A stretch of 64,000 nucleotides of DNA from Acidobacteriota bacterium (GTDB lineage: Bacteria > Acidobacteriota > Terriglobia > Versatilivoradales > Versatilivoraceae), in NCBI GenBank assembly GCA_028875575.1, contig JAPPDF010000035.1, forward strand, positions 1 through 64,000, in the 5' to 3' direction. Position numbers and translations under genes: made by a program. The notes beneath the pieces are model-generated. The model searched no databases. It worked only from the letters and a program-made list of their open reading frames with translations, and was not told the DNA's origin. Of the stretch, positions 1-64,000 are shown piece by piece; positions within the stretch are counted from its first letter, which is position 1, and every line of letters begins with the position of its first letter.

Positions 1-33
1 GCTCTATCCTCCTCGATCGATACCCTATCAGCG

Positions 34-80
34 TGTAAACCATGTTTGCGGTTTAGGGTGTAAAGGATGAATGCGGTCTG
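34..80. repeat. 47-bp direct repeat, copy 1
   Basis: This unit begins TGTAAACCATGTT and contains TGTAAAGGATG. It recurs at 160-206 with roughly ten mismatches. The paired TGTAAA phrases resemble terminal sequences of degraded insertion elements, but no transposase gene lies nearby, so origin is inference. No gene is supported anywhere in 1-433. Confidence 0.6.
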
Positions 81-92
81 TACCTCTCAACG

Positions 93-240
93 ACTCCCCT
101 CCAGGGGGGAGTGATTCTTGAGGCCAGCACGAGACTTCTTGCCCGATTGCTGGGCGGGATGTAAACCATGTTCCCGGCCTTATGTGTAAAGGATGTTTGC
201 GGTTTGCAACGCGAGAATAACTCCCCCCTTGAGGGGGAGT
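93..240. repeat. two CCCC/GGGG hairpins
   Basis: Two short palindromes with the same core lie here. One at 93-112 has arms ACTCCCC and GGGGAGT; the other at 220-240 has arms ACTCCCCC and GGGGGAGT. The second is followed to about 290 by a purine-rich tail. Their repetition beside the 47-bp direct repeats suggests dispersed REP-like intergenic repeats rather than terminators, because no T-run follows either hairpin. Confidence 0.5.
160..206. repeat. 47-bp direct repeat, copy 2
   Basis: Second copy of the unit at 34-80. The start TGTAAACCATGTT and the internal TGTAAAGGATG are conserved, while the bases between them have drifted. Both copies have the same orientation and are 126 bp apart start to start. 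Confidence 0.6.
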
Positions 241-433
241 CGCAGAAGCCGAGCCGAATGGCGAAGGCTGATGCGGTGGGGGGCAATTACTCCTTGCCTT
301 GGGACGGGGCAGAGGGCAGTATGAGGGCTCTCACATGCGGCGTTTGGATGGAGACCATCCGGTCCGGCAGGCCGGAATGGCTCGAATGCCGCCTGGAGTC
401 CAAGTTTGTGACAATCAAAGGAGTAAACCGACC

Positions 434-2158
434 ATGAAACGCCGAACTTTCTTAAGAACCGTTGGCGCCGCGGCACCCGGAGCTTTGGCCACACCTCTGG
501 TCACTGCGGCGGCAGCCGGTCCGTCACCCTCCAAGGACTCCCGGCGTTCCGGGGATCCGCGTGTCTTCTTCTTCGACGACGGGCGCCACGCCGCCGACCT
601 CTACTGCTTCGAACCCCCGGTGACCCCGTCCGATCACGCCTTCATCGTAGACCAACTCGCCAGCAGCGGCGTGGACGCCTTTGTCTATTTCGCCGGCGTC
701 GAAGGGGGCACCATGCTCTATGACAGCAAGGTGGCTCAGATGTGGGGAGCGGAGGTCAAGCAATGGACTCACTATGTCTGGTATCGGGCGGGGCGGATAT
801 TGAAGCAGCTCGTCGAGGACGGCCACGATCCCCTCAAGATCCTGGTGGACCGCTGTCACCAGCAGGGAATTCTGATGATCGCCAGTACCTGGGTGAGCCT
901 GCAGGGAGGGACCCGGGAAGCAAACGAAGGCCTGGGCCGATGGTCGGCCTTCGCCATGGACAACCCGCGGTTCCACGTGGGAGATGATCCCGATCCCCGG
1001 GCCAAGGACATCAACAAGACGCGCTTCAATTTCATGCACAAGGCGGTGCGGGAGGAACGGTTTCCGGTTTTCGAGGAGTTGCTTTCCCGCTATGAAACCG
1101 ATGGCATCGAGCTGAATCTGACCTCGTCCACGCCCTTCTGCCGTTTCGACCAGGCCGGGGAGCTGGCCCCGGTGATGACCCGATGGATCCGGGAACTGCG
1201 CAAGGTGGCTGACAAGGCCCAGCAGGCGCAAGGGCGGCGAAAGCGCATCTACGCCCGCGTCCCGGCTCACCCGGACGCCTGGAAGCTGGTGGGCTACGAG
1301 GTCCCCACCTGGATTTCGGAGAACCTGGTGGACGGTCTCTTCTGCGAGGGCAGCTACACCGAGGACGAGGGCATCGTGCAGGACGTGGATTGCACCCAGG
1401 TGGTGAAGCTCACCCGGGGGACCGGAACCCGTGCCTACTTTTCCATGCACAATGGGCTGGGCCGGCAGTTTGCCCGATGGGCCACCCCCGAAATGGTCTG
1501 GGCCGGCGCCGCCACCGCCTACGATCAGGGAGTGGACGGCGTCGCCATGGCCGACCACCTCTGGACCCCCCAGGGATGGCCCTGGACGGCCCAGGAATAC
1601 GATACCCTGCGCCTGCTGCCCCACCCGGAACTGTTGGCCACTGCCGACAAGCTCTACATGGTTCGGACCCGCAAGGAACGGGACACCTCCATGGACTGGC
1701 TGTCCGACAGGACCCAGGGTCTACCCCAGGAGATTGCCGAAGGGGCGTCGGCCGAGGTTTCCTTTCCAATGGCCGATGACATCGAGCACTGGCGAAAGCT
1801 GGGACGGGTTCGCTCGGTGGTCCTGAGGGTGCGCCTCGGAGGCATCATCCCGACCATCGATCAGGTCAGGGTCGAGTTCAATGGCCAGGTACTCCCCGAT
1901 TCCATCCTGCAGAAGGTGGACATGACCTATCGGCTGGTGGGCCAGGATTCCCTCTCCCATTCCATCGGACCCTACGGGTACGGCTACGACTACCATCTGG
2001 GTCCGGAGTTCACGCCCACGAAGGGACGCAACACCCTGAAGGTCACCGTCCTGAAGCGGGATCGCGACATCAAGGGGAACCTCTCCCTGGACCGCGTCGA
2101 CTGCAGAGTGGCCTATCGTCGCCACCGCCACTTCGAAGAGCGGCCCATTGAGTATTGA
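434..2158 (+). CDS. Tat-exported TIM-barrel-like protein, possible glycoside hydrolase
   Basis: The 574-residue protein starts at the ATG at 434, which places a twin-arginine signal (RRTFLRTVG) at the N-terminus; the frame is open upstream to 299 but that extension looks non-coding. After the signal come Asp/His-rich strands (FFFDDGRHAAD) and a segment DGIELNLTSS near residue 225, typical of a barrel strand in TIM-barrel glycosidase-like proteins. The last roughly 130 residues look like a beta-sandwich (FNGQVLPDS, GRNTLKVTVLKRD). A paralogue, also 574 residues, lies at 34111-35835 and shares these landmarks. No substrate can be assigned. The neighbouring sugar kinase on the opposite strand fits a carbohydrate context. 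Confidence 0.6.
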   Translation: MKRRTFLRTVGAAAPGALATPLVTAAAAGPSPSKDSRRSGDPRVFFFDDGRHAADLYCFEPPVTPSDHAFIVDQLASSGVDAFVYFAGVEGGTMLYDSKVAQMWGAEVKQWTHYVWYRAGRILKQLVEDGHDPLKILVDRCHQQGILMIASTWVSLQGGTREANEGLGRWSAFAMDNPRFHVGDDPDPRAKDINKTRFNFMHKAVREERFPVFEELLSRYETDGIELNLTSSTPFCRFDQAGELAPVMTRWIRELRKVADKAQQAQGRRKRIYARVPAHPDAWKLVGYEVPTWISENLVDGLFCEGSYTEDEGIVQDVDCTQVVKLTRGTGTRAYFSMHNGLGRQFARWATPEMVWAGAATAYDQGVDGVAMADHLWTPQGWPWTAQEYDTLRLLPHPELLATADKLYMVRTRKERDTSMDWLSDRTQGLPQEIAEGASAEVSFPMADDIEHWRKLGRVRSVVLRVRLGGIIPTIDQVRVEFNGQVLPDSILQKVDMTYRLVGQDSLSHSIGPYGYGYDYHLGPEFTPTKGRNTLKVTVLKRDRDIKGNLSLDRVDCRVAYRRHRHFEERPIEY

Positions 2159-2190
2159 GGGCTGGTGAGATCCATGGGATGGCGCCGGCC

Positions 2191-3705
2191 TCAGCCGGCC
2201 AGGGTGTGGTAGACCGGTTGGAGTTGTTGCTGGATCTCCCGGTAGCGCTGGAAGAGCGCGATGTAGCCTCGGGCCCGCTCCGGATCGGGTGAAACGGTTT
2301 CCAGCTCCTGCCGGGACCCGGCCAGCGCCTGGGAGACATCCGGGTAGAGGCCGATGCCCACCAGTCCCAGCAGCGCCGCGCCGTATGCGGAATCCGTCAC
2401 CCGCGAAACCTGCAGGGGTTTCCCCAGCACGTCGCAGACGATCCGGGTCCACAGCCTGCCCGCCGTACCGCCGCCCACCACAGTGATGGTTCCCCCCGGG
2501 CCGCCCAGGTCATCCAGCACGCCCATCGCGTCCCGCAGGGAGAAGGCCGTGCCCTCGTAGGCGGCGCGAACGAAGTGCTCGGGGCAATGGCCGAAGGTGG
2601 CTCCGGAAAAGCTGGCCCGCAGCCGGCCGTCCCAGTAGGGGCAGCGCTCGCCCGAAAGGTAGGGGTGGAAGAACAGCCCCTCGGCTCCCTGCGGAACGGT
2701 TTCCACATCCGGATCCCACTCCTGGAAGGTTCCCGGCCGGCCGGAGCCGACGCTCCGGAACACCCACTGGAGGGCTGAAGTGCAGGAGTTGGTGCCGGCC
2801 TGAGAGTACCAGAGGGGAGACACGGGATGAGGGTAGCTGATGAGCCCGGGGTGAGGACGAGCCTCCTCCAGCACCAGGTGAATTCCTCCCGCCGTGGCCA
2901 GCCTCAGCAGGCAGTCGCCGGGCCGCACCACCCCGGCTCCGTAGGTCTCAGCCGCACTGTCCAGGGTCCCGTTGATCACCGGCACCCCGGAAGGGATTCC
3001 CAGCGCCTCGGCCGCAGCCGCCGCCAGCGAGCCGACCTTGGCCGTGGAAGGGAGCACCCGGGGCAGCACACCGGACGTCAGCCCCAGTGGCTCCAGCAAA
3101 GGCTCGGACCAACCTCCAGTATGAGCGTCCAGGAGCATGGAGGACAGGGCGGTGGCGGGATCGGTCGTCCAGCGGCCCGTGAGCCACTGGGACAGGTAAT
3201 CCTTGGAAAGGACTACCCGGCGGATCTTGGACCACACCTCCGGTTCCTGCCGTCGCACCCACAGTAGCTGAGGCAGGGTCCACGTGGGAGAGACGCTGTT
3301 GTGAGACAACCTGAAGATCTCCTCGCCACGCTGAGACTTCAGCTCCTCCACCTCGTTCAGGGAGCGCTGGTCATACCAGAGGATGGCGTTTCTGAGGGAA
3401 TTTCCGCCGGTATCCAGCAGCACCGGAATGTGGGCGGCGCTGGAAAGGCAGATACCTCCGACCTGATCGGGTGTGACAGGGCTTTCCAAGAAAAGCCGGC
3501 GGGTAGCCTCGATAGCCGCGGGCACCCAGTGGTCGGGATCCTGTTCGGCCCAGCCGGCCCGCGGGGTGAGGGTGGGATAGCCGGCGCTACGCGCCCCCAG
3601 GTGCCGGCCGGAAGCGTCAACCGCGCACACCTTGCAGGACGAGGTTCCCAGGTCGATCCCCAACAGGTAGGGAGGGCGACCGGGCTGGACAGTGTCGGTG
3701 CTCAT
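2191..3705 (-). CDS. FGGY-family carbohydrate kinase (xylulokinase-like)
   Basis: This 504-residue protein has the length and landmarks of FGGY kinases, which phosphorylate a sugar or polyol using ATP in the cytoplasm. The N-terminal phosphate-binding loop reads GIDLGTSSCK at about residues 15-24, and the C-terminal ATP-binding segment reads VVGGGTAGRLW near residue 410. GWAEQDPDHW near residue 55 is also typical of the XylB branch. The start is an ATG at 3705 with a GAGGAC ribosome-binding site. It converges with the secreted protein at 434 and is followed on the same strand by no other kinase-pathway gene. Xylulose is the commonest substrate of close relatives, but the family is broad. Confidence 0.8.
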   Translation of the reverse strand: MSTDTVQPGRPPYLLGIDLGTSSCKVCAVDASGRHLGARSAGYPTLTPRAGWAEQDPDHWVPAAIEATRRLFLESPVTPDQVGGICLSSAAHIPVLLDTGGNSLRNAILWYDQRSLNEVEELKSQRGEEIFRLSHNSVSPTWTLPQLLWVRRQEPEVWSKIRRVVLSKDYLSQWLTGRWTTDPATALSSMLLDAHTGGWSEPLLEPLGLTSGVLPRVLPSTAKVGSLAAAAAEALGIPSGVPVINGTLDSAAETYGAGVVRPGDCLLRLATAGGIHLVLEEARPHPGLISYPHPVSPLWYSQAGTNSCTSALQWVFRSVGSGRPGTFQEWDPDVETVPQGAEGLFFHPYLSGERCPYWDGRLRASFSGATFGHCPEHFVRAAYEGTAFSLRDAMGVLDDLGGPGGTITVVGGGTAGRLWTRIVCDVLGKPLQVSRVTDSAYGAALLGLVGIGLYPDVSQALAGSRQELETVSPDPERARGYIALFQRYREIQQQLQPVYHTLAG

Positions 3706-3789
3706 CGGTCCTCGGTTCTCAGCCCGGAAACCGGCGCATGACCGGAGACAGGGCGGTGGGTGGAAGGCTCCGGGGAAGGCCGATCCGGA

Positions 3790-4725
3790 CTACCGGACCG
3801 CCCCCGCCCTTTCCACCCGGGTCAGGCCGTGCTGCTCCAGGAATTCAGTGATGATGGTGTGGGCCCGCAGTGTCTCTTCGGGACTGAAGGGCCCGTGGGG
3901 TCCCTCGGGAATGGTCACCAGGCGATTGGGGACGCCGGCCTCGGTCAGGGCCCCGTGCAACCGAACGGCCTGCTGGTAGGGGACCAGCGGATCGTTCTCG
4001 CCGTGAACCGTCAGGATGGGGGGCAGGCCCGGGCGGACGTAGGTCAGCGGAGAGACCCTTTTGGCCAGCGACTCCCTGTCCGGCCGCACTCCCAGCCAAC
4101 GCAGCGCGTACCGCTGAATATTGTCTCCCTGGATCAGATCCAGCACGTCGGTGATGCCGTACCAGTTGACGATGGCCGCCACCTTGGGCTCTCCCTTCCC
4201 CAGGCAGCGGTAGTCCAGTCCGGCCTCACTCGTCAGCATGCCGGTGGTCAGGGCCAGGTGCCCCCCGGCCGAATGGCCGGAGACCACGATGCGGTCGGGA
4301 TCCAGATTGTACCGGCCGGCATTGTCCACAACCCACCGCAGGGCGCAGCGGCAGTCCTCCACCGCCCCCGGCGCCAGGGAAACTCCGCTCAGCCGGTACT
4401 CGACGTTCACCACCGCCCACCCCATCTCCAGGTAGGGCAGAAGCCGCAGTATGGGCTCGTCCTTGTCGCCGGTGTACCAGCCGCCACCGTGAAAGTAGAC
4501 CAGCGTGGGCGCGGGCTCGCTCAGACCGGTCGGCTGGTACAGATCCAGCTCGGCCCGCCAGTTGCTGGCGGTGAGATAAGTGATGTCCGGCTGCACCCGG
4601 TAGTTCTTGAATGCGGTGGCCGCCCAGGCGGCCCTGGGGGAAAGCTGCCCCCAGGCCGGCGAGGCCCAGAGCGCTGCCAGAAGCATTGCCGGAACGCCGG
4701 CTCTCAGAAAAATTCTCCGAAACAC
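3790..4725 (-). CDS. secreted alpha/beta hydrolase (BD-FAE-like esterase)
   Basis: The start is set at a GTG (4725) because GGAGGAGAG lies directly upstream and the resulting protein begins with a clean signal peptide (FLRAGVPAMLLAALWASPAWG). The 311-residue product has the oxyanion motif HGGGW at 79-83, nucleophile elbow GHSAGG (Ser152), acid HGEND (Asp245) and a C-terminal His277 (GPHGPF), so the full Ser-Asp-His triad is present. The family contains acetyl-xylan esterases and carboxylesterases acting on acylated carbohydrates or small esters. It is 84 bp upstream of the FGGY kinase on the same strand in reverse order of transcription, so it could be cotranscribed. The frame stays open to 4818, but that extension lacks a signal sequence. 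Confidence 0.8.
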   Translation of the reverse strand: MFRRIFLRAGVPAMLLAALWASPAWGQLSPRAAWAATAFKNYRVQPDITYLTASNWRAELDLYQPTGLSEPAPTLVYFHGGGWYTGDKDEPILRLLPYLEMGWAVVNVEYRLSGVSLAPGAVEDCRCALRWVVDNAGRYNLDPDRIVVSGHSAGGHLALTTGMLTSEAGLDYRCLGKGEPKVAAIVNWYGITDVLDLIQGDNIQRYALRWLGVRPDRESLAKRVSPLTYVRPGLPPILTVHGENDPLVPYQQAVRLHGALTEAGVPNRLVTIPEGPHGPFSPEETLRAHTIITEFLEQHGLTRVERAGAVR

Positions 4726-4931
4726 CTCTCCTCCTCCCTCGACAAAATCGGAAAACCACACTGAACCCTGGACGAAGTCAACGTCCTTCAGGCCCCCTTC
4801 AACCTCGGTTCCGCGCACCGCCAGCCACGACGGTCAGAGCACCGTTGTCTGTCCATGCCCAACTCGGTTGGTGCTTTGCAACCAGGGCTTACCCTAAAAC
4901 GGTTCTAACCAATCGCGGAGTATTGATGCGT

Positions 4932-4951
4932 GATGCATGTGTAGTAGCATC
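4932..4951. promoter_or_regulatory. candidate antitoxin operator upstream of vapB-like gene
   Basis: An inverted repeat GATGC-N10-GCATC sits 32 bp before the VapB-like start, with an extra TGATGC just upstream. RHH antitoxins usually autoregulate through such palindromes. No clear -35/-10 pair is visible. Confidence 0.35.
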
Positions 4952-4983
4952 GTTATTCAAAGTCTTCCGGTGGAGATTCAACC

Positions 4984-5226
4984 ATGCGAACCACCCTGAA
5001 TATCGACGACGACCTTCTGATTGCCGTCAAGGAAGTCGCAAAACGCGAGTCGAAATCGGCCGGTGCGGTGGTATCGAACCTACTCCGGCAATCTCTGGTT
5101 CCCAGGGAACGGGACGACCCGGGAAGCCGAGCGGAGGAGCTCTGCGCCGAGTTCGGCTTTCGACCGTTCCCCAAACGTGGCGTTGTCGTCACCAACGAAC
5201 TGATCGACCGGCTGCGGACGAAATAG
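4984..5226 (+). CDS. VapB-like ribbon-helix-helix antitoxin
   Basis: The 80-residue protein begins MRTTLNIDDDLL, the strand-plus-helix signature of RHH antitoxins, followed by a helix (AVKEVAKRESKSAGAVVSNLL) and a hydrophilic C-terminal tail ending NELIDRLRTK, the region that normally wraps the toxin. In the family it represses its own operon and neutralises a PIN-domain RNase. The toxin gene that should follow is reduced to a C-terminal remnant (5227-5343), so this is an orphan antitoxin. The start has GGTGGAG upstream. Confidence 0.75.
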   Translation: MRTTLNIDDDLLIAVKEVAKRESKSAGAVVSNLLRQSLVPRERDDPGSRAEELCAEFGFRPFPKRGVVVTNELIDRLRTK

Positions 5227-5343
5227 CTGACTGATCCATTGGCGCTGGCTGTCGAACGGCAAGGCCGGTTCGTTACCTTCGACGCTCGCATCCCGCCAAG
5301 CGTGGTTCCCGGAGCAGACAATCAATCCTTCTACGTGATTTGA
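5227..5343 (+). pseudogene. C-terminal remnant of a VapC PIN toxin
   Basis: Directly after the antitoxin stop, the same frame encodes 38 residues without a start codon: a segment with AVERQGRFVTFDARIP, then VVPGADNQSFYVI and a stop. This matches the C-terminal end of PIN toxins, where a strand VTFD-RI precedes a terminal hydrophobic strand. The catalytic N-terminal part of roughly 100 residues, with its acidic residues, is missing. An internal deletion joining antitoxin to toxin tail is the simplest explanation. Confidence 0.6.
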
Positions 5344-5401
5344 CCCCATTTGCCTCTCGACTCCGCAATTGCAAGTCCGTTCCGGAAGTCCGAAAGAGCC
5401 A

Positions 5402-6844
5402 CTACACCAGAATGTCGTGCACCACGTTGCCATACACGTCGGTGAGGCGCATGTCGCGGCTGCTGAAGTGGTAGGTGAGCCTGGTGTGGTCCAGACCCAG
5501 CAGATGGAGGATGGTGGCATGCAGGTCATGGACATGCACCTTGTTCTCGACCGCGTAGTAGCCATACTCGTCGGTGGCTCCATAGATCGTTCCGGGCTTG
5601 ACGCCACCCCCGGCCAACCACATGGTGAAGCCGAAGGGATTGTGGTCCCGGCCCACCTGGGAGAGGTCGCCGCTATCCGGGGTCTGGGCCGTGGGCGTCC
5701 TCCCGAACTCGCCGCCCCAGACGACCAGTGTCTCATCCAGCAACCCGCGAGCCTTGAGGTCTTTCAAGAGCCCGGCAATGGGCTTGTCGGTCGCCTTGGC
5801 GTTGATGCGGTGGCGCTCTTCCAGACGGATGTGCTGGTCCCAGCGGTCGATCCGCCGCTGGGGGCTGAGGCATTCGATGAAGCGGACACCACGCTCCACC
5901 AGGCGGCGGGCCAGCAGACACTCCCGGCCGAATTCCTCGGTTTCGGGCTCATCCAGTCCGTAGAGCTTCCGGGTCGCTTCCGATTCGTCGCCGAGGTCCA
6001 GCAGCTCCGGGACCGCCGACTGCATGCGGAAGGCCAGTTCGTAGTTGGCGATGGTGGCCTCCAACTGGCTGCCTGCGCCGAAGCGGTCCACCACCCCGGC
6101 ATTCAGCTTGCGGATGAGGTCCAGCTTGTCGAGCTGCAGCTCCGGGGCAGCCTCGCGCGGCCGGATGTCCGCGATCGGGTGGCGCCCCTTGCGAAAGAGG
6201 GTTCCCTGGTAGGAGGCCGGCAAAAAGCCGCTGCCGAACAGGTCCAGGCCTCCGGGCGGAATCATTTCGCTTTCCAGCACAATGAAACCGGGGAGGTTGT
6301 CCGACTCGCTTCCCAAGCCGTAGGTTACCCAGGACCCCAGGCTGGGCCGGCCCTGAAAGCCGGTCCCGGAGTGCATGAAGTAGTTGGCGGCGGTGTGCTC
6401 GGAGTGATCGGCCACCATGGACCGAACGAAGGTCATGTCATCCACGCAAGTGGCCAGATGGGGAAAGAGCTCGCTGACCGCGGCGCCCGAGTGGCCGTAG
6501 CGTTTGAAGTTGTAAGGCGATCCCAGCACCATTCGGCTGATCTGGAAAACAGTGGCCGGCGTCTCCATCCGGATGGGTTGGCCGCTCTCCTTCTGCAGCC
6601 TGGGCTTGGGGTCGAAGGTGTCCATCTGCGACGGCCCCCCGTCCATGAAGAGAAAGATCACCGACTTGGCCTTGGGCGGGTGGTGAGTGACTCGAGGAGC
6701 CAGCGGAGAGGTCGAGGTTCCGGCCGCCAGGCCCTGCTTCTCGGCCAGGAGGCAGGACAGGGCCAGCCCGCCGAAGCCGTTGGCGCACCGCCACAGCATT
6801 TCGCGGCGGGTGATCGCAGGCGAGGATGGATTTGGCCAATGCAT
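5402..6844 (-). CDS. DUF1501 domain protein, Tat-exported
   Basis: The 480-residue protein has a twin-arginine signal (TRREMLWRCANGFGG) and the DUF1501 layout: a metal-dependent sulfatase/alkaline-phosphatase-like fold with FLFMDGGPSQMDTFDPKP near residue 62 and a C-terminal GGEFGRTPTAQ and GRDHNPFGFTMWLAGGGVKPG. Proteins of this family are nearly always encoded after a DUF1549/DUF1553 cytochrome protein, exactly as here: the upstream gene ends 9 bp before this start, so they form one operon. The biochemical role is unknown. Involvement in degradation of complex carbohydrate or other secreted-enzyme systems is suggested for the family but not shown. Confidence 0.85.
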   Translation of the reverse strand: MHWPNPSSPAITRREMLWRCANGFGGLALSCLLAEKQGLAAGTSTSPLAPRVTHHPPKAKSVIFLFMDGGPSQMDTFDPKPRLQKESGQPIRMETPATVFQISRMVLGSPYNFKRYGHSGAAVSELFPHLATCVDDMTFVRSMVADHSEHTAANYFMHSGTGFQGRPSLGSWVTYGLGSESDNLPGFIVLESEMIPPGGLDLFGSGFLPASYQGTLFRKGRHPIADIRPREAAPELQLDKLDLIRKLNAGVVDRFGAGSQLEATIANYELAFRMQSAVPELLDLGDESEATRKLYGLDEPETEEFGRECLLARRLVERGVRFIECLSPQRRIDRWDQHIRLEERHRINAKATDKPIAGLLKDLKARGLLDETLVVWGGEFGRTPTAQTPDSGDLSQVGRDHNPFGFTMWLAGGGVKPGTIYGATDEYGYYAVENKVHVHDLHATILHLLGLDHTRLTYHFSSRDMRLTDVYGNVVHDILV

Positions 6845-6853
6845 GTCAGTCCC

Positions 6854-9800
6854 TCAACGCAGATAGATGAATTCAGCCGAGTTTATCAAGGCGTGCCCCA
6901 GATCGGCCCACACCCGCTGTTCCACGCTCTCCCCGTTTTTCTCCTTCTCGGCCAGTCTGCGGTAGCGGTCCTCCGCTGATGCCGCGAACTGCAGCAAGTC
7001 TTTCAACTCTCGCGGCTCCGGGCGTCGTCCGTAGGCTTCCAGGACCATGCGCGCGGCCCGCCGGCCGGGGTCGGTCTCCTCCACGACCATGCGCCGGGCC
7101 CAGGCCTGAGCTTCTCCCGCAATGAACTCGTTGTTCAGCATCATGAGAGCCTGGGAGGGAACGGTGGAGACTCCTCTGCGCCCGATGGTCGAAATGGGCG
7201 GCGGATAGTCGAAAGCCAGGAACAGGGGCGTCAGGAAGTTGCGGCGGACCTGAACGTAAAGGCTGCGCCGGCCGTTCCCGTCGAGCGGCCCCGACTTGGG
7301 CTTGCCGCGGCCGTCCTGGTAGGGGCTGATGTGGGGCGGCACGCTGGGACCGAACAACTGCCGATCCAGATTGCCGCTCACGGCCAGCACGGAATCGCGG
7401 ACCGCCTCGGCTTCCAGCCTGCGTACGGAGACGTGATGGAGAAGCCGGTTGTCGGGATCGAGCTGCATCGCCCGGGCGTCCCTCCCACCGGACATCCGAT
7501 AGGTGTTGCTCAGCAGAATCAGGCGCTGGACGGCCTTGACCGACCACCCTTCCCCCATGAAGCGATGGGCCAGATAATCCAGCAGCTCGGGATGGCTGGG
7601 CCGGTCGCCCTGCTTGCCGAAATTGTCCACCGAGCGCACCAGGCCTTCCCCGAAGTGGTGTTTCCAGATGCGATTGACCATCACCCGAGCCGTCAGAGGA
7701 TTCCGCGGGTCGACCAGCCGGTCGGCCAACTGCAGCCGGCCGCTTCCTTCCAGGATGGGGGGCTGATCCTTCCCTGCCAGGATCTGCAGGAAGCGGCGCG
7801 GCACTTCCCGGCCCAGGTTCTTGTGATCCCCTCTCAGGTGGACGCGCACATTGCGTGGATCCCTGTCCTGGCTGCTCATGGCGAATCGGGAGGCCGGCAC
7901 CCGGTCGTCCAGAACCTGGCGTTGACCCTGCATCCGTGCCACCGCATCCCGCTCTTCCCGCCACAGGAGAGCGCCGAGGTCTTCCAGGCGGCCGCCGGGA
8001 CTGAGAGAGGCCAGCAGCCAGCGGTGGCCGGGAGCCAATGGGGCCGGGGCGCCCAGGGCTTCCAGGAACAGGTCCCGGTAGGTTCGGGCCAGAGCATCCA
8101 GTGAGGAGGGGTTCCCCGAGACGATCCTTTGCAGCAGGTCCCGGTGGGGTGCATCCAGGTAGAGGGGAGGTTCCTTGGAGTTGGAAAAGACGATCTTGTC
8201 CACAACGATATGCCCGCCGGCACTGCGGTCCAGGATCTCGAAATGGCAGATTCGTCCCACCTGAATGGTCATGCGGGAGGTCTTCCACCGCAGTCGACTG
8301 CCCTGCGGAACGTAGGTCGAGCTTCTCACTCCGTCCGCAATCAGGCTTAGGGCCAGGGCAGGGAAGGGTTGGCCGCCGGAAGACTCCTCCGGTTGGCTGC
8401 CGGCCAGCCTCACATGCAGGTAGATGCCATGATCCCGGTAGTCCCTGGGCAGCTCGGGCAGGGTGAACTTGCGGGACGTCAGGCTGCCCATGAATCGATC
8501 GGATCCAGCTCCAAAGGAGTTGGCCAGGGACTGGCCCTGAAAGTCGCGGAGTGGTTGGTTGGACGCAATCCCCCGCGCCGGTCCGGTCCCGAAGGCCTGT
8601 CCCCGCACGGTCCATCCCTCGAAGTCCGGTTTGCCGAAATCCTCGAAGAGCACATCGACTCGCTCCGGACCTGCGGCCTTGTCATTCCGATCCGGATGAA
8701 ACTTCCCGCCCAATTGGCCGCGAACGGCCTCCATCCCCTCGGCAAAGGAGCCGAAACGGCGGCTGGCCAGTCCGTCGATCAGGGCGGCCAGGGGGTAGAA
8801 CAGATCCTCCGGCTCCCCGCAGGCCTGCCGGAGGGTCTCCACCCAGGCTTGCAACAGGCCGGCATCCAACAGACGCCGGCCGGCCAGCTCAGCCACCGCG
8901 GAGGGCTCGGCCGAGGTCCGAGGGGAGGCCAGCTCGGCCGCCGCCAGCAAGTAGGGCTCGATCTGGCGGGCCATGCTCCAGCGTGCGGGTTTCAGCAGAG
9001 CCTCCATACCGGAGTTCCGATCCTGGATCTGCCGCCGGAGGGAGGCAATCTCTTGCCGCCGGGCGGCCGAATCGATGACCGCCTGGGCGAAATCGGTGCT
9101 GTGCAGAACCCCGGCCAAGGCATAGTAGTCGGCGGTGGGAATGGGATCGAACTTGTGGTCGTGGCAGCGGGCGCAGGCTACTGTCAAGCCCAGGAAGGCC
9201 TTGGAGAGAACGTCGATCTGGTTGTCGACTTCGTCGGCCCGGGCCTTGACGGAGTCAATGGCGCCGTTGAGGCGTTCCCCCAACCAGAAAAAACTGGTGC
9301 TGACCGGAGATTCCCAGTGGATCCCGTCCGGCCCCAAGCGCTTTTCCGGCAAAAGGTCTCCGGCCAGGTGCTCGCGAACGAAGTGGTCATAGGGAACGTC
9401 CTGGTTGAAGGCCCGAACGACGGCGTCCCGGTACCGCCAGACATCGGCCTTGGTGTGGTCGAACTCGTGACCGTTGGTTTCGGCAAAGCTGACCAGATCC
9501 AGCCAATGGCGTCCCCAGCGCTCACCGTAGTGGGGAGAGGAGAGCAACCGGTCCACGACCTTCCGAAAGCTCTCGGGGGAATGATCGGCCTCGAACCGTT
9601 CGACCTCGCTCGCCGAGGGCGGCAGGCCGGTCAGACCGAAGGTCACCCGGCGGAGCCAGCTTCGCTTGTCGGCGGGCGGGGCCGGCGTCAGTCCCTTGGC
9701 CTCCAGCCTGGAGAGCACGAAGGTGTCGACGGGAGAGGAAACCCAGCGGCTATCTTCGACCGCCGGAAGCCGGGGGGGCTCGATGGGCCGGAAAGACCAG

Positions 9801-10237
9801 AATTGGCGGCCTGCTTCCCAGTCGATACCTCCACCCTGGTCGGTCGAGGTCGATTCGGCTTGGGGAAAGAAGGCCCCCGACTTCACCCACTGAACCAGGT
9901 CGGCGATTTCCCGATCGCTCAGCCGGCCCGTGGGAGGCATCTTGAGATCTGCGTCCTCGAAGAAGACGGCCCGGATCAGCAAGCTCTCTTCCGGACTGCC
10001 GGGAGTAACGGACGGGCCTCGGCTTCCGCCTGCCAGCATGGCATCGGCCGAATCGAGCCTTAACCCTCCCATGGGACTGGAGGTTTCGCCGCTGTGGCAG
10101 GCATGGCAGCGTTCGACCAGCAGCGGCCGGATCCGCTTCTCGAAAAACTCGGCCTGGCCGGAATCCGACGCGCCCAGCCCGACCGGCGCCGAAAAAACAA
10201 CCAGCCAGGCGGCGATACTGAGCCGATGGAACGACAT
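6854..10237 (-). CDS. cytochrome c-DUF1549-DUF1553 protein (planctomycete type)
   Basis: The start is placed at an ATG at 10237 with GGAGAA upstream, giving a signal peptide (FHRLSIAAWLVVFSAPVGLG) and 1127 residues. A c-type haem site CHACH near residue 46 lies in a PSCyt1-like domain (RPLLVERCHACHSG, DLVQWVKSGAFFP). DUF1549 follows (FVLSRLEAKGL, HYGERWGRHWLDLV, CARCHDHKFDPI), then an insert of about 400 residues with a lectin/jelly-roll look, then DUF1553 (NPLTARVMVNRIWKHHFG, SNTYRMSG). CARCH provides a second possible haem site. The protein is probably exported and pairs with the DUF1501 gene downstream. A redox role is likely; the substrate is unknown. Confidence 0.85.
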   Translation of the reverse strand: MSFHRLSIAAWLVVFSAPVGLGASDSGQAEFFEKRIRPLLVERCHACHSGETSSPMGGLRLDSADAMLAGGSRGPSVTPGSPEESLLIRAVFFEDADLKMPPTGRLSDREIADLVQWVKSGAFFPQAESTSTDQGGGIDWEAGRQFWSFRPIEPPRLPAVEDSRWVSSPVDTFVLSRLEAKGLTPAPPADKRSWLRRVTFGLTGLPPSASEVERFEADHSPESFRKVVDRLLSSPHYGERWGRHWLDLVSFAETNGHEFDHTKADVWRYRDAVVRAFNQDVPYDHFVREHLAGDLLPEKRLGPDGIHWESPVSTSFFWLGERLNGAIDSVKARADEVDNQIDVLSKAFLGLTVACARCHDHKFDPIPTADYYALAGVLHSTDFAQAVIDSAARRQEIASLRRQIQDRNSGMEALLKPARWSMARQIEPYLLAAAELASPRTSAEPSAVAELAGRRLLDAGLLQAWVETLRQACGEPEDLFYPLAALIDGLASRRFGSFAEGMEAVRGQLGGKFHPDRNDKAAGPERVDVLFEDFGKPDFEGWTVRGQAFGTGPARGIASNQPLRDFQGQSLANSFGAGSDRFMGSLTSRKFTLPELPRDYRDHGIYLHVRLAGSQPEESSGGQPFPALALSLIADGVRSSTYVPQGSRLRWKTSRMTIQVGRICHFEILDRSAGGHIVVDKIVFSNSKEPPLYLDAPHRDLLQRIVSGNPSSLDALARTYRDLFLEALGAPAPLAPGHRWLLASLSPGGRLEDLGALLWREERDAVARMQGQRQVLDDRVPASRFAMSSQDRDPRNVRVHLRGDHKNLGREVPRRFLQILAGKDQPPILEGSGRLQLADRLVDPRNPLTARVMVNRIWKHHFGEGLVRSVDNFGKQGDRPSHPELLDYLAHRFMGEGWSVKAVQRLILLSNTYRMSGGRDARAMQLDPDNRLLHHVSVRRLEAEAVRDSVLAVSGNLDRQLFGPSVPPHISPYQDGRGKPKSGPLDGNGRRSLYVQVRRNFLTPLFLAFDYPPPISTIGRRGVSTVPSQALMMLNNEFIAGEAQAWARRMVVEETDPGRRAARMVLEAYGRRPEPRELKDLLQFAASAEDRYRRLAEKEKNGESVEQRVWADLGHALINSAEFIYLR

Positions 10238-10435
10238 GCCGAGGGTTCTCCGTGGGAAGAGGCGTCCGCGAGTCCCCGACACTCCGGCGCCTCATGCATA
10301 GTCTAACCAAGCCCATGCGGGGGCTCAAGGCCGCTTTTCGGCAGGCCACGAGCCGCTTGACTCGCACGACGGGCGTTTCTAGAATCCCGGGGCTGACGGC
10401 CTTGACCGAATTCGGATCGGATTGGAGCTGAGCCC

Positions 10436-11950
10436 TTGGGACTCCTGCACCCTTTGGACTGGACCCTCTTTGGCGGCTACCTGGTGGCGGTGCTGGCTCT
10501 GGGCCTGTGGTTCGCCCGCAAGCAGCACTCCAACGAGGACTTTTTCCTGGGGGGGCGGAAAATGTCCTGGATGCCGGTGGGCCTCTCCATGTTCGCCTCC
10601 ATCTTCAGTTCCAACTCCTTCGTGGGCCTTCCCACCCAGGCGGCCTTCGGCAATTTCCACATCTACTTCGCCATCATCACCATTCCGTTCCTGGTGGTGC
10701 CGGTGGTGGGCTGGATCTTCGTGCCGCTCTTCCACCGCCTGGGCGTGACCAGCGCCTACGAATACCTGGAGCTGCGCTTCAACCGCCCCATCCGGCTGAT
10801 CGGCAGTTCGCTCTTCATGATCTACACGTTCGCCTGGATGGGGAATCTGCTCTACGCCGTCAGCCACGTCATCGAGCCGGTGCTGGGGTTGAGCACGGAC
10901 GACCTTGCCACCACGGCCTGGCTTCTGGTGGGCATCGGCGCCTTCGCCACCCTCTACACGGCCCTGGGAGGGTTCAAGGCCGTGATCTGGACCGACATCT
11001 TTCAGGCCGTCGCCCTGGGAGGGGGCATGCTGGCCGTGCTGTGGCTGGCGCTGGGGCGGATCGACGGAGGCTGGGCCGGAATGATCGAGATGGGGCAGAC
11101 CCACGGCAAGTTCGAGATGTTCGACCTTCGCTTCGACATGTCGCCCGGCGTGGACAACGTCTACTCCTCCCTGGCCATCGGGCTGTTCGCCTTCTTCCCC
11201 TGGTACGCGGTGACGCTGACGGCGGTGCAGCGGTACGTGTCCATGCCCACGCCGCGCGCGGCCCAGCGCTCCCTGATCGTCAACGGGGTGATGTCGGGCG
11301 CCGTATGCCTGATCTTCTTCCTGGTGGGCTCCACCCTGTACGCCTTCTACCACCAGGACGTCCCGGGGGCCGCCGCAGGCTTCCCCCCGCTCCATCAGAA
11401 CCAGATCCTGCCCAACTTCGTGCTGACCGAGATCGCCCAGGTAGGCCTGCTGGGGCTGTTGCTGTCGGGGTTGTTTGCGGCGGCCATGAGCAGCATCGAC
11501 AGCGGCATCAACGCCCTGACCGCCACCGTGGTCTGCGACTGGATGTCCAACCGCCAGCTCAAGGTGGGGTTCAGCCGCCTGCTCTGCGCCCTGTTCGGCG
11601 CCGGCGGCATTGTGGCGGCGGTGCTGATCCTCTACCAGCAGTCCGAGGTCTACCAGCTCATCATCAGCCTTTCGGGAACCTTTCTGGGTCTGCTGCTGGG
11701 CATCTTCCTGCTGGGAATGCTGTCCAAACGGGCCAATGCGGCGGGCGTGCTGATCGGCCTGGCGGCGGGCTCGCTGACCCTGGCCCTGGCCTGGACCCAC
11801 GTCGGCGGCCAATGGTACGGCGCTTTCACCTGCCTGCCCACGGTGGCGGTGGGCTGGCTGGCCAGCCGTTATTTCCAGGCACCGCCCGAGTCCAGGTTGA
11901 AGGGGCTGGTGTGGGGCCAGCACCGGCAGATGGAAGACTCTCCGGGTTGA
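10436..11950 (+). CDS. SSS-family sodium:solute symporter 1
   Basis: The 504-residue integral membrane protein begins at a TTG (10436) with GGAG eight bases upstream. About 13 membrane segments are visible. Landmarks of the SLC5/SSS family are EDFFLGGRKMSW near residue 32, YTALGGFKAVIWTDIFQ near 180, and the sodium-site helix AAMSSIDSGINALTATV near residue 350. It should import an organic solute with sodium. The substrate cannot be read. It stands alone between the divergent DUF1501 operon and the MNT-HEPN cassette. Confidence 0.88.
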   Translation: MGLLHPLDWTLFGGYLVAVLALGLWFARKQHSNEDFFLGGRKMSWMPVGLSMFASIFSSNSFVGLPTQAAFGNFHIYFAIITIPFLVVPVVGWIFVPLFHRLGVTSAYEYLELRFNRPIRLIGSSLFMIYTFAWMGNLLYAVSHVIEPVLGLSTDDLATTAWLLVGIGAFATLYTALGGFKAVIWTDIFQAVALGGGMLAVLWLALGRIDGGWAGMIEMGQTHGKFEMFDLRFDMSPGVDNVYSSLAIGLFAFFPWYAVTLTAVQRYVSMPTPRAAQRSLIVNGVMSGAVCLIFFLVGSTLYAFYHQDVPGAAAGFPPLHQNQILPNFVLTEIAQVGLLGLLLSGLFAAAMSSIDSGINALTATVVCDWMSNRQLKVGFSRLLCALFGAGGIVAAVLILYQQSEVYQLIISLSGTFLGLLLGIFLLGMLSKRANAAGVLIGLAAGSLTLALAWTHVGGQWYGAFTCLPTVAVGWLASRYFQAPPESRLKGLVWGQHRQMEDSPG

Positions 11951-12131
11951 TCGTCAGGCTCGGGCCCCAGGCTACATGCTGATGTCCATTCCCGCGCTCG
12001 GCACGGATCCCGGCCGACGACCATCAGGCGAGGCCGGGAGTGATAGAATGGGCATTCGGGAAAAGCCTCGCCAAGCCGGGTCAGGACGGCGGTTCAGCCA
12101 AAGGGAGCTCGACGACTCCACGGGAACACCA

Positions 12132-12422
12132 ATGACCAGAGATGAAGTCCTGAAGGTGCTGCGAGCGCATAAGGCGACCCTTTCGCAACGGTTCGGGGTC
12201 ACCGATCTCGTCCTCTTCGGCTCCGTGGCTCGCGACCAGGCATCGGAAGACAGCGACATCGACATCCTGGTTCGTTTCGACGGACCGGCAACCTCCAAGG
12301 GCTATTTCGGCACCCAGTTTTACCTGGAGGATCTGCTGGGACGCTCCGTCGATCTGGTAACTCACAAGGCGCTGCGGGCGGAACTGCGTCCGTACGTCGA
12401 GCGGGAGGCCGTCCATGTCTAG
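12132..12422 (+). CDS. MNT-type minimal nucleotidyltransferase 1 (MntA-like)
   Basis: The 96-residue protein carries the minimal nucleotidyltransferase signature LFGSVARDQASEDSDIDILV (GS plus DxD spacing) followed by a strand with a third acidic residue (VDLV). In HEPN-MNT modules such proteins add AMP to, and silence, a HEPN partner. The ATG at 12132 is chosen because the upstream open frame has no domain. Its stop overlaps the start of a second nucleotidyltransferase by 8 bp, so translation is probably coupled. A DUF86/HepT partner, usual for this type, is absent. Confidence 0.75.
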   Translation: MTRDEVLKVLRAHKATLSQRFGVTDLVLFGSVARDQASEDSDIDILVRFDGPATSKGYFGTQFYLEDLLGRSVDLVTHKALRAELRPYVEREAVHV

Positions 12423-12810
12423 CGCTGGTGAAGGATCAAGGGAGTTCAGACGCAGCCTCGCTCCAACGGAAAGTAGTCCCATACTCGAACAAAAGACCTT
12501 GGACGACATCATCCGGCGAATCGTGGATGTGGCCCAGCCGGAAAAGATCATTCTCTTCGGATCGGCCGCCGCGGGACGAATGAACCCCAACAGCGATGTG
12601 GACCTTCTCATCATTAAGCGGGGAGCGGACGCACTCCACCTCATGGCTCGCATCTACCGAAAGCTGCACGGGGTAGGAGCCGCGGTTGACGCGCTCGTGG
12701 TCGACGCTGGGGATGTGGAGCGTTTCAAGGACAGTCACGCTCTGGTCATCAAGCCCGCCCTCAAGGAAGGAAGGGTAGTGTATGAAGCGTCCCGAGCGTC
12801 TCCCACCTGA
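12415..12810 (+). CDS. MNT-type minimal nucleotidyltransferase 2
   Basis: The 131-residue protein has a second MNT signature, IILFGSAAAGRMNPNSDVDLLII, at about residues 46-68, then a third acidic position in AAVDALVVD. It has a longer N-terminal region than the first copy and only modest similarity to it, so it is not a simple recent duplication. The start overlaps the upstream gene and the end overlaps the HEPN gene by 29 bp, giving a three-gene cassette. This subtype, with VERFKDSHALVIKPALKEGRVVY at the end, is typically paired directly with a PF05168-like HEPN protein. Confidence 0.75.
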   Translation: MSSAGEGSREFRRSLAPTESSPILEQKTLDDIIRRIVDVAQPEKIILFGSAAAGRMNPNSDVDLLIIKRGADALHLMARIYRKLHGVGAAVDALVVDAGDVERFKDSHALVIKPALKEGRVVYEASRASPT

Positions 12811-13174
12811 TGACCCGCGGGAATGGATGAACCGCGCCAGGAGCAATCTGGCCCTGGCGAAGAACCGTGTTGCTGAGGCCTATCTGGAAGACCTGTGCTT
12901 TGAGGCCCAGCAGGCAGCGGAAAAGGCAATCAAGGCCATGATGATCCGGCGAAATATCGAGTTCCCATACGTGCACGACTTGACTCGTCTTCTGTCACTG
13001 TTGGAAGAAGCCGGAGAAACCATCCCGGATGAGGTTCGCAAAGCGGAAGAGTTAACACCATTTGCCCTGATTACGCGTTACCCTGGCCTCGCCAGACCGG
13101 TAACCGAGTCGGAGTACAGGGAAACGGTTGAGATTGCTGAAGCGGTCGTTCTATGGGCAGGGGATCACCTGTAA
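12782..13174 (+). CDS. HEPN-domain protein
   Basis: The 130-residue all-helical protein shows the PF05168-like pattern: DPREWMNRARSNLALAK, FEAQQAAEKAIKAMM, then YVHDLTRLLSLLEEAG and a C-terminal RYPGLARPVTESEYRE. The strict RX4-6H RNase motif of active HEPN toxins is not evident; the nearest arrangement is an Arg eight residues before His in RRNIEFPYVH. It may therefore be a non-nuclease member or use a variant site. It overlaps the second nucleotidyltransferase gene and should be coexpressed with both. Confidence 0.75.
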   Translation: MKRPERLPPDDPREWMNRARSNLALAKNRVAEAYLEDLCFEAQQAAEKAIKAMMIRRNIEFPYVHDLTRLLSLLEEAGETIPDEVRKAEELTPFALITRYPGLARPVTESEYRETVEIAEAVVLWAGDHL

Positions 13175-13216
13175 ATTCCATTGAGGGACGGGGAGAACAG
13201 AACAGGGAAGTTTGTT

Positions 13217-13440
13217 GAGCCTTTTGCAAAATTCGGCAGCGGGATCGTTTTCGGGAATGGCCACAAAAGGCACAAAAACACATAGAGAGCAGAACGATCT
13301 CAGAAAATTCGCTTTGTGACTTTTGTGCGTTTTGTGTTTAACACGCATGGCTCACCAGGTCGCACCCGATATCGAAAAAGGCAGATACTCAGGTTTGCCG
13401 ACAAAGTGACCTGCCCCGCTGCGAATTTTGCAAAAGGCTC
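13217..13440. mobile_element. MITE-like element, copy 1 (224 bp)
   Basis: The element is bounded by terminal inverted repeats GAGCCTTTTGCAAAATTC (13217-13234) and its exact complement (13423-13440). The 4-bp TGTT on each side (13213-13216 and 13441-13444) may be a target-site duplication. No coding capacity is present. A second copy in opposite orientation lies at 40955-41139, sharing the ends and an internal block ACCAGGTCGCACCCGATAT. The right end lies 22 bp before the GTG of the next gene, with that gene's AAGGAGG just outside the element. Confidence 0.75.
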
Positions 13441-13462
13441 TGTTGAATAAGGAGGCGAACCC

Positions 13463-14446
13463 GTGCGCAAGATCTATTTCGATGAAGACGTTGACCTGGC
13501 TCCCCTGAAAGACCGCCTCATCGGCGTGATCGGATACGGCAACCAGGGGAGCGCCCAGGCCCGCAACCTGCGGGACAGCGGGCTGGAAGTGATCGTGGGC
13601 AACCGCCGGGATGCCTACTACCAGGAAGCCCAAAGAGACGGGTTCCCGGTTTTCTCCATCGCTCAGGCGACCTCCAGGGCCGACCTGGTGCTGGTGGGGA
13701 TACCGGACGAAATCCAGCAGCAGGTCTACGAACGGCACATGCAGAAGCACATCCGCGGCGGGCAGGTGCTGGACTTCGCCAGCAGCTACGGCTACCGCTT
13801 CAAGTGCATCCAGCCTCCTCCCGACGTCGACGTGGTGATGATGTCCCCCCGCGCCATGGGCGTCACCGTGCGTGAGCTGTTCGTGAAGGGGAAGGGCGTT
13901 CCGGCCTTCGTGGCCGTGGGCCACGACGCCTCCGGCCAGGCCCGCCAAGTCGCGCTGGCGCTGGCCAAGGGAGTGGGGTGCACCCGCGCCGGTGTCCTGG
14001 AGTGCACCTTCCAGGACGAGGCCGACGTGAACCTCTTTGGCGAGCAGGCTTTGTGGCCGCTCTTCAATCAAGCCCTGCTGCTCTCCTACGAGGTGCTGGT
14101 GGAGGCGGGAGTGCCTCCCGAGCTGGTTGCCCTGGAGTATTACGCCTCCGGAGAGGCTGGCGAGATTTTCCACAAGATGGCGGTCGAGGGAATGTTCGAG
14201 CAGACCCGCTATCACTCACCTACCTCCCAGTATGGAACGCTGACCCGGCACGAACAACTCCCCGCCGAAGAGGTCAGGCAGCGTATGAAAGACACTCTGA
14301 GGGACATTCGCAACGGGCGCTTCGCCGAAGAGTGGGCCCGCGAGCAGGCCGATGGCTACCCCAATCTCAAGAGGCTGCGGCGGCAAGCTTTCCGTCATCC
14401 CCTGAATCGGGTCGAGAAGAACATCCGGCCCTTGACCCCGCGCTGA
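13463..14446 (+). CDS. ketol-acid reductoisomerase-like protein, divergent
   Basis: The 327-residue protein starts at a GTG (13463) behind AAGGAGG. The N-terminal Rossmann fold is KARI-like: IGVIGYGNQGSAQARNLRDSG near residues 20-40 and a C-terminal all-helical domain with ECTFQDEADVNLFGEQ. However, active-site positions differ from canonical IlvC: the usual FAHGFNI is FASSYGY, APKGPG is SPRAMG, and the second metal-ligand segment (ECLHELK) reads EYYASGE. NAD(P)H binding is plausible, but classic acetohydroxy-acid isomeroreductase activity is doubtful. No ilvB/ilvD gene is nearby; a DapA-family gene lies 1.1 kb downstream. It could act on another keto acid. Confidence 0.65.
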   Translation: MRKIYFDEDVDLAPLKDRLIGVIGYGNQGSAQARNLRDSGLEVIVGNRRDAYYQEAQRDGFPVFSIAQATSRADLVLVGIPDEIQQQVYERHMQKHIRGGQVLDFASSYGYRFKCIQPPPDVDVVMMSPRAMGVTVRELFVKGKGVPAFVAVGHDASGQARQVALALAKGVGCTRAGVLECTFQDEADVNLFGEQALWPLFNQALLLSYEVLVEAGVPPELVALEYYASGEAGEIFHKMAVEGMFEQTRYHSPTSQYGTLTRHEQLPAEEVRQRMKDTLRDIRNGRFAEEWAREQADGYPNLKRLRRQAFRHPLNRVEKNIRPLTPR

Positions 14447-14454
14447 CCCCGCCA

Positions 14455-15438
14455 ATGATGCACGCGACCGGCCGCAGAACCCTGCGCGCCCTGCTGATGC
14501 TGCTGGGCTTGGGCCTGGCAGGCTACCTGGTCTACCGGCTCGGTCCCGGCCGGATTCTCTCCCTGTTGCTCCAGATCGGCTGGCACCTGGCGGCCCTGGC
14601 AGGTATCCACGCCCTCTATCAGGGTGTGCGGGCGGCAGCGTTTTCGCGCTGCCTGCTCGACATCCAGATGTCCTATCGGGATGTCCTGTGGATTCGAATC
14701 TCCGGGGAAGCCGTACGAGTGCTGACCTCCACCGGACCCTTGCTGGCGGAACCCGCCAAGGCCTGGTTGCTCAAGCGGAGAGGGTTGGCTCTCCACCAGG
14801 CCTTCGCCTCCACCCTGTCCGAGATCCTCTTCTACAACCTCAGCGCCGCGGCCATCGCCGCCGTCGGGTTTGCCGTCCTGGCGCTCCAGTTCCCCATGGA
14901 GCCCTCCCTGCGGGCTTCGGTCTGGGGCGGCGTGCTCCTGCTCGGCGGCATCCTGCTGGTGGCTGTAGTCGCCTTCGTCCGCCGGTCCTATCTCTTTTGT
15001 TCCACTCTAAAACGGCTCAGCCGGCGACCCTGGCTTTCCAGCCGGGTGACGCCCCATCTGGAACGGGTGAGGCAGATGGAAGAGGTTCTCTTCCGGGTGG
15101 TCTACGACCGGCCGGCCCGGTTCCTGACGGTCGTCACGTTGGAAGCTGCGGCCCACTTGCTGCTGATACTGGAGGTGTACTGGGTGCTGGCGGTGCTGGG
15201 GGACCCGCCTCCGCTGCTCCATCCGCTGTTGATTGAAACCGCCAGCAAGTTCATCAGCCTCCTCTTTGTGTTCGTTCCCATGCAGTTGGGGGTGGCCGAG
15301 GGGGCTTATGCCTTTGTGCTTGTCCTGCTGGGTCTTCCCGCCGCCGTAGGCGTGACCCTCTCCCTGGTCCGCCGCCTGCGAAGCCTGTTGGTTGCCGGAG
15401 TGGGCCTGCTCTGCTGGTGGGCCCTGGGCCGGCAGTAG
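14455..15438 (+). CDS. UPF0104-type integral membrane protein
   Basis: The 327-residue protein has about eight hydrophobic segments and follows the pattern of the lysylphosphatidylglycerol-synthase membrane region family (PF03706): GLAGYLVYRLGPGRILSLLLQIGW at the start, GEAVRVLTSTGPLLAEPAKAWLLKRRG near residue 80, and FVFVPMQLGVAEGAYAFVL near 270. Such proteins act as lipid flippases or in cell-envelope roles. No catalytic aminoacyl-transferase domain is attached. It begins 8 bp after the KARI-like stop and is likely cotranscribed with it. Confidence 0.65.
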   Translation: MMHATGRRTLRALLMLLGLGLAGYLVYRLGPGRILSLLLQIGWHLAALAGIHALYQGVRAAAFSRCLLDIQMSYRDVLWIRISGEAVRVLTSTGPLLAEPAKAWLLKRRGLALHQAFASTLSEILFYNLSAAAIAAVGFAVLALQFPMEPSLRASVWGGVLLLGGILLVAVVAFVRRSYLFCSTLKRLSRRPWLSSRVTPHLERVRQMEEVLFRVVYDRPARFLTVVTLEAAAHLLLILEVYWVLAVLGDPPPLLHPLLIETASKFISLLFVFVPMQLGVAEGAYAFVLVLLGLPAAVGVTLSLVRRLRSLLVAGVGLLCWWALGRQ

Positions 15439-15600
15439 TCCGCATAGCGGACAAACTGGAAAAGTTTGCAAACCAGCACAGCGCATTCGGCCGCGGATGA
15501 CGTAAAATCTGGGCGCCAGGGAGCGGCCGGAGGGAACTTCGCCCCGAACGCCCCTGCATCCCCAACGTTCGCAACAGACTGACCAGGAGAACCATCACCC

Positions 15601-16557
15601 ATGGATTTCGATAAGGCCCGACGACGCTTGTCCGGTTGCTACGTCACCGTCCCCACACTGTTTCACGACGACGCCGAGCTGTCGTTGAACCTGGAAGGAA
15701 TCCGGAGGCACGTGGGTTTCCTGCTGGGGGGAGGCCTCAAGAGCGGCAACGCCGTCTTCCTGGCTGGGGGCGCCGCCGGCGATTTCTCCACCATGACCTT
15801 TGAGGAGCGGGTGGTCGTGGCCAAAACGGTGGTCGAGGCGGTGGAGGGACGGGCCCCGGTAGCCATGGGAGCCCAGACCACCAGCACCGCCGAGCTGCGC
15901 CGTTTGGCCCGGGCCGCCCGGGACCTCGGCGCCAACTACATCCAAGTCTCCTGTCCCTTCTACTTCGGCCATTCCGAAGAGGACTTCTACGAATACGTGG
16001 TCGCGGCCGCTGAAGCCGCCGATGTCGGCATCATCGTCTACAACACCTTCTGGACCAGCACCGGGGTCTCTCTGGGCCTGGTCGGCAGGCTGGCGGAAAT
16101 ACCCAACGTGGTGGGTCTCAAGTGGGCCACGCCCCACCCGAACTGGATGTCCTTCGAGCAGGTGGTGCAAGCCTACGGCCGGCGGTTTTCGGTGATCGAC
16201 AACCAGATGCACTTCGTGGCAAGCCACATACTGGGGGCCCGAGGCTTCGAGGTCCACGTCTGCAACTACTGGCCGGAGTGGGGAGCCCGGCTGATCGAGC
16301 AAATGAAACGGAAGGACTACCCGGAGGTTCAGGACATGTTGACCCGGGCAGCGCAACCCTTCATGAAGCTTTGGTCGCAGATCGAGCAGGAGTACACCTC
16401 GGGCGACGGCTATCTGGACAAGCTGTGCATGGAGCTGGTGGGCCTGCCTTCCAGCCGCTGCCGCCCTCCCACCCGCGACGTCCGGGAACGCTACCGGGAA
16501 GCGGCTCGCCGAATGCTCCTTCAGGCCGGAGTGCCCAGGGTCCAGGGGTCTGCCTGA
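15601..16557 (+). CDS. dihydrodipicolinate synthase/N-acetylneuraminate lyase family protein
   Basis: The 318-residue protein is a Schiff-base class I aldolase/lyase of the DapA family, a TIM barrel. The active-site tyrosine segment VGIIVYNTFW is near residue 140 and the catalytic lysine in GLKWATPHPNW near residue 173. The usual GGTTGE-type loop reads GGAAGDFSTMTFEER. Members split or form 2-keto-3-deoxy acids, dihydrodipicolinate or N-acetylneuraminate; sequence here does not settle which. The start ATG has AGGAGAA upstream. The gene precedes an M20 hydrolase and a symporter, so degradation of an imported sugar acid or amino-acid derivative is plausible. Confidence 0.8.
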   Translation: MDFDKARRRLSGCYVTVPTLFHDDAELSLNLEGIRRHVGFLLGGGLKSGNAVFLAGGAAGDFSTMTFEERVVVAKTVVEAVEGRAPVAMGAQTTSTAELRRLARAARDLGANYIQVSCPFYFGHSEEDFYEYVVAAAEAADVGIIVYNTFWTSTGVSLGLVGRLAEIPNVVGLKWATPHPNWMSFEQVVQAYGRRFSVIDNQMHFVASHILGARGFEVHVCNYWPEWGARLIEQMKRKDYPEVQDMLTRAAQPFMKLWSQIEQEYTSGDGYLDKLCMELVGLPSSRCRPPTRDVRERYREAARRMLLQAGVPRVQGSA

Positions 16558-16691
16558 ACGCGTTCGGGCAAGTGTCCGAGAAGAGAAGTCGTCCGGGAGC
16601 TCCGTTTGCGGAAACCGTTGACGAACAGAAACTGCTAGGATTGGGCCGGACCGGTGGTCCGAGCCGAAGATCCGCACAAGGAGAGGAAACG

Positions 16692-17858
16692 ATGGGGGAA
16701 ACCTGGACTCGCAGCCAAGACGAGGTGCTGGCCACGCTGCAGGACGTGGTGGCCATTGAAAGCGTCAATCCCGGATTGCCCGGCGGCCAGAGGGGCGAAT
16801 CGGCGATGGTAGAATACCTCTCCGAATTCTTCGACGCGGCCGGAATGAGCTGCGAAACCCGGGAGGTGCTGCCGGGGCGAAGCAACTTCATCGGCACCCT
16901 GGAAGGCCGGGACCCCCAACGGGTGCTCCTGTTCGAGTGTCACATGGACACGGCCTCGGTGGGGGTCATGACCATCCCTCCCTTCGAGCCCCATATACGG
17001 GACGGTCTCCTTTACGGACGGGGGTCCTGCGACACCAAGGCCGGCGGCGTGGCCATGATCCACGCCATGAAGCGCCTCAAGGAATCGGGCCAAGTCCCCC
17101 CCTGCACCATTCAGTTTGCGGGGGCGGTGGACGAGGAGTATCTCTTTCGCGGCGCCCTTAGCCTGGCGGCCACGGTGAAATCGGAGGCAGTGGTGGTGGC
17201 CGAGCCCACCGACCTGGCGGTGATCCGCGCCCACAAGGGATTGGCCCGTTTTCGCATCCGGGTGGAGGGAGTGGCGGCCCACAGCTCCAAGCCCTATCTG
17301 GGGATCAACGCCATCGTCAAGATGGCCCGGCTGATCACCGACATCGAAAGAGACATCCTGCCCAGCCTGCAGCGGAAAGACCACCCCCTGACCGGCGGCC
17401 CCACCCTCAACATCGGGGTGATCCACGGGGGCGCCCAGGTGAATTTCGTGCCTCACGAGTGCGTGGTGGAGGTGGACCGCCGCACCATTCCGGGAGAGTC
17501 CCCCCAAGACACGCTGGCGGAATTCGAAGAAGCGCTGGAGCGGGCTCGGGCGGCCGACCCCGAGTTGAAGGTGAGCCTGGAAGAGCCCTTCCTTCTGGAC
17601 AACGCCATGGAAACTTCCGAGGATTCCCCCGTCGTGCAAGCAGCCTGCCAGGCCTCCCAAGCGGTCCTGGGCAACTCCACCGTTGCGGGCGTCCCCTACG
17701 GCACCGACGCCAGCAAGTTCACTTCGGTGGGAACTCCGGCCATCGTGCTGGGTCCCGGCAGCATCGACCAGGCGCACGGGGCCGTGGAATGGGTGGAGTG
17801 CCGGCAAGTCCTGCAGGCCACCGAGATCTATCAGTCCATGATGGTGAACTTCAGCTAA
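16692..17858 (+). CDS. M20-family metallohydrolase (ArgE/DapE-like)
   Basis: The 388-residue protein starts at ATG 16692 with AGGAGAGGAAAC directly upstream. It has the M20 two-zinc signature: ECHMDTA near residue 81, GRGSCDTKAGG with the bridging Asp near 115, DEEYL near 149, EPTDLAVIRAHKG near 175, and the final metal ligand His in DQAHGAVEW near 360. A dimerisation domain begins at about residue 185. The family removes acyl groups from amino acids (ArgE, DapE) or cleaves small peptides in the cytoplasm. It follows the DapA-family gene by 134 bp. Confidence 0.82.
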   Translation: MGETWTRSQDEVLATLQDVVAIESVNPGLPGGQRGESAMVEYLSEFFDAAGMSCETREVLPGRSNFIGTLEGRDPQRVLLFECHMDTASVGVMTIPPFEPHIRDGLLYGRGSCDTKAGGVAMIHAMKRLKESGQVPPCTIQFAGAVDEEYLFRGALSLAATVKSEAVVVAEPTDLAVIRAHKGLARFRIRVEGVAAHSSKPYLGINAIVKMARLITDIERDILPSLQRKDHPLTGGPTLNIGVIHGGAQVNFVPHECVVEVDRRTIPGESPQDTLAEFEEALERARAADPELKVSLEEPFLLDNAMETSEDSPVVQAACQASQAVLGNSTVAGVPYGTDASKFTSVGTPAIVLGPGSIDQAHGAVEWVECRQVLQATEIYQSMMVNFS

Positions 17859-17956
17859 CTATCCCGAACGGGCGGCGGCTTTCGCCCCAGGGACGACCGT
17901 CGGCCTCCGGCTGAACCCGGGGTCGCCACTTCCCCCAAACACTCGATCCTCTTCTC

Positions 17957-19648
17957 ATGACCCTGCTGGACTGGTTCATCGTGGTTGCCGCCAACGGCGC
18001 CATCGTCGGCTACGGGCTGCGGCTCTCCCGTCGCACCCGGCGTTCCTCCGACTGGCTGCTGGCCGCCAAGAGCCTGCCCTGGTGGATGGTGGGGCTGTCG
18101 ATGTTCGCCACCGCCGTGGACAGCGGGGATTACGTGGCCGTGGTCGGCGGCGCCTATACCTTCGGGCTCTCCAACCTGGCGACCTGGTGGCTGGGGCTGC
18201 CCATCGGCTGGATGGTGGCGGCCTACTTCGTATTCCTGCCGCTCTACCGCGGCGGCATGTTCACCAATGCCGAGTACCTGGAATACCGCTTCGGTCCGGG
18301 TGCCCGCCTGTTGAGCGCCTTCATTCAGATCCAGAACCGCACCAACGTCCTGGGCAATATCGCCTTCTCGCTCTATCTTACCTTCTCGATCCTGACCCAA
18401 TGGGGGAGCTCCGCCTGGTGGCTGGTCGCTGCCATCGCCATGGCGGCCGCCCTCTACACGGCCACCGGCGGACTCCGATCGGTCGCCGCCACCGACGCGC
18501 TGCAGTCCATCGTGATGCTGATGGCATCGGTCATCCTGTGGTGGGCTCTGTGGAGCGCGGTCGGGGGGTGGTCGGGCCTGGAGAGCCGATTCCAGCAGAT
18601 CGATCCCCAACTGGCGGAATCCATGCTGCACATCGGCCGGGACCAGCCGGGGGTGCCGGCCCCCCTGATCATCTTCGGCTGGGTCATCGTCCTGATAGCT
18701 TATTGCCTGGTGAACCACTCCCAGTCCATGCGTCTGCTGGCGGCCCGTTCGGAGTGGGACCTCAAGACCGCCGCCCTGACCGCCAGCGTGGTGACCGTGG
18801 GAGTGATGTGGTTCAACATCACCCTGGGAATTCTGGGGAGAGCGGTCATGCCGGAGCTTCCGGCCCCCGACCAGATCTACCCGCTCCTGGTGCAGGAGTA
18901 CCTGACCCCCGGACTGGTGGGGCTGGTGGTGGCGGGGGTGCTGGCGGGAGGGATTTCCACCTACGACTCCATCGGCTCCTCGCTGGCGGCCGTCTTCACC
19001 CGAGACGTCTACGCCCGGTTTTTGGTGAAGGGACGAAACGACGCCCACTACCTCTGGGTTTCCCGCTGGGCGACACCCTTCATCATCGCCGCCTCTTTCC
19101 TCTACATTCCCTTTCTGCAGGACGGCATGGTCCGATTCTATCTGCGCATCACCAGCGTGACCGTGATGCCCCTGTTCACCATGTACGTCATGGGAACCCT
19201 GACTCCGGTCCATCGCCGCGCCGGGTTGGCGGGCCTGTTGGCCGGGATCGGCTACGGCCTCAGCGCCCTGCTGGGAGAAGCCCTGCAATGGCCCCTGCCC
19301 CTGTGGTGGACCAATACCTGGTGGGCCTATCTCTGGAGCCCGCTGGTTACCGCCGGAACCATGGTGGGGCTCAGTTGGCGATGGGGATGGATGTCGGGCC
19401 GGGAGCTGCGGGGGCTCACCGTCCGCTTTGGCCATCGGGATCCCTCCGAGCGCCGGGACTGGGTCCCTGAACCCCTGGCAGCAACCCGGGGAAGCTGGCT
19501 GGAGCAATCGCGCCAGGAGCTTTCCTCTGCGCCCGAGTACCCCTTCGACGTCCCGCCCGGCGGATTGCCCTGGTACGGTCAACCCTCGACCTGGAACGGT
19601 CTGTTTCTGGCGCTGGTGGCCTACCTGGTCCTGGTGGTGCTCTGGTGA
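17957..19648 (+). CDS. SSS-family sodium:solute symporter 2
   Basis: The 563-residue membrane protein has about 13 segments. SSDWLLAAKSLPWW is the entry motif, YTATGGLRSVAATDALQ is the conserved loop, and GGISTYDSIGSSLAAVFTRDVYARF occupies the position of the sodium-site helix. The C-terminus has an extra soluble portion of about 60 residues and a final helix. It is unlike symporter 1 in detail (NAEYLEYRFGPGAR). It lies 98 bp after the M20 hydrolase and may import that enzyme's substrate. Confidence 0.85.
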   Translation: MTLLDWFIVVAANGAIVGYGLRLSRRTRRSSDWLLAAKSLPWWMVGLSMFATAVDSGDYVAVVGGAYTFGLSNLATWWLGLPIGWMVAAYFVFLPLYRGGMFTNAEYLEYRFGPGARLLSAFIQIQNRTNVLGNIAFSLYLTFSILTQWGSSAWWLVAAIAMAAALYTATGGLRSVAATDALQSIVMLMASVILWWALWSAVGGWSGLESRFQQIDPQLAESMLHIGRDQPGVPAPLIIFGWVIVLIAYCLVNHSQSMRLLAARSEWDLKTAALTASVVTVGVMWFNITLGILGRAVMPELPAPDQIYPLLVQEYLTPGLVGLVVAGVLAGGISTYDSIGSSLAAVFTRDVYARFLVKGRNDAHYLWVSRWATPFIIAASFLYIPFLQDGMVRFYLRITSVTVMPLFTMYVMGTLTPVHRRAGLAGLLAGIGYGLSALLGEALQWPLPLWWTNTWWAYLWSPLVTAGTMVGLSWRWGWMSGRELRGLTVRFGHRDPSERRDWVPEPLAATRGSWLEQSRQELSSAPEYPFDVPPGGLPWYGQPSTWNGLFLALVAYLVLVVLW

Positions 19649-19686
19649 TGGCGTCGGGAGTGGAGAGCTGCGACGGCTAGGTCGGC

Positions 19687-19715
19687 AAAAAAAGGCCCGG
19701 CAGATCGCCGGGCCC
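19687..19715 (-). terminator. Rho-independent terminator of the HhH gene
   Basis: On the minus strand a stem GGCCCGGC / GCCGGGCC is followed by seven T residues. It lies 31 bp beyond the stop of the ComEA-like gene, as expected. Confidence 0.8.
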
Positions 19716-19745
19716 AAGGGCAGAAAGTAATACAGAGGTGCGGCC

Positions 19746-20081
19746 TCATTGGCTCGCTTTGGCTTCGCAGACCACGTGAGACTTGAGCCGCTCGAACTTC
19801 TTGTCACCGATGCCCTTCACCCGCTTCAGCCCCTGAATCGACTTGAAGGGCCGGGCCTCGATGATCCGCTTGGCCATTCGGGGCCCGATCCCGGGCAGCG
19901 AGGACAGTTGCTTTTCGGTGGCCGTGTTGATGTCGACGGCCTTGGAAGGCATTTTCCCGGCCCCATTCTTCTGAGGCGTGTTGGCTTGACTCTTGATCGG
20001 CTCCGCCTGAGTCGGGCCGGCGCTGCTCGCCAGAGCGAGCAGCAAGGTCAAACAGACGATCGTCAAAGTGTGCTTTCTCAT
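19746..20081 (-). CDS. ComEA-like helix-hairpin-helix protein
   Basis: The start at 20081 gives a signal peptide (MRKHTLTIVCLTLLLALASS) behind GGGGGAT; the longer frame to 20177 is not needed. The 111-residue product has an HhH motif pair, VDINTATEKQLSSLPGIGP and LKRVKGIGDKKFERLK, of the kind that binds DNA non-specifically in ComEA. It could bind DNA at the cell surface. No comEC or other competence gene is in the window. Confidence 0.75.
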   Translation of the reverse strand: MRKHTLTIVCLTLLLALASSAGPTQAEPIKSQANTPQKNGAGKMPSKAVDINTATEKQLSSLPGIGPRMAKRIIEARPFKSIQGLKRVKGIGDKKFERLKSHVVCEAKASQ

Positions 20082-20343
20082 GCAGATCCCCCTTTTGCTT
20101 CGGTTGGCAGGGAAGCATCGGCCCGCGGACGCACTCGGGCGCAAACCGGACAAGCGGCCCTGAAGCGCAGGTCGCAAAGGCGTACCTCACTGCCGAGTGA
20201 TGGAAGGTGTATGGTTTTTGAGGGAGGAGCGCTAGGCTATATCCGGCCTTTGGGGATGTCAACGAAAAAGGCCGCGGGAAGGGGGAAGGTCCGGCCGCTT
20301 CCCCTTTCTGTTTTTCGTTCCACCTGACCGGTTGAGTTAACCC

Positions 20344-21864
20344 ATGGCCCCTATTGACTGGATCGTGGTCGCAGCCTACCTGGCAGTGGTCGCCTGGCTG
20401 GGAACCCGCCTGGCCCGACGGCAGACCGACACCGAGGCCTACTTCATCGGCGGGCGGTCCATCCCCTGGTGGGCCGTCGGCTGCTCCTTCTTTGGAACCT
20501 CCATCAGCACTGCGACCTTCATTGCCCTACCGGGACAGGCCTACGGCGGTGACTGGCGACCCCATCTCGGCAACATGATGTTTCCGCTGGCCGCCATCTT
20601 CATTGCCCTGGTGGTGATCCCCTTCTACCGGCAGCGCGTCCGCATGAGCGCCTACGAGTTCCTGGAGGAGCGCTTCGGCTACGGCGCCCGCTGCTACACC
20701 TCCTGCTTCTACCTGATCAGCCGTCTGTTCCGCTCCGGACTGGTCCTGTTCCTGATGGCAAAGGCCATCAGCGCCATGACCGGATGGAGCCCCTTCACCA
20801 TCGTGCTGGTCAGCGGCGTGATCGCCCTGGTCTACACCATACTGGGGGGTCTGGAGGCCGTGATCTGGACCGACGTGATCCAGTCGGTGACCCTGTTCGG
20901 CGGGGGACTCTTCTGTCTGGCCATGCTGTGGTTCGGAGAGGACGGAAGCTCCCAGCTTCTGAGTGTTGCCAATGAATCGGACAAGTTCAGGATGGTGGAC
21001 TGGTCGCTGGATCTGAGCGAAATGACCGTGCTGGTCACCGTCGCCTACGGCGTCTTCGGCTTCCTCAGCAACTACACCGTCCAGCAAGATGCCGCCCAGC
21101 GGTACCTGGCTTCGCCTTCGACTCGCGAAGCCCAGAAAGCCATCTGGTTCGGAGCCATCGGTTGCGTGGTGACCTGGAACCTCTTCATGTTGATCGGCAG
21201 CTTACTTTTTTCCTATTACAGCTTGCACCCCGCCGAGCTGCCGGCCCACATCGCGGCCAGCGAGACCGAGGTGTTCCCCTGGTTCGTGGTGACCCACATT
21301 CCGGCGGGGATGACCGGGGTCATCCTGGCCGGCATGTGCGCCGCGGCCATGTCCAGCCTGGACACCATGATCAACAGCATGGCCATGGTCACGGTGCGGG
21401 ACTTCTACCTCCACTTCCGGCCCAAGGCCAGCGACCGCTCCCAGTTGATCCTGGGCAGGGCCGCCTCGGCCTTTTGGGGGCTGCTCGGCCTGGGGGTGGG
21501 ACTGGTGCTGCTGCTGGGCGTGGAGCAGGCGCTGCAGTTCAGCTTTACCGTCTTCTCGATTCTGGGCGGGGGTTTGTTCGGGATGTTCCTGCTGGCCTTC
21601 TTCGTGAAGCGGGCCCATGCCCTGGGGGTGTATGTCGGCCTGGCCTGCGGCGTGTTGATCTCGGCCTGGACCCTGATCGACCAGGCCCTTGCCTGGGCTG
21701 GCGCCGAGCTGGGAATGGCCTGGGCGGCCCAGCTCGCCGAGACCCTGCGCTACCCCTTCCATCCCTGGCTGACCCTCTTCCTGGCCAACCTGGTCTCCTT
21801 TACCGTCGGCTGGGCCGCCAGTCTGATCCTCCCGGACATCCGCAAGCCCCGGGATTCCAGATGA
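20344..21864 (+). CDS. SSS-family sodium:solute symporter 3
   Basis: The 506-residue membrane protein belongs to the same family as symporters 1 and 2: TEAYFIGGRSIPWWAVG, YTILGGLEAVIWTDVIQSV, and the sodium-site helix AAMSSLDTMINSMAMVTVRDFY. The sequence most resembles the symporter-1 branch. The region 20082-20343 upstream is shared with the divergently transcribed HhH gene. Downstream it converges on a flavoprotein gene with 9 bp between them. The substrate is unknown. Confidence 0.87.
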   Translation: MAPIDWIVVAAYLAVVAWLGTRLARRQTDTEAYFIGGRSIPWWAVGCSFFGTSISTATFIALPGQAYGGDWRPHLGNMMFPLAAIFIALVVIPFYRQRVRMSAYEFLEERFGYGARCYTSCFYLISRLFRSGLVLFLMAKAISAMTGWSPFTIVLVSGVIALVYTILGGLEAVIWTDVIQSVTLFGGGLFCLAMLWFGEDGSSQLLSVANESDKFRMVDWSLDLSEMTVLVTVAYGVFGFLSNYTVQQDAAQRYLASPSTREAQKAIWFGAIGCVVTWNLFMLIGSLLFSYYSLHPAELPAHIAASETEVFPWFVVTHIPAGMTGVILAGMCAAAMSSLDTMINSMAMVTVRDFYLHFRPKASDRSQLILGRAASAFWGLLGLGVGLVLLLGVEQALQFSFTVFSILGGGLFGMFLLAFFVKRAHALGVYVGLACGVLISAWTLIDQALAWAGAELGMAWAAQLAETLRYPFHPWLTLFLANLVSFTVGWAASLILPDIRKPRDSR

Positions 21865-21873
21865 GACACCCGC

Positions 21874-23232
21874 TCAGATCCGCCTGAATCGCCAGCCGTA
21901 CAGGGTTTGACCGTAGAAATTGAACCACTTCCTGGCTTCGGGATCTTCGAAGGGATAACCGGCGCCCATCTGTCTGGCTGCGGCAAGACCTGTCACGAAG
22001 CAGGTTTCCTGGCTGTTGATCAGCGTGTGGGCCCCGCAGTGCCAGGATCTCCGCTTCCCTTGAATGAACCGGAACAAGAACACCAGCAGGGCAATATGCC
22101 GGACATCGTGAACGATGTGCTGAAACCACCGCTTCCGAATGATTTTCCCTTCATCCACCGGCTTGAGGGGATTGTAGGTCACCAGGCAGGGCTTGTCCGA
22201 GTTGTGAGCCCAGGGCTGCTGGTTGTGCATGATGTAGGTGATTTCGTAGTTGTCGGGCCTGGCTCCGTATTGCTCGATGTGGTTGCTTCGGGTTTCCAGC
22301 GGCCGGGCCTCGTTCTCGGGCAGAACCGACGCATCCGAGTGAACGATCGTATGGTTATGAAGCTCGCTTTCGTAACGTATGGTCGAAAGGAGGAAGGTTT
22401 CGAACCGGGTCGGCTTATCCAGCATCATCAGGGTTTGATTGGCATTGCAGGCAAATACCACTTCATCGAAGGTTGTGGTGCGGCCTTGCGCATCCTCCAC
22501 CTTTACCCCCGTCTCCCCTCGATACACTTTTCGCACCGGGCAGTTCAGCAGAATCTTCTCCCTGAAATCGGCTGACATGGCCTCATAGATGCGCCGGGTG
22601 CCCTGATCCCAGGTCTTCATGGGGGTGGCGCGCTCGATATCGAAAAACTCCAGGTAGTAGGAGAACAGCGCTGCCGGCATGTCGAACACGTTGGTTGCCA
22701 TCAGGAAATTCACGAACATGGGTTTCAGGATCTTGTACCGGAAGTCCCCGGAAAATCTTCCCCAGTTGAGGACGGTCCCCATGCTCACGTAGTTGAAGGG
22801 ATTGAGCATGGCCAGAAGGGTGGACCTGGAGCGATTCAGCCAATTGAAGGTCTTCAGAAATGCAAGCACCTTTTGAAACTTGACGATCTCCGGCTGCAGC
22901 TTCCGCCGAATGGTCGTGTCCAGATCGTGGGCGTAGATCTCATCCTGATACTTCACGCTGTAGCTGAACCTGGTGTCGATGAGTTGGATCCGGTGCTGTT
23001 TCATGAATTGAACGATGTGGTGATACACCCTGGGGATGCAGGCAGTCACCGAAATGTCGAAGGGGATGGAAGTCCCATCCGCCTGAGGCATGTCGACCGT
23101 AACCGCATTGCCGCCGATGCGGTCGTTGGCTTCGTAGAGCCGAAAGTCGAATCGGTCCGGATGCCTGTTCAGCGCCCAGGCGACCCCCAGGCCGGAGATC
23201 CCGGCGCCGATGATGGCTATTCTCTTGGGCAT
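21874..23232 (-). CDS. FAD-dependent amine-oxidase-fold oxidoreductase
   Basis: The 452-residue protein has the dinucleotide motif IAIIGAGISGLGVAWALNR at its start, a second FAD segment YEANDRIGGNAVTVD, and the C-terminal GLAAARQMGAGYPFEDPEARKWF. This is the arrangement of flavin amine-oxidase/protoporphyrinogen-oxidase-fold proteins. Similar proteins often accompany cyclopropane-fatty-acid or lipid-modification genes, but none is adjacent. It has no signal peptide. The substrate is unknown. Confidence 0.75.
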   Translation of the reverse strand: MPKRIAIIGAGISGLGVAWALNRHPDRFDFRLYEANDRIGGNAVTVDMPQADGTSIPFDISVTACIPRVYHHIVQFMKQHRIQLIDTRFSYSVKYQDEIYAHDLDTTIRRKLQPEIVKFQKVLAFLKTFNWLNRSRSTLLAMLNPFNYVSMGTVLNWGRFSGDFRYKILKPMFVNFLMATNVFDMPAALFSYYLEFFDIERATPMKTWDQGTRRIYEAMSADFREKILLNCPVRKVYRGETGVKVEDAQGRTTTFDEVVFACNANQTLMMLDKPTRFETFLLSTIRYESELHNHTIVHSDASVLPENEARPLETRSNHIEQYGARPDNYEITYIMHNQQPWAHNSDKPCLVTYNPLKPVDEGKIIRKRWFQHIVHDVRHIALLVFLFRFIQGKRRSWHCGAHTLINSQETCFVTGLAAARQMGAGYPFEDPEARKWFNFYGQTLYGWRFRRI

Positions 23233-23318
23233 GGAGCATTCCAGGGGCTGGCGCCCAGGTGGCTATCGCTCGAAAATTTCTTGATGACCAAACCGCAGGT
23301 GCATACCGTGACGGACCC

Positions 23319-24629
23319 TCAAGGCTTCACCAGGGAGCCGTCCACTGCCCGGACCGTGGTCCAATCGGCGTTGCGGTGGTCGTCCGCCAGGGGGTAGCGG
23401 CCGGCCATGGCCTCGTCGATGTCGATGCCCAGGCCCGGACCGTCGCTGCCGTAGAGGTAGCCGCCGCGAATGCGGGCCGTCCCCGGCATCAGCTCGTGAA
23501 CTTCTTCCGGAAAGACATTGTCCTCCTGGATGCCGAAGCTGGGGATGGTCAAGTCCACGTGGTAGGCCGCCAACTGATTCACCGGATCGTTCTCGCCGCC
23601 TTCCTGCCAGGCCGTCCGGACCCCAAACTGCTCGCACAGAGCTGCAATCTTCCTGGCCTGGGTGATCCCTCCAATGGCGCAGACCCGACAACGGATGAAG
23701 TCGATCAGGCGCTCGGAAATCAGGGGCCGCCATTCATGGGGGTGAGTGAACAACTCCCCCATGGCCATGGGGGTGGAGGTGAGAGCCCGGATTTGCCGAA
23801 AGTAATCGATCTGCTCGGGCGGGAGAATGTCTTCCACAAAGAACATGCGAATGGGCTGCATGCGCCTGGCGAACTCCAGGGCCAGCGTCGGCGTCAGGTG
23901 TTCGTGGACGTCGTGGAGAAGCTTGACCTGCCAGCCCAGCTTTTCCCTCACCTGCTCAAACATTTTGGGGACCGTCTCCAGGTAGCGTTCCTCGTCGAAG
24001 GCCGGACCCCGGAAACCGCTCTCGGGTCGGCTCCCCTCTCCCGGCGGCACGAAGCCGCCTCCACCGTAGCCGCCTCCCATCTGAACACGAATGTGCCGAA
24101 AACCCTGCTCCATGTACGACTGCACACCTTCCACGCAGGCTTCGGGGGTCTCGCCGCTGGCGTGGGCGTAGAGAGGCACCGCGTCCCGGACTTTTCCGCC
24201 CAGAAGCTGATAGAGCGGCATGTTGGCCCGCTTGCCCTTGATGTCCCAGAGGGCCATATCCAGAGCCGCCTGGGCAACGTTGGTGACGCTTCCGTTGCGC
24301 CAGTAGGAACGGACATGGGTCCACTGCCACAGGTCCTCGATGCGCTCGGGATCCTTGCCAACCCAGAAGGGACCCAGGTGTTTTTCGATGGCGGCCTTGA
24401 CGGCCCAGGAAAGGTAGGCGTTGTTGGCCGACCCCAGCCCGTAGAGTCCGGGCTCGCTGGTGATGACCTTGACGAAAACCCAGGAATAGTGGGGCCGCGG
24501 GCTGGTGGCGATGACCTTGACCTCCCGGATCTTCAGCGGAGGCAATCCGCGGGTGGCCTGGGCGTAGGGCTCGCCGGCCCACCAGGGGTTCACCAGGGCC
24601 GTCTTGAGAATCTCCCTGCGGTTGAGCAT
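23319..24629 (-). CDS. enolase-superfamily dehydratase (mannonate-dehydratase-like) with Tat-like N-terminus
   Basis: The 436-residue protein has the two-domain enolase-superfamily build. The barrel shows metal and base positions typical of the D-mannonate-dehydratase-like branch: KLLHDVHEHLTP near residue 212, FFVEDILPPEQIDYFR near 236, MGELFTHPHEW near 260, and the C-terminal SFGIQEDNVFPEE. These enzymes dehydrate sugar acids to 2-keto-3-deoxy acids. Odd is the N-terminus MLNRREILKTALVNPWWAGEP, which has a twin-arginine-like RREILK although the hydrophobic stretch after it is short. The start at 24629 has AAGGAGGCAAGC upstream. Confidence 0.78.
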   Translation of the reverse strand: MLNRREILKTALVNPWWAGEPYAQATRGLPPLKIREVKVIATSPRPHYSWVFVKVITSEPGLYGLGSANNAYLSWAVKAAIEKHLGPFWVGKDPERIEDLWQWTHVRSYWRNGSVTNVAQAALDMALWDIKGKRANMPLYQLLGGKVRDAVPLYAHASGETPEACVEGVQSYMEQGFRHIRVQMGGGYGGGGFVPPGEGSRPESGFRGPAFDEERYLETVPKMFEQVREKLGWQVKLLHDVHEHLTPTLALEFARRMQPIRMFFVEDILPPEQIDYFRQIRALTSTPMAMGELFTHPHEWRPLISERLIDFIRCRVCAIGGITQARKIAALCEQFGVRTAWQEGGENDPVNQLAAYHVDLTIPSFGIQEDNVFPEEVHELMPGTARIRGGYLYGSDGPGLGIDIDEAMAGRYPLADDHRNADWTTVRAVDGSLVKP

Positions 24630-24669
24630 GACGCTTGCCTCCTTGAGGAGAGTCCGGGCGTGTTTGAGA

Positions 24670-25230
24670 CTACGGCTTCCCCAGCACCCTTTCCATCAGG
24701 GCCCGAACCCGCCGCAGCCACACTTCCCCATGCCCATTCAAGCTCTGCACCGACCGCCTCCCCTTGGGATCGATGAGCCAGTTCTGCGGAACCTCGCTGA
24801 CGGGATGAATCTTCTCGGCCAACTGGAAGGAGCGGATCACCGGAAAGGTGTAACCGCCGGCTTGCATGTATCCCGGGACCAGTCTTGGGTCCTCGTCCAG
24901 GTTGAGAGTCAGCACCTGCAACCCGGGGACGTTCTCGAAAGCCTCGTGGAGCCTCTGCACGTAGGGGAGCTCCACCCGGCAGGGAGCGCACCAGGTGGCC
25001 CAGACGTTGATCAGGGTCACCCTTCCCTTCAGGTCAGACAGCGTCCAGGTCCTTCCCTTCAGGTCCTTCAGCTCGAACTCGGGCAGCGGTCGCTCGAACC
25101 TCAGCCTTTTCGAGCGATCGGGCCTTCGGTTCTCGGCAGTACCGGAGAGACTGACCGCGGGGAGCAGCAACAGCACCAAGGCTGCCACCGTCAGAAAGCG
25201 GAGGATGGGGTGAGATAGCTGGAATGTCAT
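24670..25230 (-). CDS. TlpA-like membrane-anchored thioredoxin
   Basis: The ATG at 25230 yields 186 residues with an uncleaved or cleaved N-terminal hydrophobic segment (FLTVAALVLLLLPAVSLSG). The thioredoxin fold follows: FELKDLKGRTWTLSDLKG, then the redox motif WCAPC and a cis-Pro segment SEVPQNWLID. TlpA/ResA proteins reduce extracytoplasmic disulphides, including apocytochrome haem sites, which would suit the cytochromes in this window. It is 40 bp upstream of the enolase-superfamily gene on the same strand. Confidence 0.82.
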   Translation of the reverse strand: MTFQLSHPILRFLTVAALVLLLLPAVSLSGTAENRRPDRSKRLRFERPLPEFELKDLKGRTWTLSDLKGRVTLINVWATWCAPCRVELPYVQRLHEAFENVPGLQVLTLNLDEDPRLVPGYMQAGGYTFPVIRSFQLAEKIHPVSEVPQNWLIDPKGRRSVQSLNGHGEVWLRRVRALMERVLGKP

Positions 25231-25537
25231 GATCGCAGTCGACTTGGCACCAGGATGGAAAGGTGTCTCACCTCGGAAACGGCCACCAAAAAACTCTAGC
25301 ATAAGGCTTCAGGTATGGTTGTTCCAGCCAGAAATCGTCAGGAGGCCGGCGAGCGGAGGTGGCCTCATTCAACCCTTCTGCCTGCTCTGCGCAGAGATTC
25401 GCCAACACCGAAATCGGCTCAAAAAGGTGGGGCCCCCTCTCAGAAACTATGCGACAGACAGGCCGGGTGATACTCTCCCATAAGGAACAATCCTGTTATC
25501 GCTGAACGACCGAATCATCGATCGAGAGACAGTTGAG
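25231..25537. other. intergenic region with no gene
   Basis: This 307-bp stretch lies between the divergent TlpA-like and ArfB genes. No repeat, RNA gene or open frame with family features is seen. It presumably holds both promoters. Confidence 0.5.
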
Positions 25538-25978
25538 ATGGCATCGAAGCTGCGAGACCTGCGGATTTCACCGAGGCGTCTGCTGCCTGCCGGACTGCTG
25601 AGTACGACATTCTCCCGCTCGGGAGGGCCGGGAGGCCAGCACGTCAACAAGGTGGAGACCAGGGTGGACCTTCGGTTGGACCTTGAAGGCGCCGCCGAAG
25701 TAATCGGCAATCCCTCGGTGGAACGCATCCGAACCAAGCTGGCGACTCGGCTCGACCGGCAGGGCAATCTGCGGGTCGTCAGCGGCAAGCATCGCCTCCA
25801 GGGTCAAAACCTGGAAGCAGCCCTGGACAGGATGGAGACCCTGATCCGGGAGGCTCTGGCCCGGCCCCGCAAGCGCCTCCCCACCGAACCCACCGGAGGG
25901 AGCCGCGAGCGCCGCCTTGCCGACAAGAAGCGCAGGGGGCGGCTGAAGAAGGACCGCACCACGCCGCCTGAGGAGTAG
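25538..25978 (+). CDS. arfB: peptidyl-tRNA hydrolase ArfB (YaeJ)
   Basis: The 146-residue protein has the class I release-factor GGQ motif in FSRSGGPGGQHVNKVETRVDL near residue 33 and the basic C-terminal tail (RERRLADKKRRGRLKKDR) that enters the empty mRNA channel. ArfB hydrolyses peptidyl-tRNA on ribosomes stalled at the end of truncated mRNAs. Length matches the family. The gene is single and converges with the aldolase gene. Confidence 0.88.
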   Translation: MASKLRDLRISPRRLLPAGLLSTTFSRSGGPGGQHVNKVETRVDLRLDLEGAAEVIGNPSVERIRTKLATRLDRQGNLRVVSGKHRLQGQNLEAALDRMETLIREALARPRKRLPTEPTGGSRERRLADKKRRGRLKKDRTTPPEE

Positions 25979-25991
25979 GCTAACCTCCCTC

Positions 25992-26792
25992 TCACTCCCA
26001 TGCACCCTCAAGCTCGTCCGGTTTCTTCCCCCGATGGATGATGTCCGCCAAGGCGCGGGTGGTTCGGGCCGGGTCGGAACTCTGCCAGACGTTTCGCCCC
26101 AGAGCCACCCCGGCGGCTCCGCAATCCATGGCCGCCCTGACCATCTCCAGCATGTCAAGGGTGGTCCCCTTCCTGGGTCCCCCCGCCACCACCACCGGTA
26201 CCGGGCAGGTGGCCACCAGCTTCTCGAAAGTCCGCGGGTCTCCCGTATAGGAGGTCTTGACGATGTCGGCGCCCAACTCGGCCCCGGCGCGAGCCGCCAG
26301 CAACTCGGCCTCGGCGCCACGCTGCTTCAGCAGCTCCTCGGTCGGGTACATCATGGCCAGCAGGGGGAGGCTCCAGCGTTGGCACTCCTCGGTCACCCGG
26401 CGGAAGTTGTCGAGCATGTGCCTCTCGTGGGGCGAGCCCACCATGACCTGAACCGAAATGGCGTCGGCGGCCTGCTTCAGGGCGTACTCGACGCTGCTGA
26501 TCAGGGTGAGGTCGTTTTCGCCGGTGATGATATTGCTCAGATTGAAGACCGAGCCGCAGCGGTTCGCGTACTTGGGGTAGAGGTTCCCCGCCATTCCCGC
26601 GTTGAAGATGACGGCGTCGGCCCCCCCGGCCACCACTCGCCGCACCGTTTCACGGGGGTCCTCGATACCCGCCATGGGGCCCAGGATGACGCCATGGTCC
26701 AGAGGGATCATCACTGTTTTGCCGGTACCGGGATTGACAATGCGATCGTAGCGGACCTTCTTGCCGACGTCGACGGTTCGTTCCTTGCTCAT
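25992..26792 (-). CDS. class I aldolase of the DeoC/FbaB-LsrF family
   Basis: The 266-residue protein starts at ATG 26792 with AAGGGAG upstream. Landmarks are VMIPLDHGVILGP near residue 28, the Schiff-base lysine in GADIVKTSYTGD near 190 and VVVAGGPRKG near 207. This family includes archaeal-type class I fructose-bisphosphate aldolase, LsrF and the AroA-prime aldolase. Its ATG overlaps the TGA of the PfkB kinase as ATGA, so the two are translationally coupled. A kinase-then-aldolase route for a phosphorylated sugar is the natural reading. Confidence 0.8.
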   Translation of the reverse strand: MSKERTVDVGKKVRYDRIVNPGTGKTVMIPLDHGVILGPMAGIEDPRETVRRVVAGGADAVIFNAGMAGNLYPKYANRCGSVFNLSNIITGENDLTLISSVEYALKQAADAISVQVMVGSPHERHMLDNFRRVTEECQRWSLPLLAMMYPTEELLKQRGAEAELLAARAGAELGADIVKTSYTGDPRTFEKLVATCPVPVVVAGGPRKGTTLDMLEMVRAAMDCGAAGVALGRNVWQSSDPARTTRALADIIHRGKKPDELEGAWE

Positions 26793-27736
26793 GGCTGGCT
26801 CCCTTCCGGCCCATCCGTTTGAAAGTAGCGTGAATTCCTGTCCCGGAGAAATCGAAGGGCCTGTTGTCGATCGGGAATGCCGGTTCGGCCCCCCAGCCGC
26901 CTGCACTTGATGGCCGCCACCGCCGAGGCGAACTCGACCGTTTTCATCAGTTCCCACTGCTGCAGCATCCCGTAGATAAAGGCACCGTGGAAGACATCGC
27001 CCGCCCCGGTGGTATCCACCGCCTCCACCGGAAAGGCGGGATGCTGGAACCTCCGCCCCTCAGCCTGTCCGCGACAGCCCTGTTCCCCCAGGGTGACCAG
27101 CACCACCGAAGGTCCGTAGTCCAGCAAGCGGTCGATGGCCCGGTCCGGGTCTTCTGTTTTGGCAAAAGAGCCGGCAAAGGCCAGCGAGGCAATCAGGACG
27201 TCTGTCCGCCGCAGCACCTCGGAGATGTCGCCTTCCAGGGCCAGAACATCGGCATCCAGCACCACCGGCACCCCCGCCCGCCGGGCCCGCCCGGCGGCTG
27301 CCACTGCGGCTGCTCGGTGAATCCCGTCCAGGTGCAGGACCCTGGCCTGCTCGATCAACCCCGGCGGCAACTGCGACGGCAGCAACTCGCTAAAGGTGGG
27401 CACGCAGGCCAGAATGCTGCGCTGCCCGGTGGCTCGGTCCACCAGCACGACCGAGGCCTGGGAGAGAGCGCCTGGCTCCACCAGGAGGTGGCTGGTGTCG
27501 ACCCCGAATTGATCCAGTTCCCTGCGAATGAAGTTGCCGAAGGCGTCGTCACCGACCTTGCCGGCGCAGGCCACCGAGCACCCCAATCGCGCCAGGGTGA
27601 CCAGGGCGGTGGCCACCTCGCCACCTCCCTGCTGCCGGGTCTCGAGCATGCGGATCTCCTCATCCGGCCCCGGCATGTGCGGCACCACACCCAGCAGGTC
27701 GAAGCAGCAACACCCCAATCCCACCACGTCAACCAT
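26789..27736 (-). CDS. PfkB-family carbohydrate kinase
   Basis: The 315-residue protein has the ribokinase signatures: an N-terminal GGEVATALVTLARLG near residue 40 and the C-terminal catalytic DTTGAGDVFHGAFIYG near residue 235 with the base Asp. The start at 27736 is chosen because the frame upstream is a tandem repeat (27748-27814) and not coding. ATP-dependent phosphorylation of a sugar, sugar acid or polyol is expected. It is coupled to the aldolase gene by ATGA. Confidence 0.83.
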   Translation of the reverse strand: MVDVVGLGCCCFDLLGVVPHMPGPDEEIRMLETRQQGGGEVATALVTLARLGCSVACAGKVGDDAFGNFIRRELDQFGVDTSHLLVEPGALSQASVVLVDRATGQRSILACVPTFSELLPSQLPPGLIEQARVLHLDGIHRAAAVAAAGRARRAGVPVVLDADVLALEGDISEVLRRTDVLIASLAFAGSFAKTEDPDRAIDRLLDYGPSVVLVTLGEQGCRGQAEGRRFQHPAFPVEAVDTTGAGDVFHGAFIYGMLQQWELMKTVEFASAVAAIKCRRLGGRTGIPDRQQALRFLRDRNSRYFQTDGPEGSQP

Positions 27737-27747
27737 CACGCCTCGCG

Positions 27748-27814
27748 AAGTTTGAAGGATGAAGTTTGAAGGGGGAAGTTTGAAGTTTGAAGGAGGAAGT
27801 TTGAAGGAGGAAGG
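27748..27814. repeat. 14-bp tandem repeat AAGTTTGAAGGAGG
   Basis: About four and a half imperfect units of AAGTTTGAAGGAGG follow each other, one of them truncated to 7 bp. They lie in the leader of the PfkB gene, starting 12 bp before its ATG. On the minus strand they read CTTCAAACTTCC. Confidence 0.8.
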
Positions 27815-27925
27815 ACATAGTGAGAAGTTTAGAGTCACTGCTGTCTGTTCTTCATTTCCTTGATCCGGCAGATCCGACTTCCCGCTTCCTTTTTCTTACT
27901 TCTACCTTCAAACTCCTGACTTATT

Positions 27926-28306
27926 TCAGGCGCTCATCGTGCGAATCCCATAGCGGGGAATTCGAATATCCCGGGTGACGAGGATCAGTCCCTCCACCTG
28001 AGCCTGCGCGATCAGCATTCGGTCGAACGGGTCTCCGTGATGCGGCGGAAGCGCGCCCGCCTGCTCGGCGTGAAGAAACGTGAGATTCAGAGGGATGAAG
28101 TCTTGTGCCTTGACCGCCGCTTCCAGATTATCTGGAGCCTTCAGTTTCCCCAGCGCCCGCTTGACGGCGATCTCCCAGCCGCTGACCGAGCTGACAAAAA
28201 CCTCGTTCTGTTGGCACTCAATGGATTGAAAAGCGTCTCTGTGTAGTTCATCGGGGTCGGTCAACCACCATAGGACGGTGTGAGTATCCAGCAGTAGACG
28301 CGCCAC
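27926..28306 (-). CDS. VapC-like PIN-domain toxin
   Basis: The 126-residue protein has the PIN layout: LLLDTHTVLWWLTD at the start with the first Asp, SSVSGWEIAVKRALGKL near residue 40 with the conserved Glu, HHGDPFDRMLIAQAQVEG with two Asp near residue 92, and TRDIRIPRYG at the end. All four catalytic acidic positions look present, so the RNase should be active. Translation begins at a GTG overlapping the antitoxin stop (TAGTG), indicating coupling to the Phd-like antitoxin. Confidence 0.85.
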   Translation of the reverse strand: MARLLLDTHTVLWWLTDPDELHRDAFQSIECQQNEVFVSSVSGWEIAVKRALGKLKAPDNLEAAVKAQDFIPLNLTFLHAEQAGALPPHHGDPFDRMLIAQAQVEGLILVTRDIRIPRYGIRTMSA

Positions 28307-28563
28307 TATTCGTCTTCGTCCGGAAAGATTTTGGAGTTGTAGAACGAATCGATCACTTCCTGGGGAGTCTCGTCAAAATCCGGAGCAATCCAGATTTGTC
28401 CCTTCAGCGCCCCAGGTTTGCGCCTGACTTTCCGCTCACGGTAGGGCACCAGGCGCAGATAAGGCTCGCCGGCCTTGGCGATCACGATCTGCTCGCCGTC
28501 CCAGGCCAACTTTCCCAGCCGCGAGAGCTGCGACTTGGCTTCGTGCATGTTGACTTTCTTCAT
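28306..28563 (-). CDS. Phd/YefM-family antitoxin
   Basis: The 85-residue protein begins MKKVNMHEAKSQLSRL, the Phd/YefM DNA-binding N-terminus, and continues IVIAKAGEPYLRLVPYRE, the conserved strand-turn. The acidic C-terminal tail (FYNSKIFPDEDE) should bind the PIN toxin. The ATG at 28563 is supported by the promoter directly upstream, which leaves almost no leader. Confidence 0.85.
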   Translation of the reverse strand: MKKVNMHEAKSQLSRLGKLAWDGEQIVIAKAGEPYLRLVPYRERKVRRKPGALKGQIWIAPDFDETPQEVIDSFYNSKIFPDEDE

Positions 28564-28572
28564 GGGAAATCC

Positions 28573-28602
28573 AATATAGCTAAGTCTAGCTAAGGCTGTC
28601 AA
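28573..28602 (-). promoter_or_regulatory. sigma-70-like promoter and operator of the Phd-VapC module
   Basis: On the minus strand TTGACA (28597-28602) and TATATT (28573-28578) are separated by 18 bp. Two palindromes TAGCTA (28577-28582 and 28587-28592) lie within it exactly 10 bp, one helical turn, apart. The -10 box is only 9 bp before the antitoxin ATG, so the transcript is nearly leaderless. The antitoxin is the likely repressor. Confidence 0.65.
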
Positions 28603-28705
28603 GCCGGAAGAAGGGAATCGAAGCGATACTTCAACCGCTTGTCGCCTTCCTCCCAACCCATCCCTGGATTGACCCTCCGGTGCGTTAACTACCGATAAGC
28701 CGCTG

Positions 28706-29344
28706 TCACTCCGACTTCGGTTTCGACCTGCGGCGACGCGATTGCCGGGCCGCATGATCTTCCGGGGTAATCTTGCCTATGGCTTCCATCTCGCGAATAA
28801 AGGCTCGATAGTCCCCCAACAATGCGGTCACGTCATCCTCCACAGCCGGATACCGGGAGAAGGCACACTCCCGAACGCCCCGCACCACAACCACTTGAGG
28901 GTCCCCGGAATAACCGCGGATGAAGAACTGATACCGAAACCGCTCCGCCTGCGGATAGAGCACGAAATAGGAGCGCCACTGAACACTCCCCGAATACTTC
29001 TCCACCTTGGGGTAACGACTCAGCAACTTGTAATCCAGAATGGTCTTGCCCCGAATGGCATCCAGACGGCCAACCAGCCTCACAGTCTCCCCGCCAATGG
29101 CAAACTCCCGGGACAAGGACACCTCGCAGGAATCGGGCTTGATCGGAATGAAATCCAGTTTGAATACAATCCGGTCGGCGTAGTCGCGACCTCCAGTCTC
29201 CAGAAACCTGTGAAACCTGGTGCCGGCCCGCATTGCCGGCGTCGGAGGAATCAGTCGCTTCCAGCGCGCCAACCACTCTTCGAACGCCTGGTCGGTTTCC
29301 CTGAACCTCCTGAAGTCGGCCAGCTCGGTAACCGAAACCCTCAT
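28706..29344 (-). CDS. PD-(D/E)XK nuclease-superfamily-like protein
   Basis: The 212-residue protein starts at an ATG at 29344 behind GGGAAGGGA. It has RAGTRFHRFLE near residue 41 and GRLDAIRGKTILDYKLLSRYP near residue 90, resembling the D-x(n)-ExK/DYK core of RecB-like nucleases, though the Glu is replaced by Asp. The C-terminus is strongly basic (RQSRRRRSKPKSE). No helicase or CRISPR gene is near. It sits between two antitoxin genes. A defence or repair role is possible but unsupported. Confidence 0.5.
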   Translation of the reverse strand: MRVSVTELADFRRFRETDQAFEEWLARWKRLIPPTPAMRAGTRFHRFLETGGRDYADRIVFKLDFIPIKPDSCEVSLSREFAIGGETVRLVGRLDAIRGKTILDYKLLSRYPKVEKYSGSVQWRSYFVLYPQAERFRYQFFIRGYSGDPQVVVVRGVRECAFSRYPAVEDDVTALLGDYRAFIREMEAIGKITPEDHAARQSRRRRSKPKSE

Positions 29345-29406
29345 AGTCCCTTCCCATAAATTGCTCGGCACTCAGATGGCGAATCCAGACCGAGTACCGA
29401 CCTGAA

Positions 29407-29604
29407 TCATCTCAAGCGAACCTGCCGGCGCGGGACCGATTTCAGTTGTGGCTCGGTTCCGACAAGACGCGCCAACCGCCGAGCGCTTTCACGCTCATTG
29501 AGCGCACCCAACCCTTCCCGGATCAGTGCCGACTTGCTCGTCAGGCCGGTAAGGCGTTGAGCTTCTTCCAGCAAGCGGTCATCAATGTTGACGGTAGTTT
29601 TCAT
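29407..29604 (-). CDS. VapB-like antitoxin, orphan
   Basis: The 65-residue protein MKTTVNIDDRLL... is an RHH antitoxin: strand, helix (EEAQRLTGLTSKSALIREGL) and a basic C-terminal tail (PRRQVRLR). No PIN toxin follows; the next gene downstream is the nuclease-like gene 63 bp away. It may have lost its toxin, or act as a stand-alone regulator. Confidence 0.65.
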   Translation of the reverse strand: MKTTVNIDDRLLEEAQRLTGLTSKSALIREGLGALNERESARRLARLVGTEPQLKSVPRRQVRLR

Positions 29605-29896
29605 CCGATTCCCCTGTCTCAAGGTGTTAACCACGCGCCGCATGGGTCGTATACATCTAAGATTACAACATCTTGGTGATGGCATTCATTCCTGGTTGGT
29701 GTTCGGAAAGTCTTCGAAGAATCAGCAGGAATGCCCGGTGATTGCTCCACCGATTGGGCTTGATGGCCATGGCTCGTTGGCATAGCCTTGTCGCGGCTCC
29801 GCGGCGGCGCAGAGCAATGGACTCGGCTGGGACCGCCGCCCGAGGTCAGGGCCTGCACAGTCCCTGCAGCATTGGGACAAGAGAGAACCCGACTCC

Positions 29897-30937
29897 ATGC
29901 TCCTGCGCCCACTCATTCACACTCTGGAGAGGCGGTTCCACCAGAGGGACATCGACCGCCGCCTGGTCAGACCCTTCGAATGGGGAGAAGAATTCCTCGG
30001 TGGCGCGCACCCGGGCGGCGACCCGCTCCAACGCATTCAAGAGCACAACCGGCAGGCCCTGGCCGCCAGCCAAACCTACTTCGCCCCTCCACCCTCCGAG
30101 CCCGGCCAATTCGATTTCGACGGCTTCTGGCTGCGCTTTCCCAGCGCCATCCGGACGCCCTATCCCGAAAACAACACCGTGCATGCGCGCTACTATCCGG
30201 GAGGCGAGATGGCCGCCATCGTCCTTCCACAGTGGAACGGCGACGAGCAGGCCCACGTCGGACTCTGCAAGGCATTGCAGCGCTTCGGTGTCGGCGCCCT
30301 GCGTCTCAGCCTGCCCTACCACGACCGGCGCCGCCCGGACGGCCTGGAACGCGCCGACTACATGGTGGGCCCCAACATCGGCCGCACCATCCAGGCAGTC
30401 CGGCAGGCAGTCCTGGACGTGCGTCGAGCCGCCGACTGGCTGGCAGTCCAGGGGATTCGTCGCATCGGGCTGCTGGGAACCAGCATCGGTTCCTGCGTGG
30501 GCTGGCTGGCCTTTGTGCACGATCCGCGGCTCGACCTGGGGGCCTTCAACCACGTGTCGAGTTACTTTGGAGACGTGGTGTGGCGGGGAATCACCACCTC
30601 CCATATCCGCAAGACCCTGGAACGGCACATGACCCTGGAGGAAGTTCGCGAAGCCTGGCTGGCGCTGAGCCCGATTGCCTACGTCTCCAGGCTCAGAGGC
30701 AATTCACGCCCCATGCTGATGCTTTCGACCCTCTACGACCTGTCTTTCCCTCCCGACCTCTCGCGGCGGCTCTTCGACCAGGTGGAGCGTGAGCAAATCC
30801 GGGTGCAAAAGGTCTTTCTTCCCTGCGGGCACTATACCGGGGGAAGACCGCCGTTCAGCTACCTGACCGGCTACCACCTCGTCAACTTCTTTCGCCGCCA
30901 GCGGGAGGCCTTTCTCAAGAGCGAATCCGCGGCCTGA
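29897..30937 (+). CDS. alpha/beta hydrolase
   Basis: The 346-residue protein has a nucleophile elbow LLGTSIGSCVGWL near residue 195 and preceding strands (GGEMAAIVLPQWNGDEQAH). The acid and histidine are less certain; candidates are Asp in STLYDLSFP near residue 281 and His in CGHYTGG near 315. No signal peptide is present, although the N-terminus is arginine-rich. The substrate is unknown. It stands alone, convergent with the M81 operon. Confidence 0.65.
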   Translation: MLLRPLIHTLERRFHQRDIDRRLVRPFEWGEEFLGGAHPGGDPLQRIQEHNRQALAASQTYFAPPPSEPGQFDFDGFWLRFPSAIRTPYPENNTVHARYYPGGEMAAIVLPQWNGDEQAHVGLCKALQRFGVGALRLSLPYHDRRRPDGLERADYMVGPNIGRTIQAVRQAVLDVRRAADWLAVQGIRRIGLLGTSIGSCVGWLAFVHDPRLDLGAFNHVSSYFGDVVWRGITTSHIRKTLERHMTLEEVREAWLALSPIAYVSRLRGNSRPMLMLSTLYDLSFPPDLSRRLFDQVEREQIRVQKVFLPCGHYTGGRPPFSYLTGYHLVNFFRRQREAFLKSESAA

Positions 30938-30954
30938 CCGACGAGCGCCAGTCG

Positions 30955-32484
30955 TCACCGACCGGGATAGCGCCGAAGCGTCATCTCAGGCTCAATGGTC
31001 TCGGGCATGGCATCCAGCGGGTAAACCGGCCTGCCAATGCGCCGGAAGGGCAGCATGCGCATATCGGCGGGCGTGGGTCCGGGAACGGCCACCACGAAGA
31101 AGTCCTTCATGATGCCGGCGTAGCCCACCCGGAAGTTCATCATGTTCTTGACGCAGACAAACTTGGCCTGGCGGGGATCCAGTCCCAGCGAACGGTACTG
31201 CTCGTCGGCCCATTCGTAGGTGGGACGGCTCGTGACCAGCAACTGGAGGTTGCCGGTCTGCAGGACCAGCGAGCGCCCCATGGAGACTTCGGTGCCTCCC
31301 AGGATGCCGCCCCGGTAACGGAAGCGGCCCTCCGACTTCCGCCGCAGCATCGCCCCGAGCGCCAGGGGCTTGCCCCACTGGGGGTCCAGGCGGTGTCCCA
31401 ACTCCACCTGGAACCGGCTGCCGGGCTCCCGATGCCAGCAGTCGCCAACGGCTTGGGGATCGACCGCCATGGCCAGGCAGGACTCCTCGACGCCGAGCCC
31501 GATCAGCTCTCGGACCAGCGCGATGCCGTCGCCGGCGGCGCCGCCCCCGGTGGTATCGGCAGTGTCCAGCAGGAGGACGGGGCCTCCCTGAATGCGGCGT
31601 CCGCGCTCCACGGCATCGGCCACGGTCAGTGGCTCGACTCGATAGGCCTCGCGCTCGTTCCAGTGGCGAAGGGCCAGCCGGCGGGCCAACTCCCCGGCCA
31701 GGGCCTCATCGCCCTCGGTTATCACCAGCGAGCTGCAACCCATTTCCGGAACGTCGATATAGGCGCCCAGGTTGAAGACCGAGGCCGAGAGCACCTGCGG
31801 CCGCGTCTGCTCCATCCGGTCCGCTTCACGCCGAAGCCGGGCAAAGGGGCCGTCCCCCTCGGTGGAGGCGTTGAAGCTGGTCAGAATCAGGGGCAAGCGG
31901 GCCAGCGCCATGGCCGGGCGGCTCTGACCTTTGACGGCCCGCAGCAACAGGCCGGCCGCGTGTTGACCTGTCTGGAAGGCGTCCCGGTGAGGATAGGGAT
32001 GGTAACCGACCACACTATCCGCCGACTGAACCATGGACCGGGTCAGGTTGCCATGGAGGTCGAGCGTGAGGGCCAGGGGAACCCGGGGGCCGATGATATC
32101 GCGGAGGGCTCCGGCCAGGTCCCCCTCGGGGTCGTCCAGGTCCTGCACCCCCATGGAGCCGTGACAGGAGAGGAGGATGCCGTGAACGGGCCGATTCCGG
32201 CGCAACCCTTCAAGCAGCAGCCGCTTCAGGGAGCGGTAGCATTCCGCCGAAAGCGGATTGCCGGAGTTGGCCCGGGCAGCCACCAGCGGGACCACCTCGA
32301 CCTGCTCCTCGGACTGGAGGATGGAAAGAAAACCGCCGACCTCGGTGTCCGACCGGCCCAGGTCCAGGAGTTCGGGGCCCTCCAGCAGGTAGCCGGTGGT
32401 GCGAAAGAAGTCCAGCCCGGCCAGACCCGTCACGAAATGGTTGGACTCGGATGAAATCTGAGCGACAGCGATTCGCAGGCTCAT
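30955..32484 (-). CDS. M81-family metallopeptidase (MlrC-like)
   Basis: The 509-residue protein matches the two-domain MlrC family: IAVAQISSESNHF at the start, LLSCHGSMGVQDLDDPEG near residue 105, metal positions in LALTLDLHGNLT near 137 and VVGYHPYPHRD near 157, and the C-terminal domain beginning VLLLDTADTTGGGAAGDG. MlrC cleaves a linearised microcystin product, but most homologues have other, unknown substrates. Its ATG immediately follows the TAG of the SDR gene, so it is the last gene of a four-gene operon. Confidence 0.82.
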   Translation of the reverse strand: MSLRIAVAQISSESNHFVTGLAGLDFFRTTGYLLEGPELLDLGRSDTEVGGFLSILQSEEQVEVVPLVAARANSGNPLSAECYRSLKRLLLEGLRRNRPVHGILLSCHGSMGVQDLDDPEGDLAGALRDIIGPRVPLALTLDLHGNLTRSMVQSADSVVGYHPYPHRDAFQTGQHAAGLLLRAVKGQSRPAMALARLPLILTSFNASTEGDGPFARLRREADRMEQTRPQVLSASVFNLGAYIDVPEMGCSSLVITEGDEALAGELARRLALRHWNEREAYRVEPLTVADAVERGRRIQGGPVLLLDTADTTGGGAAGDGIALVRELIGLGVEESCLAMAVDPQAVGDCWHREPGSRFQVELGHRLDPQWGKPLALGAMLRRKSEGRFRYRGGILGGTEVSMGRSLVLQTGNLQLLVTSRPTYEWADEQYRSLGLDPRQAKFVCVKNMMNFRVGYAGIMKDFFVVAVPGPTPADMRMLPFRRIGRPVYPLDAMPETIEPEMTLRRYPGR

Positions 32485-33267
32485 CTATCCCATCCACAAT
32501 CCACCGTTGATCTCGATGACCTGTCCGGTAATGAACGAAGAGGCCGCTCCTGCCAGGAAGAGCACCGCCCCGGCGCATTCGTCGGGGTGGCCGTTTCGGC
32601 CCAGAGGTGTCTGGCGGGCAAGGGCTTCCAGCGCTTCAGGGGTATTCAGGCGGTCATGAATATCGGTCAGAATGACACCCGGCGAAATGGTATTCACTCG
32701 CACCCGGGGCGCCAGTTCCTTGGCGAGACTCCGAGTCAGGCTGAGAATTGCCCCCTTGGCTGCCGCATAGATGGCAACGCGCCCGGCGCCACCGGTGTGA
32801 GCGGAAATCGAGGATGTGTTGATGATGGAGGGATCGGAACCTCTTTGCAGCAGGGGAATGGATTCTCGAGTCACGTAGAGCGTGCTGTGCAGGTTCACCC
32901 TTAAGACCGTTTCGATCCAGTCGTCTTCGGCCTGCTGCAGCAGGCTTCGGCTCACCATGTCCCCGGCGTTGTTGACCAGAACGTCCAGCCCGTCCCAGCG
33001 CCGACTCACCTGCTCCAGCAGATGCCGGGCTCCGGCCGAGCCCTCGAGATCCGCCTGTACAGTCCATCCCTTTCCCCCGGCTCGCCTGATCCGATCGACC
33101 GTGTCTTCTGCCCCCTGTTTGGACCGACGGTAGTGCACGGCCACCTGGGCACCGCTGCCGGCCAGTGCTAGAGCCACCGCTTGTCCGATGCCTCGACCGG
33201 CTCCGGTCACCAGGGCCCGCTTCCCCTCCAGTCCGAACTGACGGCTCAAGTAGTCAGGCATGCTCAT
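32485..33267 (-). CDS. SDR-family oxidoreductase
   Basis: The 260-residue protein has the classical short-chain dehydrogenase signatures: TGAGRGIGQAVALAL at about residues 21-35, NNAGDM near residue 99, active-site Ser in TSSISA and YxxxK in YAAAK near residue 165. INGGLWMG ends the protein. In this operon, after a lactonase-type amidohydrolase, it most likely oxidises a sugar to its lactone, by analogy with the fucose and rhamnose oxidative pathways, but FabG-like ketoreductases look the same. Its ATG overlaps the upstream stop (ATGA). Confidence 0.8.
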   Translation of the reverse strand: MSMPDYLSRQFGLEGKRALVTGAGRGIGQAVALALAGSGAQVAVHYRRSKQGAEDTVDRIRRAGGKGWTVQADLEGSAGARHLLEQVSRRWDGLDVLVNNAGDMVSRSLLQQAEDDWIETVLRVNLHSTLYVTRESIPLLQRGSDPSIINTSSISAHTGGAGRVAIYAAAKGAILSLTRSLAKELAPRVRVNTISPGVILTDIHDRLNTPEALEALARQTPLGRNGHPDECAGAVLFLAGAASSFITGQVIEINGGLWMG

Positions 33268-34154
33268 TCATCCTCGAGCCCATAGAACCTGGCCGCATTC
33301 CGTCCAAACACCGCCGACTCGACCGATGGACTCCAACCGGAAGCCAGCGTGGTGCGCACCAGGTCGACCGCCTCTTCATAGCTGCTGCCGTTCAGGCAAA
33401 TCGGCCAGTCGCTGCCAAACATGACCCGCTCCACGCCGAAGCAACCCAGCACGTGATCCACGAAGGGTTGCGCCCGCCTGGCCAGGTCCGGAGCCGGCCC
33501 CCCGTGGGGGGCCATCCCGGAAAGCTTGCAGTAAAGACCCCGATAGCACGCGATCTCGGCCATATGGTTTTGCCAGGGTTGCAGTTTGCGGTCCGTGATG
33601 TCGGGCTTGGCCAGATGGTCGACCACGGCCCGCAACCCCGGGATGCGCTCCAGCAATTCAATGACGACGGGCAGATGCCTGGGCCAGACGATCAGGTCGA
33701 GAGGAACCTGGAGGTCAGCGATACTCTTGAGACTGTCGAGGACCCGTGGCCGCAGCAGCCACCGGTCGTCTTCCAGAAACTCCACTGCCGGCCGGACCCC
33801 GACAAATCCCGATCGCTTCCTGTAGGTGTCCAACTGCCGCGGGAAGTCCCGGCTCTCCAGGTCCAGCCACCCGACCACGCCCGCGATGAAGGAGTGCTCT
33901 TGCGCCAGGGTCAGCAGGAATTCGGTTTCCTCCAGGCTCGGGGAAGCCTGAACGGCCACGGTGAGATCGATTCGGTGGCGCTCGAGTGCCGGCGCCAGGT
34001 CCTGCGGCAAATAGTCGCGGAACAGCACCGGATTGTTTCGATCCATCCAGGGGTAGTCGAAGCCGTCGGCCAGCCAGAAGTGTTGGTGGCTGTCGATCCG
34101 CGAGCGGGGGCTAACGCCTGGAGTTGCGTCCCGTTTTTTCATAGGGGCCGACAT
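33264..34154 (-). CDS. amidohydrolase, sugar-lactonase type (PF04909)
   Basis: The 296-residue protein has SRIDSHQHFWLADGFDYPWM near residues 17-37, with the HxH metal pair, RAVVDHLAKPDI near 180 and the catalytic Asp in VMFGSDWPIC near 248. This pattern is that of L-fucono- and L-rhamnono-lactonases in the amidohydrolase superfamily. The start could instead be the ATG at 34142. Either start overlaps the end of the TIM-barrel-like gene, and its own stop overlaps the SDR start, so coupling is tight. Confidence 0.8.
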   Translation of the reverse strand: MSAPMKKRDATPGVSPRSRIDSHQHFWLADGFDYPWMDRNNPVLFRDYLPQDLAPALERHRIDLTVAVQASPSLEETEFLLTLAQEHSFIAGVVGWLDLESRDFPRQLDTYRKRSGFVGVRPAVEFLEDDRWLLRPRVLDSLKSIADLQVPLDLIVWPRHLPVVIELLERIPGLRAVVDHLAKPDITDRKLQPWQNHMAEIACYRGLYCKLSGMAPHGGPAPDLARRAQPFVDHVLGCFGVERVMFGSDWPICLNGSSYEEAVDLVRTTLASGWSPSVESAVFGRNAARFYGLEDE

Positions 34155-35835
34155 CTGGATCGTCGTCCACCCAGAAGTTTCTGCTGATCAGATACTTGGT
34201 CTCGAGTTCGATGTCGCCGAGCCGAACGTGGCCGGTAGCGAGGTCCGGGTCCCGATGGGTGAGGGTCACCTCGAGCAGATTGTTCCCCTGCCTGGGCCAG
34301 TATTGACGATCCAGCTTGTAGACAAACCAGTAGCCTCCGATCCGCTTGGCGGGCGCGTACATCTTGTACATCTGGTTGATCTTTTTCAACGACGAATCCG
34401 GCAGGGTCTTGCCGTTGAGGCTGATGGCCAGCCGTTCCCGCTCGTTGACCCCGATGCGCAGACGCAACAGGACCTCCCGGACAATGCCCTCCCGGTCCCA
34501 GTGCATCAGGTCGTCCGCGATGGTGAACTCGACCCTGCTGGTCTGGCCGGGTTTCAGCTCGACCGGCAAGGTCGGTTGCGCCTCGGAGGCCGGGATGCCC
34601 CGGGTCCCCCCGTAGTCCCCCTTGGTCATCACCGTATAGAACTTGTCCTTGGGGGCCATGATGTCGGGATGGTCGATCTCCCGCAACTGGGCGTAGAAAT
34701 CGGCCCGATAGGGCCAGTTGGCTCCCGCGAACCACTGGGCCAGGTAAAGCCCGTCGACGCCCTGCTGCCAGTAATTGCAAGCGGTGGCCCGCGTCATTTC
34801 GATGGTGCCGCTCAGCAGGCGGTCGGAGCTGACAATGCTGTTGATGGTGGCGAAGGCGCGGCAGTCGGACCCCTTGACGGCTTCCACCAGCGGCCGGAAA
34901 TCGGCCATGGTGTCCAGCCGCCCCCAATAGGTCTCCCCCACGAGAACGTCGACGATACCTTGCCGGATCCATTCCCGGTAGTCGAGTCCCAGGGAATAGG
35001 CCTGGTCGATGTCGTTGGGAACGCGCAGCACCAGTTCCCGTTCCGGGTCGTCGGCCTTCAGTGCCTCATAGACCCTCTTGAGCCAGGCGGTCATGAGGGG
35101 GCGGCCTGCCGCCACTTCGCTGGGGTGAAAGAAGTAGGGTCCCGGACTGATGTAGTTGAGCTGGAGCTCGAGGCCGTCGATGGGGTAATTCCGGGCCACC
35201 TCTTCAATCAGCGCCAAGCGCTCACTGCGTACCTCCTCGTGCTTGAAATCCAGATTGGATGCCCCCGGGAAATTGGGTAGATCTCCCTTGGCTCCAATCT
35301 CCAGGTGCCTGTTTTCAAGGCGAAACTTCGAGGTGCGCACATCCTCCTCGATGGAGGCGCCGCGCTGTCCCTGATTGAGCAACAGGGTGGGGTAGAGCAG
35401 CATCCCCTTGGCATGGGCTCGTTCGCAGCAGACCCCCAGCGGATCGACGCCCTGGTCCAGGGCCGCACGCACGTTCTGCCCGGCGCGGTGGAAGACGGCG
35501 TGGGTCCACTTGTCCACCGGGTCCCCCCACACCTCGCTCACCTTGGTGTCGTGAAAGACGGTGCGCCCGTCGCCCAGGCCCAGACAGACCGCCTCCACCG
35601 AAGTACCCACCAACTCGTCCACCGGCGCCTGGAACTGGCGCTTGGACATGGGCGGCTCGTAGTGGTAGACCAGATCGTGCCGGCTGTCGTTGAAGTAGAG
35701 GATGCGCGGCTTTCTTCTCCCCGAACTGGTGCGCTTGGCCACAGCGACGGCTGGGCCGGCCGTGGCAGCGGAAGCCGCCAGGCTGGACACCAGGCCGGCA
35801 CCCAGGGTGCGCTTCACGAAGTCTCTTCTGATCAT
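34111..35835 (-). CDS. Tat-exported TIM-barrel-like protein, paralogue of 434-2158
   Basis: Starting at ATG 35835 behind GGAGAACTCC, the 574-residue protein has a twin-arginine signal (IRRDFVKRTLGAG). It shares with the gene at 434 the elements RILYFNDSRHD, WTHAVFHRAG, DGLELQLNYIS, MTAWLKR, LNGKTLPDS and NNLLEVTLTHRD, and the same length. A barrel domain of about 400 residues is followed by a beta-rich C-terminal domain. It is first in an operon with a lactonase, SDR and MlrC-like gene, which supports a role in releasing or processing a sugar derivative outside the cytoplasm. Enzyme class is not established. Confidence 0.6.
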   Translation of the reverse strand: MIRRDFVKRTLGAGLVSSLAASAATAGPAVAVAKRTSSGRRKPRILYFNDSRHDLVYHYEPPMSKRQFQAPVDELVGTSVEAVCLGLGDGRTVFHDTKVSEVWGDPVDKWTHAVFHRAGQNVRAALDQGVDPLGVCCERAHAKGMLLYPTLLLNQGQRGASIEEDVRTSKFRLENRHLEIGAKGDLPNFPGASNLDFKHEEVRSERLALIEEVARNYPIDGLELQLNYISPGPYFFHPSEVAAGRPLMTAWLKRVYEALKADDPERELVLRVPNDIDQAYSLGLDYREWIRQGIVDVLVGETYWGRLDTMADFRPLVEAVKGSDCRAFATINSIVSSDRLLSGTIEMTRATACNYWQQGVDGLYLAQWFAGANWPYRADFYAQLREIDHPDIMAPKDKFYTVMTKGDYGGTRGIPASEAQPTLPVELKPGQTSRVEFTIADDLMHWDREGIVREVLLRLRIGVNERERLAISLNGKTLPDSSLKKINQMYKMYAPAKRIGGYWFVYKLDRQYWPRQGNNLLEVTLTHRDPDLATGHVRLGDIELETKYLISRNFWVDDDPDVGPYEKTGRNSRR

Positions 35836-35939
35836 GGAGTTCTCCTTTCCCCAATCGGATGGGACATGCAACAGGAAGCTCGGCAGGCGGTTCGCAGAGG
35901 AGGCGTCGCCCCCAAGCCGGGGTTTTTCGATCCCGTGTT

Positions 35940-36557
35940 CTACGGCGACTGCATCCTGGTGTCGACCCGCAGATTGTTGGTCACCGAGAAGACTCCGCTG
36001 ACCCCGTTGGCCTTGATGCCGGCGAGGGTCTTGTCTTCCTGGCTGGCGACCAGACCCACCAGGATGACATTGCCGTGTTTGACAATGATGTGTACGGGAT
36101 AGATCCCCAGTGGCTCTCGCTGAAAGTAGAGGACCTCGTGCTCGTTGCGAGTAAAGGCTCTCCAGGTCTCGCCGCCAAACCCGTAGCCGGCCAGGTCCGG
36201 ATCCTTGTAGATGGCCCGGAAGACGGCCATGCGTATGCGGTCGTCGTTGGTTGAGGCGGGGAGCACTTCGATCTGATTGTCCACCATTGCCACGCCTCCG
36301 ACTCTGGACACTTCCCGCTCCGCCCAGGTCTTCAAGACGGTTTGAAAGGCGTAGCCGCCCAGAGTGACGCGGTCTTCTTCCAGTTCAAAGACCAGGTGGT
36401 CGAACATGCCGTAGTAAGGAAGCTCCGCCAGCACCTTCTGGATTTTTTCCACCAGTTGTGCCCGGACCGGCTGTTGGGGAAGGGCCTGACCGACTCCCCC
36501 CCACCACAGCAGAGCCGCTGCCACGGCCAGACCAGCGAAAGCGCTCGATTGCCGCAT
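35940..36557 (-). CDS. secreted BON-domain protein
   Basis: The 205-residue protein starts at ATG 36557 with AGGGAGAAACC and a signal peptide (SAFAGLAVAAALLWWGGVGQA). Two BON-like segments are visible: VTLGGYAFQTVLKTWAEREVSRVGGV near residue 70 and IIVKHGNVILVGLVASQEDKTLAG near 160. BON domains bind phospholipid or attach proteins to the envelope. It lies about 100 bp upstream of the Tat-exported gene in the same direction. Confidence 0.75.
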   Translation of the reverse strand: MRQSSAFAGLAVAAALLWWGGVGQALPQQPVRAQLVEKIQKVLAELPYYGMFDHLVFELEEDRVTLGGYAFQTVLKTWAEREVSRVGGVAMVDNQIEVLPASTNDDRIRMAVFRAIYKDPDLAGYGFGGETWRAFTRNEHEVLYFQREPLGIYPVHIIVKHGNVILVGLVASQEDKTLAGIKANGVSGVFSVTNNLRVDTRMQSP

Positions 36558-36634
36558 GGTTTCTCCCTGAGATCTCCTCGGGGCGGGCCACAAGCCTGGA
36601 GAGCGTGCCGGGGTTGACGTTCCCAACGACCGGG

Positions 36635-37894
36635 TCAGTGCACGATCCTGCCGCTCTTGCGCCACGGCTTCCAGCGCACGGCCTGCAGCGTGTGACCTTC
36701 GCTCCCGGGCCGGCCATTCCTTCCCAGGGCGCCATCGCCCGCAACGGTGATGATGGTCCCGTCACTGCCGGCTACCGCACTGCCGTAGCCGTGGCCCTTC
36801 ATCAGGATGTAGACCTCCGGCTCCCAGGACCTGCCCCGGTTCCAACTGATCCTGGCCCGAACATCGCCCCCTTTATGGTAGGGGTAGCGGTTTTCGTAGA
36901 CGGCCACGATCCCTCCCCCGGGAAGAGGAGCCAGGGTGCCGTGAGCCTGGCCGAAGGTCCGGGTCAAGGGCCTGAAGTGGCGCCAGGTGCGTCCGCCGTC
37001 GTTGGAATTGGCCAACTGGATGGTCTTGCCGCCCAGCCGGGAATTGGGAACGCCTCGTATGGCTGCCAGCACCCGCAGCCCCCCCAGGGAAACCAGGCCG
37101 GTTTCGGCGGCGGTTCCCCGGATCAGGGTCGGCTCTCCCCAGGTGAGCCCCTGGTCCCGGCTGCGCAAAAACACTTCAGCGAAGCGATCCGAGTGCTCCC
37201 CCTCCAACCCGGGATTGTAGGCGTCCAGGGCCGCCAGCAGGGTTCCGTCTCCCAGGGCGATGATGGAGTTGCCGTCGCCGGTCAGCGCTCGATAGCCGGG
37301 AGGCGGGCTGAGCGGATGGCTGCTCTCCCAGTGCTCTCCGCCGTCCTTGGAACGGGAGACCACCAGGGGACGCAGTTCGTGCTTGCCGGCAGTGACCGCC
37401 GGATTTTCCACCAGCTCGGACATCACGGGCGGTAGACCGGTGGCGGCGTGGCAGACCAGGATGTAGGGTCCGGCCGCGCCGAAGGCCTGGGCGGCAACCG
37501 GTTCGCCCCCCGTGTCGGGCAACCCCTCAAGCCGCCTGCCGGTCCAGCTCCTGCCGTCATCATCCGACCGGTAGAGATAGGTGCCGAAGCCAGCGTAGAG
37601 GGTTCCATCCTCGGTCCTGACCACCCGGCCGTCGAGCCGCCAGGTGGAGCCTGGCACTGGCAGGCGCAGGCGTTGCGCCGGCAGGGTGCCCAGCTCCCGG
37701 TGCACCGGCCTGAAATCCCCCTCGCCCGGCATGTTGGTTCCGGGCCTCAGATAGGGCTCGGCCTCGACCACGCGGATCGCATAATCCAGGGAAGGGGCGG
37801 CCCGGCTGGTGAGCGGGTTTTCCTGGGCGGTCAGGCTACCGGGCAATAGAATGGCGGCAGCCAGGAAAAAGGGGACTAGCGTTCGAGAAAACAT
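36635..37894 (-). CDS. sialidase-like Asp-box beta-propeller protein
   Basis: The start is taken at ATG 37894, which opens on a signal peptide (FSRTLVPFFLAAAILLPGSLTAQ); 37906 is an alternative. The 419-residue protein carries at least four Asp-box repeats: SDDDGRSWTG, SKDGGEHWES, SRDQGLTWGE and SNDGGRTWRH, plus SWNRGRSWEP. This is a sialidase/BNR six-bladed propeller. The arginine triad of true sialidases cannot be confirmed, so another glycan or lectin role is possible. Confidence 0.78.
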   Translation of the reverse strand: MFSRTLVPFFLAAAILLPGSLTAQENPLTSRAAPSLDYAIRVVEAEPYLRPGTNMPGEGDFRPVHRELGTLPAQRLRLPVPGSTWRLDGRVVRTEDGTLYAGFGTYLYRSDDDGRSWTGRRLEGLPDTGGEPVAAQAFGAAGPYILVCHAATGLPPVMSELVENPAVTAGKHELRPLVVSRSKDGGEHWESSHPLSPPPGYRALTGDGNSIIALGDGTLLAALDAYNPGLEGEHSDRFAEVFLRSRDQGLTWGEPTLIRGTAAETGLVSLGGLRVLAAIRGVPNSRLGGKTIQLANSNDGGRTWRHFRPLTRTFGQAHGTLAPLPGGGIVAVYENRYPYHKGGDVRARISWNRGRSWEPEVYILMKGHGYGSAVAGSDGTIITVAGDGALGRNGRPGSEGHTLQAVRWKPWRKSGRIVH

Positions 37895-38122
37895 GTGGGC
37901 ACCCATGAGGGAACGGGCAATGGAAACAGAAGGAATCAAGGCCATCAAAGCCTAGCACAGTCTGTACCCACGAGCCTTTTAAATGGCGCTGGCCAAGGCA
38001 CTGAAGATAAACTGCCATTCACCGTTACAATGGCGCCCCGGCGCCCCGGTGGGAAGTGCGGGTTCAGACGGACAATTGCCGGTCCCGCTCAAATCAGGCG
38101 CTTCGCCGACAAGGAGAGAAAA

Positions 38123-38653
38123 ATGAAACGGTTGTGGATACTGCCGGCCTTGCTTGGTGTCGCAATGGCATTGAACGCCACCGCGGAACCCCCACCGCAG
38201 GCAGCCGCTGCGAAGATACTGAACAAATGGCTCGGCACCTGGAAGTCCCACACCGTTCTCAAGCCTGCAGCCTGGTCGCCCAAGTCCGAGGAACTTTCGG
38301 GCACTTCAACGTCGGTGTGGATTCTGGACGGCCATTTTCAGCAGGCGTCCAGCCGGAGCGGCGCCCATGAAACGCGCGAGATACATCGCTATGACTCCGG
38401 CAGCAGGAAGTACCACAAGTGGGCCTTCAATTCCGATGGCTCGCACAGCTTCTGGATTGGCGATTGGGTCGAAGCAACCTCGACCATGACCTGGAAGTAC
38501 GTCGATTTCGGCGCAGGCGTCGAAGGAAAAATTGTGGATCGATTCACCAGCGACGGGAAATACGAGTCGACGGTTATGATGAAGGACCGTGCGGGCACCG
38601 TGCTCCTGGATATTCGCGCCGAACATGTTCGCACCGGGAAGCAGGCTGAGTAG
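38123..38653 (+). CDS. secreted DUF1579-like protein
   Basis: The ATG at 38123, behind AAGGAGAGAAA, gives 176 residues with a signal peptide (LWILPALLGVAMALNATA). The mature part begins LNKWLGTWKSHTVLKPAAW and continues as a lipocalin-like beta-barrel pattern (YDSGSRKYHKWAFNSDGS, TWKYVDFG). This resembles DUF1579-type proteins of unknown function. It lies upstream of the flavoenzyme gene by 41 bp. Confidence 0.6.
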   Translation: MKRLWILPALLGVAMALNATAEPPPQAAAAKILNKWLGTWKSHTVLKPAAWSPKSEELSGTSTSVWILDGHFQQASSRSGAHETREIHRYDSGSRKYHKWAFNSDGSHSFWIGDWVEATSTMTWKYVDFGAGVEGKIVDRFTSDGKYESTVMMKDRAGTVLLDIRAEHVRTGKQAE

Positions 38654-38694
38654 TCTCTGACCATCGGTTGCAACCGAAATCATTCCCCACACTC

Positions 38695-39852
38695 ATGAAT
38701 GCCTCCATGAACATTGGCATCGTCGGAGCAGGCATCTTCGGCATGGCGGCCGCGCTGGAGCTGCGCCGTCGCGGCCACCGGGTGACCCTGTTCGAGCGCG
38801 GCCGCATCCCCAACCCCGAGGCCTCCAGCACTGACGTTTCCAAGTGCATTCGCCGCACCAACTACCCGCACCAGACCTACGTGGAGCTGGCGACCCGGGC
38901 CGCCGTCCAGTGGCAGGAGTGGCACCAACGCACCAGTCGCTCCATCTACTTCCAGACCGGCCAGGTGATCGCCCTGAGCGGCTTCGGACCGGAGCACCCG
39001 TCCCTGACCGGCTGGGAGACACTGAGCCGCCTGGCAACCGATATCCGGGAGTTGACGGCGAAGGAGGCGGAAGATCGTTTCCCCCAGTTGGTTCTGACCG
39101 GCCAGGACCGCCTCTTCTACGACCCCTGGGCCGGCTACCTGCGCAGCGGCCAGGCGCTGGAGGACCTGGCCGGGCTGGCCCGGGACTCGGGAGTCACTCT
39201 TCGCGAAGACACTCCGGTGGAGGCCGTGGAGGAGACCGGCGCCGGCGTCAGGGTTTGCTGGGATTCCGGCCGCCAGGACTGCGACCGGGTGGTGGTGGCG
39301 GCCGGGCCATGGCTGGCGGAGCTGCTGCCGGCCATGAGAACCCGGATACGCCTCACCCGGCAGCAGATGGCTTTCTTCGTCCCCACCGATCCAGCGCCCT
39401 TCCGGCGGGGACGCTTTCCCGTCTGGTCGATTCTTTCGCCGGGCAATCTCTGGTACGGCTTTCCCTACCTGCACGAGGGATGGGTAAAGGTGGCCGAAGA
39501 CAGCAAGGTGGACGACACCCGCGCGGATGTCTCGCGTGAACCCACGGCCGAGTTCCTGGACTGGGCGCGGGAGTTCGTGGCCCGGCACATCCCTGCTCTC
39601 AGCCGGGGAGAACTGGCGGGTGGCCGCTCCTGTCTCTACACCAACAGGGCCGACATGGAAGACGAGCAGTTCGTCATCGACTGGGCCCCGGGGCGGGAAC
39701 GGGTGCTGATCGCCGGGTGCGGCTGCGGCCACGGCTTCAAGTTCGGCGGCTCCATCGGGCCGGTGATCGCCGATGCCTTGGAGGACCGGGAGAATCCCCT
39801 GGGGGATCTGTTCCGGATTGGAAGCCGGTTCAATCAGGAAGAAAAGGAGTGA
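38695..39852 (+). CDS. sarcosine-oxidase/MTOX-like FAD oxidoreductase
   Basis: The 385-residue protein has the FAD motif IGIVGAGIFGMAAALELRRRG at its start, a family-typical SRSIYFQTGQVIAL, VVVAAGPWLAELLP near residue 200, and the C-terminal GCGCGHGFKFGGSIGPVIADAL, where a Cys covalently holds FAD in monomeric sarcosine oxidase and MTOX. These enzymes oxidise N-methyl amino acids. The stop lies 5 bp before the dipeptidase-like start, so the two form an operon. Starts at 38707 or 38695 are possible. Confidence 0.8.
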   Translation: MNASMNIGIVGAGIFGMAAALELRRRGHRVTLFERGRIPNPEASSTDVSKCIRRTNYPHQTYVELATRAAVQWQEWHQRTSRSIYFQTGQVIALSGFGPEHPSLTGWETLSRLATDIRELTAKEAEDRFPQLVLTGQDRLFYDPWAGYLRSGQALEDLAGLARDSGVTLREDTPVEAVEETGAGVRVCWDSGRQDCDRVVVAAGPWLAELLPAMRTRIRLTRQQMAFFVPTDPAPFRRGRFPVWSILSPGNLWYGFPYLHEGWVKVAEDSKVDDTRADVSREPTAEFLDWAREFVARHIPALSRGELAGGRSCLYTNRADMEDEQFVIDWAPGRERVLIAGCGCGHGFKFGGSIGPVIADALEDRENPLGDLFRIGSRFNQEEKE

Positions 39853-39857
39853 TTGTT

Positions 39858-40859
39858 ATGGACGCCAGCAAGGTCTACGACGAAGCCATCGTGATCGACG
39901 GCCTGAGCATCAGCAACTGGGAGAGCGATGCCGTCTTCCAGCGCCTGCGGGCCGGCAACATCACCGCCATCAACGCCACCGTGGCCACCTGGGAGAACTT
40001 CCAGCAGACCATGGCTCACCTGGCCAAGTGGATGCGGCGCTTTCGCGAGCGCCAGGACATCCTGCAGGTCAAGGAGACGGCCGATATCCACACCGCCAAG
40101 AAGCTGGGAAAGACCGGGATCATCCTGGGATTTCAGAATGCCTCGCCCATAGAGAACGAGCTGGACCGGCTCGGACTGTTCCTGGCCCTGGGGGTGCGGG
40201 TCATCCAGCTCACCTATCACGAGACCAATTTGCTGGGGAGCGGTTGCTGGGAGCGATTCGACAGCGGCTTGAGCAACTTCGGCGTGGATGCGGTGCGTGA
40301 AATGAACCGGCTGGGCATCCTCATCGACCTGTCCCACGTGGGCCCCAAGACCACCATGGAAGCCATCGAGATGTCGGAACAGCCGGTCGCCATCACCCAC
40401 GCCAACGCCCGCAGTTTCTACAACCACCCGCGCAACAAGGAGGAAGACGCGCTCAAGTTGCTGGCCGAAAAGGGAGGTGTCGTGGGCGCCACCTCATACA
40501 CTCCCTTCCTCCCCAAGGGATACGATTCGACGCTGGAGGATTTCGTGGACGCCCTCGACAACATGGTGGAGCGGATCGGCCTGGACCACGTAGCCATCGG
40601 AACCGACTCCACCCACGATCAGCCGCTGGAGTTCTGGCACTTCATCGTCTCCCAGCAGGGCACCAAGTTCCCCTCCACCTTCGCCGACGGCTCGGTACCC
40701 TACACCGAGATCAACTTTCAACCCAAGGGGATCGACACCCCGGCGGAGTTTCCCAACCTGGCCGAGGCACTGGCCAATCGCGGCTACAGCGCCGAAGACA
40801 TCACCAAGCTGCTGGGCGGAAACTGGCTGAAGCTCTTCGAGAAGGTGTGGAATCCCTGA
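39858..40859 (+). CDS. M19-family (renal dipeptidase-like) protein lacking the N-terminal HxD
   Basis: The 333-residue protein has the M19 barrel landmarks LIDLSHVGPKTTMEAI near residue 155, VAITHANARSFYNHPRN near 178 and VAIGTDSTHDQ near 247. The N-terminal zinc motif of renal dipeptidase (DGHND) is replaced by IDGLSISNW, so one metal ligand pair is missing. A subgroup with this change, including Pseudomonas PA5396 in the glycine-betaine/dimethylglycine catabolic region, is known to me from memory. The pairing with a sarcosine-oxidase-like gene fits methylated-glycine metabolism. RBS AAGGAG lies 8 bp upstream. Confidence 0.75.
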   Translation: MDASKVYDEAIVIDGLSISNWESDAVFQRLRAGNITAINATVATWENFQQTMAHLAKWMRRFRERQDILQVKETADIHTAKKLGKTGIILGFQNASPIENELDRLGLFLALGVRVIQLTYHETNLLGSGCWERFDSGLSNFGVDAVREMNRLGILIDLSHVGPKTTMEAIEMSEQPVAITHANARSFYNHPRNKEEDALKLLAEKGGVVGATSYTPFLPKGYDSTLEDFVDALDNMVERIGLDHVAIGTDSTHDQPLEFWHFIVSQQGTKFPSTFADGSVPYTEINFQPKGIDTPAEFPNLAEALANRGYSAEDITKLLGGNWLKLFEKVWNP

Positions 40860-40954
40860 AGCAGGGGAACCTGGAAACAGGTCGTCCACCACTGCAGGTA
40901 GAGTGGATGTCCGCGTTTAGCAGGGCGCTGGAATCAGCGGTTGGCAGCTTTCCT

Positions 40955-41139
40955 GAGCCTTTTGCAAAATTCCCAGCGGGGCAGGTAATCTTGCACGCAA
41001 ACCTGAGGTTCTACCTTGTTCAATATCGGGTGCGACCTGGTCAAAATGCTGTCCAAGCACAAAAGGCACAAATTGTGTTTTTGTGACTTTTGTGGCCATT
41101 CCCGGTAAACGTCCCGCTGCCGAATTTTGCAATAGGCTT
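40955..41139. mobile_element. MITE-like element, copy 2 (about 185 bp)
   Basis: Ends are GAGCCTTTTGCAAAATTC at 40955 and a slightly mutated complement ending 41139 (GCAATAGGCTT). The interior matches copy 1 (13217-13440) in reverse orientation, including CCGCTGxGAATTTTGC near one end and a shared block at 41019-41041. No convincing target-site duplication is seen. The rest of 40860-41240 holds no gene. Confidence 0.7.
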
Positions 41140-41240
41140 TCATGTTTGCCAGGACTTGTCGAAAGATCTCGGTCTGTTCAAGGAACGAAGAGATCGTCGA
41201 CTCAATCCTTGGCGAAACAACCGGCTTTCTCTCCGCACAG

Positions 41241-41453
41241 TCACTCGCTGCGCGTCACAACCGACCACAAGTAGAGAAGCATCCCGGCACCCACCAGCAG
41301 ACTCCCCAGGCACAGGAACAGGAAGAACGAAACCGGATGGTTCCAGTAGAGGGTGGCCACTTCGATTCCCAGCCCCGCTGCGATCAGCAGTCCGGACAGT
41401 TGCAACCGGCCCTCCAACCCCGATCGTACCCCCGATAGTCGAAAGAAGCTCAT
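41241..41453 (-). CDS. small membrane protein of the HAO-like cluster
   Basis: The 70-residue protein MSFFRLSGVRSGLEG... has two hydrophobic helices (LQLSGLLIAAGLGIEVATLYW and FFLFLCLGSLLVGAGMLLYLW). It starts with GGAGGCG upstream, and its ATG overlaps the NapC-like stop (ATGA), so it belongs to the same operon. No haem motif is present. It may be an accessory subunit. Confidence 0.6.
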   Translation of the reverse strand: MSFFRLSGVRSGLEGRLQLSGLLIAAGLGIEVATLYWNHPVSFFLFLCLGSLLVGAGMLLYLWSVVTRSE

Positions 41454-42067
41454 GGCGCCGCCTCCGGGTCCCATCGCCCGAACCGGTCCAGCTTTGTGAC
41501 CTCGTGAACCAGGTTATGGCACATCAGGCATGACTTTTCGCCGCTGAGCAGGCGGGCTCGAAAAGGAGCATGGACTGCCTGCTCCTCATAGGACCTGGCC
41601 CCGTCGTGGCACTCCAGGCAGGCCCGGTTCTCATAGGGCTCATACAACTCCACAGGGTCGGATGCCGAGCCCCAGAAGTTGTGCCACACGTGCTTCACGC
41701 CACGGATCTTGTCATCGAAGTCGCCGAACATGGTGTAGTTGGTGTGGCAGGTGTAACAGGCCCGGTCGGCAGGGATGCGCTTGTTCTGATAGTGCGATGC
41801 GGGAAGAAAGGCGGCATGGTCAATATACAGGCTCTCCCCATAGGGTTGAATGATGTGGCAAGAGAGACAGAACCGAGTCGACTTTGCCTGCTCGTAATGT
41901 CGTCCGGCACCACCCAGAAGCAGCAGCCCCGGCAGAATGAAGAGAGCCAGGAATGCCAGTATCCTGCCCCCGAGCGTGCCGGTCGACTCGGGCCTGCGCA
42001 CCAGAAACCCGATCAGGGCGATTGTCACGACCGCCAGGAAACCCAGGCTTATGGCGTAACCGGTCAT
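41450..42067 (-). CDS. NapC/NrfH-like membrane tetrahaem cytochrome
   Basis: The 205-residue protein has two hydrophobic N-terminal segments (ISLGFLAVVTIALIGFLV and ILAFLALFILPGLLLLGG) and four CXXCH sites: CLSCH (67-71), CYTCH (104-108), CLECH (150-154) and CLMCH (180-184). That count and the membrane anchor match NapC/NrfH/NirT quinol-oxidising proteins, which pass electrons between the quinone pool and a periplasmic multihaem partner. The partner here is the octahaem gene 24 bp upstream. The second helix is unusual, since NrfH has one. Confidence 0.78.
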   Translation of the reverse strand: MTGYAISLGFLAVVTIALIGFLVRRPESTGTLGGRILAFLALFILPGLLLLGGAGRHYEQAKSTRFCLSCHIIQPYGESLYIDHAAFLPASHYQNKRIPADRACYTCHTNYTMFGDFDDKIRGVKHVWHNFWGSASDPVELYEPYENRACLECHDGARSYEEQAVHAPFRARLLSGEKSCLMCHNLVHEVTKLDRFGRWDPEAAP

Positions 42068-42091
42068 TGGAAAAGGCCCCCGCGGCCTCGG

Positions 42092-43345
42092 CTACCGGCT
42101 CTTGCGCAGCTCCGCCGCCAGCGTCTTGATCTCGGTCAGATCCTGCAGCATCTCACTCCAACCGTACCAAAGCGCGTAATCGGGATTGTTGTGGAACACA
42201 CCCTGAAATGCTCGCATCCGGTGTTCCAGGTGCATCTTGAAGAGTCGCTGTTCGATCACCGAGGGCGCATCGTGGAAAGCCAGCAAGTCCGGGAAGTTGT
42301 AGGCATAGTGATCCGGCTTGCGCAACACCCCGTCCCGATAGAGTGCGCCGACAATGCGAATCGCCTCGGCCAGCAAACGGTCGGTCTCCCGGATCATCTC
42401 GTCGCCCTTCTTGAGCTCCGCCCGCACCAGGTTCGCCGAGTGGCACTGCTCGCAAACCTCGATCATGCGGTCGCGCTCCGCCTGCCACTCCTCGTGGGTC
42501 AGCCGGGCGACGTCCGCTTGCTTGACGGTCTCCAGACGCGCGGTCGGTTTCCCCTGAGGGTCCAGGACCCCCAGCGCCTGAAGAATGGTCGTGCGGTCCG
42601 CCGCCCACTGCGGATCTTCCGGCAAGGGCAATCGCACCGCCAGGAAGCCCCAGGCGGTCCGTACGCCGTGGTTCCCCTGCGGCATGTGACAGGTCTGGCA
42701 GGTGGGCGCCGCGGCCTCCTTCGGCAGCGTTCCGGTCTGCTTGAGCAGGTGCCGAACGCCGTGCTTGGATGAGGAGTACATTTCCCATTGCGGGTGATCG
42801 ATGCCCATGTGGCAGGTGCGGCATGCCTGCGGCTCGCGAGCTTCCTTGACGGAAAACAGGTGGCGCGTATGGCAGACGTCGCAGGAGGCGAGCCCGAACA
42901 TCACCCCCTCCGCCTTCAACTCCCGGATTTCCTCTTCGCTCTTCAGCCCCAGACGATGGCAACCGCCGCAGCCCTTCATGCCTTCGGTCATCGCCATCGG
43001 CAGCCAATGCGTCGTCGGCATGGCGTTCATGCTGACCCAGGCCAGAGCGTGCTTGCCGCCTTCGAACTGCCTGGTCTGGATCGGATGGCAGGTTGCACAG
43101 ACCTCGGGCGTCGCCGTCTTGACCAACGCCACATCGTCCGCGGAGCGATGCTTGTCTCCATGACAAAGGGAGCAGTCCACGCCTTCCGTGCTATGCCGGC
43201 TCAATTCCCAATCGGTGACGATGTTGGGCGTCACGTCACGATGGCACTGGACACAATCCGAAGCGGCGCGGGGCGTATCTTTTCCGCCGCCACAGGCTGC
43301 CAGCGCCAGAACGACCACCAGCAGGCATCCGCGTTTCCAGCACAC
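42092..43345 (-). CDS. octahaem HAO-family cytochrome, lipoprotein
   Basis: The start is a GTG at 43345 behind AAAGGAGC, giving 417 residues with a lipobox (LALAAC, Cys18). Eight CXXCH sites follow: CVQCH (31), CSLCH (58), CATCH (83), CGGCH (126), CDVCH (155), CRTCH (175), CQTCH (216) and CEQCH (298). The C-terminal region HRMRAFQGVFHNNPDYALWYG matches the hydroxylamine-oxidoreductase-like fold. HAO-family members oxidise hydroxylamine or hydrazine, or reduce nitrite when paired with a NapC-like protein. The neighbour makes the reductive type plausible. Whether the HAO cross-linking tyrosine exists is not determinable here. Confidence 0.75.
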   Translation of the reverse strand: MCWKRGCLLVVVLALAACGGGKDTPRAASDCVQCHRDVTPNIVTDWELSRHSTEGVDCSLCHGDKHRSADDVALVKTATPEVCATCHPIQTRQFEGGKHALAWVSMNAMPTTHWLPMAMTEGMKGCGGCHRLGLKSEEEIRELKAEGVMFGLASCDVCHTRHLFSVKEAREPQACRTCHMGIDHPQWEMYSSSKHGVRHLLKQTGTLPKEAAAPTCQTCHMPQGNHGVRTAWGFLAVRLPLPEDPQWAADRTTILQALGVLDPQGKPTARLETVKQADVARLTHEEWQAERDRMIEVCEQCHSANLVRAELKKGDEMIRETDRLLAEAIRIVGALYRDGVLRKPDHYAYNFPDLLAFHDAPSVIEQRLFKMHLEHRMRAFQGVFHNNPDYALWYGWSEMLQDLTEIKTLAAELRKSR

Positions 43346-43608
43346 TGGTCTTGCTCCTTTCCGGCCGGTAAAGGACCACGGTTGACGCCCTCCGGTCATT
43401 CTCCGGAATTGCGTTCCCCGCCCTCGACTGGCGTTCCCATGGACATTACATAATATGCCGCGCGCGATTCCGCAACCTGATCCGGAAGTGGCACCGACTG
43501 GCAAGCTGCCGCTCCGGCCGGAACCCATCGCCGGAACCCGGTTCGAAAATCAGAACAGACATGGAAAAGTAGGACAGTCCCCGTCCAAAAAACAGGCCAT
43601 AAACGACA
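43346..43608. other. intergenic region, no gene seen
   Basis: Together with the hairpin at 43609-43638 and the following 80 bp, this is a 373-bp gene-free stretch upstream of the octahaem gene. It contains the AT-rich patch ATTACATAATATG at about 43444-43456, a likely part of the promoter for the cytochrome operon. Confidence 0.4.
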
Positions 43609-43638
43609 AGACCCCGGGCGGTTCAACGCTCGGGGTCT
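43609..43638 (-). terminator. hairpin downstream of the beta-propeller gene
   Basis: A perfect stem AGACCCCG / CGGGGTCT with a 14-base loop lies 81 bp past the end of the beta-propeller gene. On the minus strand it is followed by TTGTCGTTT, a weak T-tract. Confidence 0.45.
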
Positions 43639-43718
43639 GGCGTTCACTGACGGGTTGCCGGATTGGGCGGATGGCCGCTTGCCTCACCGGGATCTTCAGG
43701 CCAAACCAGCCTCAAGGC

Positions 43719-44684
43719 TTACTGCCTCACGTATTTGCGCAGCACCTTGGAGCCGGGCGGGGCCTGGCGCTTGGTGTAGGAAAAGGTGACCTGGCCGACG
43801 TAAATGTCTCCGTGGGAGTCCACCGCCACCGAATGGGGAGAGAAATAGCGTCCCGTGCCGTAGGGGTCCTCCTCGCACCACTCGGCCAGGATGCTTCCGT
43901 CGGCTGACCTGACGGTCATGCGTGCGGCGGGCTTGTCCAGCCGGGCCTCGCGGCCGTACATGAAGATGCCGCCGATCTCGGCCACGCAGAAGTTCTGCTC
44001 CCGATCCTGGCACAGATCGTTGGGCCACCACACTTCGGTCCACTGGTCCAAAAACTCTCCCTCGGGCGAGAAGATCTGGATGCGGCAGTTCTGGCGGTCG
44101 GCCACATAGACCTTTCCCTCCGGACCCACGTAGACGCCGTGAGGCTGTCTGAACTGAGAGGGTCCATCTCCGGGGTCTCCCCAGGAGAGCAGCAATTGGC
44201 CATCCGGGCTGAACTTGTGAACCCGGGCATTGCCGTATCCGTCGGAGACGAACAGGTTGCCGTCGGGAGCCAGGGCCACATCGGTGGGAGTGTTGAAAGG
44301 GGGACCCGAACGCAGGATGGACTGGACGTCGGTGCCGTTGTAGCCGGTGTCGGCCACTCCGCCGGTGGGCGCCAGGGTCATCAGCAGTTCTCCCTCCGTC
44401 GTGAACTTGTGAACCCGGTGCCCGTTGTCGTCCACGCAGTAAACGGAGTCGTCGGGGCCGATGAAGATCATGTGGGGCCTCACGAAGAGCCCCTTCCCCC
44501 AGGAGTCCAGGTAGCTGCCGTCCCGGTCGAAGATGACCACGGGATTCTCGGCGCGGCAGAAAGCGTAGACGCGGTCCCGGGAGTCCACCGCAATCCCGGG
44601 GACCTCTCCCAGGTCCCACCCTTCGGGAAGCCTGGCCCAACCCTCCGCCTCTTCAAATGTCAACTGACCGGATCCAAGTTTCAA
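43719..44684 (-). CDS. NHL-type beta-propeller protein
   Basis: The 321-residue protein is built of repeated blades of the NHL/6-bladed-propeller type: PGIAVDSRDRVYAF, PTDVALAPDGNLFVSD, PHGVYVGPEGKVYVAD and PHSVAVDSHGDIYVGQ, each with the pattern of Asp-Gly turns and a hydrophobic strand. Arg/His at blade junctions (HRVHKF, ARVHKF, CRIQIF) also repeat. No signal peptide is visible. It resembles the propeller of peptidyl-alpha-hydroxyglycine lyase, but the role is unknown. It is divergent from the alcohol dehydrogenase gene. Confidence 0.72.
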   Translation of the reverse strand: MKLGSGQLTFEEAEGWARLPEGWDLGEVPGIAVDSRDRVYAFCRAENPVVIFDRDGSYLDSWGKGLFVRPHMIFIGPDDSVYCVDDNGHRVHKFTTEGELLMTLAPTGGVADTGYNGTDVQSILRSGPPFNTPTDVALAPDGNLFVSDGYGNARVHKFSPDGQLLLSWGDPGDGPSQFRQPHGVYVGPEGKVYVADRQNCRIQIFSPEGEFLDQWTEVWWPNDLCQDREQNFCVAEIGGIFMYGREARLDKPAARMTVRSADGSILAEWCEEDPYGTGRYFSPHSVAVDSHGDIYVGQVTFSYTKRQAPPGSKVLRKYVRQ

Positions 44685-44769
44685 TGGTGTCGCTCCTCCC
44701 TGTTGGAATTGGCCCGTGCCTGCAGCAATTGCCGCTGAGTGGAACGGGCCGGAAAGGCCATACTAGGAG

Positions 44770-44789
44770 GTTGACACGGGAGTGTCAAC
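44770..44789. promoter_or_regulatory. palindromic operator-like site between divergent genes
   Basis: A perfect inverted repeat GTTGACAC-GGGA-GTGTCAAC lies between the beta-propeller and alcohol dehydrogenase genes. Each arm contains TTGACA, so a transcription factor bound here could cover -35 boxes in both directions. A related half-site TTTGACAC is at about 44815. Confidence 0.5.
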
Positions 44790-44956
44790 GACGGAGGAGC
44801 AATCCATGGGGTGCCCCGGTTTGACACCCGGCGGCGCCATCCCCTAAACTCGCTCGCAACCAACCCGCACCGCTTTCGAGGCACCGTTCCGATGTCCGTT
44901 GAAGCCTGAAACAGGCGAGAGAGCCTCCCCGGCAGGCCCGATCAAGGAGGGAAGTG

Positions 44957-46024
44957 ATGCTCGCGGCCGTTCTCAAACAACTGGGCCGGCCTCTGGAGAT
45001 CGAGGAAAGGCCCCGGCCCTCTTTCGGGGAAGAGGAAGTCCTGATCCAGGTAATGGCCTGCGGCACCGACGGCACCGACCTCAAAATCGTGGACGGGTTC
45101 GGCTACACCCCCGAACTCCCCGCCATCCTGGGCCATGAGGTGGCCGGCGTGGTCTTCGAGGTGGGAGAGCGGGTCACCCGGGTGAAGCCGGGGGACCGGG
45201 TGGTGGTCTACAACTTCTCCACCTGCGGCCGCTGCCGCTTGTGCCGGACCCACCGCGAACAACTCTGTCCCCACATGACGGGAGTCCTGGGAGCCAAGGA
45301 CCGGGGCGGCCACGCAGAGTTTTTGGCCATTCCGGCCCGACAACTGGTCCCGTTGCCCGACAACATCCCCTGGGCGGAAGCGGCCGTGCTGGCCGATGCC
45401 CGCATCACGGCCCTGCACGCCGTGGACCGGGCCGGAGTGGGGCTGAACGACCGCATCGTCATCTTCGGTGCCGGGGGCGTGGGCCTCTCGGCCATTCAGA
45501 TCTCCAAACTGGCCGGTGCCAGCGTCCTGGCCGTGGACCGGGTCGGGGAAAAGACCGATTTCGCCATCCGGATGGGAGCCGACTTCGCCATCGACTCCAC
45601 CCGTACGGACGTCCAGGAGGCCATCCGGGAATTTACACGGGGCGAGGGGGCCGACGGCGTGATTGACTGCGTCGGGGTGGAGCAGACCCTGGCAGCCGGG
45701 GTGGACGGCCTTCGCCCCGGGGGACGCCTCACCGTGGTCGGCTACACGCCCGAGACCTACGGGCTGAACGGAAAACGGCTGGCACAGAATGAGCTGGAAA
45801 TCGTCGGCACCCGTTGCGGCCGCTTGCAGGACCTGGTAGGTGCGGCCCGACTGTTGGCGGAGAACAAGTTGAAACCCCTGGTCACCCACCCCTATCCGCT
45901 GGAGGAGATCAACCGCGCCATGGCGGACCTGAGGTCCGGCAAGGTGCTGGGCCGGGCCGTCCTGCTGACGCCGGCCGGACGGGAAGCCAGTGGCCAGACG
46001 GCAACCCCGTCAAGCGGTTCCTGA
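44957..46024 (+). CDS. zinc-dependent alcohol dehydrogenase (MDR family)
   Basis: The 355-residue protein has the MDR layout: a catalytic-zinc region CGTDGTDLKIVDGFG with GHEVAGVV near residue 60, and the structural zinc cysteines in CGRCRLCRTHREQLC near residue 90. The Rossmann motif VIFGAGGVGLSAIQ is near residue 170. An Asp replaces the usual Ser/His after Cys in the first motif. Such enzymes oxidise polyols or sugars to ketones (sorbitol or threonine dehydrogenase-like). RBS AAGGAGG precedes the ATG at 44957. Confidence 0.83.
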   Translation: MLAAVLKQLGRPLEIEERPRPSFGEEEVLIQVMACGTDGTDLKIVDGFGYTPELPAILGHEVAGVVFEVGERVTRVKPGDRVVVYNFSTCGRCRLCRTHREQLCPHMTGVLGAKDRGGHAEFLAIPARQLVPLPDNIPWAEAAVLADARITALHAVDRAGVGLNDRIVIFGAGGVGLSAIQISKLAGASVLAVDRVGEKTDFAIRMGADFAIDSTRTDVQEAIREFTRGEGADGVIDCVGVEQTLAAGVDGLRPGGRLTVVGYTPETYGLNGKRLAQNELEIVGTRCGRLQDLVGAARLLAENKLKPLVTHPYPLEEINRAMADLRSGKVLGRAVLLTPAGREASGQTATPSSGS

Positions 46025-46056
46025 GTTCCGGCCGATTCACCACCCTCTCCTCTTCC

Positions 46057-47421
46057 TCATCCACCCAGGTGCCCCAACAGCGTATAAGAGGCCACGCAGA
46101 GCGTAAGTCCGGCGGACAGCCACAGCAGCCAGTCGATCCAGGGGGAGGGACCGATCCCGCGATCCAGCCGGCGGTAGCGCAGGTAGAGGATGGAGCAGGC
46201 AATCACGGGCAACATGCCGGTCTGCACCACGCCTCCCACAACGATGAGGTGAACCGGCTGTTCCGGAAAAGCCAGGAAGATGGTGGCGAAAACCGCTGCC
46301 CAGAAGACCTGCATACCCCTTCGCCAGCGGATCCGCTGCAGCGGGCGATCACGCGAAAGAAAGCCGAAGACGGTCAGACAATCCAGTCCCATGATGGCGT
46401 TGGCCGCCACCGAGGCGAACAGGGTGGAGTAGAGGGTGACCAGGGCTCCGGTAAGAAAAACGAAGTAGCCCCAGGGACCGAAAATTCCGGTAAAGGTCCT
46501 GGAAAGGGTAGCGATCATCTGGCCGCCCTCGGGCACCAGGCCCTGGCCGTGAAGAACGGCGGCTCCCAGCAAGTAGAAGGCAACCGTGATGGTGGTATAG
46601 ATGCCCATGGCCAGCAAGGCATCCAGTTGCATCACCCGGATCCAGCCCCGCGCTCGCTTGTTCCAGTCCGGCCGGCCGCTGCGGGGTCCGATATGGCGAG
46701 CGTACCCTTTCTCCAGGCACCAGTTGGGATAGGCAAACAGATCGGACGTACCCACCCCGGTCAGCCCGAACAGGGCAAAAGCCAGGGCCAGCCCCCCCTG
46801 GGCCGGTAGTTGAAACGTCAGCCCTTCCCAGATATTTTCGGGAGACAGGGCGTGGCCCGACCACTGCAGGGCCCCTGCCGCCACCACCGTGGTCAGGCTG
46901 AAAGCCACCACCATCAACATGGCCCCACGCTCCACCACGCTGTAGCCGCCGCTGAGCAGGATCCCCAAGGTCACCAGGCAGGCGAGGACTCCCCAGGCAG
47001 TGACACTCAGGTGTGGAAGGATCAGGTGGAGGCATTGAGCCACGCCGCCGACGATCCCTCCCACCAGGCTGGCGGAGATCAAGGTGCTCAAGAGCCAGCC
47101 CCAAACCACCCAGGAGGCTCGCCAGCGCGGTCCCGGAATCCGGTCCACCGACCTGAGCGAGGAGTCTCCCGAGGAGATGGCGTAGCGTCCGATCTCCACC
47201 TGCAGAACCACCTTGGAGGCGCAGCTCAACAGGATCAGCCAGAGCGCTGCAAAGCCCAGCCTGGCTCCCAGCGTGGTGGTCACGATCAGCTCGCCCGAGC
47301 CGACGATCCCCGCGGTCAGGATGAGAGACGGACCGACCTGGCGAAGACGACCCAGGAAGTGCCTGGGAGGAGGAAGGGTCTCTGAAGGCCCATTGTCGGC
47401 GGATCGGCCGGTTGGCGTCAT
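46057..47421 (-). CDS. Nramp-related transporter
   Basis: The 454-residue protein has about 11 membrane helices. The helix-1 DPGN metal motif of true Nramp proteins is replaced by GIVGSGELIVTTTLGA, and there is LTGVGTSDLFAYPNW near the middle. This branch of the Nramp superfamily is often annotated as divalent-metal transport, but the substrate is unproven. The start is taken at ATG 47421; the frame stays open to 47538, but the added residues are soluble and poor in pattern. Confidence 0.7.
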   Translation of the reverse strand: MTPTGRSADNGPSETLPPPRHFLGRLRQVGPSLILTAGIVGSGELIVTTTLGARLGFAALWLILLSCASKVVLQVEIGRYAISSGDSSLRSVDRIPGPRWRASWVVWGWLLSTLISASLVGGIVGGVAQCLHLILPHLSVTAWGVLACLVTLGILLSGGYSVVERGAMLMVVAFSLTTVVAAGALQWSGHALSPENIWEGLTFQLPAQGGLALAFALFGLTGVGTSDLFAYPNWCLEKGYARHIGPRSGRPDWNKRARGWIRVMQLDALLAMGIYTTITVAFYLLGAAVLHGQGLVPEGGQMIATLSRTFTGIFGPWGYFVFLTGALVTLYSTLFASVAANAIMGLDCLTVFGFLSRDRPLQRIRWRRGMQVFWAAVFATIFLAFPEQPVHLIVVGGVVQTGMLPVIACSILYLRYRRLDRGIGPSPWIDWLLWLSAGLTLCVASYTLLGHLGG

Positions 47422-47705
47422 CTTCTTGGTGGTCCTTCGATGCACCTGGGTGGGAATCCTTTTCCCCACTTGTGGGTCTGAGGGGCGGCCCCGCAAGCTG
47501 TCATTCGTTGGAGCTGAGCGGGTCGGGGCAGCCTCCATGCTGTCCGTCGCCAGCCAACTGCAATTCGGCAGTCTGCATCCATCTCACGTGCTAAGATTCA
47601 ATCAGGGGCGGCGGCTTCCCGCTGATTCCATCCTCGCCGGAGGAACAGTCATAGCCGCCGATCGGATGCCCCGGCCCCCAATCGGGAAACAGTGGAGGTA
47701 ACACG

Positions 47706-48737
47706 GTGAGCAAAGTCCTTCAGCTTCCGCGTTTGGAGCCGACAGAGGAATCGGTGTTCCTGAACCGCCGCAGGTTCGTACAGACGGCCCTGCTGGCTGG
47801 CGCCGGCACCTGCCTGTATCCCTCCCTCGGCTGCTCCCAACCGCCTCCGCCTCCGGAAGGCGGCCCCCTGGCCCTTCCCTTCGAGCGACCGGAGGTGTTC
47901 CCGGCCAAGCGCAACGCCGGTTTCGATCCCCCGAACCTCGAATTGACCGACCGCCTGGTGGCAGCCACCCACAACAATTTCTACGAGTTTCTGCCCAATC
48001 GCGGGGGACCGGTCTGGAAATATACCAGCAGGTTTGAAGTGGAGCCCTGGAAGGTTGAGGTGAGCGGCGAGTGTCAAAAGCCCCGCACCTTCGATCTGGA
48101 CGACCTGTTCGGATTCGAGCAGGAAGAGCGGGTCTACCGCTTTCGTTGCGTGGAAACCTGGGCCATGAACATTCCCTGGACGGGATTCCCCCTGAGCAAG
48201 CTGCTCAAGGACGTCCAGCCCACCGCCAAGGCCCGACACGTCCGCTTCATTACCGCCCACCGGCCCGCACAGATGCCGGGACTCAGTGAAAGGCACTACC
48301 CGTGGCCCTATTACGAAGCCCTGCGCCTGGACGAGGCCATGAACGACCTGACCCTGGCGGTGACCGGAGTCTACGGCAAGCCTCTGCTCAAACAGCACGG
48401 GGCCCCCGTGCGCATCATCGTGCCCTGGAAGTACGGCTACAAGTCACCCAAGTCCATCGTGAAGATCGAGCTGGTCGCCAAGAAGCCGGGGACCTTCTGG
48501 TCGGCCAAGCCTTACCAGCACGAGTACGGCTACCTGAGCAACGTGAACCCCAACGTTCCCCATCCCCGATGGTCCCAGGAATGGGACTACATGCTGGTGG
48601 CCAACGCGGCGCCGCGCCGGGGACCTCGGCGCCCCACCCTGATGTTCAACGGCTACGCGGACCAGGTGGGGCACCTCTACCCGGACGAACCCACCAAGCC
48701 CCAGCGCTCTCTGAGACGCGGGCAGACTGCCCGCTGA
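47706..48737 (+). CDS. msrP: MsrP/YedY-like molybdopterin protein
   Basis: The 343-residue protein starts at GTG 47706 with GGAGGT upstream and has a Tat signal (NRRRFVQTALLAGAGTCLYP). The sulfite-oxidase-like Moco fold shows the ligand Cys in YRFRCVETWAMNIPWTGFPL near residue 148 and GAPVRIIVPWKYGYKS near residue 235. MsrP reduces methionine sulfoxide in periplasmic proteins, drawing electrons from the haem protein MsrQ, which is not encoded next to it. This protein is exported folded with cofactor. Confidence 0.82.
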   Translation: MSKVLQLPRLEPTEESVFLNRRRFVQTALLAGAGTCLYPSLGCSQPPPPPEGGPLALPFERPEVFPAKRNAGFDPPNLELTDRLVAATHNNFYEFLPNRGGPVWKYTSRFEVEPWKVEVSGECQKPRTFDLDDLFGFEQEERVYRFRCVETWAMNIPWTGFPLSKLLKDVQPTAKARHVRFITAHRPAQMPGLSERHYPWPYYEALRLDEAMNDLTLAVTGVYGKPLLKQHGAPVRIIVPWKYGYKSPKSIVKIELVAKKPGTFWSAKPYQHEYGYLSNVNPNVPHPRWSQEWDYMLVANAAPRRGPRRPTLMFNGYADQVGHLYPDEPTKPQRSLRRGQTAR

Positions 48738-48798
48738 CGGAGCGGCTCCCGCCGCTTTCACCGTCCTGCGCTGAGTCCGACTCCACCACCCAAGGATT

Positions 48799-51024
48799 TT
48801 ACCGCCCGGTCTGCTCCGGACGGGACTCTGTGTCCGCGGAGACGGCCTTCACCCCCATCTCGCTCAGAAGGTGGTGGGCTGCGTCCAGGTGCTCCATGAT
48901 CCAGAGGGCGTAACGGATGTCCACGTGAATGGACCGGGTGATGGCCGGAATGAAATCCCAGTCGGCAACGATGCTCTCCCAGTTGCCGTCAAACAGCAGT
49001 CCCACCAGCTCCCCGCGCCCGTTCAAGGTGGGGGAGCCCGAGTTGCCTCCGGTCGCATCCAGGGTGCTCAGAAAATTCACGGGCACCGAATCCAGCGCTT
49101 TCACGTAGTAGTCGCCGAATTCCCGGCCGCGAATCAGCTTGAGCTGTCCGAGGGGGGCATTGAAGGGTTCTTGTCCCGTGTATTTCTCCAGGATGCCGCG
49201 CAGGGTGGTGAAAGGGAGATAGCGAAGGCCATCCCTGGCTGAGTACCCCTTGACCGTGCCGTAGGTGACCCTGAGGGTCGAGTTGGCGTCGGGATAGACC
49301 GACTTCCCCCGGCTTTGGTTGTAGGCGATCAGGGCCTCCATGAAGCGCGGCCGTGCCTGGTCGAATCGTCCCTGAAGCTCCTTGTCGCTCTCCTCGCGTT
49401 CCATATCGCTGTCATAGAGGCTGACGGCCATCCGGATGAAGGGATCCAGGCTGGCTTCGAAGTCCCGGGGCGCCGCCTCCATCCAGGAAATCCGGGTTTC
49501 AAGATCCCCCAGTCGGGTCTGCCCATACATCTCGTCCAGGCGCCGGTCCAGCTTGGCTTCCTGCACCCCGGTCGGTCGAATCCCGAACCAGTCGTCGAAG
49601 GCCTGGACGTGCTGTTCTGCCGGGAGCTTGGCGTAGTCCAGGACAAACTGGCGCCAGCAGGCACGGTCCACCTGCGGATCGAAGGTCCGATCGATGCGCT
49701 TCAGCCTCTCTCGGATGCGGGTCAAGTCGCGTTCCTGGTAGCCGGGTTCCCGGTGCTCGTCGGGTTTCTGACGCTCCCGGCTGAGCCGGTACAGCCTGCG
49801 GGCGGCTCTCAGCAGCGAAGACCGGCCTCCGAGAAAGTCGTAGTGAAGGGCCGCCTCCCGCCCGGACTGGGACTCGGCCACCAGTTTTCCCAGATCGCCG
49901 GCAGCGGTCTTCATCCCGGACCGCGAAGGCGGACCGGCTTCGATCCAGGCCTGCAGGTCCCGCTCCAGGGCCCGTTTTCGCTCCAGGATATCGCTCTTGG
50001 CGAAACCCTCCAGCATTCCCTTGTAGTTCTTGATGACGTTGTTCAGGCTGGCCTGCAGCGACGCATACTTGAGGGCTTTGTCTTCCCGGCCGGCCACCGT
50101 GCGTTCGATGATGTCGTGCCACTGCTGGAAGGCCTTGATGCGGCGGGGGTAATCCCACCGGATAACCCCCTCGACCTCGCTGGCCAGGCGGTAACGGTCG
50201 GTGCCCCCCGGATAGCCGGCCACCAGGACCAGGTCTCCGGTGTCGACTCCCCGGGTGGAGACTCTCAGGTGATGCCGGGGCCGGTAGGGAACATTCACTT
50301 CCGCATAGTCCGCCGGCTTCCCTTCCGGGCCCATGTAGGCGCGATAGAAGGCATAGTCCCCGGTGTGGCGGGGCCACATCCAGTTGTCGATGTCGCCCCC
50401 ATACTTGCCGATTGAAAGTGCCGGTGCATACACCAGGCGAACATCCCGGATTTCCAACTGCTTGATCAACTCATACTCCAGCCCGCCGGAGTAGGCGGCC
50501 ACTCGGCATCGATGCCCCGGGTCCTGCTCGCACTCGGCAACCAGGGCCTTCTGCCTGTCTTCGATGGCCTGATAGCGTTCCCGGGGGCCGGCTCCATCGG
50601 GAACCGCCGCCAACACCGAGCGGGTGACGTCCTCCACCGCCACCGTCACCAGGACGTGGGTTCCCGGAGCCGCCGGAAGCTCCCGATCCCGGCCGCCGGC
50701 CAGAAAGCCCTCCTCCAGCAGGTTCCGTCCCTCGCTGGAGTTGTGCTGAATGGACCCGTAGGCACAGTGGTGGTTGGTGATCACCAGGCCCTGGGGCGAG
50801 ACGAAGGAGGCCGTGCAGCCGCCCAGCCAGATCACGGCGTTCATGGGGTGGCCGGTCAGGTCCGACAGGGCCACGGCATCCACCTCCGGATCCAAGGACC
50901 TCAGCTCTTCTGCCAAGGCGGGAAGCTGCCCGGGCCTCCACATACCCTCTTCGGCCAGGATAATGGCAGGAAGGAAAACGAGAGAGACCAGGAGAACCAG
51001 GCAAGAGACAGCCGCTTGCTTCAT
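48799..51024 (-). CDS. S46-family serine peptidase (DPP7/DPP11-like)
   Basis: The 741-residue protein starts at ATG 51024 and has a signal peptide (VSCLVLLVSLVFLPAIILA). The catalytic triad is visible: His in VITNHHCAYG at residue 85/86, Asp in the DNWMWPRHTGDYAFYRAY region, and Ser in GGNSGSPTLNGRGE. The downstream LLFDGNWE segment is like DPP7, which removes dipeptides after hydrophobic residues, rather than DPP11. It acts in the periplasm or outside the cell. It runs in the same direction as the M23 gene upstream. Confidence 0.85.
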   Translation of the reverse strand: MKQAAVSCLVLLVSLVFLPAIILAEEGMWRPGQLPALAEELRSLDPEVDAVALSDLTGHPMNAVIWLGGCTASFVSPQGLVITNHHCAYGSIQHNSSEGRNLLEEGFLAGGRDRELPAAPGTHVLVTVAVEDVTRSVLAAVPDGAGPRERYQAIEDRQKALVAECEQDPGHRCRVAAYSGGLEYELIKQLEIRDVRLVYAPALSIGKYGGDIDNWMWPRHTGDYAFYRAYMGPEGKPADYAEVNVPYRPRHHLRVSTRGVDTGDLVLVAGYPGGTDRYRLASEVEGVIRWDYPRRIKAFQQWHDIIERTVAGREDKALKYASLQASLNNVIKNYKGMLEGFAKSDILERKRALERDLQAWIEAGPPSRSGMKTAAGDLGKLVAESQSGREAALHYDFLGGRSSLLRAARRLYRLSRERQKPDEHREPGYQERDLTRIRERLKRIDRTFDPQVDRACWRQFVLDYAKLPAEQHVQAFDDWFGIRPTGVQEAKLDRRLDEMYGQTRLGDLETRISWMEAAPRDFEASLDPFIRMAVSLYDSDMEREESDKELQGRFDQARPRFMEALIAYNQSRGKSVYPDANSTLRVTYGTVKGYSARDGLRYLPFTTLRGILEKYTGQEPFNAPLGQLKLIRGREFGDYYVKALDSVPVNFLSTLDATGGNSGSPTLNGRGELVGLLFDGNWESIVADWDFIPAITRSIHVDIRYALWIMEHLDAAHHLLSEMGVKAVSADTESRPEQTGR

Positions 51025-51053
51025 GGAAGGAACCTCTGCGGTTGATTGTAAGC

Positions 51054-51983
51054 TCATTCGGTCAGAGAGTGTTTCACCTTGGCTCCGGCCAAAGTGACTT
51101 TTCCATTGCTGATTTTGACACCACCCTCCGGCATAGCCGCTCCGTCGTGGTCGCGAAAATAGAGTGGCAGTCCTTCGGAGAAGTTGAGAGGGCGATTCCG
51201 TGGATCCTGCCGTTGATGGTGGATGTGAATGTGGGGTTCGCTGGTGTTGCCCGAGTTGCCGCAGGCACCGATAGGTTCGCCCTCCTGAACCTGGTCCCCG
51301 GCCCCTACCAGAACGCTACCTGTCTTGAGGTGCGCGATGACGAGATAGGTCTCCGTGTCGAGAGCGAGCACGACCGTATTGCCGGTCGGGTTTTGCATGT
51401 CGTTGCTGACAGCGCCCGGCGTATGGTCGGGCGCTCCATCGGTGGAGTAGTGCACCCGCGCGGACACGGGCGCAACCACCGGCGTTCCGTAACAACCGTA
51501 GTCCTCCGGATCTTCCGAGCCGTGCGCTGCCGGTTCGACGACGAGATCATAAGCCCAGCGTTGATCGGGTGTCGATACGTGATAGTTGACAGCCAGGCGA
51601 TCACCTCCCCAGGCAACGCGGACAGGCTCGTTGGAGGGTAGGCGAACGGTCGCCGGCGGCACCGACCGTTCGATATCGTAGGGAAAAGCCATCATAAGCA
51701 CGCCGAAACTCCACAGACCGGGCCAAAGGGCCACCAGCGCCAGGGCCGAAGCGACCCACATCGGCCGGCTGAAGCGACGCTTGCGGATGGCATGCATCAT
51801 CAGTACCAGAATGGTCAGGGGAGCGAGGAGTTGGCCGACGCTGATGAGCGCCAGCCAGCCGTAGACGGCCAGCATGCCTCTGGAGAAGAAAAGTATCCAG
51901 GAGGGAAGCAGCAAGACGGCCAGCAGGACGGGCAGAGCCCAACGCAACAGGGATCTGAATCGGCTTACGGGTGCTTCGGTCAT
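51054..51983 (-). CDS. membrane-anchored M23-family metallopeptidase
   Basis: The 309-residue protein begins with three hydrophobic segments (SLLRWALPVLLAVLLLPSWILFF, GWLALISVGQLLAPLTILVLMM and WVASALALVALWPGLWSFGVLMM) and ends with a LytM domain. Zinc-ligand positions appear in NYHVSTPDQRWAYDLV (HxxxxxxxD) and HIHIHHQ (HxH), and GDQVQEGEPIGACGNSGNT is typical. LytM enzymes cut peptidoglycan cross-links or signal peptides. It is followed by the S46 gene. Confidence 0.8.
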   Translation of the reverse strand: MTEAPVSRFRSLLRWALPVLLAVLLLPSWILFFSRGMLAVYGWLALISVGQLLAPLTILVLMMHAIRKRRFSRPMWVASALALVALWPGLWSFGVLMMAFPYDIERSVPPATVRLPSNEPVRVAWGGDRLAVNYHVSTPDQRWAYDLVVEPAAHGSEDPEDYGCYGTPVVAPVSARVHYSTDGAPDHTPGAVSNDMQNPTGNTVVLALDTETYLVIAHLKTGSVLVGAGDQVQEGEPIGACGNSGNTSEPHIHIHHQRQDPRNRPLNFSEGLPLYFRDHDGAAMPEGGVKISNGKVTLAGAKVKHSLTE

Positions 51984-52026
51984 GACAGTGCTGTCTCAAC
52001 GTTCCGGCCGGGACTTAGCGGAAAGC

Positions 52027-52593
52027 TCACGACTCTTTATCCAGAGCGTCGATCTCGCGTTGGAGCCGGCGAGCCGCCCACTGATTCAACATGGCGACCA
52101 ACCAGAAAAAACCCACCAAAAACACGACCTTCCCAATCCACTGAGTCCAAAGCATTAGCCCGCTCGCTGCAACGAAAATCGTTATGATTCCCGGTGCGAA
52201 TGGCAGCAGATACCAACGCCAAACGTCCCGCAACAGATCTCGCTGCCGCACCAGTTCTGCTCGATGGAAGGCGAGACAGGCTCTCAGGCCAAGGTCGGCC
52301 GGCAGCATTTGAGCTTCACCTCGCTGTTGAAGCTGGTACACCATATACAAAGTACCAGCAACCAACAAACCCAATCCCGTCCGCACTACTACATCGTCCA
52401 CGCTCCAAATAAAGTATCCAGATAACAACACCACGATAGCCGACGCCAAGTATTCCATCCGATTCCTCCAACGGATGCGCCACTGGAACTGCCGTGCTTT
52501 CTTGCGAATCTGATCTAGCGAAAGTGGGCGAGTATCTACCTCTTGGTTTTGCCAGACAGTCCTCACATCATGCTCGGAAGCTCCACCGCTCAT
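52027..52593 (-). CDS. membrane protein coupled to an ECF sigma factor
   Basis: The 188-residue protein has a soluble N-terminus of about 45 residues, two helices (EYLASAIVVLLSGYFIWSV, VVVRTGLGLLVAGTLYMVY), and a second pair near the C-terminus (WYLLPFAPGIITIFVAASGLML, GKVVFLVGFFWLVAML). Its ATG overlaps the sigma-factor stop as ATGA. That location suggests an anti-sigma or sensor role, but no zinc anti-sigma motif is seen. Confidence 0.6.
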   Translation of the reverse strand: MSGGASEHDVRTVWQNQEVDTRPLSLDQIRKKARQFQWRIRWRNRMEYLASAIVVLLSGYFIWSVDDVVVRTGLGLLVAGTLYMVYQLQQRGEAQMLPADLGLRACLAFHRAELVRQRDLLRDVWRWYLLPFAPGIITIFVAASGLMLWTQWIGKVVFLVGFFWLVAMLNQWAARRLQREIDALDKES

Positions 52594-53153
52594 GGTTTCA
52601 TTCTCCGGCGAAAACGGTTGATCAAAATACTCTTCAATCGATGGATTCTTGTTGCGACGTTGGCTGGTGAAATACCAACGATCTCACCGATCGACCCAGC
52701 GTCCACTCCCTCGAGGTACGATAGCATCACCTGGCGGTCGAGCGGCTTGAGCCGCTGGATCAAGTTCAAAAGCCTCTCCAGGGTCTTGTGTCGGTCAGCA
52801 GCCAGATCGACTTCCTCGCTATCCGCAATCATCTCGATCTCCTGCAGACTGATGAGAGTCTCAGACCGGCGGCGACGCTGCCGCATGACATACGATGTAG
52901 CCGTATTGTGAGCGACACGGTAGACCCAAGTACGAAGTGAACATCGGAAACCGTAACCTGCGAAGCTTCGCCACAGTGCAAAGTGAATTTCCTGTAGGAG
53001 ATCCTTCCGCTTGTCGGCGTCAGCTTCATAGGCTCTGGCCAATCGGTCCAGCGCGGCTCCATAGGCTTTGGCAACCTCTTGGTAGAGATCATCCTGGGTA
53101 GACTTTGCACCGGGCCGGAACCAATCTTGCTCCATATATAGGTAGTCATTCAT
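52590..53153 (-). CDS. ECF-type RNA polymerase sigma factor
   Basis: The start at ATG 53153 gives 187 residues. Region 2 is present: LLQEIHFALWRSFAGYGFRCSLRTWVYRVAHNTA near residue 60, and region 4 is the helix-turn-helix VDAGSIGEIVGISPANVATRIHRLK near residue 150. The frame extends to 53402, but the extra residues (RRRRR-rich) are unlike sigma factors. It is probably regulated by the coupled membrane protein. Confidence 0.8.
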   Translation of the reverse strand: MNDYLYMEQDWFRPGAKSTQDDLYQEVAKAYGAALDRLARAYEADADKRKDLLQEIHFALWRSFAGYGFRCSLRTWVYRVAHNTATSYVMRQRRRRSETLISLQEIEMIADSEEVDLAADRHKTLERLLNLIQRLKPLDRQVMLSYLEGVDAGSIGEIVGISPANVATRIHRLKSILINRFRRRMKP

Positions 53154-53431
53154 CGGAGCAATTTCTGACAGTATTTTGCGCCCGGCCACGGACTTGCCCC
53201 GCCCGGTTGCGTAGGAACGTCTTCGATACTCCCGCTTGCCTTTCGCTCCTACGTGGCGGCGGCAAAAAGGGTATTGCCCCGAATTCAGCCGGCGGCGGCG
53301 ACGAAAACACTGCTCGACGCATATCGAGCTACGCTTGAGGATGTATCCCGAGTCAAGCAGGAAACGCTGCCCTGACTTCAGAATAGTTTGCACATTCATC
53401 AATCCCTAAGTATGGTTCCAAGTAGGTACCC

Positions 53432-53451
53432 GCCGACAGCGCGCTGTCGGC
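53432..53451. repeat. perfect 20-bp palindrome
   Basis: GCCGACAGCG is followed at once by its exact complement. It lies directly before the hairpin at 53454 and upstream of the NYN pseudogene. It could be an operator or part of a repeat. The rest of 53154-53500 holds no gene. Confidence 0.55.
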
Positions 53452-53453
53452 TC

Positions 53454-53486
53454 AAGGGCCGCTTCACGGAGCGGCCCTTGCTTTTT
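53454..53486 (+). terminator. Rho-independent-type hairpin
   Basis: Stem AAGGGCCGCT / AGCGGCCCTT with a six-base loop, then GCTTTTTG. No plus-strand gene precedes it in the vicinity, so it may be a leader element of the NYN gene or a remnant. Confidence 0.55.
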
Positions 53487-53500
53487 GTGGGGGAGAAACT

Positions 53501-54265
53501 TTGCGAGTGAGAGTCTATGTTGACGGATTCAACCTGTATTGCGGAGCCTTAAAGGGAACACCATTCAAGTAGCTCAATCCTGTCGCACTCGCCGAGCAGG
53601 TGCTCCCACCCGGATGTACGGTAGACCGGGTGAACTACTTCACCGCCCGAGTGTCCGGAGCATCGAAACCGGGGGCGTCGGCCCGTCAACACGCCTATTT
53701 GAGTGCACTCAACACTTTGCCCCTCGTTACAGTCCATTTCGGAAGCTTTCTTGCCAAGACGGCGTGGCGGCCGCTCACAAACCTGCCGGTCGCCGATAAA
53801 CGAATTGACACACCGACACCGGTAGAGCTGCCCGCCGGCAATCATCCGGTTTCAGGTTCACAGATTCTACCTGTGGGTAGTTATCCAACAGATACAAGGG
53901 GAAAGAAGAAACGTCGAAAGAGAAACCGAGCGCTCCCTGATGCGTTGATTGCCGAGGTCTACACGATGGAAGAGAAAGGCTCGGACGTTAACCTGGCGGC
54001 GCACCTGTTGAACGATGCCTGAAGAGGATTGTTCGACATGGCCACCGTCATATCCAACGATACCGATTTAATTACGCCAATTCGATTGGTGACTATTGAA
54101 CGGAAGAAACCGGTGCTTGTCGTATGTCCTGGGCGGTGGCAGATGGCCCCAAAATTGAAGAATGCTGCAACTTATGGGAGGCACATCCACCGAGCAATGT
54201 TGAAGGCCGCGCAGTTTCCGGAACGGATTCCGGGGACAACGATCTCGAAACCAGAAGATTGGTGA
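53501..54265 (+). pseudogene. NYN-domain protein gene with two in-frame stops
   Basis: One frame runs from a TTG start (53501, GGGGGAGAAAC upstream) to 54265, with a TAG at 53570-53572 and a TGA at 54020-54022. The translation has YVDGFNLYCG at the start, the first PIN-like acidic site of NYN nucleases, then SDVNLAAHLLNDA and ATVISNDTDLITPI with the second set of Asp residues. NYN proteins are RNases of the PIN-like group. Both stops could derive from a TGG tryptophan by single G-to-A changes. The reading frame is otherwise intact. Confidence 0.75.
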
Positions 54266-54293
54266 GTGCCGACGCTCCCGAGGAAGCGGCCGG

Positions 54294-55313
54294 TCACGTG
54301 ACGCGACTCACCATCTGCCGCGCCTGGGTAGGGAGGTCCATATCCGGACTGGGCCCGTGGCGGCGCATCAGCTCCCAGGCCCGGTCGGCCACGCCCTGCT
54401 CGATGTCCATCCCCTCCAGGCAGGCGCGGGATTCGTCCAGGAACTTGTGGCATTCGAAGAGGCGGCAGCCGGATTGCCAGACGGTGGGATCGCCACGGCG
54501 CTGGTAGCGAAAGTCGGCCGAGACCCGCAATTGAGGCGACCGGTTGGGAAGTCCGCAGTGGATCATGTGGGGGTGAAAGATCAGCACGTCGCCGGCCTGG
54601 TAGTCGGATCGCAACCAGGTCTTGGGCGAGTCGTCGGGAGCCGATTCGCCGGCTACCGGGATGGCTCCCATGCGAGCCATTTCCCGGGCCTGGTCGGGGT
54701 TCTGCGGGATCCCCAGGTAATGGGCTCCCCGGTACCAGTGCTGGTGGACTCCCTTTCGATGGGACCCCTTGCAGAGGGCCAGCCCGCCGGTGGTCCGGTC
54801 GATGTCCATCAAGGCGACCCAGCAGGTCACGAACGACACCCGAAAATGGTAGCCGTCCTGGTGGGCCGGAGTGACGTAGTCGAAGTGCTGGCCTCGGGTC
54901 TTGGCGGGCGAGAGATCCTGGAAGATGATCCGCACGCGGTCGGCGTTCTCGACCCAACTGAAGACCTCGCCGTCAAACAGCGCCCCCAGGAACCTGAAGA
55001 GCTCCCGGTCATGGATCATCTCGGTCAGCGAAGGCAGATCGCCGATCCTGCGGCCGACGGGACCGCTGGGAGTCAGCTCAGTGGATTCCGGCATCCTGCC
55101 CGACCACTTCAACTCCTGTTGCGGATCGTCGACGGCAAAGCCATGTCGGATGAGCAGTTGCCCAATATCCGAGCGCACCCGCGCGACCTTTCCCGGATCG
55201 ATCAGTCCCCGAACGAACAGGTACCCCTCGGCCTGCAGTTGTTGGGACAGGACGGCGTGGTCTCTTGTGGAGGTTTCAACCGCTTGGAGAGGAGCTAGGG
55301 AGAGATCGGCCAT
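54294..55313 (-). CDS. phytanoyl-CoA dioxygenase (PhyH) family protein
   Basis: The 339-residue protein starts at ATG 55313 with AGGGAACC upstream. It has the Fe(II)/2-oxoglutarate core: HxD in TPAHQDGYHFRVSFVTCWVALMDID near residue 150, and a distal His with RxS-type Arg in FHPHMIHCGLPNRSPQLRVSADFRY near residue 245. PhyH proteins hydroxylate small molecules, such as lipids or secondary metabolites. The substrate is unknown. It is upstream of no obvious partner. Confidence 0.82.
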   Translation of the reverse strand: MADLSLAPLQAVETSTRDHAVLSQQLQAEGYLFVRGLIDPGKVARVRSDIGQLLIRHGFAVDDPQQELKWSGRMPESTELTPSGPVGRRIGDLPSLTEMIHDRELFRFLGALFDGEVFSWVENADRVRIIFQDLSPAKTRGQHFDYVTPAHQDGYHFRVSFVTCWVALMDIDRTTGGLALCKGSHRKGVHQHWYRGAHYLGIPQNPDQAREMARMGAIPVAGESAPDDSPKTWLRSDYQAGDVLIFHPHMIHCGLPNRSPQLRVSADFRYQRRGDPTVWQSGCRLFECHKFLDESRACLEGMDIEQGVADRAWELMRRHGPSPDMDLPTQARQMVSRVT

Positions 55314-55391
55314 GGGGTTCCCTGTCCTGGGGTTTTCCGGCCTCCGGCGGCTGTCAGAGGATTGAAGTTCAGCGGCACTCACCGATTCAAA

Positions 55392-55468
<77 letters not shown>

Positions 55469-55476
55469 TCATTGAA

Positions 55477-56241
55477 TCAGCGGCAAGCTGCCGGTGAAAG
55501 GAATTCCGCCCAGGACTTCAACTCGGAACTCAACTCCAGGGCGGTCTGGTCGAGCTTGAGCGGTGTGATGGAAACGCAGCCGGAGCGGACGGCCACGTAG
55601 TCGGAGTCTCCGTCAGCCGGCAGGTCTCGGGGTTCCAGCTCCTGGTCCAGCCAGAAGTATTTCCGGCCCCGAGGGTCCCGGCTCTCCACGATCAGGTTGC
55701 CGATGGGGCTGGTGTCCTGGCGAGTCACCCGCACTCCCTGCCATCTTCCGGCGGGAACGTTGACGTTCAGGATGAAACCCCGCGGAAGCGGCTTGTTCAG
55801 CAATTGTCCGGCCAGATGGGCCGTGAACTGGGCCGCCTCTTCAAAGTCGAATTCCGCCTGCCTCCCCAATGAGACGGCTGCCGCCTGAATCCCGTGCCTG
55901 GCGGCTTCCATAGCGCCCGCTACCGTACCGGAATAGGCGATGTCATGGCCCAGGTTGGAGCCCCGGTTGATTCCCGAGATCACCAGATCCGGCCTGCTCG
56001 GGAGGATGTGGTTCAGGGCAATGATCACGCAATCCGCCGGTGTACCCTCCACCGAGTAGCGATCCACTCCAACCTCTTCGTATCGGATGGGCCGCCAAAG
56101 CGTCAGGGCCTGACTGGAGGCACTTCTCTCCCGGTCGGGCGCCACGGTTATGACCTGTCCCAGGTGGGAAAGAGAGCGAGCCAGTGAGGTGATTCCTGCG
56201 GAGTGGATCCCGTCGTCGTTGGTCAGTAAGATTGCAGCCAA
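55477..56241 (-). CDS. surE: 5'-nucleotidase SurE
   Basis: Translation most likely begins at a TTG (56241), which gives the standard SurE N-terminus [15 protein letters not shown]; the longer open frame to 56301 runs through the tRNA and is not real. The 254-residue protein has the metal residues in NDDG and the [25 protein letters not shown] segment near residue 92. SurE dephosphorylates nucleoside 5'- and 3'-monophosphates and helps survival in stationary phase. It is flanked on both sides by proline tRNA genes on the same strand. Confidence 0.87.
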
Positions 56242-56261
56242 TGATGGACTCTGAAGAAAAA

Positions 56262-56338
56262 TGGTCGGGACGAGAGGATTTGAACCTCCGACCCCACGCA
56301 CCCCAAGCGTGTGCGCTACCTGGCTGCGCTACGTCCCG
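56262..56338 (-). tRNA. tRNA-Pro (GGG)
   Basis: On the minus strand the acceptor CGGGACG pairs with CGTCCCG and the anticodon loop TTGGGGT has anticodon GGG. The T-arm is the same as in the CGG tRNA 800 bp away. CCA is encoded at 56262-56264. It ends 20 bp before the surE start. Confidence 0.93.
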
Positions 56339-56353
56339 AAACCGACTCGGAAT

Positions 56354-56818
56354 CTAACACCTTCGATTCAGGATTGTCAAGATGGCGCGGAGCTCCGACT
56401 CGAGCGTGCGGACCCTCTCCGCGGCGCCCGCGGAAGGGCTGGATGCCGCCTCCGAAGGAGGTCTTTCCGGCTCCCGTGGAGATTCCCGATCGCCCCTGCG
56501 AGGCCCGCCGGCAGCGGCTCCGGAGGCGAGAGCTTTCCGTGCCCCCGCGATGGTGAACCCCTGGTCATAGAGGAGGTGCTTGATGGTTAGAACCGTCTCG
56601 ATATCCCGCTTGCGGTACATGCGGCGGCCGTTGGGCCCTTTGGCGGGCTTTAGGCGCGGAAACTCCGATTCCCAGAAACGCAGGACGTAGGGCTCCACCT
56701 TCACCAGCTTGCACACCTCGCCGATACTGAAAAACAACTTGTCGGGAATTTCGACCGAAGCCTCGGAATCCGTGCTTCCTCGCTGGCGATTCACTAGCTT
56801 CAGAGATCGTTCCGGCAT
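56354..56818 (-). CDS. MerR-family transcriptional regulator
   Basis: The 154-residue protein has a MerR winged-helix N-terminal domain: [25 protein letters not shown] near residue 30, then [35 protein letters not shown] disordered Pro/Ser-rich stretch and a short final helix ([17 protein letters not shown]) follow. No cysteine metal site is seen. It begins at ATG 56818; a GTG at 56851 is an alternative. It lies just upstream of tRNA-Pro(GGG) and surE. Confidence 0.8.
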
Positions 56819-56992
56819 GATCGAGCCGACAGTCCTTTCGGTCCTGCTCACTACTGCAACACTATGCTATTGAAAACAAAACCGTCATGGGGTCACTGCC
56901 CGTGGGTGTCGAATTCCCGACCCAATGCCGACATTTCAGAATCGACCGGCCATGCGGGTCACTCCCCCGACCAGCGACAGATGGTTGGACAC

Positions 56993-58315
56993 TCAGCCCG
57001 CCTTCCTCTCCACCTTGTGCTTCAATACCACCGGAGTGCCCACAAACCCGAAGCGCTCTCTGATCCGGTTGACCAGGTATCGTTGAACGGAGGGGTGAAG
57101 CGGCGATTTCCGAGCCGTGAAGAGTACAAAAGTCGGCGGAGAATCGTGCACCTGGGTCATGTATCGCACCCTGACCTGCCGGCTGAATGGCACAGCCGTG
57201 TCCCGAAGGGCCTCGCGTTGCAGGAACGCATTCAACTCCCCCGTTCCGATCCGGGTACGCCGCGCCTTGAAGACCTGATCAATCAGCGAGATCAGCTTGG
57301 GGACGCGCTGGCCGGTGGCGGCCGAAACGAACACCATGGGAGCGTAGGCCAGGAACCGCACTTTGGAGCGCACCCGTTTCTCAAAAGCCACCATGGTACC
57401 ACTGTCTTTCTTCATCAGGTCCCATTTGTTGACGACCAGAATGGCGGAGGCTCCAACCTCCTGCACGTATCCCGCGATGGCGGAATCCAGCGACGAGGGA
57501 GCCTCGGTGGCGTCCATCATGACCAGGGCCACGTCGGCACGCTGCACGCTCTTGCGAGCCATCATGACGCTTAACTTTTCGGCCTGAAGAAATGTCTGAC
57601 GCTTCTTGCGGATTCCGGCCGTGTCCATGAACCGATAGACCTTGCCGTTGCGTGTGGCTCGGGAATCGATGGTATCGCGTGTGGTTCCTGGAATCGGGGA
57701 CACGATGGTGCGGTCTTCTCCCAGGATGCGATTCAGCAGCGTCGATTTGCCCACGTTGGGTTTGCCCACGATAGCCACCCGAATCTCGCCGGGCGGCAAG
57801 CGCTTGGAGCGGCTGCCCCTGGGGAGGTATTTGACCACTTCGTCCAGAAGGTCGCCTACGTTCAAGCCGTGGGCCGCCGACACAGGGATGACCTCTTCCA
57901 GACCCAACTCGGAGAATTCCGAGGCATGAATTGCCTGGCCGGCGCTGTCGCACTTGTTCACGGCCACCACCACCGACTTGGAGCATTCGATCAACAGCTT
58001 TCCCAGGGATTGGTCGAGGGGAGTGAGCCCGGCGCGCCCGTCCACCACCAGCACCAGAACCTGTGCCTTCCGGATGGCGGTCTCGGCTTGCTCGAAAATG
58101 AATCCCGGCATCGGATCCCGGTCGCCGGGGATCATGCCTCCGGTGTCGATGATCTCGAACTGGCGTCCGCCCCACTCGGCCCGGGCATTCACCCGGTCCC
58201 GAGTCATTCCGGGCTCATTGCCCACCAGGGAACGCCTCTGCCTGCAGATTCTGTTGAACAGGGTGGACTTGCCGACGTTGGGGCGGCCGATAATGGCGAC
58301 GGTGGGCTGGCTCAA
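56993..58315 (-). CDS. der: ribosome-biogenesis GTPase Der (EngA)
   Basis: The 440-residue protein has two tandem G domains. Domain 1 has GRPNVGKST, DTGG and NKCD; domain 2 has GKPNVGKST near residue 185, DTAGIRKK, and NKWD near 300. The C-terminal KH-like domain contains YMTQVHDSPPTFVLFTARK. Der is an essential factor in 50S subunit assembly. It is single, divergent from the methyltransferase gene. Confidence 0.95.
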   Translation of the reverse strand: MSQPTVAIIGRPNVGKSTLFNRICRQRRSLVGNEPGMTRDRVNARAEWGGRQFEIIDTGGMIPGDRDPMPGFIFEQAETAIRKAQVLVLVVDGRAGLTPLDQSLGKLLIECSKSVVVAVNKCDSAGQAIHASEFSELGLEEVIPVSAAHGLNVGDLLDEVVKYLPRGSRSKRLPPGEIRVAIVGKPNVGKSTLLNRILGEDRTIVSPIPGTTRDTIDSRATRNGKVYRFMDTAGIRKKRQTFLQAEKLSVMMARKSVQRADVALVMMDATEAPSSLDSAIAGYVQEVGASAILVVNKWDLMKKDSGTMVAFEKRVRSKVRFLAYAPMVFVSAATGQRVPKLISLIDQVFKARRTRIGTGELNAFLQREALRDTAVPFSRQVRVRYMTQVHDSPPTFVLFTARKSPLHPSVQRYLVNRIRERFGFVGTPVVLKHKVERKAG

Positions 58316-58485
58316 GGGAACTGCCTTCGGAAGATCTCCGGATTTGCCTCAGTATACCCCATTAATAGGGATGCGACCCGTCTCGGAGATCGACTACAAT
58401 CCCGCTGATAGGAGCGGGGCAGGGTGCCCTGGTCCGCGGTTGGAATGCCTCGCGTCCCCTCTCGGAACACTGGAAGACAACGATT

Positions 58486-59034
58486 GTGAGCCGAAAGAGC
58501 CTTGACATCGGTTGCGGCCGCTTCAAGCTTCCCGGAAGCATCGGCCTGGACGTGGTGCCGCTGGAAGGGGTGGACGTGGTCCACGATCTGGACCGGTTCC
58601 CCTATCCCTTTCCCTCCGATTCTTTCGATCACGTTCGGATGTCTCACGTGGTGGAACACATCCAGTCCATCGTTCGCACCATGGAGGAAGTGCATCGCAT
58701 TGCCCGCCCCGGCGCCCTGGTGGAAGTGGTCACGCCCCACTACACCGACACCTCCTCCTGGCAGGATCCCTCCCACCGCTGGCACCTCAACAGCCGCTCC
58801 TTCGAGCACTTCGAAGAGGCATCCCGGACCAACTACTATTCGAAGGCCCGCTTTACCGTGGAATATTCCGAGGTCAAGCTGCTCAAGCTCTACCGCTACC
58901 TGGGCTTCGAGTTCCTGGTCAATCTGCAGAATCGCAGTCCCCGCTTCCGTTTCCTGAGAAAGTTCTGGGAACAGTACCTCTGTACCCTGATCCGCGGAAA
59001 AGTCATGTCCTTCCGACTGCGGGTGCTGAAGTAG
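58486..59034 (+). CDS. class I SAM-dependent methyltransferase
   Basis: The 182-residue protein starts at GTG 58486 with GGAAG upstream. It has the SAM loop LDIGCGRFKLPGSIGLDVVP near the start, and SFDHVRMSHVVEHIQSIVR, typical of Methyltransf_11. The second half is a helix-rich tail. Such short enzymes often act on sugars or lipids. The substrate is unknown. It lies 28 bp upstream of queC. Confidence 0.72.
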   Translation: MSRKSLDIGCGRFKLPGSIGLDVVPLEGVDVVHDLDRFPYPFPSDSFDHVRMSHVVEHIQSIVRTMEEVHRIARPGALVEVVTPHYTDTSSWQDPSHRWHLNSRSFEHFEEASRTNYYSKARFTVEYSEVKLLKLYRYLGFEFLVNLQNRSPRFRFLRKFWEQYLCTLIRGKVMSFRLRVLK

Positions 59035-59062
59035 CCGGTCCGAGTTCCCAACGGGCCCAACC

Positions 59063-59737
59063 ATGAAGAAAGAACTGGCAGTGGTACTGGTGAGCGGGGG
59101 CATGGACAGTTGCGTCTGCGCGGCCATGGCCCTGCAGCAGCACGAAGTGGCCTTCCTCCACGTCTCCTACGGGCAGCGTACCGCCCGGCAGGAGTTGAGA
59201 GCCTTTCATCGAATCGCTGAATATTACGGGACAGAGAGAACGCTGGTGTGCGAGCTGTCCCACCTGGGCCGGATCGGAGGGTCCAGCTTGACCGACACCG
59301 GCATGGAGGTCGAAGAGCCCGACCTGGAGCGCCGGGAGATTCCCAGCAGCTATGTGCCCTTTCGCAACGCCCACTTTCTCTCCATTGCGACCTCCTGGGG
59401 CGAGGTGCTGGGCGCCCGCTCCATATTCATCGGGGCCGTCTTCGAGGACAGCTCGGGATACCCGGACTGCCGCCCCGAGTACTATCGGGCCTTCAACCGC
59501 CTGATTGAGGCTGGGACCCGCCCCGAGACCCGCCTGGAGATCCTGACACCGGTCATCCGGATGAAAAAGTGTGAGATCGTAGCCGCCGGACAGAGGCTGG
59601 GCGCTCCCCTCCACGTGACCTGGTCCTGTTATCGGGACGGGGACATCGCCTGCGGGCGTTGCGACAGTTGCGCCCTGCGGAGGAGAGGATTTCGGGAAGC
59701 CGGCGTGGAGGACCCGACCCCCTATCTTCAAGCCTAG
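59063..59737 (+). CDS. queC: 7-cyano-7-deazaguanine synthase QueC
   Basis: The 224-residue protein has the N-type ATP-binding loop VVLVSGGMDSCV, the QueC motif SYVPFRNAHFLS near residue 94, and a zinc site CYRDGDIACGRCDSC near 190. QueC makes preQ0 for queuosine biosynthesis. No other que gene is in the window; a methyltransferase precedes it. Confidence 0.92.
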   Translation: MKKELAVVLVSGGMDSCVCAAMALQQHEVAFLHVSYGQRTARQELRAFHRIAEYYGTERTLVCELSHLGRIGGSSLTDTGMEVEEPDLERREIPSSYVPFRNAHFLSIATSWGEVLGARSIFIGAVFEDSSGYPDCRPEYYRAFNRLIEAGTRPETRLEILTPVIRMKKCEIVAAGQRLGAPLHVTWSCYRDGDIACGRCDSCALRRRGFREAGVEDPTPYLQA

Positions 59738-59798
59738 AAAATCTAGCCCCAGGGAACACTTTTGCGGTAGAGTTCATCCAAAAGGGGAAAGCCTGGGT

Positions 59799-60046
59799 TA
59801 GCCCGCATGTCTCACCAGGTCGCTGAAAACACATCGGAACGCCGTTGACATTCAATACTTGATCGAACCGATTGTGACTGCTTGCGACTACAAACGGCGC
59901 TGGGCGTGCCCTGGCTGGTTCTTTTCCCGTCAGCCCGCATATGCTCCCTCGACCATAGAAACCGCTACGCTCTTCGGTCGCGAGCACGCGCTGAGGGGAA
60001 AATTTCCTGCGCCATCATCACGCCCCCTGTTGAGACATGCGGGCTA
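59799..60046. mobile_element. 248-bp TIR element upstream of the TPR gene
   Basis: Inverted ends TAGCCCGCATGTCTCA (59799-59814) and its exact complement (60031-60046) continue for several bases with one mismatch. The ends resemble those of IS1380-type elements as I remember them. There is no coding capacity. The right end is 29 bp before the ATG of the TPR protein, with that gene's RBS (CTGGAGG) outside. Confidence 0.65.
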
Positions 60047-60075
60047 GCAGGCAGAATCCGTTGCTGGAGGTTTCC

Positions 60076-61143
60076 ATGAACACAAAGATACGCGCCCTTC
60101 CGACCTTGGCTATCCTGGCCGTGGCATCCCTGTTGTTGCCGGCTACCCTGTCGGCGCAGAGCTCCCTCTCCGGAGAGGTCATCGGCGAGGACGGCAAGCC
60201 CCTGGAAGGGGCCGTGATTTCCCTCGGCCGAGCCAAGGTCGAAAAGAACTACCAAGTCAAGACCGACAAGCAGGGGCGCTATTTTATCGGGGGACTTTAC
60301 CCGGCCTTCTACAGGGTGACCCTGGCCATCGACGGCCAGCCGGTAGCCAATTACCAGGAGTTCCGGATCAAGCTGGGAAACGAGAACACATTGGACTTCG
60401 ACCTGGCCGAAATCAGAAAGCAGGCCCTGGCCCAGTTGAGCGACGAGGAAAGAGAGGCCATGGAGCAGGAGCGCAAACGCAGGGAAGCCGCCGAAAAGAA
60501 GTTCACCAGCATGAAGTCGGCCTTCGACGAGGGGCGGAAGCTATTCATGGCCAAGAACTACGAGGGGGCCTCGGTGGCTTTTAGGAGGGCCTCGGAAATC
60601 GATCCCAAACAGCATGTGGCTCACGGCAACCTGGCCATTTCGTACCAGAGGCTGAGGAAGTACGATCAGGCAATCGAGGCCTACAAGAACGCCCTTGCCG
60701 CTCTGGCCGACAGACCCGATCCCCTGTCGGAGTCGGAGTACTACTTCAATTTAGGCCTTGTCTACGGTAACAAGGGAGATGCGGACCTGGCGGTGGAAGC
60801 CATGGGAAAGGCGGCCGAACTCGACCCCGGCAGGGCCGGACAGGCCTTTTACAACCTCGGCGTGGTGCTGAGCAACAGCGGCAAGAACGCGGAGGCCCTG
60901 GAGTCATTCAAGAAGGCCGTGGAAGCCGATCCGAAACACGCCAACGCCCACTATCAGATCGGAATGGGCCTGGTAGCCACGGCCACATTCACTCCTGACG
61001 GCAAGACGATTCCCGCGCCGGGCACCGTCGAGGCCTTCGAGAATTACTTGCTCTATGAGCCCGAGGGGAGGTTTGCCGCACAGGCCAAGGCCATGATCCA
61101 AACCCTCTCGGCCAGCGTGCAAACGGAATTCAGCGAGGAATGA
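60076..61143 (+). CDS. exported TPR protein with carboxypeptidase-regulatory-like domain
   Basis: The 355-residue protein starts at ATG 60076 with CTGGAGG upstream, and has a signal peptide (LPTLAILAVASLLLPATLSAQ). A carboxypeptidase-regulatory-like domain follows (LSGEVIGEDGKPLEGAVISLG ... GRYFIGGLYPAFYRVTL), then a charged helix and four or more TPR units (AHGNLAISYQRLRKYDQAIEAYKNAL, YYFNLGLVYGNKGDADLAVEAM, AFYNLGVVLSNSGKNAEALESF). A scaffold in the periplasm is likely. Confidence 0.8.
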   Translation: MNTKIRALPTLAILAVASLLLPATLSAQSSLSGEVIGEDGKPLEGAVISLGRAKVEKNYQVKTDKQGRYFIGGLYPAFYRVTLAIDGQPVANYQEFRIKLGNENTLDFDLAEIRKQALAQLSDEEREAMEQERKRREAAEKKFTSMKSAFDEGRKLFMAKNYEGASVAFRRASEIDPKQHVAHGNLAISYQRLRKYDQAIEAYKNALAALADRPDPLSESEYYFNLGLVYGNKGDADLAVEAMGKAAELDPGRAGQAFYNLGVVLSNSGKNAEALESFKKAVEADPKHANAHYQIGMGLVATATFTPDGKTIPAPGTVEAFENYLLYEPEGRFAAQAKAMIQTLSASVQTEFSEE

Positions 61144-61173
61144 TGAATATACAGGCGAGGGTGAAACCGGGTC

Positions 61174-61983
61174 TCAGGTTTCCTTGAACTCCACTCCGTC
61201 CACCACCCAGTCCAAGCTGCCTCTATGTAGGATCAAGGAGGCTTCCAACCTTTCGAACCCGGTCTCGCCGCTGGCCGCCAGATAGATGGTGGTCCCCATG
61301 GTCATGCGATCGGGTTCGGTCTGAACCAGCGAAGTAACCTCAAAGGCGACATAGGCCGGATCTTCCGAGCCCAGCAGGTATTCGCTCATCACCCCCTGAT
61401 TGTGGAAGCGGCTCTGAAAGCCCTGGGTCAGCAGTTGGCTGGCCGCTTGGACGTTTCGGTCGATCAGGTGCCTCATGAATCGCTTGGCCACCATCATGGC
61501 GAACTTGGCCCGCTTCTCGCTGGCTACGTTGAAGGGCATGATGGGACGACGGGGATCGGACCGCAGAAACTTGATATCTTCGGCCAGCCATTCTCCCCTG
61601 ATCTTGACGAACCGGATCTGTTCGTTGACCCGGCTGCTCACCTGGTTGTTGAGGTCGACCCAGGTGCTTTCCACCGAGACCTGGAACTTGTCCTTGCCCA
61701 CTGGGAATATGGCGGCAGGACTGAAGTTGAAGGCGGCGATCCGCCCGCTGCGTACCCGGATGGAGAGACGTTTGCCGCGAAGATAGCGCTTCTCCAACCC
61801 GGCCGTCATGAGTTTGCGGGCCTCGACGTTGTGCCGTAGCGTTCTGGCGGCCATGAAAGCCTTCACCACCCCTACCTTCGAGGTGTCAGGCGAACCTTGG
61901 GGCAGTGCCGGAACAGCAGACACCCAGGCCAAAGCAATCCCTAGACCAACCAAGCCATGGACACCGGAGATTCTCGCCTTCAA
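61174..61983 (-). CDS. exported protein of unknown function
   Basis: The TTG at 61983 is preferred because GAGGAGGAAG lies directly before it and yields a signal peptide (GLVGLGIALAWVSAVPALPQG). The 269-residue product has two similar NTF2-like blocks: KAFMAARTLRHNVEARKLMTAG and VAKRFMRHLIDRNVQAASQLLTQG, each starting with a helix and followed by strands. This suggests a tandem SnoaL/NTF2-like fold. It converges on the TPR gene. No function is recognised. Confidence 0.6.
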   Translation of the reverse strand: MKARISGVHGLVGLGIALAWVSAVPALPQGSPDTSKVGVVKAFMAARTLRHNVEARKLMTAGLEKRYLRGKRLSIRVRSGRIAAFNFSPAAIFPVGKDKFQVSVESTWVDLNNQVSSRVNEQIRFVKIRGEWLAEDIKFLRSDPRRPIMPFNVASEKRAKFAMMVAKRFMRHLIDRNVQAASQLLTQGFQSRFHNQGVMSEYLLGSEDPAYVAFEVTSLVQTEPDRMTMGTTIYLAASGETGFERLEASLILHRGSLDWVVDGVEFKET

Positions 61984-62153
61984 GGCTTCCTCCTCGCGAA
62001 CTGAGGGGCTACGGATCCTGTCCGAAATCCTAGTGTACCCCGAATAGCGGCCGGATTCATCTCCCCGTGGTTCTTTTCGGGTGGCGGGGCGGGAGAATGG
62101 AGGTATCCATTTGAGGCTGCAACCAGCCGGCCCATCCCACGCAGCCCCCCCAA

Positions 62154-62251
62154 TGTAGGGGCAATCCTTGTGGTTGCCCGGTGATTCCGGTTCGCCCGGC
62201 AATAGCCAAATTGCGCATCCACCAAGGGCACCCACAAGGGTTGCCCCTACA
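62154..62251. repeat. 98-bp inverted-repeat element
   Basis: Arms TGTAGGGGCAATCCTTGTGG (62154-62173) and a near-complement ending at 62251 enclose about 46 bp. Similar GTAGGGGCAACC repeats are common in many environmental genomes. The surrounding 61984-62403 contains no gene. Confidence 0.65.
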
Positions 62252-62403
62252 ATTTCACATGGAATTCGGTAGCGTGGGATAGTCCTGCGCGACTGGCCGG
62301 CCGAATTGACGTCGAGCGGGTTTTTCGCTTAAATACATGATTTGAACTCCAGCGGTCCAGGGAGCAAGTGGGAATCCTTGCCGTCCTGCATCCGGAACCG
62401 AAC

Positions 62404-63225
62404 ATGAACCTGCTCAAACAAGAGGCGGTCGGCAGCGACACGGTCTGGCGCGATATCCGTGAAGACGTCTCGCTCGAGGCTGCCAGGGAACCCATCCTGG
62501 CCAGCTTTCTGCATTCCACTGTGCTCAACCACCAGAGCCTGGAGGACACGCTCAGCTTTCATCTTGCCGCCAAGCTGACCAGTCCCAGCCTGTCTCCCAT
62601 GATGATTCGCGACGTCATCGACGAGGCGCTGGCCGACAGCGCTTCCATTCGAGCCGCGGTTCGGGAGGATCTGAAGGCCTTCCGCGACAGAGACCCCGCC
62701 TGCAACAGCTATGCCGAGCCTCTGCTCTACTACAAGGGGTTCCATGCACTCCAGTCCTACCGCGTGGCCCACTGGCTGTGGACGCAGGAGCGCCATCAGC
62801 TGGCGCTGCTGCTCCAGAACCGGATTTCGGAAGTCTTCGGGGTCGACATTCATCCGGCCGCCCGCATCGGCAAGGGGGTCTTCATCGATCATGGCACGGG
62901 CGTGGTCATCGGCGAGACGGCCGTGGTCGAAGACATGGTCTCCATGCTGCACGCGGTAACGCTGGGCGGAACGGGCAAGGAGAGCGGAGACCGCCACCCC
63001 AAGGTCCATCGTGGAGTGTTGATCGGGGCCGGCGCCAAGATCCTGGGGAACGTCCACGTGGGTGAGGGCGCCAAAGTCGGAGCCGGCAGCGTGGTCCTGA
63101 CCGATGTTCCACCCCACTGCACCGTCACCGGGGTTCCGGCCAAGGTGGTGGGATGCCCCGACGTGGATGAGCCGGCGGTCGAGATGGACCACCAGATTCC
63201 CGAGGAGGCCGACCTTCTTCCCTGA
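62404..63225 (+). CDS. cysE: serine O-acetyltransferase CysE
   Basis: The 273-residue protein has the CysE arrangement: an N-terminal helical domain (LEDTLSFHLAAKL) and a left-handed beta-helix of hexapeptide repeats (IHPAARIGKGVFIDHGTGVVIGETAVVED). DHGTGVVIGE, MLHAVTLGGTG and GAGAKILGNVHVGEGAKVGAGSVV are diagnostic. It makes O-acetylserine for cysteine synthesis. Start ATG 62404 gives a typical length; a GTG at 62368 is an alternative. Confidence 0.88.
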   Translation: MNLLKQEAVGSDTVWRDIREDVSLEAAREPILASFLHSTVLNHQSLEDTLSFHLAAKLTSPSLSPMMIRDVIDEALADSASIRAAVREDLKAFRDRDPACNSYAEPLLYYKGFHALQSYRVAHWLWTQERHQLALLLQNRISEVFGVDIHPAARIGKGVFIDHGTGVVIGETAVVEDMVSMLHAVTLGGTGKESGDRHPKVHRGVLIGAGAKILGNVHVGEGAKVGAGSVVLTDVPPHCTVTGVPAKVVGCPDVDEPAVEMDHQIPEEADLLP

Positions 63226-63246
63226 AGCATCCGGCGAAAATCCACC

Positions 63247-63909
63247 ATGAAACGTACGGTCCTTGTCCTCCTGATGGTCAGCTGGCTCGCCTGCGGTCGT
63301 TCATCGGCTCCGGAGCCCGGCTTCATGCCGTTGTTTGACGGCAAGTCTCTTCAGGGTTGGCAGTCGGTAGCGAAGGTGGGTGAGGGCTACCTGGTGGAGG
63401 ACGGGGTGTTGATCTGTCCCGCCGAGGGTGGGGGCAACCTCTTCACCGAGCGGGAGTTTGCGGACTTTGTGCTGCGCTTCGAGTTTCGCCTGCAGGAAGG
63501 CTCCAACAACGGCGTCGGAATCCGGTCCCCATTGGTTGGGGATGCCGCCTATCAGGGATTGGAAATCCAGGTCCTCGACAACCACTCACCCCGTTACAAG
63601 GACAAGCTCCGCCCGACCCAGTATCACGGATCGGTCTATGACCTGGCTCCGGCCAAGCGGGGTTTTCTGAAACCGACCGGAGAGTGGAACCAGGAGGAGA
63701 TCCGCGCTGTGGGCCGCCAGATCAAGGTGACGCTCAACGGCACCGTCATCGTCGACTTCGACCTGGATTCGGTGACCGACCCCGAGGTCCTGGAGAAACA
63801 CCCCGGAGTGGCCCGGAGCAGCGGACATATCGGCTTCCTGGGGCACGGGACCAAGGTCGAGTTCCGCAACATACGAGTCAGGGAAATTCGCCGGGAGTCT
63901 CGACTGTAG
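63247..63909 (+). CDS. DUF1080-family protein (3-keto-glycoside hydrolase/lyase-like)
   Basis: The 220-residue protein begins MKRTVLVLLMVSWLACGRS, a signal or lipoprotein-like leader although the lipobox is not classical. The DUF1080 concanavalin-like sandwich follows: FMPLFDGKSLQGWQ, LRFEFRLQEGSNNGVGIRSP, AAYQGLEIQVLDNH and SSGHIGFLGHG. Recent work ties members to cleavage of 3-keto-glycosides, so a role in polysaccharide breakdown is plausible. It is 21 bp after cysE but likely independent. Confidence 0.82.
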   Translation: MKRTVLVLLMVSWLACGRSSAPEPGFMPLFDGKSLQGWQSVAKVGEGYLVEDGVLICPAEGGGNLFTEREFADFVLRFEFRLQEGSNNGVGIRSPLVGDAAYQGLEIQVLDNHSPRYKDKLRPTQYHGSVYDLAPAKRGFLKPTGEWNQEEIRAVGRQIKVTLNGTVIVDFDLDSVTDPEVLEKHPGVARSSGHIGFLGHGTKVEFRNIRVREIRRESRL

Positions 63910-64000
63910 GAGGCTGCCGGCCCAGCGCGAGCCTCCTGGTCGGCGGCTATTCCACTTGGGCATGTTTCATCCGCGCAGGCTCCCATGACTTACCTGAAAC
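63910..64000. other. window end: hairpin and possible start of next gene
   Basis: A hairpin AGGAGGCT / AGCCTCCT (63908-63937) follows the DUF1080 stop without a T-run. An ATG at 63987 opens a frame MTYL that runs off the window and cannot be judged. Confidence 0.35.

Follow-up and report, generated by a model that had tools for sequence, protein, structure and literature searches.

GH156-like proteins of a large Acidobacteriota paralogue family include a clade with a remodelled active-site motif

The window considered here, a stretch of 64,000 nucleotides from an Acidobacteriota bacterium of the family Versatilivoraceae, carries two genes about 32 kb apart whose products share a length of 574 residues and little of their sequence, and the question raised by this locus is what such proteins are and whether they act on extracellular carbohydrate. 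The initial annotation had described both as proteins with a Tat signal, a barrel with a DGxEL strand and a C-terminal beta domain, and in these respects it holds. Both genes begin with ATG, and the N-termini, MKRRTFLRTVG... in the first window gene (P0001) and MIRRDFVKRTLG... in gene 2, carry twin-arginine leaders as judged by pattern only; the genome encodes TatC (PF00902, E 4.3e-66). The DGxEL element appears as TDGIEL in P0001 and as IDGLEL in gene 2, and the wide divergence between the two proteins is borne out by an identity of 32% in a local alignment and 30% in the family alignment. AlphaFold2 models (mean pLDDT 86.3 for P0001 and 83.1 for gene 2) show in both cases the strand and helix alternation of a TIM barrel followed by a beta-sandwich (Table 1). 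The common length is a coincidence, because the starts chosen for other family members, which were partly picked by the twin-arginine pattern and are unsure in a few cases, give 520, 566, 571, 573, 576 and 586 residues, among others.

Table 1. Features of the two GH156-like genes and their neighbours in the window
Feature	Position	Strand	Remarks
P0001, GH156-like protein, D-x-R-H clade	434..2158	+	First window gene; 574 aa
P0001 twin-arginine (Tat-type) leader	434..523	+	Residues 1-30; sequence pattern only
P0001 TIM barrel	563..1648	+	Residues about 44-405; AlphaFold2 model aligned to GH156 structures
P0001 D49-G-R51-H52 motif	578..589	+	Asp14-equivalent base with clade-typical Arg and His
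P0001 C-terminal beta-sandwich	1721..2116	+	Residues about 430-561; model and structure alignment
FGGY sugar kinase, xylulokinase-like	2191..3705	-	356 bits, below cut-off 380; matched beside P0001 orthologues
BD-FAE-type esterase	3790..4818	-	Matched close to homologues with as little as 51% identity to P0001 (L041)
DUF1501 protein	5402..6799	-	
PSCyt1/PSCyt2/PSD1 (DUF1549/DUF1553) protein	6854..10237	-	
M81/MlrC-type protein	30955..32484	-	Near gene 2 in 4/4 genus relatives
Short-chain dehydrogenase (SDR)	32485..33267	-	
Amidohydro_2 protein, L-fucono-1,5-lactonase-like	33264..34142	-	207 bits, below cut-off 400; overlaps end of gene 2
Gene 2, second GH156-like protein	34111..35835	-	574 aa; same clade, different subclade
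Gene 2 D50-S-R52-H53 motif	35677..35688	-	
BNR_2 (Asp-box, sialidase-like) protein	36635..37906	-	

The initial annotation had recognised no named glycoside hydrolase family, and this part of it has to be given up. Searched alone, P0001 found one solved sequence at E <= 1, the GH156 sialidase EnvSia156 (6rzd, E 3.7e-11), and a profile built from 38 paralogues matched the same entry with an E value of 9.5e-71 over chain residues 9-487 of 511. The comparison of predicted structures with glycoside hydrolase families that had been proposed at the outset placed EnvSia156 first for both models: residues 41-561 of the P0001 model aligned to it with a Z score of 36.5 (468 residues, 2.7 A, 20% identity) and the gene 2 model with a Z score of 37.3 (461 residues, 2.7 A, 22% identity), the match spanning barrel and sandwich in each, and Foldseek matched the GH156 fold with an E value of 5.1e-33. 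The six-bladed beta-propeller of GH33 type is absent, both models consisting of a barrel and a sandwich, and NCBIfam gave no match for P0001 or for gene 2, which was searched there as a 554-residue piece. Both window proteins are thus GH156-like by sequence and by two-domain fold. They resemble EnvSia156 (6rzd, 6s00, 6s04) in the nearly whole-length profile match, the domain order, the base Asp14, the buried Arg246 and His17; they differ from it in the twin-arginine leader, in the low identity over the aligned structure, in the replacement of Ser16 by arginine and in the residues considered next.

The residue roles described for EnvSia156 are those of Asp14 as base and His134 as acid, of a carboxylate clamp made up of Arg129, Arg202 and Asn346, of contacts to O8 from Ser16 and Asn15, and of a buried Arg246 (PMC6811678); the sections of that report covered here describe no role for His17. 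In 41 rows from the window's genome, residues were located by counting fixed, ungapped distances from conserved anchor positions, the EnvSia156 numbering having been verified at 17 residues, all of which agreed. At positions 14, 16, 17, 129, 134, 202 and 346, P0001 has Asp49, Arg51, His52, Trp153, Gly158, Ser231 and Asp374, and gene 2 has Asp50, Arg52, His53, Leu152, Gln157, Tyr228 and Gln367. The base position is therefore kept, while the general acid is not matched in either protein and all three carboxylate ligands are replaced in both. The residue paired with Arg129 in P0001 depends on the alignment (Gln with a gap near the site in phmmer, Trp in MAFFT and by the anchor offsets), but Arg129 and His134 are missing from P0001 whichever is used. 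The initial annotation had taken confident placement in a known, non-catalytic family as the result that would speak against an enzyme; GH156 is a catalytic family, of which these proteins keep the base and have lost the general acid.

The same replacements run through a clade of 16 proteins in this genome, to which both window proteins belong and in which Asp14 is kept in 16/16, Arg129 in 3/16, His134 in 1/16, and Arg202 and Asn346 in none; in the other 25 rows Arg129 is found in all, His134 in 16, Arg202 in 24 and Asn346 in 22. Thirteen paralogues retain the complete set of Asp14, Arg129, His134, Arg202 and Asn346, a 13/13 count that is no test because these canonical rows were defined by the very residues counted. 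Where barrel strand 1 ends, directly beside the base, the clade carries a motif of its own, D-x-R-H: arginine occupies the Ser16 position in 15/16 members and in 0/25 other rows, and histidine the His17 position in 16/16 and in 2/25, this signature having been no criterion in choosing the 16 rows. The His52 position is the sole histidine present in every clade member, and buried Arg246 (R275 in P0001, R271 in gene 2) is kept in 15/16. With 21 relatives added (n = 37), which, like 7 added to the intact set, were picked after their residues had been seen, Asp is found in 37/37, Arg in 36/37, His in 37/37, Arg246 in 30/37, and two aromatic residues aligned near the pocket loops, W382 and Y57, in 35/37 each. 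The motif is not strictly private to the clade: EnvSia156 itself has His17, and two intact-motif loci of a distant genus, g60 (L070 and L072), have arginine at position 16 with no histidine at 17. Several g60 members of the clade have Thr or Lys in place of Arg246.

In a tree of 42 rows including EnvSia156, rooted at the midpoint only and with two fragments left out, the 16 clade members lie on one side of a branch with support of 98/96. A second remodelled group was also observed: the five among the 25 other rows in which Asp stands where the general acid, His134, would be group together with support of 100/100, keep Arg129, Arg202 and Asn346, and share an RxNxxD motif (L011:4641-6395, L012:4806-6512, L010:4505-6271, L029:3402-5168 and L036:4415-6397).

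P0001 itself is under purifying selection. Against its orthologues L037, L038 and L039, to which it is 96.5, 94.1 and 91.1% identical, dN/dS is 0.103, 0.126 and 0.190 (Nei-Gojobori, calculated for P0001 only). Such low values argue against decay of P0001, and they fit binding as well as catalysis.

The initial annotation had reported a single paralogue 32 kb away; the second copy is real, but the genome holds about forty copies, and with that the idea of a simple pair of paralogues was rejected. A search with P0001 matched 47 places in its own genome, and the profile matched 46 at E <= 1e-5 (44 when the limit is 1e-15), the 46 comprising 38 of full length (E <= 7.6e-126), 2 fragments at contig ends and 6 that are partial or divergent. 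The fetched regions together with the window contain 43 family ORFs, including 3 divergent ones and 2 fragments, and the family alignment (A1) leaves out 5 of the 43. Copy numbers here are matched places, so that a gene interrupted by a contig boundary or broken into two stretches is counted double, and the assemblies of most relatives are fragmented. With full counts at E <= 1e-15, four relatives of the genus have 44 (G001), 45 (G003), 43 (G004) and 44 (G006) matched places, and two more, also counted in full, have 47 (G432) and 41 (G433), G432 having contig coordinates in common with G005 and G433 with G002; the seven genomes of this genus, the window's own included, thus have 41-47 each. 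The count of 44 in G001, a record of one contig (OX638355.1), makes a binning artefact unlikely. A stretch of under 16 kb at G000:C9:18968-34642 (L021) contains five family genes, and five matches are likewise clustered in G001 at 1617216-1635561.

Beyond the genus, members of the same family have 42 (G007), 29 (G008) and 5 (G010) matched places. A search of relatives at 1e-10 scored up to 35 candidates per genome, which makes its counts lower bounds: it gave at least 1 for G009 and, among the candidates scored, 0 for G011, and among those scored for a further 29 genomes of the class it gave one or two in 3 genomes and none in 26. The whole-genome scans covered Acidobacteriota. Across the phylum, at least 19 of 396 genomes, including the window's own, have a match at 1e-15, again a lower bound as three candidates were scored per genome. 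Genus g60, of the distant Acidobacteriota family f28, has 22, 28, 24 and 25 matched places in four genomes (G062, G086, G332 and G356), and both the intact and the D-x-R-H types are present there. For nine named loci related to P0001, the record titles read Acidobacteria, Acidobacteriota or Terriglobia in seven cases, Candidatus Versatilivorator in one and Acidimicrobiia in one; the last (L041, VFZK01000004.1) shares contig coordinates with G007, of the same family as the window genome, and is probably mislabelled. The ALOHA and K_Offshore_80m records, which from their names we take to be water samples, belong to genomes with 29 and 42 matched places; the expansion is therefore not confined to sponges, and a sponge-only trait was rejected. 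SB0661 and RHO1 are presumably sponge samples. Names of the jk18x form have been used for MAGs from sponges (Ircinia) (PMC9531527).

The gene neighbourhoods point to no single sugar. The kinase, the esterase, the DUF1501 protein and the PSCyt/PSD1 protein beside P0001 were all matched in L037, L038 and L039, and in L041 (51% identity to P0001) PSD1, DUF1501, esterase and GH156-like genes are consecutive on one strand. Gene 2 is followed by the Amidohydro_2, SDR and MlrC genes, of which MlrC alone is constant in four genus relatives, the SDR being matched in two (G003 and G006) and the lactonase-like gene in one (G006). A hint of a neutral 6-deoxy sugar, which might be drawn from the fuconolactonase-like gene and the dehydrogenase, is weak because both are missing in some relatives; this stretch (32485-34142) varies among close relatives as if its genes were gained and lost singly. 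Within 3 kb of the 43 family members, the nine labelled types of window neighbour are mixed, and none of them distinguishes the D-x-R-H clade from the intact one. NanE had no match in the genome and NanA none over the cut-off (best 165 against 382 bits), leaving the standard route for Neu5Ac undetected there. BNR_2 proteins are expanded as well, with 41 matches in this genome and 81 in G007, as against 0-5 in nine same-class genomes searched outside the family.

A plain GH156 sialidase is rejected on the residues. The reading that we favour, with some confidence though well short of certainty, is that both genes encode exported exoglycosidases of the inverting type, remodelled to act on a non-ulosonic sugar. 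The enzyme would fold in the cytoplasm, be exported by the Tat route and bind the terminal sugar of an extracellular glycan, with Asp49 or Asp50 at the kept position of the catalytic base and D-x-R-H as a new acquisition. With the clamp for the C1 carboxylate lost, this sugar would not be an ulosonic acid, and the loss of the sialic-acid grip together with a nearly fixed new motif suggests that the window proteins probably cut a different one; the family copies may be split between several sugars or linkages. By homology to EnvSia156, in which Ser16 binds O8, Arg51 and His52 would lie in the pocket. The idea of an uncharacterised enzyme family for extracellular carbohydrate, put forward in the initial annotation, thus fares well for the subfamily, as the best-supported reading, and fails for the family, which has a named relative. 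Several observations weigh against this exoglycosidase reading: three of the 16 clade members keep Arg129, the motif is not perfectly private, Arg246 has been exchanged in several g60 members, the neighbourhoods are mixed and the general acid His134 is replaced in both proteins, so that by analogy with the H134A variant of EnvSia156, which showed no detected activity on sialyl-lactose and still cut the activated 4MU substrate (PMC6811678), the proteins may be inactive or may only bind. A bolder form, possible yet rather unlikely in our estimation, would make the D-x-R-H clade the founder of a glycosidase family of its own, with charge recognition shifted to the other side of the sugar ring and His52 taking part in catalysis. 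The Ser16 position, which binds the glycerol side chain in EnvSia156, would correspond to the exocyclic carbon of a hexose, and arginine there would suit the removal of terminal uronic acids or 6-sulfated sugars.

Three other explanations have to be weighed. That the clade is no longer catalytic, its barrel having become a secreted carbohydrate-binding protein, we hold to be unlikely, though it deserves attention: the near-complete loss of His134, Arg202 and Asn346 would be expected of it, the purifying selection on P0001 is equally compatible with it, and the second domain is present, for which a possible CBM-like role has been suggested in EnvSia156 (PMC6811678). The base Asp kept throughout the clade, the almost fixed Arg-His beside it and the conservation of W382 and Y57 in the partly post hoc set of 37 rows speak for a working pocket instead. 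A different chemistry on a sugar polymer, either lytic transglycosylation as in Cwp19 or endo-hydrolysis of GHL10 type, appears to us improbable. The functional region of Cwp19 from Clostridioides difficile (PDB 5oq2) is the second-best fold (Z 27.5 for P0001 and 29.4 for gene 2), with a profile E value of 2.5e-16, and the 554-residue piece of gene 2 passes the Pfam GHL10 cut-off (PF02638; 34.1 against 27.9 bits). However, GH156 leads by about 8-9 Z units and over both domains, whereas Cwp19 matches the barrel only, at 12-15% identity and as a likeness of fold, with no match for the C-terminal sandwich; PgaB is a weaker fold match still, with a Z score of about 21 for both models. The GHL10 and GHL6 models, both of hypothetical glycosyl hydrolases, cover only part of the barrel, and P0001, weakly similar to GHL6 (PF14871), falls below both cut-offs (15.3 bits for GHL10).

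Least probable in our judgement is that the proteins have remained hydrolases of sialic acid or of other ulosonic acids and rely on a different set of residues. Their kinship to GH156, the 13 paralogues of the same genome with an intact constellation and the expansion of sialidase-like BNR_2 proteins are in keeping with such an activity; the loss of all three C1-carboxylate ligands in both proteins, one of them replaced by an acidic residue in P0001 (D374), and the NanE and NanA results are not.

Earlier work presents GH156 as a small family whose members are inverting sialidases (PMC6254351). Environmental GH156 enzymes of Planctomycetota likely target plant glycans, according to a 2022 paper cited in PMC11929135, so altered targets in the family have already been suspected. 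GH33 sialidases are enriched in sponge MAGs, and Acidobacteriae are among the GH-rich lineages (PMC8163846, in the main text of which GH156 does not appear). In the portions covered of the literature on GH156, sponge and Acidobacteriota sialidases (PMC6811678, PMC6254351, PMC10570557, PMC11994032 and PMC11929135), we found no description of the expansion or of the D-x-R-H clade.

In summary, one large branch of this family has rebuilt its active site in a largely uniform way, and annotating the D-x-R-H clade as sialidases is probably wrong. This bears on the diet of these Acidobacteriota, at least two of which come from sponges and for which the standard sialic-acid route was not found. If the proteins are active, intact and rebuilt pockets within one genome would provide a natural series in which to follow how a glycosidase comes to act on another sugar.
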